A stretch of 40,909 nt of DNA from the NCBI GenBank assembly GCA_017467335.1, contig JAFTSJ010000035.1, positions 1-40,909 of the forward strand. Reading direction: 5' to 3'. Within the stretch, counting starts at the first letter, position 1; each line of letters starts with the position of its first letter. The translations under genes were made by a program, and so were the position numbers. The stretch is from Alphaproteobacteria bacterium (lineage in GTDB: Bacteria > Pseudomonadota > Alphaproteobacteria > CAAHEQ01 > UBA3637). A model generated the notes under the pieces. That model saw only the letters and a program-made list of their open reading frames with translations. It was not told the DNA's origin and did not search any database. Shown here in pieces: positions 1 to 40,909 of this stretch.

Positions 1-1131
1 ACATTGGTCTTTGGCTTTTTCTATCCCGTCCGGTAATAAGGCAGATTTTTTATCCGAACATTTTATACACCCACCAACTGATTGATAACTATATCCATCA
101 ACGCAGGTATAAGCACAATACGTTATCGGATCATCGTTATTATCTTTTGTATCTGTTTGAACAATGAACTTACCTTCATCTTGGCATTGTTGTTCACACA
201 TGGTTTGTCCGCTAATATCGTCCTTAAAGACAACTTCTCCATCCACCATATATTCAAACGGTTCTGTGCGGACGGGAATGTTACTATATGTTGTACATGG
301 CATACACGCCCCGTTTTTGGTACGAAAATGATTTGGAGCACATTCTTCTTCGATTTGAACACATTTATTGTTGGCTTCGTCACAGACGGCACCTTTGGGA
401 CAATGGTCATTGCAAAGACATTCAACGCATTTATGTTGACTGATATCGGTTGTCATACAATATGGTGTTGACGCTGCACAATCCGGTTCGCATAAGTTAT
501 TGATACAATCATAACACCCACCGCTCTTATGTGACGGACAATCTTGTTGAGTATAACAATAAGTAGTTGGTTCTCCGTTTTTATCGAGCGGTTTACCCGT
601 TCCGCCTTGACCGTTTAAATGTTCCAATGTTGCTAAAAAACGCATGCCTGACAAATCGCCATAGGTTGAACAAATGGAAGCATTTCCCTGATAAACAATA
701 CCGTCTTCGGAATTGATATCTGTTGGTACAATGCGAATCATTTGAGCCAAAAATCCGTTGAGGTTCATATTGAGCACTTGTTGACAAACTCGATTAGGAA
801 CATTTTCCACATCAACACTGAATGTCAGATTGTTACCGCTTGATACGATGTTAATGGGAAAACCGGTTGGTGTTGTATCGGGCCATTCATCAAATGAATC
901 AGGGAGGGGTTTATCTTGATATTTATGCCATGTATCTTGAATACGTTTGTTGACTTCATTAACAATATCGTTTGCCCGATATTTATCCATGGCAAAAGAA
1001 TACCCATAAATCCCACCGGCCGATAAGACCCCAATTACCGCCAAAACGCCCAGTATTTCCACCATACTGCGACCTGTTTCAGCTGTTTTTTGTTTAAAAT
1101 ATCCGTTTAAAAAAGCGTTTAAAATATTCAT
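1..1131 (-). CDS. Cysteine-rich prepilin-like surface protein (5' part, runs off left edge)
   Basis: The minus-strand frame is open from ATG at 1131 to base 1 (377 codons, no stop), so only the N-terminal part is present. Residues 16-25 hold a type IV prepilin-type processing site: TG then RSMVE, with Gly20 at -1 and Glu25 at +5, followed by a hydrophobic segment (ILGVLAVIGVLSAGGIYGY). A pilin-like region follows with paired cysteines (NRVCQQV near 110, ASIC near 150), then dense CxxC and CxxxxxC clusters from about 190, including a DCP/CDxxNNKC pattern. It is homologous to the genes at 19381-22101 and 38410-40909. A GAGGG ribosome site precedes the ATG. Inferred role: an exported, disulfide-rich pilus- or surface-associated protein processed by a prepilin peptidase. 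The function of the cysteine-rich body is unknown. Confidence 0.85.
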   Translation of the reverse strand, partial: MNILNAFLNGYFKQKTAETGRSMVEILGVLAVIGVLSAGGIYGYSFAMDKYRANDIVNEVNKRIQDTWHKYQDKPLPDSFDEWPDTTPTGFPINIVSSGNNLTFSVDVENVPNRVCQQVLNMNLNGFLAQMIRIVPTDINSEDGIVYQGNASICSTYGDLSGMRFLATLEHLNGQGGTGKPLDKNGEPTTYCYTQQDCPSHKSGGCYDCINNLCEPDCAASTPYCMTTDISQHKCVECLCNDHCPKGAVCDEANNKCVQIEEECAPNHFRTKNGACMPCTTYSNIPVRTEPFEYMVDGEVVFKDDISGQTMCEQQCQDEGKFIVQTDTKDNNDDPITYCAYTCVDGYSYQSVGGCIKCSDKKSALLPDGIEKAKDQC

Positions 1132-1176
1132 AAAGCCCTCACTGCAAAAGTTAACAAAATCAGACAGTTATTTTTC

Positions 1177-1346
1177 AAAAATGTGTCAAAAAAACGTCCC
1201 TTTTTTGAACGCTTTTTTTTGGCAAGGGTTACACTTTTTTAAAAACAAAAAAATCACGAAAAATCAAATAATTACAAATTTTAGTTGACAACGAAATAAA
1301 TCTAAAATATTATGTCAAAAAAAGGGACGTTTTTTTGACACATTTT
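1177..1346. repeat. Nested palindromic repeat element, copy 1
   Basis: Arms at 1177-1210 and 1314-1346 are near-perfect inverted repeats of about 33 bases around a roughly 103-base AT-rich core. Each arm is itself hairpin-like. The right arm (1313-1340) is a perfect 11-bp stem, TGTCAAAAAAA, around a GGGACG loop. The other arm is the same with one mismatch region. The element is repeated in opposite orientation at 19165-19335 upstream of a paralogous gene. It could be a regulatory region conserved by duplication, a MITE-like element or a recombination site. No transposase or clear target duplication is seen. Confidence 0.75.
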
Positions 1347-1586
1347 CAGAAGATAACACATTGATTTAGTTATGTTTTTATTTTTGCTGTTTGGAAAAAT
1401 TTCAAACGGTTTTTTTGATGGGTTTTTAGGGGATTATTTGATGAAAAACAAGCCTTTTAAATACATGAACGATTGTGTTCTTCTTCTTTGAAAAGTCCTT
1501 CAATTAAGATTGCCTATACAAAAATATAAAACATCTGACAAATAATGATAGGTATCACACTCAAACCGTACAGTTTGTTATTATGA

Positions 1587-1615
1587 TTGACTTTTTGGTC
1601 ATTTCCTGTTAGACT
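1587..1615 (+). promoter_or_regulatory. Sigma70-type promoter of the glycosyltransferase
   Basis: TTGACT at 1587-1592 and TAGACT at 1610-1615 are separated by 17 bases, with AAAGGAG just before the ATG at 1639. The predicted transcript start is near 1622, giving a short leader. Confidence 0.55.
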
Positions 1616-1638
1616 TTTATTGTTAAAGGAGATAAAAA

Positions 1639-2961
1639 ATGAAAGGTATTTATCCCACCGATTATTTGCATAATCCCAATCCTTTTCCCGATAAATCCAT
1701 CGAACAAATTTGGGATGATTTGGATACATACAGTTTTGAAGAATTGTACCAATTACCCCATTTTCACGAATCTATTCGTTTTATGGTTCCAATTCCACCT
1801 TTAACATATCAAGGTAAATTTATAAAAGGATTTTGCTTCACACAAGGGGCTGAAGTATTATTAAATCGATTACCCCATTTACAAAAATTGTTTATTGTTT
1901 GTGCTAATTCTATGTGTTTTTCCTATCCTTGGGCACATCAAGCCGATTGTTTTTTCACATGCTATCACAATCCTGAACGAGAAGCATATATGAAAAAAAA
2001 ATATCCTGAAATTAAAAATGTTATTTGTTTACCGACACAGGACGCTGATTATACAAATGAAAAAATTATGACTCCTTGGTTAGGAGGTATGCCAAAAACA
2101 ATTGATGTTTTTTGTGTTTCAACCGCTTTTCCGGTTAAAAATTTACCCTTATTTGCACACGCCCTCAAAATATACGAACAAAAATATCATTATCGATTAA
2201 AAGTCGTTTGTTCTATTGGTAATAAAGATGCCATCAAACAACCGGATGGAACATTAGATTATTCAAAAGTAAATGAATATGATCAATCAGAACTACGCAA
2301 AATTGATGAAATTTTAGGAGATACAAAATCTTATATCGATTTGCGACCATATATTGATTATTACGACTTACCCAAATATTATACAATTGCCCGTTGCGGT
2401 GTTTTGGCTTCTTTGATTGAAGGTAAAAATCGATTTTTAAGCGAAGGGATGTGTTGTGATATGCCTGTTATTACCTTTCGTGATTTTAATCGATTTTGTC
2501 GAGGTTCATCTCCTGCTTTTCCGGAAAATTGTGGAGAATATGCCCCTGAATTTACAGCCGAATCATTAGCCGATACCATCCACTATGTTATTACTCATCC
2601 GACAAAATACAGTCCTCGTGAAAATTATTTAAAACACTATGGGCGAATCAATTTTATTAAAAATATTGTCAATCACATCCCCTATTACCGTGATAATATT
2701 CCTCAATTAAATGACGGAAATTTAACAACAAATCAATGGATAAATGATGCTTGTCAACATAATTATCAAATGAATTATGAATCATTTTTATATGATAAAA
2801 ATCACACGTTGTCTAATATTGCCGGTTTAACAAACATATTAAATATTTTAAAACAGTATCACAAACAACATCGTATTTTTTGGATGGACACCCAAGAAAA
2901 ACAAAAAGAATCCCTTTTAAACCGCATACACCATCGAATCAAAAAATATTTTATCCCTTAG
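1639..2961 (+). CDS. GT4-type glycosyltransferase
   Basis: A 440-residue protein with a GT-B, family-4-like C-terminal half. A segment reading VSTAFPVKNLP (about 160-170) resembles the start of the nucleotide-sugar domain. An EX7E motif is visible as E261 and E269 (EGKNRFLSEG), followed by a CDMPVI segment typical of retaining GT4 enzymes. No signal peptide or obvious membrane helix is seen, so it is likely cytosolic and acts on a sugar acceptor for envelope glycan or a glycoprotein. Donor and acceptor cannot be read from sequence. The start at 1639 is supported by AAAGGAG. It is not in an operon with other glycan genes. Its stop codon overlaps that of the convergent SH3 gene. Adjacency to a prepilin-like gene raises, but does not show, a link to surface-protein glycosylation. 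Confidence 0.8.
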   Translation: MKGIYPTDYLHNPNPFPDKSIEQIWDDLDTYSFEELYQLPHFHESIRFMVPIPPLTYQGKFIKGFCFTQGAEVLLNRLPHLQKLFIVCANSMCFSYPWAHQADCFFTCYHNPEREAYMKKKYPEIKNVICLPTQDADYTNEKIMTPWLGGMPKTIDVFCVSTAFPVKNLPLFAHALKIYEQKYHYRLKVVCSIGNKDAIKQPDGTLDYSKVNEYDQSELRKIDEILGDTKSYIDLRPYIDYYDLPKYYTIARCGVLASLIEGKNRFLSEGMCCDMPVITFRDFNRFCRGSSPAFPENCGEYAPEFTAESLADTIHYVITHPTKYSPRENYLKHYGRINFIKNIVNHIPYYRDNIPQLNDGNLTTNQWINDACQHNYQMNYESFLYDKNHTLSNIAGLTNILNILKQYHKQHRIFWMDTQEKQKESLLNRIHHRIKKYFIP

Positions 2962-3452
2962 CGAATGGTTTCATGCGGATAAATGCCATAAAACAATTGA
3001 CGTTCCATCCACCCTTTGTATTTTTTGTCTTCAAAAGAAAATGTAACCTGACAAAACGATTGACGGGGAGGACATTCTTCTAATTTAGCCAAAGACCCTT
3101 TCTGTATATGAGCTATAACCGCTGATTGATTATCCGGTTTTTTATATAATGAACCGTTTTGTGTAATAATGACATATCGAACACCACTTAACATACGCCG
3201 ATGAACCCAACCGACCGTGCCATCTACTTCTCGTATCCGCCGCCATAATTCATGTTCTTCAATTACTTCAACCGGATAATTTTGAACATGATAAACAAAT
3301 TTAATCGGAAACCGTTCACCCGGACCTGTTCGCATATTGATTTCACTTCGCCGGAAAGATACAAACCGAGGCACAGCCAACTCTTGTGCTTGTGCCAAAT
3401 CAAACATAATAAGACAAATAAAAGCCACTAAAAAAAAGCCTTTTTTAAACAC
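2958..3452 (-). CDS. Periplasmic bacterial SH3-domain protein
   Basis: A 164-residue protein with a signal peptide (MFKKGFF, hydrophobic core, then AQAQE near residue 22). A bacterial SH3 domain follows, with the hallmark NMRTGPGERFPI, then LWRRIRE and GWVHRRML, and a second, weaker SH3-like part (NGSLYKKPDNQSAV, then KGWMER). This architecture is common in alphaproteobacteria and is thought to bind peptidoglycan or envelope partners; no enzyme domain is present. It overlaps the upstream dUTPase-like gene by 8 bases and is probably cotranscribed and translationally coupled. Its 3' end overlaps the convergent glycosyltransferase stop codon by 4 bases, with no terminator between them. Confidence 0.85.
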   Translation of the reverse strand: MFKKGFFLVAFICLIMFDLAQAQELAVPRFVSFRRSEINMRTGPGERFPIKFVYHVQNYPVEVIEEHELWRRIREVDGTVGWVHRRMLSGVRYVIITQNGSLYKKPDNQSAVIAHIQKGSLAKLEECPPRQSFCQVTFSFEDKKYKGWMERQLFYGIYPHETIR

Positions 3453-3990
3453 GATCAGCCGCCTTTACCCTGTCACGAACGCTTTTAACTTCCCGTTTTC
3501 CGGTACTTTTTTTAGGTGGATTCGATTCGGATTCTTCGTTACTGCCCGAATCACTAAATGTAAATGATGTTTTTTCATCCGATACCATTGTTTTATCCTT
3601 AATTTCATTCCATGCAATTTGATAAATCGGCATAACCAATAATTGAGCAATGGCATCACCTCGCCGAATTATCAATTGGCGACGAGAAGCGTTTTGAACC
3701 AAAACATACAACGCATCCCTATCTGCCGGATTAACAATTTGCGGTCCGTCTAAAACAATTAATCCAATATCACGAGCAACCATCGGCAACGAAACAATCT
3801 GACCACATAAACCATCCGGAATGCCAATACCAAAACCGATAGGAATTAAGCCCCGTTCTTGCGGATCTAATTTTAAAACACTGGGAATAGCCGCCTTTAA
3901 CACCAATCCGACATGGTGTTTTGACGTATAAGACGGTAAAGGGAAATCAACACCGTCAGATGTTCGAATAATATGCAATTTTGGTGTCAT
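3445..3990 (-). CDS. Degenerate dUTPase-fold protein, probably catalytically inactive
   Basis: The 181-residue protein aligns along most of the trimeric dUTPase fold: FPLPSYTS start, GLIPIGFGIGIPDG before motif 2, and RRGDAIAQL at motif 4. Key residues are lost. The motif 1 aspartate of AGxDLxA is Val (VGLVLKA). The motif 2 PRSGL segment reads LPMVA. The motif 3 catalytic IDSDY reads VNPAD. The glycine-rich motif 5 is absent, replaced by a Ser/Glu/Lys-rich tail of about 45 residues. By family knowledge such a protein should not hydrolyse dUTP; it may bind nucleotide or protein. It sits upstream of, and overlaps, the SH3 gene. TTGACA around 4040 on the minus strand may serve as its -35 element. 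A divergent but active enzyme cannot be excluded. Confidence 0.75.
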   Translation of the reverse strand: MTPKLHIIRTSDGVDFPLPSYTSKHHVGLVLKAAIPSVLKLDPQERGLIPIGFGIGIPDGLCGQIVSLPMVARDIGLIVLDGPQIVNPADRDALYVLVQNASRRQLIIRRGDAIAQLLVMPIYQIAWNEIKDKTMVSDEKTSFTFSDSGSNEESESNPPKKSTGKREVKSVRDRVKAADRV

Positions 3991-4083
3991 TTTATATCCT
4001 GATGGCTTTTTTTTGACATATTGACAAATATCTGTTGAATTGTCAAGGTTATTTTTTATTTATTATCTATCATTGACAGTAAC

Positions 4084-4120
4084 AAAAAGACTGTCGAACA
4101 CCAATCCGACAGTCTTTTTT
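4084..4120 (-). terminator. Rho-independent terminator after terC
   Basis: A 13-bp perfect stem (4084-4096 with 4107-4119) around a 10-base loop has AAAAA on the left and TTTTTT on the right, so it can work on either strand. It lies just downstream of the terC stop. Confidence 0.85.
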
Positions 4121-4134
4121 ATGATATCATATTT

Positions 4135-5157
4135 TTATTGCTTTTGTTCTTCTTTTGCCGGAAAGACCAGTGAAGCCAAAACACCGGCTGTTAAGAAACC
4201 TAAAACAACACACAAAGACGTTGTCGCCGATACATGAATTTCACCAAAAACACCGACTAACATTTTTAACCCGATATACATTAAGATACCAATAACGGCT
4301 TTTTCCAAATGTACAAGAGCCTGTTTCGCTGCTGCCAAACAAAAATACATCGAACGCATACCCAAAATAGCAAATATATTACTGGTATAAACCAAAAACG
4401 GTTCTTTGGTTACACCAATAACAGCCGGCACACTGTCAAACGCAAACATAACATCAGCAAATTCAACCGTGATTAAACATAAAAACAACGGTGTAGCCGC
4501 CCAGCCAATATATTTTTTATGCGTGTCTGATGATATATCCGTCCGTTTAACAAAAAATTTATGGCCGTCTAAATGAGGAGCAACCGGAAATAAATAACGG
4601 AAAAAACGAATAGACCAATGTTTTGTAAAATCAATTTCTTCTTCTTCAACTTTTTGAACGGGTTGACGTGTAAACCATGAATAAATCAATGCCCATAAAC
4701 CGGCTGCTTGCATCATCTTAAAGGCTGTCCATATAATGAAGATACCGAAAATTGTTAAAGCCGTATCTCCAAAATGCGAAACAAATGCCGCCCCCAATCC
4801 GACAAAAATCAATCGTAAAACCAAGGCCCCTAAAATACCATAGTATAAAACACGATGTTGATATTTGTTCGGAATACCGAAACTGGCAAAAATAGCCATC
4901 AAGACGAACAAATTATCAACGGATAATGTTTTTTCAAGCAAATATCCGGATAAATATGCCTGTGCATCTTCGGCTCCGTGCGAAAAATAAACATATCCGC
5001 CAAACGCCAAAGAAACAATAACCCAAAAAATAGTCCACATAACAGCAGACCGAACGGACACATCATGATCCTGTTTATGCGCATACAAATCGATTGCCAA
5101 ACACAAAAGAACCACAATGGAAAAAATAATAATACTTGTTGTTGAATATTCTGTCAT
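4135..5157 (-). CDS. TerC-family integral membrane protein (putative metal exporter)
   Basis: With the start at 5157 the protein has 340 residues and begins MTEYSTTSIIIFSIVV. It has the TerC/Alx layout: multiple hydrophobic helices, the conserved EKTLSVDNLFV stretch near residue 70, and the later FADVMFAFDSVPAV stretch, whose acidic residues are typical of the family. Members are inner-membrane proteins linked to tellurite resistance and, in the Alx branch, manganese export. An in-frame ATG at 5238 is rejected because a consensus promoter lies between it and 5157. No ribosome-binding site precedes 5157, and the promoter predicts a transcript starting only a few bases upstream, so translation is probably leaderless. 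The gene is divergent from leuA. Confidence 0.88.
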   Translation of the reverse strand: MTEYSTTSIIIFSIVVLLCLAIDLYAHKQDHDVSVRSAVMWTIFWVIVSLAFGGYVYFSHGAEDAQAYLSGYLLEKTLSVDNLFVLMAIFASFGIPNKYQHRVLYYGILGALVLRLIFVGLGAAFVSHFGDTALTIFGIFIIWTAFKMMQAAGLWALIYSWFTRQPVQKVEEEEIDFTKHWSIRFFRYLFPVAPHLDGHKFFVKRTDISSDTHKKYIGWAATPLFLCLITVEFADVMFAFDSVPAVIGVTKEPFLVYTSNIFAILGMRSMYFCLAAAKQALVHLEKAVIGILMYIGLKMLVGVFGEIHVSATTSLCVVLGFLTAGVLASLVFPAKEEQKQ

Positions 5158-5167
5158 AGCAAGAAGC

Positions 5168-5195
5168 ATTATACGTTTTTTCATACACTTGTCAA
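5168..5195 (-). promoter_or_regulatory. Consensus sigma70 promoter of terC
   Basis: On the minus strand, TTGACA (5195-5190), a 16-base spacer and TATAAT (5173-5168) match consensus exactly. Only ten bases separate the -10 box from the ATG at 5157, placing the transcript start at about 5160 and leaving a leader of roughly 0-4 bases. Confidence 0.8.
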
Positions 5196-5231
5196 TCACT
5201 ATATAATTTTTACCAACATAAAAAAAATTTG

Positions 5232-5260
5232 TTGACAAGAATTTTTAAATTTGATAGAAT
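5232..5260 (+). promoter_or_regulatory. Sigma70 promoter of the leuA leader
   Basis: TTGACA (5232-5237), 17-base spacer, TAGAAT (5255-5260). Seven bases follow before the ATG of the leader peptide, so transcription should start at or next to that ATG. Confidence 0.8.
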
Positions 5261-5267
5261 GACATCC

Positions 5268-5339
5268 ATGTTGAGAAAAGTAAATGAACTTCTATTGTTA
5301 TGCTTGTTAGGTAATGATTCCCATTTCCTAAAAGGCTGA
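5268..5339 (+). CDS. leuL: Leucine-rich leader peptide of the leuA attenuator
   Basis: A 23-codon frame begins MLRKVNE and continues LLLLCLLGN before ending in TGA at 5337-5339. Six of seven consecutive codons (8-14) are leucine, the signature of a ribosome-mediated attenuation leader. It sits just downstream of a strong promoter, upstream of a terminator and leuA, and has no ribosome-binding site. Stalling at the leucine codons when charged tRNA-Leu is scarce would favour the antiterminator. Too short for normal gene finders; called from its composition and position. Confidence 0.88.
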   Translation: MLRKVNELLLLCLLGNDSHFLKG

Positions 5340-5389
5340 TGTTTACTTTCTTTTCAAGTATAAACGCCCTTTTAGGAGGGCGTTTTTTT
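5277..5389 (+). promoter_or_regulatory. Transcription attenuator upstream of leuA (competing hairpins)
   Basis: Three pairings compete. Segment 5277-5284 (AAAGTAAA) can pair with 5342-5349 (TTTACTTT). CCTAAAAGG at 5327-5335 is the exact complement of CCTTTTAGG at 5368-5376, an antiterminator. AAACGCCCT at 5362-5370 pairs with AGGGCGTTT at 5377-5385, followed by a run of T, the terminator. The antiterminator uses bases of the terminator stem and loop, so the two are mutually exclusive. This is the layout expected for control by leucine supply through the leader peptide. Confidence 0.85.
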
Positions 5390-5390
5390 T
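5362..5390 (+). terminator. Attenuator terminator before leuA
   Basis: Nine-base stem (5362-5370 with 5377-5385), six-base loop and T8 tract. It lies between the leader peptide and leuA, so it acts as the regulated terminator. Confidence 0.88.
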
Positions 5391-5414
5391 ATTCAAAAAT
5401 CAACGGAGAAAAAA

Positions 5415-6923
5415 ATGACAAACCAACCAATTTTTTATGATACAACTTTACGAGATGGTAATCAGGCCTTAAAACGCCCTTGGAATCACAATGAAAAAGA
5501 AATTATTTTCCGTCAATTGCTAGCGTTGGGAATCAAAGTCATTGAAGTTGGTTTTCCTGCTTCGGGTGAAATGGATTTTAATACATGTTCATCATTGGCT
5601 CAACAGGCTCCGCAAGATGTAACGGTTAGCGTTTTAGCCCGAGCAACAAAACACGACATTGAACAAGCCGCTTTAGCTGTTCAACATGCGTCCAAACCCC
5701 GTATTCATACATTTATTGCCATGAATCCGTTGGGATTGGAACACGTTTTACAAAAAGACATTGAAACGGTTACGGATATTGCCGTCAATGCGGTTCGGTA
5801 TGCTAAAAGTTTATTACCCGCAAACGGAGAAGTTGAATTTTCCGTTGAACACTTTGGCGATTGCCGTGAAAATTTGCCGGCTGTTTTGGACGCTATTGAA
5901 AAAGTTGTTGAAGCCGGTGCCGATGTTATCAATTTACCCAATACGGTAGAACGTTTCCGCCCGATGGATTTTATCCGAATGGTTGAAAAAGTACATGAAC
6001 GTATTGGTGATAAGGCGCAAATTTCCGTTCATTGTCATAATGATTTAGGTATGGCAACAGCAACAACCGTTGAAAGTTTTTTTGCCGGAGCAACACAATT
6101 AGAAACAACCTTAAACGGTATCGGTGAACGATGTGGCAATACCAATATGTATGAAGTTGCCGTTGCATTATATAATTCTGATATTCATGTTCCGCTTCGT
6201 ATGAATAAATTTTATGAAACGGCTCAATTAGTTTCGCAAATGGCTAACATTCCTATCTGGGAAAAAGCCCCGTTGATGGGGTCTGATTCATTGGCTCATC
6301 GTAGCGGTATTCACCAAAACGGAGCCAACAAAACAAAAGGATTAAAGAAAGGACAATATATTGCATTTTCACCGGATTTAATCGGTCGTTATGACGGAGA
6401 ACACATCGGTTTTACGGGACAATCAGGTAAATCGGCTTTATTTGATGTTTTTCAAAAAAGCGGTTATCCTTTTACAATGGAAGAAGCAGTTAAATTTTTA
6501 CCAGCAGCTAAAAAATTAGCTGATGAAAAAGGAGAATTAACATTATCTGATTTAGACAGATTTTATCGAACGGAAGTTTGCCATGTAACAGGTCCGTTTG
6601 AATTAGATTCATTCGAACGAATCAGTCAAGGAAAATATGCTCTTTCTTTTTACAAAGACGGACGGTTTTGCGAAGTTATCGGACGGGGAAGCGGTCCGAT
6701 TGAAAGTTGTGTTACGGCGTTGGCTTCATTGGGTGTTGCTATTGCCATTGTCAAATATGAACAACAAATGCTCAATGATAAGGAACAAGAATCTGCCGAA
6801 GCCGTCACAATGATGAACATTCGTCAAAATGATAAAGAAGTTGTTGCCCGTGCCATTAACCGTTCAACAACCCGTTCTAATATTCATGCCATCTTTAACG
6901 GATTAAATCTGTTACAAAAATAA
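5415..6923 (+). CDS. leuA: 2-isopropylmalate synthase
   Basis: The 502-residue protein condenses acetyl-CoA with 2-oxoisovalerate, the first committed step of leucine synthesis. The N-terminal HMGL-like TIM barrel shows FYDTTLRDGNQ (residues 8-18) and the metal-binding HCHNDLGMA near residue 205, then GIGERCGNTN. A linker with HRSGIHQNG follows. The C-terminal regulatory (LeuA dimer) domain from about 390 carries GRGSGPIESCVTAL, so leucine feedback is likely. Length fits the type-1 bacterial enzyme. CGGAG precedes the ATG. Upstream are a leucine-rich leader peptide and attenuator, independent support for the assignment. No other leucine gene is next to it, and a strong terminator follows. Confidence 0.95.
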   Translation: MTNQPIFYDTTLRDGNQALKRPWNHNEKEIIFRQLLALGIKVIEVGFPASGEMDFNTCSSLAQQAPQDVTVSVLARATKHDIEQAALAVQHASKPRIHTFIAMNPLGLEHVLQKDIETVTDIAVNAVRYAKSLLPANGEVEFSVEHFGDCRENLPAVLDAIEKVVEAGADVINLPNTVERFRPMDFIRMVEKVHERIGDKAQISVHCHNDLGMATATTVESFFAGATQLETTLNGIGERCGNTNMYEVAVALYNSDIHVPLRMNKFYETAQLVSQMANIPIWEKAPLMGSDSLAHRSGIHQNGANKTKGLKKGQYIAFSPDLIGRYDGEHIGFTGQSGKSALFDVFQKSGYPFTMEEAVKFLPAAKKLADEKGELTLSDLDRFYRTEVCHVTGPFELDSFERISQGKYALSFYKDGRFCEVIGRGSGPIESCVTALASLGVAIAIVKYEQQMLNDKEQESAEAVTMMNIRQNDKEVVARAINRSTTRSNIHAIFNGLNLLQK

Positions 6924-6931
6924 CAAATATG

Positions 6932-6962
6932 AAAAAGGGTTGTATCAAATACAACCCTTTTT
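6932..6962. terminator. Bidirectional terminator between leuA and the convergent small gene
   Basis: 14-bp perfect stem (6932-6945 with 6949-6962), CAA loop, A-run on one side and T-run on the other. Confidence 0.9.
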
Positions 6963-6986
6963 TGATATATTATAACAACGATTCTA

Positions 6987-7445
6987 TTATTTTTCATAGC
7001 TTAATACAAAAGAAACAAACTTAGTTAACGTATTGTCCGGATAAAAAACAGCTTCACCGGATACAATCTGTTTTTTCGTGCAAGATAAAATAAACGGACA
7101 CCGGACAGAATAACCGTTAGCTGACTTATATTTATCTTCTTGAATATTTTTATATTTTTCTTGTGATTCGCAATAACTGACCTTTTTCAATTCGCAAACA
7201 CCGACCACTTCCTGTATGCGTTTTAATAATTTGGCAATATTGGTAATTTCAGCATTTTCGATATACAAAGATGGAACTTTATCAACTTTCCAATCTGTTA
7301 CAAAATTTTTAAATTTTGTTTGCATAACTGTCAAGGCATGCTTTTCCTGTGCGTTAATTTTTAAACGTTGCACATAACATGTGCCACCCCAACTAGCTAA
7401 TCCTAACAAAATAAAAACACAAACTAAAACAATTATTTTTTTCAT
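6987..7445 (-). CDS. Uncharacterised membrane-anchored or secreted protein
   Basis: 152 residues when started at 7445, where AAAGGAGATTTACG gives a good ribosome site; the upstream ATG at 7475 lacks one. It begins MKKIIVLVCVFILLGLASWGG, a signal anchor or uncleaved signal peptide, followed by a mostly hydrophilic domain with a helical stretch (about 25-90) and four cysteines (CELKK, YCES, CPF, SCTKK) that could form disulfides in the periplasm. I recognise no family. It is a single-gene unit with its own promoter, and that promoter overlaps a perfect 10-bp inverted repeat that looks like an operator. Confidence 0.65.
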   Translation of the reverse strand: MKKIIVLVCVFILLGLASWGGTCYVQRLKINAQEKHALTVMQTKFKNFVTDWKVDKVPSLYIENAEITNIAKLLKRIQEVVGVCELKKVSYCESQEKYKNIQEDKYKSANGYSVRCPFILSCTKKQIVSGEAVFYPDNTLTKFVSFVLSYEK

Positions 7446-7456
7446 CGTAAATCTCC

Positions 7457-7486
7457 TTTGACAGAAATATACCATATTCTGTCAAA
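7457..7486. promoter_or_regulatory. Operator-like perfect dyad over the promoter of the 6987-7445 gene
   Basis: TTTGACAGAA (7457-7466) and TTCTGTCAAA (7477-7486) form a perfect 10-bp inverted repeat with a 10-base spacer. It covers a candidate minus-strand -10 (TATATT, 7471-7466), whose -35 (TTGATT, 7493-7488) is 16 bases away. A dimeric repressor bound here would block transcription. No regulator gene is adjacent. Confidence 0.6.
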
Positions 7487-7579
7487 AAATCAAGACTTCT
7501 TTTTATCGCCAAAAGATGAGTTGTTTTTAAACAATACAATATCTTATATAAAACTATATTTCATAAATAAAGGAAACGA

Positions 7580-9385
7580 ATGAAGACATGTTGTGAAAAA
7601 CGTCATCCATTATACCGATATTGGCAACAAATTCCATGCTGTCGGGCATTTAATCAAATGAATGTCGGTGTTTTGTTTACTATCAACGGATGTGTGCAAT
7701 TTGCCAATCAACAAATGTGTTTTTATTTAAAGCGAAAAGCATCTACATTATATGCCCGTGGGTGGTATCATTTGTTTCGTAACAATGGTCAACTACGACA
7801 AGATTTTGAAAAAGCAGAACACATTCTGAATACGTATGATTGTTGTTATTATATGAGTCAAAAATCATTATTTCCTAAAGCACAGAATCATCGTTTGTTT
7901 AAAGTAATGGCTTTTTGGATACATCCGCAAAATAAATCGGCCGGCATTTGTTGGGTTTTTCAAGATACAACAAATCTCATTGAAAAAGAAGAATTAACAC
8001 ATTACGAAGAAACATCTCTTAAATTATTTGAATTATTGCGACAATCGTATCCGAGCGGATTAAACAAAAAAAATATTTTTCGACATTTATTAAATGAAAT
8101 TGTTCATCGTTATCGATTAAAAACCGCTCTTTATTTTGAACAACACCGTCAAGAACTCAAAACAATTTTAGCGATCGGAAATAATGCGGATTTTCCATAT
8201 GCTTTTGACCACGTTCCGATTGATACGGCTATACAAGAATCTGTTGCCTATCAAGCATTAAAAAATAAAAAACCGCAAGGATGTTTAGATATTTCATCAC
8301 ACCCTTTTTATCAAAAATATTTAAAGCAACCCAATGATTTAAGCATACAAGTTGCCACTTTTTCCTTTCCCGTTATTATTAACCGTCAAGTTGAAGGAAT
8401 TATCAGTTTATACAGTTATGATACGTTCTTTTTTTCTCGACCTGTCGTTCGTCAGTTAAGTCGTTTAATCAATGAAATTTGCCTTTATATTCGTCAAGAC
8501 CGCATAAAACAAAAACACATGCAGGCCGAAAAAAAATTACAAAAGCAACTGGCTCATCAAATTGATATTTTAGAAAAAAACAAACAAATTATGTTACAAC
8601 AAATGGCTGAATCCAATAAAACGGTTGCTGATTTAATCGTGGCTCGTAACCAAGCCGAAGCAGCCAATCGGTCCAAAATGAATTTTTTAGCAAATGTCAG
8701 TCATGAATTAAGAACACCGCTCAATGCCGTTTTGGGATTTACACAAATGATGCAAGCCGAAACGTTCGGACCGATTGAACAACCCGAATATCGGGAATAT
8801 ATCGGTTTTATTTATAAAAGTGCTACCCATTTACTTTCTTTAATCAATGATATATTAGATTTATCCCGTTTAGAAGCCGATAAATTTGTTTTAACGGAAA
8901 CAATTATATCACTTCGTGCTTTGTTACAAGAATCGTTGCAGTTAATTGCACATTACCCACATGCAAACGAACGTATTTTTAAACTTGATATGAACGAAGA
9001 CATTTTTATTAAGGCCGATGAACGGTCTTTAAAACAAATTGTTTTAAATGCGTTATCAAATGCCGTTAAATTTACACGACAAAACGGTCATATCAATATT
9101 ATTGTTCAACGTCAAAAAGACGGTTTAACCTTAATTTTTGAAGATGACGGTATCGGCATTCCGGCTCATAAAATCGATTCGTTGTTTCAACCGTTTACAC
9201 AAATTGAAAATATTTTAACCCGAACACATCAAGGATCCGGATTAGGACTTGTATTAGTTAAAAAAATGGTTATACTACATCAAGGAAGTGTTCGTTTGGA
9301 AAGTGAAGAAGGTAAAAAAACACGTCTTATTATTCAATTTCCAAACAGCAGAGTTATTGATAAGCAGGATAATCAAGATGTTTAA
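7580..9385 (+). CDS. Soluble sensor histidine kinase (PAS-GAF-HisKA-HATPase)
   Basis: A 601-residue protein. Residues about 25-135 look like a PAS domain (VGVLFTINGCVQFANQQM start) and about 155-320 like a GAF domain. A coiled coil follows (about 325-370). The HisKA domain has SHELRTPLNAVLGF with phospho-acceptor His375. The ATPase domain shows NALSNAVKFT (N box), DDGIGIP (G1) and GSGLGLVLVKKM (G2). The HisKA region (FGPIEQPEYREYIGFIY) resembles the alphaproteobacterial PleC/DivJ type. There is no transmembrane segment or signal peptide, so it should sense in the cytosol; no receiver domain or response-regulator gene is adjacent. TTGTTT/TATATA at 7521-7550 (18-base spacer) may be its promoter. 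Its 3' end overlaps the binding-protein gene by 8 bases. Confidence 0.9.
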   Translation: MKTCCEKRHPLYRYWQQIPCCRAFNQMNVGVLFTINGCVQFANQQMCFYLKRKASTLYARGWYHLFRNNGQLRQDFEKAEHILNTYDCCYYMSQKSLFPKAQNHRLFKVMAFWIHPQNKSAGICWVFQDTTNLIEKEELTHYEETSLKLFELLRQSYPSGLNKKNIFRHLLNEIVHRYRLKTALYFEQHRQELKTILAIGNNADFPYAFDHVPIDTAIQESVAYQALKNKKPQGCLDISSHPFYQKYLKQPNDLSIQVATFSFPVIINRQVEGIISLYSYDTFFFSRPVVRQLSRLINEICLYIRQDRIKQKHMQAEKKLQKQLAHQIDILEKNKQIMLQQMAESNKTVADLIVARNQAEAANRSKMNFLANVSHELRTPLNAVLGFTQMMQAETFGPIEQPEYREYIGFIYKSATHLLSLINDILDLSRLEADKFVLTETIISLRALLQESLQLIAHYPHANERIFKLDMNEDIFIKADERSLKQIVLNALSNAVKFTRQNGHINIIVQRQKDGLTLIFEDDGIGIPAHKIDSLFQPFTQIENILTRTHQGSGLGLVLVKKMVILHQGSVRLESEEGKKTRLIIQFPNSRVIDKQDNQDV

Positions 9386-10604
9386 AAAAGGGATAATTGT
9401 TTTATGTGTTTTAGCCATTGTTTCAACGGTCTGTATGGTACAGGCTGCTTCACCAAAAGAAACAAAACAAAATCGCTTTCAACAAGCAAAAACAGAAACG
9501 GTGGTTGAAGAAGAAAAATCAAAAAATAAAAAGAAACGCCGGATAAAATCCGAAATCAGTTGTGGGAAAGCCGAACCCATGCGTATTGCCGGTTTTGTTA
9601 CCAATCCACCATTCGGTTGGGTGAATGTAACACCTCCTTCCGGTTTAAAAAAAGCACAATACCATAACGCCGGTTTTGCATATGATTTATTTGAACAAAT
9701 GGCTCACAATATCGGATTGAAGACAGCCAATATCGGTTATACATCTTATCAAGATGCCATGCGAGATTTACGGCGAGGAAAAATTGATGTTGTTGTCGGA
9801 GCATATTATGACCGCCGGACGTTAGGAACAGGTGTCAATTTATTATTTCCCAGTTATTTTACCAACCCTATTATGACCATTTTCTTAAAAGGGAAAGAAC
9901 GTCCCGTCCAATCATGGGAAGATTTACGGGGCTTAAAAGGGGTCGTACGTCAGGAAGAAATGATATATTCGTTAATTTTTCAACAATTACCTAAGGATTT
10001 GGAAATCGTACAAGTCAGTGGTTCTAAAAAGGCTTTCCGTATGTTACTGGAAGGAAAAGTTGATTTTATGATAACCGGTTTGTATGGAGCCGAAGCCGAA
10101 ATTCGAAGATATAAATTAACAAACGATATCCATTTTGAACCGAAAACATTGATTTCTCCTGAATTGTTTTTTGTCTTTTCATCTCATACGGACTGCCGTG
10201 TTTATAAAGAAAAATTAGCAGAAGAATTGAAAAAAATAAAAGCCGATAAAGATTCGTATCATCGCACACTTGTTCAATATATCGACCAATGGGGCATACG
10301 ATTTAAAGATAAGCCGTCATTGGTACAAGAAATTCGACAAGAACACCTCAAAGCTTCCCTGCCATCTGACTTTTCGGACGTATCTGACAAATCTGATTTA
10401 CTGGAACAGGAAAACGAAAAATCCGATACAAGTGATGTTCGTGATACACTTGATTTAAATCATTCGACAACACAAGCAAAACCGTCTGATGAAAAAACAT
10501 CTCATCAACAAGACGCAATCCCTAATGCCTCGGTAAAATCAGAAACAGAAACAAAACCCAACGTGCCTTTATCGCCGGCGGCTCAACGGGCTTTGCAATT
10601 TTAA
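9378..10604 (+). CDS. Periplasmic solute-binding protein, family 3, with acidic C-terminal tail
   Basis: 408 residues starting at 9378; an ATG further upstream lies inside the kinase gene. The signal peptide is MFKKGIIVLCVLAIVSTVCMVQA. A Lys/Glu-rich linker follows, then an SBP_bac_3-type domain (about 60-310): MRIAGFVTNPPFGW, GFAYDLFEQMAHNIG, DAMRDLRRGKIDVVVGAYYD and LLEGKVDFMITGLYG match the fold that binds amino acids and similar ligands. After about 320 comes a low-complexity tail with repeated SD motifs. No ABC permease or ATPase gene is nearby. The ATG overlaps the end of the kinase gene, so translation is probably coupled; the protein could deliver a ligand signal rather than transport. 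That role is inference. Confidence 0.85.
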   Translation: MFKKGIIVLCVLAIVSTVCMVQAASPKETKQNRFQQAKTETVVEEEKSKNKKKRRIKSEISCGKAEPMRIAGFVTNPPFGWVNVTPPSGLKKAQYHNAGFAYDLFEQMAHNIGLKTANIGYTSYQDAMRDLRRGKIDVVVGAYYDRRTLGTGVNLLFPSYFTNPIMTIFLKGKERPVQSWEDLRGLKGVVRQEEMIYSLIFQQLPKDLEIVQVSGSKKAFRMLLEGKVDFMITGLYGAEAEIRRYKLTNDIHFEPKTLISPELFFVFSSHTDCRVYKEKLAEELKKIKADKDSYHRTLVQYIDQWGIRFKDKPSLVQEIRQEHLKASLPSDFSDVSDKSDLLEQENEKSDTSDVRDTLDLNHSTTQAKPSDEKTSHQQDAIPNASVKSETETKPNVPLSPAAQRALQF

Positions 10605-10666
10605 GCAGGTCGTCATTATTTGTTATCGTAACCATTCAGATATTAAGGGGCATTACTTTGTGACAA

Positions 10667-10692
10667 AAAAGGTGGTTTTTCAACCACCTTTT
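10667..10692. terminator. Bidirectional terminator between convergent genes
   Basis: 11-bp perfect stem (10667-10677 with 10682-10692) with a TTTC loop. It ends the kinase/binding-protein operon and also lies downstream of the minus-strand gene ending at 10710. Confidence 0.8.
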
Positions 10693-10709
10693 GACATGAC
10701 AAGTTTTCA

Positions 10710-11423
10710 TTAAAAATAGGTTCTTTCATGTTGATAAGACCGTTGAACTTTTTTCGGAACAACCAACGGAACACCGTTAATATCATGTTCATCAATAACT
10801 TTTTGCGGAATGTCAACTTGCTTATCCGGCAACGACAATTCTTTGCGACCCCGACTTTTGGACCGTCTTAAATCCGGTATTTGCATATCAAACGTTACAT
10901 TGGCATTTTCCTGTCGATGTCCCGTTACCCGTTCCCCATCCGTAATAATCAATGTGGGCAATGATGCGTCATATGAACGAACAAAGGCTCCGCTGGATTC
11001 ATTTAGACATAACTGAAAAGCTAAACCTTTCTTTTCCGGATAAGCAGCTTCCCAGAAAATAACGTTAAACCGAGCCATACCACCCAGTGACGTATCTTCA
11101 CCCCCAAGTTCACGCATTTTCATTTTAACCTGTCCGTCTTTATCCCGTCCTTGAACAACAAATTCAAATCGCTTGTTCGGACCGAATCGACTGACAAAAT
11201 CAATTTTAAATTTACCTGTCGGTGTTTTAACGTCTTCAAAATCACGCCAATCTGATACGGCTTCCGTTGCGTCTTTTGATACTTCCACAACATCCGTTAC
11301 AATATTGCCGGTCGATTTTCCACAACTTTTTAAACCGGACATAACCGTTCCGGCGCCAACTAAACCGGCCATGACAAATAAGGTTGTCAAACAACCTCGA
11401 CCGGCTACATTTAAACAACTCAT
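10710..11423 (-). CDS. Uncharacterised envelope protein
   Basis: 237 residues with a hydrophobic N-terminal segment (CLTTLFVMAGLVGAGTVMSG, about 11-30) that could be a signal anchor or signal peptide. A soluble region follows with beta-rich stretches (FKIDFVSRFGPNKRFEFVVQG, about 72-92) and a basic, proline-containing tail. No known family is recognised. A strong ribosome site (AAAGGAGG) precedes ATG 11423. A promoter (TTGCAA, 17 bases, TATAAT) overlaps the end of gyrB, so the gene can be expressed apart from the dnaN-recF-gyrB cluster that it follows. Confidence 0.7.
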   Translation of the reverse strand: MSCLNVAGRGCLTTLFVMAGLVGAGTVMSGLKSCGKSTGNIVTDVVEVSKDATEAVSDWRDFEDVKTPTGKFKIDFVSRFGPNKRFEFVVQGRDKDGQVKMKMRELGGEDTSLGGMARFNVIFWEAAYPEKKGLAFQLCLNESSGAFVRSYDASLPTLIITDGERVTGHRQENANVTFDMQIPDLRRSKSRGRKELSLPDKQVDIPQKVIDEHDINGVPLVVPKKVQRSYQHERTYF

Positions 11424-11452
11424 GTATCCTCCTTTAAAATACAGCCGGTTTT

Positions 11453-15047
<3,595 letters not shown>

Positions 15048-15061
15048 CAATGCTCCGTTTT

Positions 15062-16177
15062 CTATACACGCATTGGCATTAAAACATATAACGCATTGTC
15101 ATCGGCTTCGTCTTGCAAGATAACAGGAGAAGCACTGTCTTGCAAATACATCTGAACCGTTTCGCTTTTAACTTGTCCCAAAATATCCAACAAGTACCGA
15201 TAATTAAACCCGATTTCAACCGATTCACCATCATAAACGGCATCCATTTCATCTTCGGCCGAACCTTCATCAACCGAAGCAGCAAAAACTTGTAACAATC
15301 CGTTGCTTAAAGACAATTTAATGCCTCGAGATTTTTCAGAAACAACTGAAACACGTTCAATAACATCTGTTAATGTTTCGGCATGAGCTTGTAATTTTTT
15401 GTCATTGTTAATCGGAATAACTTTTTCATAATCCGGATACGTTCCGTCAATTAACCGAGATGACAATACAACATCTCCCATTGAAAAACGAATCTGATTT
15501 GCAGATAAAGAAACTTGAACGGCATCTTCTGTTTCTCCGGCTAATTTTGCCAATTCGTTAATTGTTTTACGAGGAATAATAACCCCCGGCATGCCTTCAG
15601 CTCCTTGCGGTAACGAAATACCGGCACAAGCCAACCGATGTCCGTCCGTTGCAACAGCCGTTAATTTTGATTCGGCTCCTTTTTTTTCGTGCATATAGAT
15701 ACCGTTTAAATTATAACGGGTTTCTTCCATCGAAACAGCAAATCCCGTTTTAGCAATTAAATCGACCATATCTTTGGCGTTGACAGAAAAAGAAAACGGC
15801 GTTTCTTCCATCATCATAGACGGGAATCCATCTGCCGGCAATGTCGATAATGCAAATTTTGAACGACCTGAAACCAATGAAACTTGCCCTGTTTCTTCGA
15901 CATAAGCCATCTGTAATTGAGACCCTTCCGGTAATTTTTTGACAATATCATACAACTTATGTGCCGGAATGGTAACGGCCCCTTGTGTTTCTACACCGGC
16001 CGGTAATTTTTCAACAATTTCAATTTCATTATCCGTAGCACGCAAAGAAACAATATCCCCTTGCGTTTCAATCAACACATTTGATAAAACAGGTATTGTT
16101 TGACGTCTTTCAACAACGCTTTGAATGTGTGAAAGTGCTTTTAGTAATAATCCCCGTTCAATTGTCAGTTTCATCAT
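15062..16177 (-). CDS. dnaN: DNA polymerase III beta sliding clamp
   Basis: 371 residues with the three-domain clamp layout: MKLTIERGLLLKALSHIQSVVERR at the start, TDNEIEIVEKLP in domain 1, ATDGHRLACA in domain 2, and the conserved end YVLMPMRV. It forms the ring that tethers DNA polymerase and recruits repair factors. First gene of the dnaN-recF-gyrB operon. dnaA, which often precedes it in bacteria, is not here; the upstream neighbour is a divergent Lon-like protease. AAAAGGAAAAAAC precedes the start; the second ATG at 16174 is an alternative. Confidence 0.96.
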   Translation of the reverse strand: MMKLTIERGLLLKALSHIQSVVERRQTIPVLSNVLIETQGDIVSLRATDNEIEIVEKLPAGVETQGAVTIPAHKLYDIVKKLPEGSQLQMAYVEETGQVSLVSGRSKFALSTLPADGFPSMMMEETPFSFSVNAKDMVDLIAKTGFAVSMEETRYNLNGIYMHEKKGAESKLTAVATDGHRLACAGISLPQGAEGMPGVIIPRKTINELAKLAGETEDAVQVSLSANQIRFSMGDVVLSSRLIDGTYPDYEKVIPINNDKKLQAHAETLTDVIERVSVVSEKSRGIKLSLSNGLLQVFAASVDEGSAEDEMDAVYDGESVEIGFNYRYLLDILGQVKSETVQMYLQDSASPVILQDEADDNALYVLMPMRV

Positions 16178-16354
16178 GTTTTTTCCTTTTCTTGTTGCGT
16201 GTGACGATATTTTTTTCTTTTCTTACTATAAAATATTTTTTCAAAAAAAGACACAAAAAAAATACCATTTCCTCATCTTTTTTTATTTATTTCGGGTAAC
16301 CCTCTTTTTTTTTAAAAAAAATAAGTGTATAACAGTCTCAAAACGGAGAAAAAA
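16178..16354. other. AT-rich divergent intergenic region (dnaN / Lon-like gene)
   Basis: It contains homopolymer A and T runs and the ribosome sites of both genes. TATAGT near 16228-16233 on the minus strand may be a dnaN -10, but no well-spaced -35 is seen. One near-match to a DnaA box (TTATACACT, minus strand, around 16325) is not enough to call an origin. Confidence 0.4.
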
Positions 16355-18742
16355 ATGAACAAATATGAATTAACACCCGAACAAATCTATACAAAAAGCC
16401 TGTTAACGGATGAAGATATTGCGTCTTTGGAAAAAAACAGCCCGATTTTAGGACAGGATACAGCATTAGAAGCGATTAACTTTGGTATTCAAATGAAAGC
16501 AAACGGTTATAATATCTTTTGCACGGGACCGAAAGGAGTCGGACGAACGGTTTTGACCATTCAAACGGTTAAAGAATATGCCTCAAAACAAAAAACACCG
16601 GATGATTGGTGTTTTGTTCATAATTTTGAAACACCTCATCAACCGATTGCCGTTAATTTTCCGGCCGGTAGCGGTAAAACATTCGTTAAAGATATCAAAA
16701 AAATGGTATCAGCTTTAAAAATCAATTTACCGGCTTTATTTAACGATGAAACATATCGGATTCAATTGGCTCACATTGACCAACAATGTCGTCAAGCCAA
16801 AGAAAAATATTTCAGTGAGCTGGAAACCATTGTTGAAACGGAAAATGTAACCTTAATGCGTATGCCGGCCGGGGTTGCCGTTGCTCCGGTTAAAAACGGA
16901 AAAGTATTAACACCGAAAACATTTAATAAACTACCCAAAGAAGAACGTAAGGATATTTTAAGTCAACTCAATGCAGCACAAGAACGGTTGGAAAACACAA
17001 TTAAAGATATGCCGAATTGGGAAGCCTCACAACAACAAATTTTGGAACAACTCCACGCAGAAATGGCGGAAAAAGTTTTAAAAACAATTATCAATCCCGT
17101 TCGTAAAACGTATGCTAAATCAAGTGTTATAACATCTTATTTAGATGCAATTAAGCAAGATATTTTGGACAATATTGCTTTTTTTGCCATTCAACCGAAC
17201 GAAAACAATATTGAATTGATTACCGAACAATTGACGGAGTTATGGGCTCGTTACACGGTTAACTTATTTGTATCCCATAAAATCAATTCCGGAGCCCCTG
17301 TTGTACATTTAAATCACCCGACTTTATCAAATTTAGTCGGTAAAATCGAACGACAACAACATTTAGGCTCTCTTATTTCTGATTTTTCCATGATTCGGGC
17401 CGGTGCCTTACATCAGGCGAACGGGGGGTATTTAATTATTGAAGCCCGTGAATTACTTGAAAATGAATATGTATGGAATGCTTTAAAACGGTCATTATTT
17501 TCCAAAGAAATCAAAATGGAATCCGGTACGGATGATAATTCTATTTCGGGCGTTGTATCTTTAATGCCGGCCGTCATTCCGTTATCTGTTAAAGTTATTT
17601 TAATCGGCGAAGCCGGTTTATATTATATGCTGATGGAACGAGATGATGAATTTGGCGAATTATTTAAGATTCAATCACGATTTGCCGAAAAAATGAATCG
17701 AACACATGATACGGAACGGATTTACGCTCAAATTTTAGTTAACTTTGCCCGTCATGAAAAATTAAAACCGTTTTCGAATGATGCCATCCGCCGGACATTG
17801 GAATATGCGGCTCGCTTATCGGGAGATTGCTATCATTTAAGTACATTTATGACGCATGTAAACGATTTAATGCGAGAATCGGCCTTTTTTGCGACACAGG
17901 CGAAATCCAAAAAAGTGGAACCATGTCATATTGAAGAAGCGTTACAAGCCAAACGTAAACGTTCCGGAGCCATGCAACAAGAAATTTTGGATATGGTTGA
18001 ACGAGGCACAATAGCCATTGAAACGTCCGGACACCGTATCGGACAATTAAATGCACTGGTTGTGCATAGTTACGGGTCATTTTCGTTTGGTCGTCCCAAC
18101 CGTGTAACATGTCAAGTTCGCATGGGTCACGGTGATTTAATTGATGTTGAACGAGAAGTTGAATTGGGAGGAGCCTTACATTCCAAAGGGGTATTGATTT
18201 TATCTTCATTTTTAGCGGCTCGTTTTTCCAAAGGAACACCCTTATCTTTGGATGCCAGTTTGGTTTTTGAACAATCCTATTCTGAACTAGACGGTGATTC
18301 AGCTTCATCAACGGAATTATACTGTTTATTGTCAGCCATTGGGGAAATTCCGTTGAATCAATCAATTGCCGTAACCGGTTCAGTTAATCAATTAGGACAA
18401 GTTCAAGCAGTCGGTGCCGTTAATGACAAAATCGAAGGGTATTTTACTGTTTGTAAAAAGCAAGGATTAACCGGTAAACAAGGGGTTATTATACCACAAA
18501 GCACAGTGCATAATCTAATGTTATCAACAGATGTTGTTCAAGCTGTTCAAGAAGGATTATTTCATATTTACGCTGTCAGCACAATAGATGAAGGGATGGA
18601 AATTTTAACCGGTAAAAAAGCCGGTAAACCAGATAAGGACGGTCAATATCCTGCTACCAGCATTAACGGTATTATCGCTCGTCGATTAGATGAATTTTTC
18701 AAAAAATCACAACAACATAATTCCAGAACAAAAAACGACTAG
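16355..18742 (+). CDS. Lon-like ATP-dependent serine protease (LonB/YcbZ type)
   Basis: 795 residues from ATG 16355 (CGGAG before it; the upstream ATG at 16325 lacks a site). It lacks the Lon substrate-binding N-domain. The N-terminal part has a P-loop variant GPKGVGRT (58-65), with Arg in place of the usual Lys, as in the AAA_32 family. A central insertion includes long helices, followed by an ATPase region with GALHQANGGYLIIEARELL and NRTHDTERIYAQIL. The C-terminal S16 protease domain has DGDSASSTE with Ser649 and NDKIEGYF with Lys692, 43 residues apart as in the Lon Ser-Lys dyad. Likely a cytosolic quality-control or regulatory protease. A terminator follows. Confidence 0.9.
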   Translation: MNKYELTPEQIYTKSLLTDEDIASLEKNSPILGQDTALEAINFGIQMKANGYNIFCTGPKGVGRTVLTIQTVKEYASKQKTPDDWCFVHNFETPHQPIAVNFPAGSGKTFVKDIKKMVSALKINLPALFNDETYRIQLAHIDQQCRQAKEKYFSELETIVETENVTLMRMPAGVAVAPVKNGKVLTPKTFNKLPKEERKDILSQLNAAQERLENTIKDMPNWEASQQQILEQLHAEMAEKVLKTIINPVRKTYAKSSVITSYLDAIKQDILDNIAFFAIQPNENNIELITEQLTELWARYTVNLFVSHKINSGAPVVHLNHPTLSNLVGKIERQQHLGSLISDFSMIRAGALHQANGGYLIIEARELLENEYVWNALKRSLFSKEIKMESGTDDNSISGVVSLMPAVIPLSVKVILIGEAGLYYMLMERDDEFGELFKIQSRFAEKMNRTHDTERIYAQILVNFARHEKLKPFSNDAIRRTLEYAARLSGDCYHLSTFMTHVNDLMRESAFFATQAKSKKVEPCHIEEALQAKRKRSGAMQQEILDMVERGTIAIETSGHRIGQLNALVVHSYGSFSFGRPNRVTCQVRMGHGDLIDVEREVELGGALHSKGVLILSSFLAARFSKGTPLSLDASLVFEQSYSELDGDSASSTELYCLLSAIGEIPLNQSIAVTGSVNQLGQVQAVGAVNDKIEGYFTVCKKQGLTGKQGVIIPQSTVHNLMLSTDVVQAVQEGLFHIYAVSTIDEGMEILTGKKAGKPDKDGQYPATSINGIIARRLDEFFKKSQQHNSRTKND

Positions 18743-18764
18743 CACCGATTTTGATAAAACATAG

Positions 18765-18802
18765 AACGGTTTACCAACTTAAAAAAGGTAAACCGTTTTT
18801 TA
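18765..18802 (+). terminator. Rho-independent terminator of the Lon-like gene
   Basis: 11-bp perfect stem AACGGTTTACC (18765-18775) with its complement at 18787-18797, followed by a T run. Confidence 0.88.
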
Positions 18803-18980
18803 TAAACTTAATTTTTTTAAGAAGATATCCTGCAATTAAAACCATATCATCATAAAAATTATACCTTATACGAAATATAAAAAAGAAAGCTTAACCTGAT
18901 AAAATACAGATATCCTCCAACGAATCATTAAAAAGACTTGATTGAGTCAAAAAACAGTTCCCAAATGTCCCTTCTTATCA

Positions 18981-18999
18981 TGCTGAACTTGTTTCAGCA
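18981..18999. repeat. REP-like palindrome (TGCTGAA...TTCAGCA)
   Basis: TGCTGAACTTGTTTCAGCA with CTCAT following. The imperfect palindrome closely resembles short dispersed palindromes known from alphaproteobacterial and other bacterial genomes. Only one copy is seen in this window. Confidence 0.45.
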
Positions 19000-19164
19000 T
19001 CTCATCGAATTATGGTAGCAAACAACACAAGATTCTGATAAATTCATAAAAACGAATCGGCAACAATGTTCTTAAAATCCCCTAAAAAACACATCAAAAA
19101 AACCGTTTGAAATTTTTCTAAACGGTCAAAATAAAAATATAACAAAATCAATACATTAACTCGA

Positions 19165-19335
19165 AAAAATGTGTCAAAAAAACGTCCCTTTTTTTGACAT
19201 AATATTTTAGATTTATTCAGTTGTCAACTAAAATTTATAATTATTTGATTTTTCATGATTTTTTTGTTTTTAAAAAAGTGTAACTTTACCCCAAAAAAAG
19301 CGTTCAAAAAAGGGACGTTTTTTTGACACATTTTT
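19165..19335. repeat. Nested palindromic repeat element, copy 2
   Basis: Arms at 19165-19198 and 19302-19335 match in inverted orientation over about 30 bases, around an AT-rich core of about 103 bases. The left arm contains a perfect 11-bp hairpin (19172-19182 with 19189-19199, loop CGTCCC). The core includes AGTTGTCAACT, a small palindrome also partly kept in copy 1. The whole element is the inverted counterpart of 1177-1346. It ends 45 bases before the ATG of the cysteine-rich gene, so it may control that gene. Confidence 0.75.
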
Positions 19336-19380
19336 GAAAAATAACCGTCTGATTTTATTCACTTTTAAAATGGGGGCTCT

Positions 19381-22101
19381 ATGGAAATTTTAAACGCTTT
19401 TTTAAACGGATATTTTAAACAAAAAAATGCTGAAACAGGTCGCAGTATGGTGGAAATCTTGGGCGTTTTGGCAGTTATTGGTGTTCTTTCAATCGGCGGG
19501 ATTTATGGTTACACCTTTGCGATGGACAAATATCGGGCAAACGATATTATCTATGAAGTCAATCTGCGTGGGCAAGATATTTGGCATAAATATCAAGAAA
19601 CACAACTGCCTGAAACGATAGATGAATGGGCCGATACAACACAAACAGGTTATCCGATTGGTATTGAAACAGCCCCTGATGATAATTTATTTCAAATCAA
19701 TGTTGATAATGTTTCTCCCCGTGTTTGTAAATTTGTGTTAACCGGACAATACAAATCTGTTTATGCTATGGTTGTTGATGGAGAAAATGGTACCATTTTT
19801 AACGGCGATGTTGGTATTTGTGGTTCGGATGATTCTGCGAATAAAACAATGTTATTTTCGTTTGATATATTAGGTGATTTTGATTCGGGGCATGGGTTAT
19901 GTATTACCGATACCGATTGTGGTGAAGGTTGTTTTTATTGTGGAACTAATCATTTGTGTCAAACAACCTGTTCCGGTTCTAAAAGTGTTTGCAGTTCTTC
20001 TAAAAAAGCTTGTGTGGAATGTGAAACAAGCGATCAATGTCCTACAGGTAAGGTTTGTAATGATATAGATAATACATGTGAAAAAGTTGATATAGAAGCT
20101 TGTGAAGCGGGGTATTTTCGTTCTAAAAACGGTATTTGTGTTGAATGCAGTTATGCCGGTAATATTATCATTGATCGGGATGAAAAATTTGGTAAAGATG
20201 AAGTGACCGGATTGCAATCATGTCAAGCTTGTGCTGAAAGTCAGCAACAGCGTATTATTGAAAGTAATACCGAAAATACATATTGTTCTAAAACATGCAC
20301 GATGGGGATTTCTTATCAATCTAAATCTGATGGTTGTATTTCGTGTCAAGAAGAAGTAGCTTATGCTATCAATGAAAATGATAAAGAATCTGTTGACCAG
20401 TGTAATGCGTGTGGTAACTATGTTTGGAAAGATATTACTACCTGGGCATGTTCCAAAGTATTTAATTGTGAAGAAGGGACTTTTATGGGTAAAAATTGGA
20501 GTGGTGGTACACTTAAAACATGTGCTTCTTGTTCAGTAAATATTAGACATTTTTTGCCATCACGTAATCCGGCCCTTCTTGAAGAAGCAGCAAAAATATG
20601 CAATAATTGTCCGACAACAGCTCCACGCCGAGTGGAAGATGGTCGATGTTTACCACGTTGTATTCAACCGGATGAAGATGAATCGATTTTGGTTTGTCAA
20701 GCCAATCCGGAAGACGTCAATTGTAAGCGCCAGTGGCAAGATAAAATTAAAAGCGATGCCATGTTGTCATTTGGTGTTTGTCGTCCTTGTTCGTCCACAG
20801 AAAGCGGATATGTTGGTACCGATGAAACAAGCATTTATTATCAAATGTGTATCAATTGTGGACGAAAAGTGAATAGTGACGGTTATTGCTATTTAGATAA
20901 AAATTGTGATGTTGGTCAATTTAAAGGTTTAGATGGGGCTTGTTATGGATGTGATGAGACGAAGCCGGTTGAAATCGAAAGTGAAGAAAAATCAGGCTGC
21001 ACCACCAATTGTATGAAAGATTCAAATGGAAAATTTGGAACAGGTGGGGCAATCAAAGGACGTTATAGTGATGATAAATATTGCTATAAAGACTGTGGAG
21101 AAGGAAATTTTAATGGTAGATATGGTTGTCTTTCATGTAATACCGTTGGTGATTATTATAATGCCCATTCACTTATCAATCCTAACAGCGATAAATTAAG
21201 ACAAAGTTGTACATCTTGTCCATCACCGTATGAAAGGCAAGTTGTTTCCGGTGATAATGCACCGATTATTGGTTCAGCACCTAATGGTTTAATTTATTGT
21301 GCTTTGAAAAATTGTCAGAATGGTTTCCATGTATCACAAGGGAAGTGTGTATCTTGTTCAGCAAGTGGATGTGGTGGTTTAGGATGTACGTCAGCGATTG
21401 AATCGGAATGTGAGGCTTGCAAAAATCGAGTTATGATAAATGGTAGATGTGTTTTGTTTAAACCTCAAACATCAGCTGTTTGTAATAATATTGGCAATAC
21501 AATTCCAACTTATCTATACAGTGATTTAAAAGATGACGCAACAAGTTATATCGCAACGTATGAGCAAAATATTAAAAATCAGAATTTTGAAGATAAAATG
21601 TTTCGAGATCAAGACGGTATTTGTTATCGATGCGATATAACAAAGGAAATATCTGTTGGTGATAATGAGGCAGGAAAGGAACAATGTAAACATTGTGGGA
21701 ACAGACGGTTTAGCAAAGGACAGTGTTTATATGGATTATGTAGTGAAGCCAATACCTTTTTACGAGCTGATACAGGTGAATGTATCGGATGTGGTATGGG
21801 TGGTAAAAAAGTTGAAATTTTAACATCCGCTGCTTCACAAAATCTTTGTTCTTCATGTACGGGATATCGTGCTATTACAACGGGTAATGTAACCTTGGGT
21901 AATTTAAAAGCTTATTGTATTGAATCGTGTACGGATTTAGAATTTGCTGATATTCACGCTAATTGTTATAATGAAAATGCGACACAAGATAATATTGAAA
22001 TCGGTTCAGATGAAAAATCAATTGCTGATTGTAATAAAATGAACAATCGAACAGCCGTTGTTAATGAAGAAACGGGACAGGTTGTTTGTCGATTGTTGTA
22101 A
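19381..22101 (+). CDS. Giant cysteine-rich prepilin-like surface protein (complete)
   Basis: 906 residues. The N-terminus has a prepilin-type site, TG/RSMVE, with Gly20 at -1 and Glu25 at +5, then a hydrophobic helix (26-45). The pilin-like region to about 150 has a cysteine pair (PRVCKF near 116, VGIC near 148). From about 175 to the end it is built of irregular modules rich in CxxC, with spacing like C-x2-C-(x10-25)-C-x2-C and recurring G-x-C-x2-C; I count about 76 cysteines in total. A DQCPTGKVCNDIDNTC segment resembles Dickkopf-like cysteine patterns. The tail (GSDEKSIADC to ETGQVVC) is also found in the paralog at 38410. Likely exported, assembled in or displayed by a type IV pilus-like machine, and disulfide-stabilised; the exact role is unknown. 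GGGGG precedes the ATG. Confidence 0.88.
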   Translation: MEILNAFLNGYFKQKNAETGRSMVEILGVLAVIGVLSIGGIYGYTFAMDKYRANDIIYEVNLRGQDIWHKYQETQLPETIDEWADTTQTGYPIGIETAPDDNLFQINVDNVSPRVCKFVLTGQYKSVYAMVVDGENGTIFNGDVGICGSDDSANKTMLFSFDILGDFDSGHGLCITDTDCGEGCFYCGTNHLCQTTCSGSKSVCSSSKKACVECETSDQCPTGKVCNDIDNTCEKVDIEACEAGYFRSKNGICVECSYAGNIIIDRDEKFGKDEVTGLQSCQACAESQQQRIIESNTENTYCSKTCTMGISYQSKSDGCISCQEEVAYAINENDKESVDQCNACGNYVWKDITTWACSKVFNCEEGTFMGKNWSGGTLKTCASCSVNIRHFLPSRNPALLEEAAKICNNCPTTAPRRVEDGRCLPRCIQPDEDESILVCQANPEDVNCKRQWQDKIKSDAMLSFGVCRPCSSTESGYVGTDETSIYYQMCINCGRKVNSDGYCYLDKNCDVGQFKGLDGACYGCDETKPVEIESEEKSGCTTNCMKDSNGKFGTGGAIKGRYSDDKYCYKDCGEGNFNGRYGCLSCNTVGDYYNAHSLINPNSDKLRQSCTSCPSPYERQVVSGDNAPIIGSAPNGLIYCALKNCQNGFHVSQGKCVSCSASGCGGLGCTSAIESECEACKNRVMINGRCVLFKPQTSAVCNNIGNTIPTYLYSDLKDDATSYIATYEQNIKNQNFEDKMFRDQDGICYRCDITKEISVGDNEAGKEQCKHCGNRRFSKGQCLYGLCSEANTFLRADTGECIGCGMGGKKVEILTSAASQNLCSSCTGYRAITTGNVTLGNLKAYCIESCTDLEFADIHANCYNENATQDNIEIGSDEKSIADCNKMNNRTAVVNEETGQVVCRLL

Positions 22102-22125
22102 TTTTGTATGCAACATAGTTATAAA

Positions 22126-22155
22126 AAATGCCCTGCAACAATACAGGGCATTTTA
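22126..22155. terminator. Bidirectional terminator after the cysteine-rich gene
   Basis: 11-bp perfect stem AAAATGCCCTG (22126-22136) with its complement at 22145-22155, eight-base loop. It also ends the convergent small gene. Confidence 0.88.
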
Positions 22156-22169
22156 CATATGTCATAAAA

Positions 22170-22367
22170 TTAAGAATGATTTTTCATTTTATCTTCATCC
22201 ATTGCTTTGGGGTCAAAAGACGGACCGCCATATTTACCGCCATATCCTTCGCTGGGTGTTTCTTTGTCAATATTTGAAAATTTTATTTTAGCTTCAACAG
22301 CAGTTGCCATCAAACAAACACCTGATAAAACAAGACCCAATACGAAAAAGTTTAATATACGTTTCAT
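22170..22367 (-). CDS. Small secreted protein
   Basis: 65 residues with a clear signal peptide (MKRILNFFVLGLVLSGVCLMATAVEA) and a mature part of about 39 residues rich in Gly, Tyr, Lys and Asp (GYGGKYGGPSFDP). AAGGAGGGATATC precedes the ATG, a strong ribosome site that supports a real gene despite its size. No family recognised. Probably periplasmic. Confidence 0.65.
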   Translation of the reverse strand: MKRILNFFVLGLVLSGVCLMATAVEAKIKFSNIDKETPSEGYGGKYGGPSFDPKAMDEDKMKNHS

Positions 22368-22502
22368 GATATCCCTCCTTGATAAACGATTAACTTTTTA
22401 AGTGTAGCATATTTTTTTTGAAAGGACAACTCTAAATATAAATGTATTTTTATGACATAGACAAGCTGTATCATCGATTCACAGACTTCTTAAAATAAAA
22501 AG

Positions 22503-22531
22503 TTGTCTATTGTTTAAAAATAGAGTATAAT
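22503..22531 (+). promoter_or_regulatory. Sigma70 promoter of the EF-hand gene
   Basis: TTGTCT (22503-22508), 17-base spacer, TATAAT (22526-22531); predicted transcript start near 22538, just before AAGGAG. Confidence 0.65.
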
Positions 22532-22554
22532 GGGACTTGATAAGGAGAATAATA

Positions 22555-23196
22555 ATGGATTCAGACAAACACCCAACAAATGATATGCCCGATTCCCCTG
22601 CTGAACAGGAAAAACGTTCTCTGCTCGAACGGTTATGGAATGCTATATCTTTGGTTTTGAGTTTTATTCCCGGTGTCTCATTTTTCCTTAAACGAGGGGA
22701 AAATGTTGTAAAAGGAGCTTATGAGGTTGCTACCGGCGATGTGTCTCGGGGAATGGCTGTTATAGGTGGTATGGGTCGTGAATATGATATTCTGCATGAT
22801 GAATATATGGGTACACGTGAAAAATCTGTTCGAATATCATCAACCGTTATGGATGATGTCGGTAAAGATTTAGCTGGTTTGGCAGGAGGAAAACTGGCCG
22901 AAGCGGCTGTTGTTACCGGCGTCCATTATACCACGCGAGCTGCTATTCGGGTTGCTCAAAAATCAGATGAAGATGCCGGTCGAAAGCAATTAGAAGAAAT
23001 AACCGGTCCGTTAACGGAGCAGGAATGGCAAAAAAAACGTCAATCGTTAGACACAAATGACGACAATCGGGTAGATCAAGTGGAATTTGCTCGTGGTTTT
23101 AAAACACTACGTGAAAATGCTCAATGTTTTTCTTTTGATGAAAATCAAGACAGAGCCACCCAATTACTGATTAACCGAAACAGTCAGAATGCTTAA
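22555..23196 (+). CDS. EF-hand-motif protein of unknown function
   Basis: 213 residues from ATG 22555, which has AAGGAG eight bases upstream; a TTG at 22537 is rejected because it lies in the leader. The N-terminal part has a hydrophobic stretch (AISLVLSFIPGVSFFL) and a glycine-rich middle (VIGGMGREYD, LAGLAGGKLAEAAVV) that may associate with membrane. Near residues 170-182 a canonical calcium-binding EF-hand loop is visible: DTNDDNRVDQVEF, with acidic or Asn residues at positions 1, 3, 5, 9 and Glu at 12. A second partial loop (DENQD) follows. No signal peptide is apparent. The rest matches no family I recognise. It is convergent with ctrA, 25 bases away. Confidence 0.7.
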   Translation: MDSDKHPTNDMPDSPAEQEKRSLLERLWNAISLVLSFIPGVSFFLKRGENVVKGAYEVATGDVSRGMAVIGGMGREYDILHDEYMGTREKSVRISSTVMDDVGKDLAGLAGGKLAEAAVVTGVHYTTRAAIRVAQKSDEDAGRKQLEEITGPLTEQEWQKKRQSLDTNDDNRVDQVEFARGFKTLRENAQCFSFDENQDRATQLLINRNSQNA

Positions 23197-23221
23197 CAAT
23201 CTATCCCATAATTTGTTTAAT

Positions 23222-23920
23222 TTAGTTTTTAACTTTTTCTTTAATCGGCAAATCTCTTAAAATGTAACCACGACCCCAAACAGTCTGAATATAATCGTCA
23301 TTTTTGGTAATTTTTTCAATTTTTCGCCGAATTTTACATAAAAAAACATCAATAATTTTCATTTCGGGTTCGTCCATTCCGCCGTATAAATGATTTAAAA
23401 ATTGTTCTTTGTTAATCGTTGTCCCTTTACGAAGTGCCAGTAATTCAAATAAAGCATATTCTTTGCTGGTTAGATTTAAAATTTTACCATCAATCGTAAC
23501 AACTTTGGAACTAAGATTGATTTCCATGCCCCCTGTCCGAATAATCGGATCAGAATGTCCTTTAGACCGCCGAACAATAGCATTAACCCGTGCAATCAAT
23601 TCCGTTCTGTCAAACGGTTTGGTTAAATAATCGTCTGCTCCGCAACCGAATCCTTTGACTTTTTTATCCGGTGTTGTTAATCCTGACAAAATCAAAACCG
23701 GTGTTTCAATATGTGAAGATCTTAACCTGCGTAAAACTTCATAGCCTTCCATGTCCGGTAATAGTAAGTCCAGAATAATAATGTCATATTCATACAATTT
23801 GGCGACTTCTATACCGTCTTCGCCTAAATAGGACAAATCAACAACCATATTTTCTTTTTTCAAAATTAAAGCAATATTTTGGCTGACTGTTTTATCATCT
23901 TCAATCAATAATACACGCAT
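23222..23920 (-). CDS. ctrA: Cell-cycle response regulator CtrA
   Basis: 232 residues, the length of alphaproteobacterial CtrA. The receiver domain (1-120) has acidic residues E7/D8/D9, phospho-acceptor Asp51 ([11 protein letters not shown]) and the K of LTKPFD. The OmpR/PhoB-type DNA-binding domain contains the CtrA hallmarks [38 protein letters not shown] and [10 protein letters not shown]. In relatives it is phosphorylated through the CckA-ChpT relay and controls division, motility and pili. The promoter has a perfect CtrA box over the -10, so it is probably autoregulated. AAGGACACAAGC precedes the start. Confidence 0.95.
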
Positions 23921-23958
23921 GCTTGTGTCCTTTTATCAACGAAACAAACTTCCATTTA

Positions 23959-23990
23959 TTAACCATATGTTAATTTTTATATTTTTGCAA
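23959..23990 (-). promoter_or_regulatory. ctrA promoter with overlapping CtrA box
   Basis: TTAA-CCATATG-TTAA at 23959-23973 matches the TTAA-N7-TTAA consensus exactly. On the minus strand TTGCAA (23990-23985), a 17-base spacer and TATGGT (23967-23962) form a promoter whose -10 lies inside the box. Binding there would be expected to repress, as at a Caulobacter ctrA promoter. Confidence 0.75.
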
Positions 23991-24064
23991 GCATAACTTA
24001 TCTTTTTTATTATTTTTTTGTTTTAAAGCCGATATGATAATAGATTGTAATTGGTGTACATAAC

Positions 24065-24454
24065 TTATCGAACCAATGTTTCGAAATGTTTTTGTATTTG
24101 TTGTTGCCTGATTTGTTCTTGTTCCCAAAGTGATTGGCGAATAGCTTCGTGATTATGAGCAAATTTTTGTTGAATGGTTTGTTGGACAAATTGAACCAAT
24201 TCTTGTTGTTGTTCTTTATTTTGACACAAAGAAACCAATGGTCGTTTTGTATCTATTTCCCATTGTTTTGTGGTTTGATTGTAAATAATATCTCCCAGTA
24301 AAAAGACATTATCCGGATTAAAGCGGAAATGCTTAATAAATAAGTTATGAGTCATTTCTCCCCTAAAATTCGGATGTTGGGTTGCATTATCCCAAGCTCG
24401 TATATCAAAATTCATAACTTTCGGATGGTCATTAAAAAAAACAATAAAACGCAT
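24065..24454 (-). CDS. Uncharacterised small protein, coupled to ampG-like gene
   Basis: 129 residues, no signal peptide. The N-terminal 80 residues look globular (RFIVFFNDHPKVMNFDIRAWDN, FRFNPDNVFLLGDIIYN); the C-terminal 45 are a Gln/Glu-rich helix (EQIRQQQIQKHFETL), possibly a coiled coil. The start at 24454 is one base from the stop of the upstream transporter gene, and its ribosome site AAAGGAAATATAAC overlaps that gene's end, so the two are translationally coupled. No family recognised; a PH-like or partner role cannot be judged. Confidence 0.65.
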   Translation of the reverse strand: MRFIVFFNDHPKVMNFDIRAWDNATQHPNFRGEMTHNLFIKHFRFNPDNVFLLGDIIYNQTTKQWEIDTKRPLVSLCQNKEQQQELVQFVQQTIQQKFAHNHEAIRQSLWEQEQIRQQQIQKHFETLVR

Positions 24455-24455
24455 G

Positions 24456-25805
24456 TTATATTTCCTTTATATGAGTAAGAGCCGATATCTTTATCAGCCA
24501 TGAAAGCAATATCAATGCCGGAATCATTAAACAGCCTGTAAATATAAAAAATAAAAACCAGCCCATGTTTTCAGCCCAGATACCACTGTAAACCGAAATA
24601 ACGGAAACAGCAAACATCATCAGTCCCGTTAATAACGCATATTGCGTTGCTGCAAATTGTTTGGCACATAATCCGGATAAAAACGCTACAAACACCGCAC
24701 CTCCCATTCCGCCGACAATATTATCAAATAAAATAACAATAATAAACAACCAAACACTATGCGGAAACAATGAAAAAACAGCAAAAACAACAGATGTTAA
24801 AATTTCAATGCAACCCAAAGCAAATAATAATTTTAAAATCGGTTTTTTCATAACTAAAATACCCCCGAGGGCTATCCCGAATATGGTAACCCAAGGGCCG
24901 ATTGTTCCTGAAATCAAAGCGATTTCATATTTTGAAAAATCCATATCTTTATAAAATGGCAGAGCCATACGTCCCAATACGGCATTGCATAATTTATATA
25001 ATACGATAAAAAACAACAAAGCCAACCAATATTGATGACGTTTTATAAAATTATGAAACGGTTCAATAAACATATCATAAACTTTGTTATGAAGACAAAC
25101 AATAGGTGTGACGGGTTCTTTAACAAAAAATGTGGTCACAAAGCCGATACTTAATAAAAAGGCACACAACAAATAAGCATTTTGCCATGAAATTAAAACA
25201 GATAACGCTACAACACCGGCTCCGGCAAGTAACATACCCATTCGGTAACCGAATTGGTACAAACCGGCACCTTCTCCGTATTCTTCTTTTTTCAATGTAG
25301 CAATGCGTAACGCATCCACTACAATATCTTGACTGGCAGCAAAAAAAGCCGTTAATAACGCAAACAGATATGTTTGCATGGGTAAGACAATCGTTGTTTT
25401 TTGTCCGTCTATCGTGCTTTCAAACGTAAAAAGCCAAGTATTTGTGTCCGGAGAAAAACACGCTAATCCGATAATACTGCCAATTAACCCCAATTGAAAG
25501 ATGATTAACCATGCTTTGCGTGCTCCCAAACAATCGGCTAATATCGGTAATCGCACTTTATCAATCAACGGAGCCCATAAAAATTTAAAATTATATGGTA
25601 ATAAAACCAACGCAAAGAAACCGATAACGGCTAAACCAACGGCGGTATCATCTAACCAAAGTGACAAAGAATAACCAATTAAGCTCATCGGTATCCCACA
25701 TGAAAAACCTAAAAACAAAAAAACCAAAACAGCCGGTTTTAAATAACCTTTTAAGGCTTGAAACCATGATATGCCGGTTGATGGATGTTGTGGTAATGAT
25801 GACAT
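24456..25805 (-). CDS. MFS transporter, AmpG-like muropeptide permease
   Basis: 449 residues from ATG 25805, which is preceded by AGGAGTGACC. An earlier in-frame start at 25901 would lie inside typA and across its terminator and is rejected. About 12 hydrophobic helices are visible. AmpG-like features include FLFLGFSCGIPMSLIGYSLS in helix 1, PLIDKVRLP in the loop after helix 2, SQDIVVDALRIATL, and GAGLYQFGYRMGMLLAGA. Such proteins import anhydromuropeptides released in cell-wall turnover for recycling. A related acetyl-CoA transporter-type role cannot be excluded. The gene follows typA, separated only by a terminator hairpin. Confidence 0.8.
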   Translation of the reverse strand: MSSLPQHPSTGISWFQALKGYLKPAVLVFLFLGFSCGIPMSLIGYSLSLWLDDTAVGLAVIGFFALVLLPYNFKFLWAPLIDKVRLPILADCLGARKAWLIIFQLGLIGSIIGLACFSPDTNTWLFTFESTIDGQKTTIVLPMQTYLFALLTAFFAASQDIVVDALRIATLKKEEYGEGAGLYQFGYRMGMLLAGAGVVALSVLISWQNAYLLCAFLLSIGFVTTFFVKEPVTPIVCLHNKVYDMFIEPFHNFIKRHQYWLALLFFIVLYKLCNAVLGRMALPFYKDMDFSKYEIALISGTIGPWVTIFGIALGGILVMKKPILKLLFALGCIEILTSVVFAVFSLFPHSVWLFIIVILFDNIVGGMGGAVFVAFLSGLCAKQFAATQYALLTGLMMFAVSVISVYSGIWAENMGWFLFFIFTGCLMIPALILLSWLIKISALTHIKEI

Positions 25806-25822
25806 GGTCACTCCTGTTGTAA

Positions 25823-25858
25823 AAAACACGGGAAACGGTGTTTTGTTTCCCGTGTTTT
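25823..25858 (-). terminator. Terminator of typA, abutting the ampG-like ribosome site
   Basis: 14-bp perfect stem (25823-25836 with 25845-25858), eight-base loop, T-rich on the minus-strand downstream side. The next gene's AGGAG begins about seven bases after the T run, leaving no room for a separate promoter; readthrough probably feeds the transporter. Confidence 0.85.
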
Positions 25859-25863
25859 GTTTT

Positions 25864-27687
25864 TTAATCTTCTTTACGCCGTTCAAATTTACGTCGTTCA
25901 TTGCTGTCTAAATATTTTTTCCTTAAGCGGATGTTTTTAGGTGTTACTTCAACCAATTCATCATCTTCAATATAAGACAAAGCCATTTCTAACGGCATAA
26001 TGCGAGGCGGATACAATAAAACGTTATCATCTTTACCGGCAGCACGCATGTTTGTCAGTTTTTTGCCTTTAATCGGATTGACTTCAATATCCCCCGGTTT
26101 GGCATTGGCTCCGATAATCATACCGGCATAAACCATCGCGCCGGCCGGAATAAATAACGGTCCTCGTTCTTGGATATTCCATAACGCATACGGAACAGCT
26201 TTTCCTTGTTCCGTGGAAATTAAAACCCCGTTTCGTCTTCCCGTAATCGTCCCTTTGTGAGGGGCGTAACTATGAAACAAACGATTCATAACGCCGGTTC
26301 CGCATGTATCTGTTAAAAATTCGCTGTAATAGCCGATCAACCCCCGAGACGGAGCCACAAATGTCAATCGTGTCTTGCCACCGCCACTAGGTAACATTTC
26401 TGTCATTTCAGCTTTGCGTAAGCTCATTTTTTCAACAACAACGCCTGTGTATTCATCATCAACATCAATGACAACTTCTTCCATCGGTTCTAATTTTTGG
26501 CCGTTTTCATCTTCTTTAAAGACAACACGAGGACGTGATACCGATAATTCATATCCTTCTCTACGCATTGTTTCAATCAAAACACCCAGTTGCAATTCTC
26601 CTCGACCGGCAACTTCAAACGCATCCGTTGTATCTGTTCTCGAAACACGCAAGGCAATATTTCCTTCGGCTTCTTTACATAATCTGTCCCAAATCATACG
26701 AGAAGTTACTTTGTCTCCTTCCGTGCCGGACAAAGGAGAGGTGTTAATGGAAAAAGTCATTGCTAATGTCGGTGGGTCAATCGGTTCGGCATGCAATGCT
26801 TCTGTAACGGACGGATCACATAATGTATCAGCAACGGTTGCGTCTGTTAATCCGGCAATGCTGACAATATCACCGGCAATCCCTTCATCAATAGGTTGTC
26901 TTTTTAACCCTCGGAACGCAATAATTTTTGAAGCACGAGCATTTTCAACCACACGACCTTCTCGTGAAAGAGCCTTAATCATTTGATTTGTTTTAATACG
27001 ACCGGAAACAATACGACCCGTTAAAATACGTCCGACAAACGGGTCGGCTTCCAATGTTGTGACCAGCATTTTAAACGGACCATTGACATCGCATTGCGGA
27101 GCCGGTACGTGTTCCAAAATTTTATTGAATAAAGGTGTAATATCTTTACGTTCGTCAGATAAGTCCGCAACAGCCCATCCTTCCCGACCGGAAGCAAATA
27201 AAGTCGGAAAATCCAATTGTTCTTCCGTTGCACCTAAATTAGCAAACAAATCAAAAATTTCATTGTGAACTTCTGTCGGACGTGCATCAGAACGGTCAAT
27301 TTTGTTAATAACAACAATCGGCCGCAATCCTAAATTCAACGCTTTCGATAAAACAAATTTTGTTTGCGGTAACGGACCTTCAGCTGAATCAACCAATAAA
27401 ATAACGCCGTCAACCATTGACAAAATCCGTTCCACTTCACCGCCGAAATCAGCGTGTCCGGGTGTGTCAACAATGTTAATACGTGTATTATTCCATTCAA
27501 CGGATGTACACTTCGCAAAAATCGTAATACCCCGTTCCCGTTCTAAATCATTCGAATCCATGGCACAATTAACAACTTGTTGGTTTTCCCGATAAGCCCC
27601 GCTTTGTTTTAAAAAAGCATCAACAAATGTTGTTTTACCGTGGTCAACGTGTGCGATAATCGCAATATTTCTCATATTTTGTATCAT
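25864..27687 (-). CDS. typA: Ribosome-associated GTPase TypA/BipA
   Basis: 607 residues, full length. G motifs: AHVDHGKTT (G1), RERGITI (G2 region), DTPGHADFGGEVERIL (G3) and NKIDRSDARP (G4). EF-Tu/EF-G domains II and III follow, then the BipA-specific C-terminal region with SRGLIGYYSEFLTDTCGTG and the basic end RRKFERRKED. A translational GTPase that helps 50S assembly and stress adaptation. AAGGG precedes ATG 27687; ATG 27675 is an alternative. It is followed by a strong terminator. Confidence 0.96.
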   Translation of the reverse strand: MIQNMRNIAIIAHVDHGKTTFVDAFLKQSGAYRENQQVVNCAMDSNDLERERGITIFAKCTSVEWNNTRINIVDTPGHADFGGEVERILSMVDGVILLVDSAEGPLPQTKFVLSKALNLGLRPIVVINKIDRSDARPTEVHNEIFDLFANLGATEEQLDFPTLFASGREGWAVADLSDERKDITPLFNKILEHVPAPQCDVNGPFKMLVTTLEADPFVGRILTGRIVSGRIKTNQMIKALSREGRVVENARASKIIAFRGLKRQPIDEGIAGDIVSIAGLTDATVADTLCDPSVTEALHAEPIDPPTLAMTFSINTSPLSGTEGDKVTSRMIWDRLCKEAEGNIALRVSRTDTTDAFEVAGRGELQLGVLIETMRREGYELSVSRPRVVFKEDENGQKLEPMEEVVIDVDDEYTGVVVEKMSLRKAEMTEMLPSGGGKTRLTFVAPSRGLIGYYSEFLTDTCGTGVMNRLFHSYAPHKGTITGRRNGVLISTEQGKAVPYALWNIQERGPLFIPAGAMVYAGMIIGANAKPGDIEVNPIKGKKLTNMRAAGKDDNVLLYPPRIMPLEMALSYIEDDELVEVTPKNIRLRKKYLDSNERRKFERRKED

Positions 27688-27832
27688 GTTATACCCTTAT
27701 TGTCTGATGGTTTTTTGAATGCGAGCATTATATATTTTTTATCTGAAAAAGTCCAGTAAAATATTGTAACAGATAAGAAAAACATTCTTTTTCGGCAAAA
27801 GGGGTAGAACAAGAAAGGATTTATTGAAAAAA

Positions 27833-28399
27833 TCACTTTCGCAGGATGATTATTTGATTGTTTTCATCTATTGTGATAATGCGAGAAGCACGCTTTGTTG
27901 CATTTGTATCGTATCTTTTCGGGACGATAAAATCTACACCGTTTCGTATAGTGTCCGTAATTTCAGATAATGCGGTTGGTGTTTTTTCCCCTGAAACATT
28001 TGCAGATGTTGATACAATCGGTTTTTGAAATATTTTCAATAAGCGTTGGCAAAAATCATGTTGCGGACAACGAACGGCAATCGTTTTTTCCAAAGGTATG
28101 ACGGAAGGGGCTAATCGGCAAGCGTTCGGTAAAATAACGGTTTGAGGATATGTATTTTCACTCAAGAGTTGTCGATGGAGAGATGATAATGTGACAACAT
28201 ACGGTTCAATATCTTTAACCGAAGCCGATAAAATAATCATACTTTTTTCGTTAAAGCGTTTTTTTAAACGAAAAATACGTTGGACAGCTGTTTCGTTTGT
28301 TGCATCACATCCGATGCCCCAAACCGTATCTGTCGGATATAAAATTAAACCGCCTTTTGTTAAAACGTGTGCAGCCTTTAAAATAACATCATCTGTCAT
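27833..28399 (-). CDS. YrdC/TsaC-type threonylcarbamoyl-AMP synthase
   Basis: 188 residues, YrdC domain only. Motifs: GGLILYPTDTVWGIGCDATN near residues 15-34, KSMIIL near 53, TIAVRCPQ near 110 and KPIVSTSANVSG near 126-137. It makes L-threonylcarbamoyl-AMP, the donor for t6A37 in ANN-decoding tRNAs. The text pattern (YPTDTVWGIGCDATN, STSANVSG then ALSEI) is closer to Bacteroidota YrdC proteins I know than to typical alphaproteobacterial Sua5/TsaC, which may point to transfer. Its ATG overlaps the stop of the PEBP gene as TAATG, so translation is coupled. Confidence 0.88.
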   Translation of the reverse strand: MTDDVILKAAHVLTKGGLILYPTDTVWGIGCDATNETAVQRIFRLKKRFNEKSMIILSASVKDIEPYVVTLSSLHRQLLSENTYPQTVILPNACRLAPSVIPLEKTIAVRCPQHDFCQRLLKIFQKPIVSTSANVSGEKTPTALSEITDTIRNGVDFIVPKRYDTNATKRASRIITIDENNQIIILRK

Positions 28400-28869
28400 T
28401 ATTTATCCCGATAAATTCCATGTGTTTGGGCTTGGGCTAAAATATGCCCCTGCATGGCATGTTTCAGTTGTTCAACGGTAAAACCGTTTTGTAACGGTAA
28501 AACAATATCAAGAGCATATACAATCAAATCGTAAGTGTGGGGTTTGTTCGGTGGAGCCATTCCTCCATAACAGGGTTTATGCCAACTGTTTAAACCTTGT
28601 ATCAACTCAACTGTTTCATCAGTTGAGGCACCGGATGGAACAACAGGGGTTGTTAAATTCGCAATTAACCAATGAATCCAAACAAAGCCGGCAACTTCAA
28701 CAGCATCTTTATCATCTAAGATAACCGCAAAAGATTGTGTTCCCAACGGAACGTCTTCAATTTGAAACGGTAAAGAAAATGTTGGCATATCTTCATCAAA
28801 ACAAACACCGAATTTACCGTATTTATCATCAATAATACCGTTTTGAATACCGTTGCTGATGACTTTCAT
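28399..28869 (-). CDS. YbhB/YbcL-type PEBP-family protein
   Basis: 156 residues. The phosphatidylethanolamine-binding fold is shown by FAVILDDKDA, VWIHWLIANL and the ligand-pocket segment YGGMAPPNKPHTYDLIVYALD. No signal peptide, so cytosolic. Bacterial members are often called Raf-kinase-inhibitor-like but have no known kinase partner. Second gene of a HAD phosphatase-PEBP-YrdC operon; AAGGGGGAATA precedes its ATG. Confidence 0.9.
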   Translation of the reverse strand: MKVISNGIQNGIIDDKYGKFGVCFDEDMPTFSLPFQIEDVPLGTQSFAVILDDKDAVEVAGFVWIHWLIANLTTPVVPSGASTDETVELIQGLNSWHKPCYGGMAPPNKPHTYDLIVYALDIVLPLQNGFTVEQLKHAMQGHILAQAQTHGIYRDK

Positions 28870-28878
28870 TATTCCCCC

Positions 28879-29733
28879 TTATCGATTAAGTTGTATTTTT
28901 AAATGATTTAAATGAACATCGGCAATAATTTTTTCCATAATACCTTTGACAAATAAATCGATTTGTTTCCCTTCCTGATAGTTAGCCGGAGCAATCACAT
29001 CAGCTCGGTCAATTCCTAATAAACTTTTGACTTTTTGACGTTGCCCTTTGATTTTTTCATTATAAACGGCAATCGTATGCCCGCCTTCCCGTTTAACGGT
29101 TTTCATGGAGGGAATATCGGTTTCCCCATCTCCGATATAAATCATATGAGCAAACGGCATAGGTTTATCTTCATCGTTCATGTGACGATTGACAGATTCA
29201 TTGTCGCTGACATCCAAACACCCTTTGTTAATCCGATATAAAAATTGCGTTTTATTGGTATAATTGACAACTAGCCCCGGCCAAACGGCAACCCCGTTGG
29301 CATCATACATAAATGATGACGCAAATATTTCTTTAAAATGAGAAGCAATTGATGTTCCTTCAACCATTTCTTTTAAACCGGAAGAAATAATATAATGTTC
29401 TAATGCAATTCCCTTTTGTAACGCATATGCATTGAGTCGGGTAAACCATGTATCAACGCCGTCAAACAATTGGACTTGTGAAGCATATCGTTGAAAATCT
29501 GCCCGTTTAAACGGTAAGTCGTGAGCCGAAGATTCTTCTTTCATCATTTTCATATAGGCAGAAATACCATCGGCTTTTTGAACTTGTGCCATTTTGTTAC
29601 TTTTACTCCAAAAATTTTGAGGAGTCATGCCCAACTCACCGATAAAACCATATTCTTGCATATTGCCGGGGGCTAATGTGCCGTCAAAATCATAACAAAT
29701 AGCCATCGGTATTAAATGATGTTCCTGTGTCAT
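28879..29733 (-). CDS. HAD-superfamily phosphatase
   Basis: 284 residues from 29733; an upstream ATG at 29778 is rejected because the promoter lies downstream of it. Motif I is DFDGT with nucleophile Asp15 and Asp17; motif II is IISSGLKEM; motif IV is YIGDGETDIPSM. The helical cap between motifs I and II makes it a C1-capped, phosphoserine-phosphatase-like enzyme. The substrate cannot be inferred. First gene of an operon with the PEBP and YrdC genes, from a promoter at 29759-29786. Confidence 0.85.
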   Translation of the reverse strand: MTQEHHLIPMAICYDFDGTLAPGNMQEYGFIGELGMTPQNFWSKSNKMAQVQKADGISAYMKMMKEESSAHDLPFKRADFQRYASQVQLFDGVDTWFTRLNAYALQKGIALEHYIISSGLKEMVEGTSIASHFKEIFASSFMYDANGVAVWPGLVVNYTNKTQFLYRINKGCLDVSDNESVNRHMNDEDKPMPFAHMIYIGDGETDIPSMKTVKREGGHTIAVYNEKIKGQRQKVKSLLGIDRADVIAPANYQEGKQIDLFVKGIMEKIIADVHLNHLKIQLNR

Positions 29734-29758
29734 AAAAAACCATCCTTTCGCTTGGTTA

Positions 29759-29786
29759 ATTATATCACAAAAGAACAATAAGTCAA
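29759..29786 (-). promoter_or_regulatory. Sigma70 promoter of the HAD-PEBP-yrdC operon
   Basis: Minus strand: TTGACT (29786-29781), 16-base spacer, TATAAT (29764-29759), 26-53 bases before ATG 29733. It lies in the short gap after the MORN-repeat gene. Confidence 0.75.
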
Positions 29787-29794
29787 ATACTTGT

Positions 29795-30304
29795 TTAAGG
29801 GCATATTTCTTTTGGGTTGTTATTGGTATGACATGTTTTTTGAAGACGTCCGTCCGGATTGTAATAAGAACGTTCTCCTTGTAAAACGCCCTTATGATAT
29901 GTTTCTGAAAAAAAAGGAAGCCCGTCCGGCGTGTAGGTCGTTAACAATCCATGTAGTTTATCTTCTTGAAAAGTTGCCTTTAATCGGATTGTGCCGTTTT
30001 CATCATACAGTTGAAACAATCCGTGTTTTTTATCGTCTTGATATTCAATCAGATGTTCCATATGTCCATCAGTCGTGAAACCAACGGCTTGTCCGTTGAG
30101 CAATCCGTTTTTAAAATTTGTTTTGGTAAAAGGTTTCCCGTTCGGATATAAACGGACAAGTGTTCCCGTTAACGGTGTTTTTGTTTCTTTGTTATAAAAA
30201 ACGTTTCCTTTTTTTTCAACGTGTTCAAGCGTATAAGTTTGAGCAGTTGCTGATACACAAATTGTTATCAAAAGAAAGAAACAGCTTCCTAATTTCAGAT
30301 TCAT
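29795..30304 (-). CDS. Secreted MORN-repeat protein
   Basis: 169 residues with a signal peptide (MNLKLGSCFFLLITICVSATAQ). At least four MORN-type repeats of 20-24 residues follow: LVRLYPNGKPFTKTNFKNG, EHLIEYQDDKKHGLFQLYDENG, LKATFQEDKLHGLLTTYTPDG and FSETYHKGVLQGERSYYNPDG. These match the MORN_2 variant common in exported bacterial proteins of unknown role. Its ATG overlaps the stop of the CDF transporter gene by 4 bases; it is the last gene of the rph operon. Confidence 0.85.
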   Translation of the reverse strand: MNLKLGSCFFLLITICVSATAQTYTLEHVEKKGNVFYNKETKTPLTGTLVRLYPNGKPFTKTNFKNGLLNGQAVGFTTDGHMEHLIEYQDDKKHGLFQLYDENGTIRLKATFQEDKLHGLLTTYTPDGLPFFSETYHKGVLQGERSYYNPDGRLQKTCHTNNNPKEICP

Positions 30305-31263
30305 TTTTTTTCTTCTTTGTCGTGTCCGTTACAAGAAAAACAACATGTTTCACAATCCGTATCTGTATCTATTTGGATGGTTACATGTGCAATATTAAAT
30401 TGTTCCTTTAAAACATGTTGAATGGTTTTAACAACCGTTGAAGATGGTGATACAACATGACATTCAAGCGAAATATCATGTTCATTGACACACCACACGT
30501 GAATATGATGAACATCCTGAACGTGGGGAATTTGCAATAACGTTGTCCGGATAGTATCAATGTCAACACCAGCAGGTGTTGCATTCATTAAAATACGCAC
30601 AAAGTTCGGAAAGGAAATAACGGCTTGACCGATCATATAACCGGCAATACACAAGGCAATAATACCATCTGTAAAAATCCAACCGAACAAAACAATCAAT
30701 AAACCGGATATAATAACACCGATGGACCCGAGCATATCTGCCAAATTATGTATAAACAGCATTTTCATATTGCCGTTATGAGCTGATTCTTTGTGCGATA
30801 ACCATGCTGTTACCCCATCGATTAAGACGGCTCCAACTGAAACCCAAATAATCAACATCCCGTCTATGTTTTGAGGCAAAATAAGTTTGGTTATGCCTTC
30901 GACCAATAAATATAAACCGGATATAAATAATAAAATTAAATTAACAAAACCACCGATAACTTCGGCTCGTTTAAAACCATAAGTAAACCGTTTATCGGCT
31001 TTTTTTAATCCGATTTTATAAGCGAAAACCGCAATGAAAACAGAAAACGCATCGCTGGCATTGTGTAATGCGTCACCGACCAAAGCAACACTACCGGCCA
31101 TCAATCCGGCAATCAATTCAACCACACTTAACGCTAGGTTAATAACAAAAGAAAAACTCAAATAACGAACGGTTTTTTCAGACACGTTACCGTGATGGCA
31201 ATGCGTGTGCGACAAAATATGTCCTTGATGGGATTGCAGATGGTGTGTGTGCTGATGGGTCAT
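30301..31263 (-). CDS. Cation diffusion facilitator (zinc-type) transporter
   Basis: 320 residues from ATG 31263, preceded by AAAGGAGGTTATCTT. It opens with a His-rich segment (HQHTHHLQSHQGHILSHTHCHH), then six hydrophobic helices. The metal-site motifs are HNASDAF, which follows GDAL in helix 2, and HNLADMLGS in helix 5. The cytosolic C-terminal domain contains VHHIHVWCVNEHDISLECH. A Cys-rich tail (CETCCFSCNGH) is added. A ZitB/CzcD-like proton-coupled exporter of zinc or related ions from cytosol to periplasm. It is 13 bases after the TM2 gene. Confidence 0.92.
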   Translation of the reverse strand: MTHQHTHHLQSHQGHILSHTHCHHGNVSEKTVRYLSFSFVINLALSVVELIAGLMAGSVALVGDALHNASDAFSVFIAVFAYKIGLKKADKRFTYGFKRAEVIGGFVNLILLFISGLYLLVEGITKLILPQNIDGMLIIWVSVGAVLIDGVTAWLSHKESAHNGNMKMLFIHNLADMLGSIGVIISGLLIVLFGWIFTDGIIALCIAGYMIGQAVISFPNFVRILMNATPAGVDIDTIRTTLLQIPHVQDVHHIHVWCVNEHDISLECHVVSPSSTVVKTIQHVLKEQFNIAHVTIQIDTDTDCETCCFSCNGHDKEEKK

Positions 31264-31276
31264 AAGATAACCTCCT

Positions 31277-31570
31277 TTAATGATGAAAAGGAATACCGAG
31301 GGCATCCTGTTTGACATAAAAAGCATCACATAACGACCAAACAATTCCGATAATAAAAGGAATAATCAAAAAAATCCCCGGAAAAGTACAAAGCAATTGA
31401 ATCATCCCTTTTGTTTTGTAGCCGGCATAAAAATTGTGTAATCCGAAACCGGGGACAATCAATGCTAAAAAAACATACATACGTCTGCTTTTACCGGTTA
31501 CATCGGGTAAAATACGTGCTAATGAAGCACCGGACGAAGGGTGATGTTCTTTTTTAATTTGTTGTGCCAT
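31277..31570 (-). CDS. TM2-domain membrane protein
   Basis: 97 residues: a polar N-terminus of 30, then two hydrophobic helices joined by the TM2 pattern (YVFLALIVPGFGLHNFYAGYKT, with GMIQLL and DAFYV later). The function of TM2 proteins in bacteria is unknown. Its ATG overlaps the stop of rdgB by one base, so it is coupled to that gene. Confidence 0.85.
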   Translation of the reverse strand: MAQQIKKEHHPSSGASLARILPDVTGKSRRMYVFLALIVPGFGLHNFYAGYKTKGMIQLLCTFPGIFLIIPFIIGIVWSLCDAFYVKQDALGIPFHH

Positions 31571-32175
31571 TATAAATCCTTAAAAAGATGAGGGTGTGTG
31601 TTTAAAAAATCATAAACCTGTTTCAATGCTTTAAATCGATGGGATAATCGGTTTTTGACATCTGCCGGAATATGTCCTAATGTTGTTTCCATTCCTTCGG
31701 GAATGAATAACGGATCATACCCGAAACCACCCGAGCCGGACGCAAAATGAGCCAATGTACCGTGCATATAACCGGTAAATGTATAAACTTCCGTTTCACT
31801 GAGTGCCAAAGCAATGACACAAACATAAAAAGCATGTCGATTGGGATTGTCTTTTAATGTTTCGTTAATCACGTCAAAAACAGCCGGATAACCGCCATGT
31901 TTTTCAGCAAAACGAGCTGAAAATACCCCCGGTTGATTATCCATTGCTTCAATACAAAGACCCGAATCATCAGCCATAACCGGTTGTTTTAATGCTTTAA
32001 AACCGGCAATGGCTTTTAAACGGGCGTTGTCTTCAAATGTTAAGCCCGTTTCTTCTATATCCGGCAAATGAACGTCATTTCCCCCGATAATATTAAACCC
32101 CAACGGCGATAAAATGAAACGAGCTTCTTGTAATTTATGATTGTTGTGAGTTGCCAAAACAATTGTTTGTGTCAT
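31570..32175 (-). CDS. rdgB: XTP/dITP diphosphatase
   Basis: 201 residues of the HAM1/RdgB family, which hydrolyses non-canonical purine triphosphates to keep them out of DNA. Motifs: ATHNNHKLQEA at the start, MADDSGLCIEAMDNQPGVFSAR, and SGSGGFGYDPLFIPEG. It follows rph by 10 bases, a gene order widely kept in alphaproteobacteria. Confidence 0.95.
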   Translation of the reverse strand: MTQTIVLATHNNHKLQEARFILSPLGFNIIGGNDVHLPDIEETGLTFEDNARLKAIAGFKALKQPVMADDSGLCIEAMDNQPGVFSARFAEKHGGYPAVFDVINETLKDNPNRHAFYVCVIALALSETEVYTFTGYMHGTLAHFASGSGGFGYDPLFIPEGMETTLGHIPADVKNRLSHRFKALKQVYDFLNTHPHLFKDL

Positions 32176-32185
32176 GAAAAAAATC

Positions 32186-32902
32186 CTATATTGATAAAAC
32201 TTCTTTTTGTTTGGTAATCAATTCTTGAATGCCTTTTTGAGCCAAATTCATCAATTGTGTTAATTCATCCGGTGTAAATGCACCGTGTTCAGCCGTTCCT
32301 TGTACTTCAATGAGGGTATTTTTGTCTGTCATAACAAAATTAGCATCCGTACCGGCATTTGAATCTTCCGTATAATCCAAATCCAAAACAGGCACACCGC
32401 CACAAATACCGCAAGATACGGCCGCAACCATTTGTTGAATCGGCATGGTTTTGATTTTACCCGAACGAAGCAGTTTTTGGCATGCCAGATATAAAGCGAC
32501 AAAACCACCGGTGACAGAAGCTGTACGTGTTCCGCCATCTGCTTGAATCACATCACAATCGATTTTAATTTGTAATCCGTCAATGGCTTTTAAATTGACA
32601 CCGGCTCGTAATGCTCGACCGATAAGACGTTGAATTTCTTGTGTTCGACCGGATTGCCCTTTCTTAGCTTCACGATCGACACGGGTACCCGTGGCACGAG
32701 GCAGCATCCCATATTCAGCGGTTACCCATCCGTGACCGGCGTTTTTTAACCACATCGGTACTTTTTCTTCAACGGTAGCCGTACATAAAACATGGGTATC
32801 ACCACATTTGATGAAACAGGAACCTTCGGCATGTTTGTTGACGTTAATTTGTAATTCGATTTTTCTTAATTCATCGGGCATACGTCCTGACGGTCTTGTC
32901 AT
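32186..32902 (-). CDS. rph: Ribonuclease PH
   Basis: 238 residues from ATG 32902, with AAAGGAG just upstream; the in-frame ATG at 32923 precedes that site. Phosphorolytic 3' exonuclease that trims tRNA precursors. Motifs: [11 protein letters not shown] at the N-terminus, [38 protein letters not shown] equivalent, and [19 protein letters not shown]. First gene of the rph-rdgB-TM2-CDF-MORN operon. Confidence 0.96.
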
Positions 32903-32935
32903 TATGAACTCCTTTATTAACATGAAAGATGGCGT

Positions 32936-32964
32936 ACTATACCGTTTTTTTTACAGATGTGCAA
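32936..32964 (-). promoter_or_regulatory. Sigma70 promoter of the rph operon
   Basis: Minus strand: TTGCAC (32964-32959), 17-base spacer, TATAGT (32941-32936), 34 bases before ATG 32902. Confidence 0.7.
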
Positions 32965-33034
32965 GTTATATTTCATAAGAGAGATGAAAAAACGTGTATA
33001 ATTCAATGAATTGAGAAATAAACGCTTTTCCCCT

Positions 33035-33063
33035 CTTGATTTTTGGACGGTTTCGTTCTACAT
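33035..33063 (+). promoter_or_regulatory. Candidate RpoH (heat-shock) promoter of grpE
   Basis: CTTGAT (33035-33040), 17 bases, then CTACAT (33058-33063) resembles the alphaproteobacterial RpoH pattern, with its CTTG core and C-rich/CTAT-like -10. No CIRCE inverted repeat is present. The match is moderate. Confidence 0.4.
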
Positions 33064-33104
33064 ATAAGCATATTCACATTTGTTAAATTGAGGAAAAAAT
33101 AAAA

Positions 33105-33698
33105 ATGAATAAAAAAAACAAAGAAAAAGCCTTAAACGAAACATTAAAAGAAGCAGTTGAAGAAACAACGCCGGAAACGGTTGAAGAAACGGTAAATGAA
33201 CCACTGGAAGATGATGTTTCTTCCCAAGCGGAGGAAGAAATTCAAAAATGGCGGGATATTGCTTTACGGTCCCAAGCCGAAATGGAAAATTTACGTAAAA
33301 GAACACAAATTGATATTGAAAAGGCTCATAAATACGCTCATGCGTCATTTGCCAAAGATTTGTTACCGGTTGCCGATTATTTAGCCGGTGCGATTGATTA
33401 TGCTCAAAAAGAAATTGAAAAATCCAAAGAAGCCGGTACGGAATGTGATGTCTTTTTGGTCAATTTGCTTAAAGGTGTTGAAATGACACAAAAACAATTG
33501 CACACGGTTTTTGAACATCATCAAATTAAAAAAATGGAAACAAAAGATATTGTTTTTGACCCGAATTTGCATAAAGTCATTCAAGAAGTTGAAGATGATA
33601 CCAAAGAAGCCGGTACCATTGTTCAGGAATTACAAGCCGGATATACAATCGGTGGTGACCGTGTTTTGCGTGAAGCAATGGTTATTGTCAGCAAATAA
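33105..33698 (+). CDS. grpE: Nucleotide exchange factor GrpE
   Basis: 197 residues. An acidic N-terminal extension (1-45, rich in Glu) precedes a long dimerising coiled coil with SQAEMENLRKRTQIDIEKAHKYA. The beta domain ends in the family signature (VFDPNLHKVIQEVEDD, then GTIVQELQAGYTIGGDRVLREAMVIVSK in parts). It releases ADP from DnaK. It is divergent from rph; hrcA, often placed between them in alphaproteobacteria, is absent. Confidence 0.95.
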   Translation: MNKKNKEKALNETLKEAVEETTPETVEETVNEPLEDDVSSQAEEEIQKWRDIALRSQAEMENLRKRTQIDIEKAHKYAHASFAKDLLPVADYLAGAIDYAQKEIEKSKEAGTECDVFLVNLLKGVEMTQKQLHTVFEHHQIKKMETKDIVFDPNLHKVIQEVEDDTKEAGTIVQELQAGYTIGGDRVLREAMVIVSK

Positions 33699-33703
33699 CA
33701 CAA

Positions 33704-33723
33704 AATTTATTATTTGATAAATT
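33704..33723. terminator. Weak AT-only hairpin between convergent grpE and hypothetical gene
   Basis: Seven-base stem AATTTAT/ATAAATT with a six-base loop. It overlaps the end of the convergent gene and has no GC pairs, so termination is doubtful. Confidence 0.25.
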
Positions 33724-34291
33724 AGCATAGAACAAGTTGTTTTACAAGTAGGCGACTTTGACGTCCCCTTCTTTTACCTGTCTTGTGACGGGTAATGCGT
33801 TTTTGTTGAGGACAAGGCGGTGTTAATTGTAACAGGTACGTGTGTAACAAAGAAGTTGTCATCGGTGTTTGGGTTTGACTTTGTTGATGTTTAGTGGCAA
33901 TTTTTTGTCCCAATCGAATACCGTTTTCAAATCCTTTAATCAGACAATGTTCCATGATTTGTCGGATACTTTTATTATCAAGATTCAGTTGATGAAAATC
34001 AGAAACATTCACCCGATTAGCCAACATAAGCAAATTTTGTAAAACACTTGTTTCATCCGGTAAAGAATGATTATCAGACAACCAACCGGAACTGATACAA
34101 ATACCTGTCAGTTTGGCTTGGTGATACATGCCTTTTAAACTGGGAACGTATTTTGTAGATAAATAAAGGGCTTCTTTTTTTAAAGCATATAATCCATGAC
34201 GTGAATCAGATGTGTAAATATGGGGTTTTTCTTCCATCAGTCGTAATAAATCTTTGGCAATAAAACCGTTTGATAATTGTGAAATAAACAT
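33722..34291 (-). CDS. Uncharacterised protein with basic C-terminus
   Basis: 189 residues from ATG 34291, which has AAGGAACGCATC upstream; the earlier ATG at 34318 lacks a good site. No signal peptide. The first 130 residues look helical and globular (FIAKDLLRLMEEK, LKGMYHQAKLTGICISSGWL, SIRQIMEHCLIKGFENGIRLGQK). The last 40 are basic and low in complexity (KRITRHKTGKRRGRQSRLL), suggesting nucleic-acid binding, though this is only compositional. No family recognised. Confidence 0.6.
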   Translation of the reverse strand: MFISQLSNGFIAKDLLRLMEEKPHIYTSDSRHGLYALKKEALYLSTKYVPSLKGMYHQAKLTGICISSGWLSDNHSLPDETSVLQNLLMLANRVNVSDFHQLNLDNKSIRQIMEHCLIKGFENGIRLGQKIATKHQQSQTQTPMTTSLLHTYLLQLTPPCPQQKRITRHKTGKRRGRQSRLLVKQLVLC

Positions 34292-34440
34292 GATGCGTTC
34301 CTTATATTTATATAACATACGATTTGAATAAAAAGATAAGACGCAACATTATTCTTTTTTAGATAAAAAATCAATAAAAAAATATAAAGATTTTATTTTT
34401 TTGTGCATGGAAAAAAATATCGGATTAAACAAAAAAAATG

Positions 34441-34469
34441 TTGTGTTTTTCAATAAAATATCTTAAACT
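34441..34469 (+). promoter_or_regulatory. Candidate recA promoter
   Basis: TTGTGT (34441-34446), 17 bases, TAAACT (34464-34469). Predicted start near 34476, upstream of the LexA box. Confidence 0.4.
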
Positions 34470-34488
34470 GACCTAGAAAGATAAAAAA

Positions 34489-34503
34489 GAACAAAAAAGG
34501 AAC
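34489..34503. promoter_or_regulatory. LexA (SOS) box in recA leader
   Basis: GAAC-AAAAAAG-GAAC is the reverse reading of the alphaproteobacterial LexA operator GTTC-N7-GTTC, with exact spacing. It ends six bases before the recA ATG and overlaps its AAGGAAC ribosome site. Confidence 0.65.
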
Positions 34504-34508
34504 ATTAA

Positions 34509-35534
34509 ATGGATAAAGATAAAGCATTAGATGCCGCATTGGCACAAATTGAACGGGCTTTTGGAAAAGGCTCAATCATGCGTTTAGGTCAAAAAGACAA
34601 TGCCGTTGAAATTCCGGCTATTTCCACCGGTTCATTGGGATTGGATTTGGCTTTGGGTGTCGGGGGATTGCCTCGGGGTCGCATTATTGAAATTTACGGT
34701 CCGGAAAGTTCCGGTAAAACAACGCTAGCCTTGCATGTTGTTGCTGAAGCACAAAAAAAGGGGGGAACATGTGCTTATATTGACGCCGAACATGCGATGG
34801 ATCCGATTTATGCCGGTAAATTGGGTGTTAATATCAATGAATTATTGATTTCCCAACCGGATACAGGGGAACAGGCTTTGGAAATTGCCGATACATTAGT
34901 TCGGTCCGGTACGATTGATGTTTTGGTGGTGGATTCGGTTGCCGCTTTGGTTCCGAAAGCTGAATTGGAAGGTGAAATGGGGGATTCTCATATGGGATTG
35001 CAAGCCCGTTTGATGAGTCAGGCATTACGTAAAATTACGGCTTCTGTTGCTCGAGCCAATACATTGGTTATCTTTATTAACCAGATTCGTATGAAAATCG
35101 GGGTTATGTTTGGTAATCCGGAAACAACAACAGGCGGTAATGCATTGAAATTTTATGCTTCCGTTCGATTGGATATTCGCCGTATCGGAGCCGTTAAAGA
35201 CAAAGAAAACACCGTTGGGAACCAAACACGGGTTAAAGTGGTTAAAAATAAAGTTGCTCCGCCGTTTAAAACGGTTGACTTTGATATTTTGTATGGCGAA
35301 GGTATTTCCAAAACCGGTGAATTATTGGATTTAGGGGTTAAATCCGGTTTGATTGAAAAGGCCGGTTCTTGGTTTTCATGTAAAGGAGAACGCATTGGTC
35401 AAGGTCGTGAATCGGCTCGGGCGTTTTTGAAATCTCATCCGGAAATTGCCGATGAAATTGAACAAGCCGTTCGTGCCAATGCCAAAGATTTATCACAAAA
35501 AATGATGATGGCTGACGATGCAGCCGATGAATAA
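34509..35534 (+). CDS. recA: Recombinase RecA
   Basis: 341 residues. Walker [11 protein letters not shown] (about 64-73), Walker B region [12 protein letters not shown], the L1 loop [20 protein letters not shown] in parts, and [20 protein letters not shown] around loop L2. It drives strand exchange and triggers LexA self-cleavage. The length is on the short side because the acidic tail is brief (MMADDAADE). AAAAGGAAC precedes the ATG and is overlapped by a LexA box. alaS follows after a hairpin region, the usual alphaproteobacterial order. Confidence 0.97.
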
Positions 35535-35538
35535 ATAA

Positions 35539-35579
35539 AGCCGGCTTTTGAAAAGTCCGGCTGATAAGTCGGACTTTTT
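35539..35579 (+). terminator. Terminator with competing upstream hairpin between recA and alaS
   Basis: Stem 35551-35559 (AAAAGTCCG) with 35570-35578, then T run: a terminator. An alternative stem, AGCCGG (35539-35544) with CCGGCT (35557-35562), uses the same bases and is mutually exclusive. Confidence 0.7.
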
Positions 35580-35620
35580 GTCGTTAAAAAGGATTGAAAA
35601 ACAGATAAAGGAAAAGTATA

Positions 35621-38269
35621 ATGAGTCAAAATATAACTGCTCAAATTCGGAAAACATTTATTGATTATTTTGCTAAAAACGAACATACCATTGTGCCGGC
35701 AAGTTCTCTTGTTCCGAAAAATGACCCGACATTGATGTTTACAAATTCCGGTATGGTTCAATTTAAAAATTACTTTACCGGAGCGGAAAAACCGCCGTTT
35801 CCTCGGGCGGCAACGGTTCAAAAATCCGTTCGGGCAGGTGGTAAACATAATGACTTGGATAATGTCGGCTACACAAAACGACATCATACTTTTTTTGAAA
35901 TGCTGGGTAATTTTTCTTTTGGTGATTATTTTAAGGAAAAAGCCATTTACTATGCTTGGGATTTATTAACCAATGAAATCGGATTAGATAAATCTCGTTT
36001 GTTGGTAACGGTTTATCATACAGACGATGAAGCGTTTCAGTTATGGAAAAAAATTGCCGGTTTAAAAGATGAAGACATTATTCGTATTGCGACTAAGGAT
36101 AATTTTTGGCAGATGGGCGATACCGGTCCGTGCGGACCCTGCTCGGAAATTTTTTATGACCACGGGGAAGAACATTGGGGCGGACGACCGGGGACTCCGG
36201 AAGAAGACGGGGATCGTTTTATTGAAATATGGAATCTTGTTTTTGACCAATATGAAGATTTACCGTCCGGAGAACGCATTGTAACGCCGAAAAAATCAAT
36301 TGATACCGGTTCGGGGTTGGAACGATTAAGTGCCATTTTACATCAATCTAATGATAACTATGCAATTGATATTTTTACCTCGTTGATTGAAAATGCAGCT
36401 GATATTGCCGGTGTTAATCCTTACGGCGAAAATAAAACATCCTTGCGTATTATTGCGGATCATTTACGTTCCACATCATTTTTATTAGCTGATGGGGTTA
36501 TGCCGTCTAACGAAGGACGAGGTTATGTCTTACGCCGTATTATGCGGCGTGCTATGCGTCATGCACATTTAATCGGGTGTCAAGATCCGCTTATGTATAA
36601 ATTAGTTCCGAATTTAGTTAAAACAATGGGCGAAGCTTATCCTGAATTAGTTCAAAAAGAAACGTTAATTGCTGATTCGTTAAAATTGGAAGAAGAACGG
36701 TTTAAACAAACATTGGATAAAGGATTAAAATTACTGGCTGATGAAACGGCTGATTTAAAATCGGGTGATTCTTTATCCGGTACGGTTGCATTTAAATTAT
36801 ACGATACGTATGGATTCCCATTGGATTTGACGCAAGATGCTTTACGGTCAAAAAACATTTCGGTTAATACGGTTGAATTTGATGAAGCGATGGAAAAACA
36901 ACGAGCAGAGGCTCGTAAATCATGGGCCGGTTCCGGTGATAATGCGGATGAAAAAATTTACTTTCAACTGGCAGAAAAAATGGGGGCAACAGAATTTTTA
37001 GGCTATGATTCAGATAATGCCGAAGGACAAATTTGTGCCATGATTCGTAATGGTGAAGATGTTCAAACGGCTCAGCAAAATGATACGGTTTATGTCATCA
37101 TGAATCAAACACCGTTCTATGGTGAAATGGGTGGTCAGGTTGGTGATACGGGGACTATTCAAACAGCGACAGGATTATTAACGGTTACCGATACCATTCG
37201 TAAAGCAGACAATGCGTTGATTGTGCATGTCTGTCAAGTTACAAAAGGGACAATTCAAACAGGACAAGATGCTGTTTTATCTATTGATTCAGACAGACGA
37301 TTTGATATTCGGGCCCATCATTCAGCAACTCACTTACTTCAAGCGGCGTTACAACAAGTGTTAGGTCCGCAAGCTCATCAAAAAGGGTCATTAGTCATGC
37401 CAAACGGTTTTCGGTTTGACTTTACGCATAACAAAGCGATGACACAAGATGAAATCAAACACGTTGAATCCTTAGTCAACAATATGATTTTATCCAATGT
37501 AACCGTTACAACATCATTGATGACACCGCAAGCCGCTGTTGAACAAGGAGCGATGGCTTTGTTTGATGAAAAATACGGCGAAACGGTTCGTGTTGTTTCC
37601 ATGGGTCAAGGGGAAAACCGTTTATCATGTGAATTATGCGGTGGTACACATGCTCGAGCAACCGGAGATATCGGTTTGTTCCGTTTAATTTCCGAATCGG
37701 GTATTTCAGCAGGTGTTCGCCGGATTGAAGCAGTTGTCGGTCGTCAAGCATTAACACTTATGCGAACACAAAATCAATTGATTTCACAGATTATGACTAT
37801 TTTGAAATCAACAAGTGTTGATGATGTATTGACAAAAATTACATCTTTAACGGATGATAAAAAACGTCTTGAAAAAGAAGTAACGGATTTGCGTCAAAAA
37901 GTTGCGTTAGCCGGAGGCGGACAAACTTCAAACAAGCAAGAAATCGAACACATTAACGGTGTTTCTTTTGTTGGCCAAGTGTTACAAGATATTCCGGCCA
38001 AAGAATTAAAACCGTTGGTTGATGCTTTTAAAAAGAAAATCGGTAGCGGTATTATTGCGTTGATTTCAGGATGTGATGGTAAGGTATCTATTGTTGTTGG
38101 CGTTACATCAGACTTGACTGATAAATACAGTGCTGTTGATATGGTTCGGTTGGCTTCTCCGCTTGTTGGTGGTCAAGGCGGAGGCGGTCGTCCAGACATG
38201 GCACAAGCCGGTGGGTCCGATATATCAGCAATGCAATCGGCGTTGACGGCGATTAAAGAATCGATTTAA
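35621..38269 (+). CDS. alaS: Alanyl-tRNA synthetase
   Basis: 882 residues, full length. The class II catalytic core has FTNSGMVQFKNYF, HHTFFEMLGNFSFGDYFK (motif 2) and GSGLERL (motif 3). The editing domain has HHSATHLLQAALQQVLG (HxxxH zinc residues) and CELCGGTHARATGDIG. The C-Ala region ends with GGQGGGGRPDMAQAGG. It charges tRNA-Ala and clears mis-acylated Ser/Gly. AAAGGAAAAGTATA precedes the ATG. Confidence 0.97.
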   Translation: MSQNITAQIRKTFIDYFAKNEHTIVPASSLVPKNDPTLMFTNSGMVQFKNYFTGAEKPPFPRAATVQKSVRAGGKHNDLDNVGYTKRHHTFFEMLGNFSFGDYFKEKAIYYAWDLLTNEIGLDKSRLLVTVYHTDDEAFQLWKKIAGLKDEDIIRIATKDNFWQMGDTGPCGPCSEIFYDHGEEHWGGRPGTPEEDGDRFIEIWNLVFDQYEDLPSGERIVTPKKSIDTGSGLERLSAILHQSNDNYAIDIFTSLIENAADIAGVNPYGENKTSLRIIADHLRSTSFLLADGVMPSNEGRGYVLRRIMRRAMRHAHLIGCQDPLMYKLVPNLVKTMGEAYPELVQKETLIADSLKLEEERFKQTLDKGLKLLADETADLKSGDSLSGTVAFKLYDTYGFPLDLTQDALRSKNISVNTVEFDEAMEKQRAEARKSWAGSGDNADEKIYFQLAEKMGATEFLGYDSDNAEGQICAMIRNGEDVQTAQQNDTVYVIMNQTPFYGEMGGQVGDTGTIQTATGLLTVTDTIRKADNALIVHVCQVTKGTIQTGQDAVLSIDSDRRFDIRAHHSATHLLQAALQQVLGPQAHQKGSLVMPNGFRFDFTHNKAMTQDEIKHVESLVNNMILSNVTVTTSLMTPQAAVEQGAMALFDEKYGETVRVVSMGQGENRLSCELCGGTHARATGDIGLFRLISESGISAGVRRIEAVVGRQALTLMRTQNQLISQIMTILKSTSVDDVLTKITSLTDDKKRLEKEVTDLRQKVALAGGGQTSNKQEIEHINGVSFVGQVLQDIPAKELKPLVDAFKKKIGSGIIALISGCDGKVSIVVGVTSDLTDKYSAVDMVRLASPLVGGQGGGGRPDMAQAGGSDISAMQSALTAIKESI

Positions 38270-38287
38270 GATATAACATTATCAATC

Positions 38288-38320
38288 AAACGGTCTTTCA
38301 ATACATGAAAGACCGTTTTT
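38288..38320 (+). terminator. Rho-independent terminator of alaS
   Basis: 13-bp perfect stem (38288-38300 with 38306-38318), five-base loop, T run. Confidence 0.9.
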
Positions 38321-38350
38321 GTATTATTCCCTTAAGGTGTTCTATCTTGA

Positions 38351-38377
38351 AAACACAAGATAATATGTTTTGTGTTT
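38351..38377 (-). terminator. Possible terminator of the third cysteine-rich gene
   Basis: AAACACAA/TTGTGTTT stem with an 11-base loop, followed on the minus strand by T-rich sequence. AT-rich; it competes with TATCTTG/CAAGATA (38343-38362). Confidence 0.35.
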
Positions 38378-38409
38378 ATCATGTGCCCTTAAAATCACAA
38401 AAAGCGTTT

Positions 38410-40909
38410 TTATTGCTGACAATACACCCGTCCTGTTTCATCATCTTTACTGGGCGAACGGGAAGCATTTCGGCATAATTGAGCCGATAATTCATCCGTA
38501 CCGATTTCATTATTGCCAACATCTATTTCACTTCCCCAACAATCGCCGTTAATATCTTGCCATTCACCCGAATCACATATTGAAACACAATATTTGGCAT
38601 CATTAACCGTGGACATAACACGCCGATTGCAATCATTACACAATTGTTCGGCTTCGCTTTTATCAGGTATGGCAACAGCACCTGTTACATCGCAGGACGG
38701 ACATCCTGTTGTGGACATAAATGTATTGTTTTGTATACAACCACCATACATACATTTACCATCTATCAATGTACGTAAACCACCACAACTGGCACATTCT
38801 TCGGCTGTTGATGAAAAACCGTTTTGTGTATCAGTACAAGAACGACAAATACCGGTTACATCTCGATATTTGCTACCAACCGGCAAATTCGGATATTTCG
38901 TTGTATCAGGACTATCGCTATTACAAACACCGGATTGTCCGGGATTATAATAAACACAATATTTATTGATATACATATGATTAGGGCATTTTTCACACTC
39001 CGTTTTGTAATTATTAACCAAAACGGAACCGGATTTTAAACAAGCTTGACAATTCCCATAGGCATTTCTTAATTTTCCGGTAGAACATGTTCTGGGGACA
39101 CAGTGAATATTATCTGCATATAAATGGTACATATATTTAGGTTGATTGTTTTCATCCTTACATCTGTTATTACAATCATCCGTATCGTGCTGTGTGTGAA
39201 TATTCCATGAATTATATATTAATAATATACCATCACCAATAACGGAGCATGATTGGCATGTTCCTTGAACATGAAGTTCATTATCTACGCAATTTTTATA
39301 ACAATAACCATCATAGTATTTTCGTGTTGTCGGACAGGCATTTTCACAATCTTCCTTTGAATCAACCTTAACATAACCGGATGTTGTACACGAATAGCAC
39401 TGCATATCTTGTCCCAAGAATTGATTTCCGGTTGTTTCGGTTTTTTCATGTTCACATTGTCTATCCGCCGGTAAAATACAATAACCGTCCTTATATATGC
39501 GACCGCATTTTTCCGATGTACACAATCCTTTTAAATAGACTAATTTTGCTCCATTTCCGCCAGTACCAGTCAAAGAATAACTATATGGATCCGTACAATC
39601 GAGGCAGCTGCCGTCAGGAGTCTGAAATTGATTATCTTCGCATTTTTTAACACAGAAATAATCCCCATTTAGCTCTACAACATGTCGTTTAGAACGTAAT
39701 TTTTCATCAGTTGATGTTGCACAAGCTTCACATAAACGAGACCATTCTTCAATAATTTCTCTGGATGATGTATAAGCATTTGCCCAAAAATAACCACCGT
39801 GGAAATCTGTTGCTGTTGTCCAGTCATTGATATTCGATTTATCGCATTTAACACATCGAGCATCACGAACTTTATACCAGCCGTTCGGACATGTTTGACG
39901 TGCACAGTGCCAACCTCTGTAATCACCTCCAACAGATATTCTATTCGGACATGCATCACATAAAAGGCGAGCTTTATCATCATCAGGAATTCCTTGGTCA
40001 CTGTCCGCAGAACATTTAACACATGTCCCCCCTCTATTCAAAAAACTGTTCCCTTTAACACAACTGGTTGCACAGTAGGTTTTAATATTATCATCACGAC
40101 CGGCTTCTTCAATCCGGTGTTGAATCGAAGCACACGCTTGACACATTTCTATTCCGCTATGTGTATCTTTAATAGATACACCACCAACTTGTTTTTCAAA
40201 AATACCGTCATTATCATCCGAGTTCATGATGATGATTTCGCTCATATAATCACAAGGGACACATGTTCCATTTGCTGCCCGATATTCTTTTCCGAATCTA
40301 CCTCCTTCACCGCACGTTTTAGGAATATCCACGCATTTGTGATTCGTTAAATCGCAAATTTGTTCATTCGGACAATCTTTATTCGTTAAACATTCAACAC
40401 AAACACCGCCTTTATCATCATCAAAGCAAAACGGATTAGTCGTTCCCGTACAACGGTTATGACACGTCATATCGTTTTCACACGTAACAGGAGCACACAA
40501 ATTGCCACAATCTTCATCATCAACACATGGGTCACCGCTTTGTCCTGTTCCTGCTTCATTATTTTCCGAATCTAAAAATGATGTGAAAACGATTAAGTTA
40601 TCTGTTTCATCTTCTCCACAAATGGACGCATTACCGGTATATTTGACTAAATCTCCCTCTCCTTGGGCAACTTGCACAAATTTTATCCCTTTAACAACAC
40701 CGTTTAAGTTCATATTAACCACATTTTTACACACACGGGAAGACACACCTTCAACATAGGTTTTAAACGCAACGTCCGGATGAGATGTCATATAAATCGG
40801 GTATCCTGTGCCTGTCATATCCGGAAATTCGTCAAAATCCGTGCCGTCTTCACTGGGTTCAGGCAGGGGTTGTTCTTGATATTTATGCCAAACATCATTG
40901 GCTCGGAGG
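38410..40909 (-). CDS. Giant cysteine-rich prepilin-like surface protein (3' part, N-terminus beyond right edge)
   Basis: The minus-strand frame is open from the window edge to TAA at 38410, giving 833 visible codons; the true start lies upstream of 40909. The first visible residues (LRANDVWHKYQEQPLPEP) align with residue ~62 onward of the 19381 gene, just after the prepilin helix. A pilin-like stretch with SSRVCKNVVNMNLNG and NASICGE closely matches the protein at 1-1131. The body is again CxxC-rich, including ECLTNKDCPNEQICDL. The C-terminal IGTDELSAQLC and DDETGRVYC match the tail of the 19381 paralog. Same inferred role. An ATG at 40818 is internal, not a start. Confidence 0.87.
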   Translation of the reverse strand, partial: LRANDVWHKYQEQPLPEPSEDGTDFDEFPDMTGTGYPIYMTSHPDVAFKTYVEGVSSRVCKNVVNMNLNGVVKGIKFVQVAQGEGDLVKYTGNASICGEDETDNLIVFTSFLDSENNEAGTGQSGDPCVDDEDCGNLCAPVTCENDMTCHNRCTGTTNPFCFDDDKGGVCVECLTNKDCPNEQICDLTNHKCVDIPKTCGEGGRFGKEYRAANGTCVPCDYMSEIIIMNSDDNDGIFEKQVGGVSIKDTHSGIEMCQACASIQHRIEEAGRDDNIKTYCATSCVKGNSFLNRGGTCVKCSADSDQGIPDDDKARLLCDACPNRISVGGDYRGWHCARQTCPNGWYKVRDARCVKCDKSNINDWTTATDFHGGYFWANAYTSSREIIEEWSRLCEACATSTDEKLRSKRHVVELNGDYFCVKKCEDNQFQTPDGSCLDCTDPYSYSLTGTGGNGAKLVYLKGLCTSEKCGRIYKDGYCILPADRQCEHEKTETTGNQFLGQDMQCYSCTTSGYVKVDSKEDCENACPTTRKYYDGYCYKNCVDNELHVQGTCQSCSVIGDGILLIYNSWNIHTQHDTDDCNNRCKDENNQPKYMYHLYADNIHCVPRTCSTGKLRNAYGNCQACLKSGSVLVNNYKTECEKCPNHMYINKYCVYYNPGQSGVCNSDSPDTTKYPNLPVGSKYRDVTGICRSCTDTQNGFSSTAEECASCGGLRTLIDGKCMYGGCIQNNTFMSTTGCPSCDVTGAVAIPDKSEAEQLCNDCNRRVMSTVNDAKYCVSICDSGEWQDINGDCWGSEIDVGNNEIGTDELSAQLCRNASRSPSKDDETGRVYCQQ

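Follow-up and report, generated by a model that had tools for sequence, protein, structure and literature searches.

The repertoire of giant type IVb pilin-like surface proteins in the alphaproteobacterium studied here is probably phase-varied by a promoter-inversion regulon of the Mpi type, as indicated by the architecture of the genes, the inverted repeats that precede them, an invariant promoter found in both orientations, and genes for invertases, pilus assembly and Dsb-type oxidation, all of which were read from genome sequence. The window, i.e. the whole stretch of 40,909 nucleotides that was analyzed, is contig C22 of a 1.32 Mb genome in 46 contigs (hereafter the window genome, G000). 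It carries three paralogous giant genes (P0001, P0004 and P0003; Table 1) with housekeeping neighbours, including alanyl-tRNA synthetase (identified with Pfam) and recA- and gyrB-like open reading frames (ORFs; recognized by eye), and the giant genes therefore look like dispersed chromosomal genes.

Table 1. Positions of the giant genes and their upstream elements in the window.
Feature	Position	Strand	Remarks
P0001, giant cysteine-rich pilin-like protein	19381..22101	+	906 aa, 76 Cys; type IVb-like pilin domain between leader and modular body
P0001 prepilin leader, 20 residues, the last being G(-1)	19381..19440	+	Homologous in all heads
P0001 pilin-like part, residues 21-165	19441..19875	+	Modelled helix and four-strand sheet; 5′ cassette near-uniform in most paralogues
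P0001 cysteine-rich body, residues 174-906	19900..22098	+	Repeating hairpin-helix units
P0001 putative invertible promoter element, pointing away from the gene	19172..19328	.	157 bp
P0001 far inverted repeat, TGTCAAAAAAACGTCCCTTTTTT	19172..19194	+	0 expected by chance
P0001 gene-proximal inverted repeat, exact complement of the far repeat	19306..19328	-	
P0001 promoter TTGACA-17-TATTAT, reading away from P0001	19199..19227	-	11/12 consensus
Terminator-like hairpin and T tract, gene-distal side of the P0001 element	19096..19126	-	Putative role
P0004 putative invertible promoter element, likewise pointing away	1184..1340	.	Promoter 1285-1313 (+)
P0004, second giant paralogue, same head	1..1131	-	3′ end outside window
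P0003, third giant paralogue	38410..40908	-	5′ head missing at contig end

P0001 is an intact ORF, the cysteines of which form 19 CxxC and 7 CxxxC motifs. Its type IV prepilin leader ends at the site MEILNAFLNGYFKQKNAETG^RSMVE (cleavage context ETG^RSMVEILGVLAVIGVL), with G at −1, E at +5 and a hydrophobic helix thereafter; no paper on the GRSMVE motif was found in the literature search. The Pfam N_methyl profile (PF07963) matched none of the heads in the window genome, against 8 of 14 controls. In an alignment of 18 sequences, C116 and C147 of the pilin-like part are invariant, and nearly all invariant columns of the body in the family alignment are cysteines, which in P0001 are spaced approximately as C-x11-C-x2-C-x(17-24)-C-x2-C-x(11-17)-C and define six-cysteine modules.

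An AlphaFold2 model of P0001 (mean pLDDT 75.6, pTM 0.55) contains a long N-terminal helix (residues 19-71) packed on a four-strand β-sheet that extends up to residue 160, i.e. a pilin fold, followed by repeated hairpin-helix units along the body. The best 14 matches of the pilin-like part in the PDB are type IVb pilins (TCP, CFA/III) at E-values of 0.01-0.5, none of them below 0.001; these matches are non-significant alone but agree with the pilus machinery described below and are suggestive of a type IVb-like domain. The body, modelled separately for residues 240-625 (pLDDT 78, pTM 0.68), gave no significant match in a Foldseek search of the PDB; what resemblance there was, to chains of disulfide modules like those in megalin and TNF receptors, was weak. 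Searches of the body identified chance-level matches in Pfam and a sub-threshold cysteine-rich repeat in NCBIfam. A single match below 0.001, from a viral structure library, was set aside (probability 0.69, rmsd 33.8).

At least 17 giant bodies were found in the stretches around head and body matches in the window genome, and P0001 is therefore not a chance ORF. These proteins comprise 800-1000 residues with about 75 cysteines and are 30-70% identical to one another; six of the genes are complete (C13, C17, C22b, C36, C44 and C45), three lack the 3′ end (C2, C22a and C28) and eight lack the 5′ end (C15, C19, C20, C21, C22c, C23, C26 and C33), among them P0003, whose reading frame is cut just past the helix by the end of the contig. 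A search with the head identified 41 places, and some contigs end within further prepilin heads. Unrelated bodies, too, can be preceded by similar 5′ ends, e.g. at C46:564 and C27:23680, and long prepilin-headed proteins of 974 and about 1800 aa with low-complexity or β-helix-like bodies are encoded at C28:47897-50821 and in stretch L120, indicating that the prepilin head fronts many unrelated bodies. For the role of major pilin, the shorter pilin-like proteins encoded on C5 are more suitable than the giant proteins. Relatives of P0001 were present in all 33 genomes of the taxonomic family to which it belongs and absent from the 24 genomes of other alphaproteobacterial families, long giant matches being found mainly in G000 and two related genomes, G001 and G008. 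A profile search of contigs returned nothing with the post-helix alignment alone, and with heads included it identified relatives in named uncultured alphaproteobacterial MAGs, several of which come from ruminant or rabbit guts.

The initial annotation, made from the letters of the window, had described a complete member of 906 residues with about 76 cysteines, a G/RSMVE prepilin site with a hydrophobic helix, a conserved cysteine pair in the pilin-like part and a third copy (38410-40909) aligning from just after the helix, and it had proposed a single architecture of pilin head, variable body and shared tail. The cysteine count, the cysteine pair and the third copy were confirmed, the G(-1) and E(+5) of the site were verified on both P0001 and P0004, and the head-plus-variable-body architecture is supported across the paralogues, whereas the tail is common within subgroups and not to all members. 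The structure model, which it had suggested as a way to look for repeating disulfide modules, shows the hairpin-helix units, and the paralogues that it thought worth counting are those listed above. In the profile searches that it suggested for head and body, the N_methyl profile was silent and the body fell into no described family; a body of already known function, which it had named as counting against its proposal, was not encountered in Pfam or the PDB. The invertible element, the invertases of the Mpi type and the common 5′ cassette had escaped it.

Two pairs of exact 23-nt inverted repeats were identified in the window, in which none would be expected by chance, and the elements that they enclose lie 52 nt from the start codons of both P0001 and P0004. 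Across the window genome, 69 copies of the 23-nt repeat were detected (0 in a reversed control), forming 23 complete elements with an interior of 114-116 nt, in all of which (23/23) the hexamers TTGACA-17-TATTAT are invariant. An element is located upstream of every readable giant start, and the genome contains many dispersed promoters between inverted repeats. Unpaired repeats are located within 115 nt of a contig end in 16 of 17 cases, as expected if repeats or mixed orientations break the assembly. Of 19 elements assignable to a single gene, 17 have a promoter that faces away from that gene and two have one that faces it, namely at C39, where a prepilin-head gene is truncated by the contig end, and at C8 (319-473), where the gene to the right encodes a cysteine-rich protein with a signal-peptide-like start and without a prepilin head. 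In most giant loci, the near-consensus promoter points away and no other near-consensus promoter is present. A terminator-like hairpin is located on the far side of the element at most loci, and, as it folds cleanly in only about half of them, its role as a terminator is putative. An Rfam search of positions 18700-22600 gave no match.

A case similar to that at C8 is found in G001 (stretch L285), and the switch may thus serve proteins beyond the pilin-headed ones. At C46:365-519, one element is located between two divergent prepilin-head genes, and its flipping would determine which of the two is selected. At C16:31242-31267 and C36:64855-64880, the repeats are variants built around a palindromic GGTACG/CGTACC core, and the GGTAC core is also present in many elements of G001; these variants possibly represent a second family of inversion sites.

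G001 and G008 carry their own version of the element, with about 108 and 34 half-element matches, respectively, and 0 or 1 in the other genomes searched; in G001, the element-to-start-codon distance is 46-55 nt. In a first set, all 21 elements with a recognized head were in one orientation, and the element of G001_C13 is inverted (score 30 in the same orientation vs. 178 inverted). In a further set of 32 elements from G001, 30 adjoin a prepilin-head gene, which lies on the usual side in 29 and on the opposite side in one, and two elements are headless. The strongest single result for inversion comes from comparison of G001_C13 with its closest relative, G008_C118: the gene and its 3′ flank are collinear (87.7% over about 3.25 kb, with divergence further downstream), and the 154-bp element aligns in reverse. 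Both orientations are thus observed across loci and between related genomes, as represented by assemblies rather than one population, and individual inverted cases could result from misassembly at repeats. For G001, a promoter consensus does not reveal which orientation corresponds to the ON state.

Four serine recombinases of the window genome matched the Mpi-family model of NCBIfam (300.9, 275.3, 272.1 and 265.2 bits), three of them above the cut-off of 272 bits and the fourth just below it. The same model matched 26 of the 33 genomes of the family (G000 included) and none of 23 genomes of other alphaproteobacterial families. No inverted repeat of the P0001-element type adjoins the invertase genes of G000. 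A PilV-type shufflon was also considered and rejected: the two tyrosine recombinases resemble XerC/XerD in size and sequence, the reversed segment is upstream of the gene, and the combination of 3′ cassettes with a tyrosine shufflase was not found.

A single operon, located on C43, has genes for a PilR-like T2SSF protein, a PilQ-like ATPase, PilP, PilO, a PilN-type secretin and TcpQ. Profile matches exceeded the cut-off for PF06864, PF10671, T2SSE and T2SSF; the secretin matched TIGR02520 at 1e-72, yet under the curated cut-off, and the PilP match was weak and below cut-off. The gene set of PilN, PilO, TcpQ, ATPase and T2SSF identifies the pilus system, on gene content, as type IVb (R64/TCP-like). 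Genes for a PilT-like ATPase, for a prepilin peptidase and for two DsbA homologues lie elsewhere in the genome, and on C29 (L062:2619-9134 and 11184-17333) ORFs of 2171 and 2049 aa flank a gene for a T2SSE/VirB11-like ATPase. The pilus, PilD and Dsb genes to which the initial annotation had pointed are therefore present, and its other ground for doubt, a genome without prepilin peptidase or pilus genes, falls away.

A block extending from about −280 to about +550 around the giant genes, the repeat-bounded element included, is shared at mostly 85-97% nucleotide identity. In a tree of the pilin domain, the sequences of G000 cluster together (4 changes vs. a shuffled mean of 12.3; 0 of 500 shuffles as low), whereas the tree of the bodies shows no such clustering (11 changes vs. 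a shuffled mean of 11.3), and several bodies pair across genomes (C22b with G001_C28a, C2 with G001_C8, and C13 with G008_C124). The contrast between the two trees indicates that the 5′ cassette is homogenized within a genome, most simply by gene conversion, while the bodies keep to orthologous lines. At C25:15474-15743, a head is fused with the tail from a C15/C36-like gene, apparently a deletion remnant, and at C18:47162-47362 a head is stopped after 66 codons; both early-ending heads are probable remnants of recombination.

The repeat-flanked segments could instead be MITEs, or a fixed regulatory repeat with a chance promoter, that never flip. Short multi-copy segments of constant size with terminal inverted repeats, mostly in one orientation relative to the gene, would fit this explanation, but the homology extends past both repeats, the spacing to the start codon is near-constant, and the segment between the repeats is exactly reversed while the adjoining gene remains collinear; together with the toward-gene copies at C39 and C8 and the Mpi-family invertases, these observations make a MITE unlikely.

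A further explanation is that a different promoter drives the genes, that their products serve as constant structural pilins or form a rigid disulfide fibre, and that the copy number reflects redundancy; it draws on the pilin fold, the pilus machinery and the one-to-one orthologues of several bodies across species. It is judged quite improbable, since one genome has 17 or more bodies that are 30-70% identical, each readable giant head has an invertible element in front of it, the sole near-consensus promoter is directed away in most loci, and the shorter C5 proteins fit a major pilin better. The invertible promoter, the invertases of the Mpi type and the common cassette likewise make a switchable adhesin or antigen likelier than a constant rigid fibre. 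That the cysteine clusters bind metal or haem, making the family part of a redox or electron-transfer machinery, is very unlikely: the 19 CxxC motifs of P0001 and a weak, non-significant cytochrome c match (E 0.35) are set against module spacing resembling that of extracellular disulfide proteins, the hairpin-helix beads of the model and the two DsbA homologues.

Under the favoured reading of a phase-varying promoter-inversion regulon, each gene module comprises, in order, a terminator-like hairpin, a repeat, the promoter segment, a second repeat, a ribosome-binding site, the leader, the pilin domain and the body. One of the Mpi-family serine invertases would flip the promoter segment, so that the gene would be silent with the promoter pointing away and transcribed with the promoter pointing toward it. 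The product would be exported and then cut by the prepilin peptidase, its body oxidized by DsbA-type enzymes, and the protein assembled and displayed via the R64/TCP-like machinery, probably as a minor-pilin adhesin with a putative ligand or as a variable antigen. As the readable giant starts lie behind a flippable promoter, each cell can probably turn individual surface proteins on and off at random, comparably to the capsule switching of Bacteroides. More tentatively, the system may support antigenic variation in a clade of gut alphaproteobacteria, in which Mpi-family invertases would select, for display, a few of tens to more than 100 pilin-headed cysteine-rich proteins while gene conversion keeps the cassette uniform and the bodies diverge; with near-exclusive expression, if true, the system would parallel, in bacteria, the coat switching of protists.

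Among the closest known systems is that of Bacteroides fragilis, in which the serine invertase Mpi acts on 13 dispersed invertible promoter regions and controls capsule loci (PMC4747536, citing Coyne 2003). The two systems share an NCBIfam invertase family, many dispersed repeat-flanked promoters and surface structures as products; they differ in the alphaproteobacterial host, in the control of pilin-headed giant proteins rather than capsule loci, in scale (23 complete elements in G000 and about 108 half-elements in G001) and in that the invertase-repeat pairing in G000 is a candidate one. The type IVb thin pilus of R64/TP114 carries a large pilin-like adhesin, PilV, the C-terminal part of which is varied by DNA inversion (PMC9045228). 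G000 resembles it in its PilN/PilO/PilQ-type machinery and in combining a large pilin-like protein, a variable C-terminal part and probable DNA inversion; however, the variation of PilV comes from a shufflon at the 3′ end of its gene, driven by a tyrosine recombinase, whereas G000 has separate whole genes, invertible promoters and serine invertases. A genome survey reported no inversion signature in its four alphaproteobacteria (PMC5903667), and the largest inverton group in a defined gut community numbers 72 (PMC11892184), fewer than the half-elements of a single repeat type in G001 (about 108). Global promoter inversion of the Mpi type is reported for Bacteroides in the papers found, and the literature search yielded no description of a promoter-inversion system for pilin-headed giant proteins; each component has a known counterpart (PMC4747536; PMC9045228), and their combination and scale were not found in the literature searched.

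The pilins of TCP (TcpA) and CFA/III (CofA), the best fold matches for the pilin-like part, have about 200 residues and few cysteines, in contrast to the giant proteins. The variant-specific surface proteins of Giardia are large CxxC-rich families in which the anchor is constant and the body varies, eukaryotic and anchored at the C-terminus; the likeness of the giant proteins to them is an analogy of constant anchor and variable CxxC-rich body, with a different mode of switching, and Pfam gave no match linking the two. Uncultured alphaproteobacteria, several named relatives of which come from herbivore guts, combine the Mpi invertase family, the machinery of a type IVb pilus and a very large family of pilin-headed proteins, and, if the switching is true, they would offer a model of surface variation in a small-genome gut bacterium.
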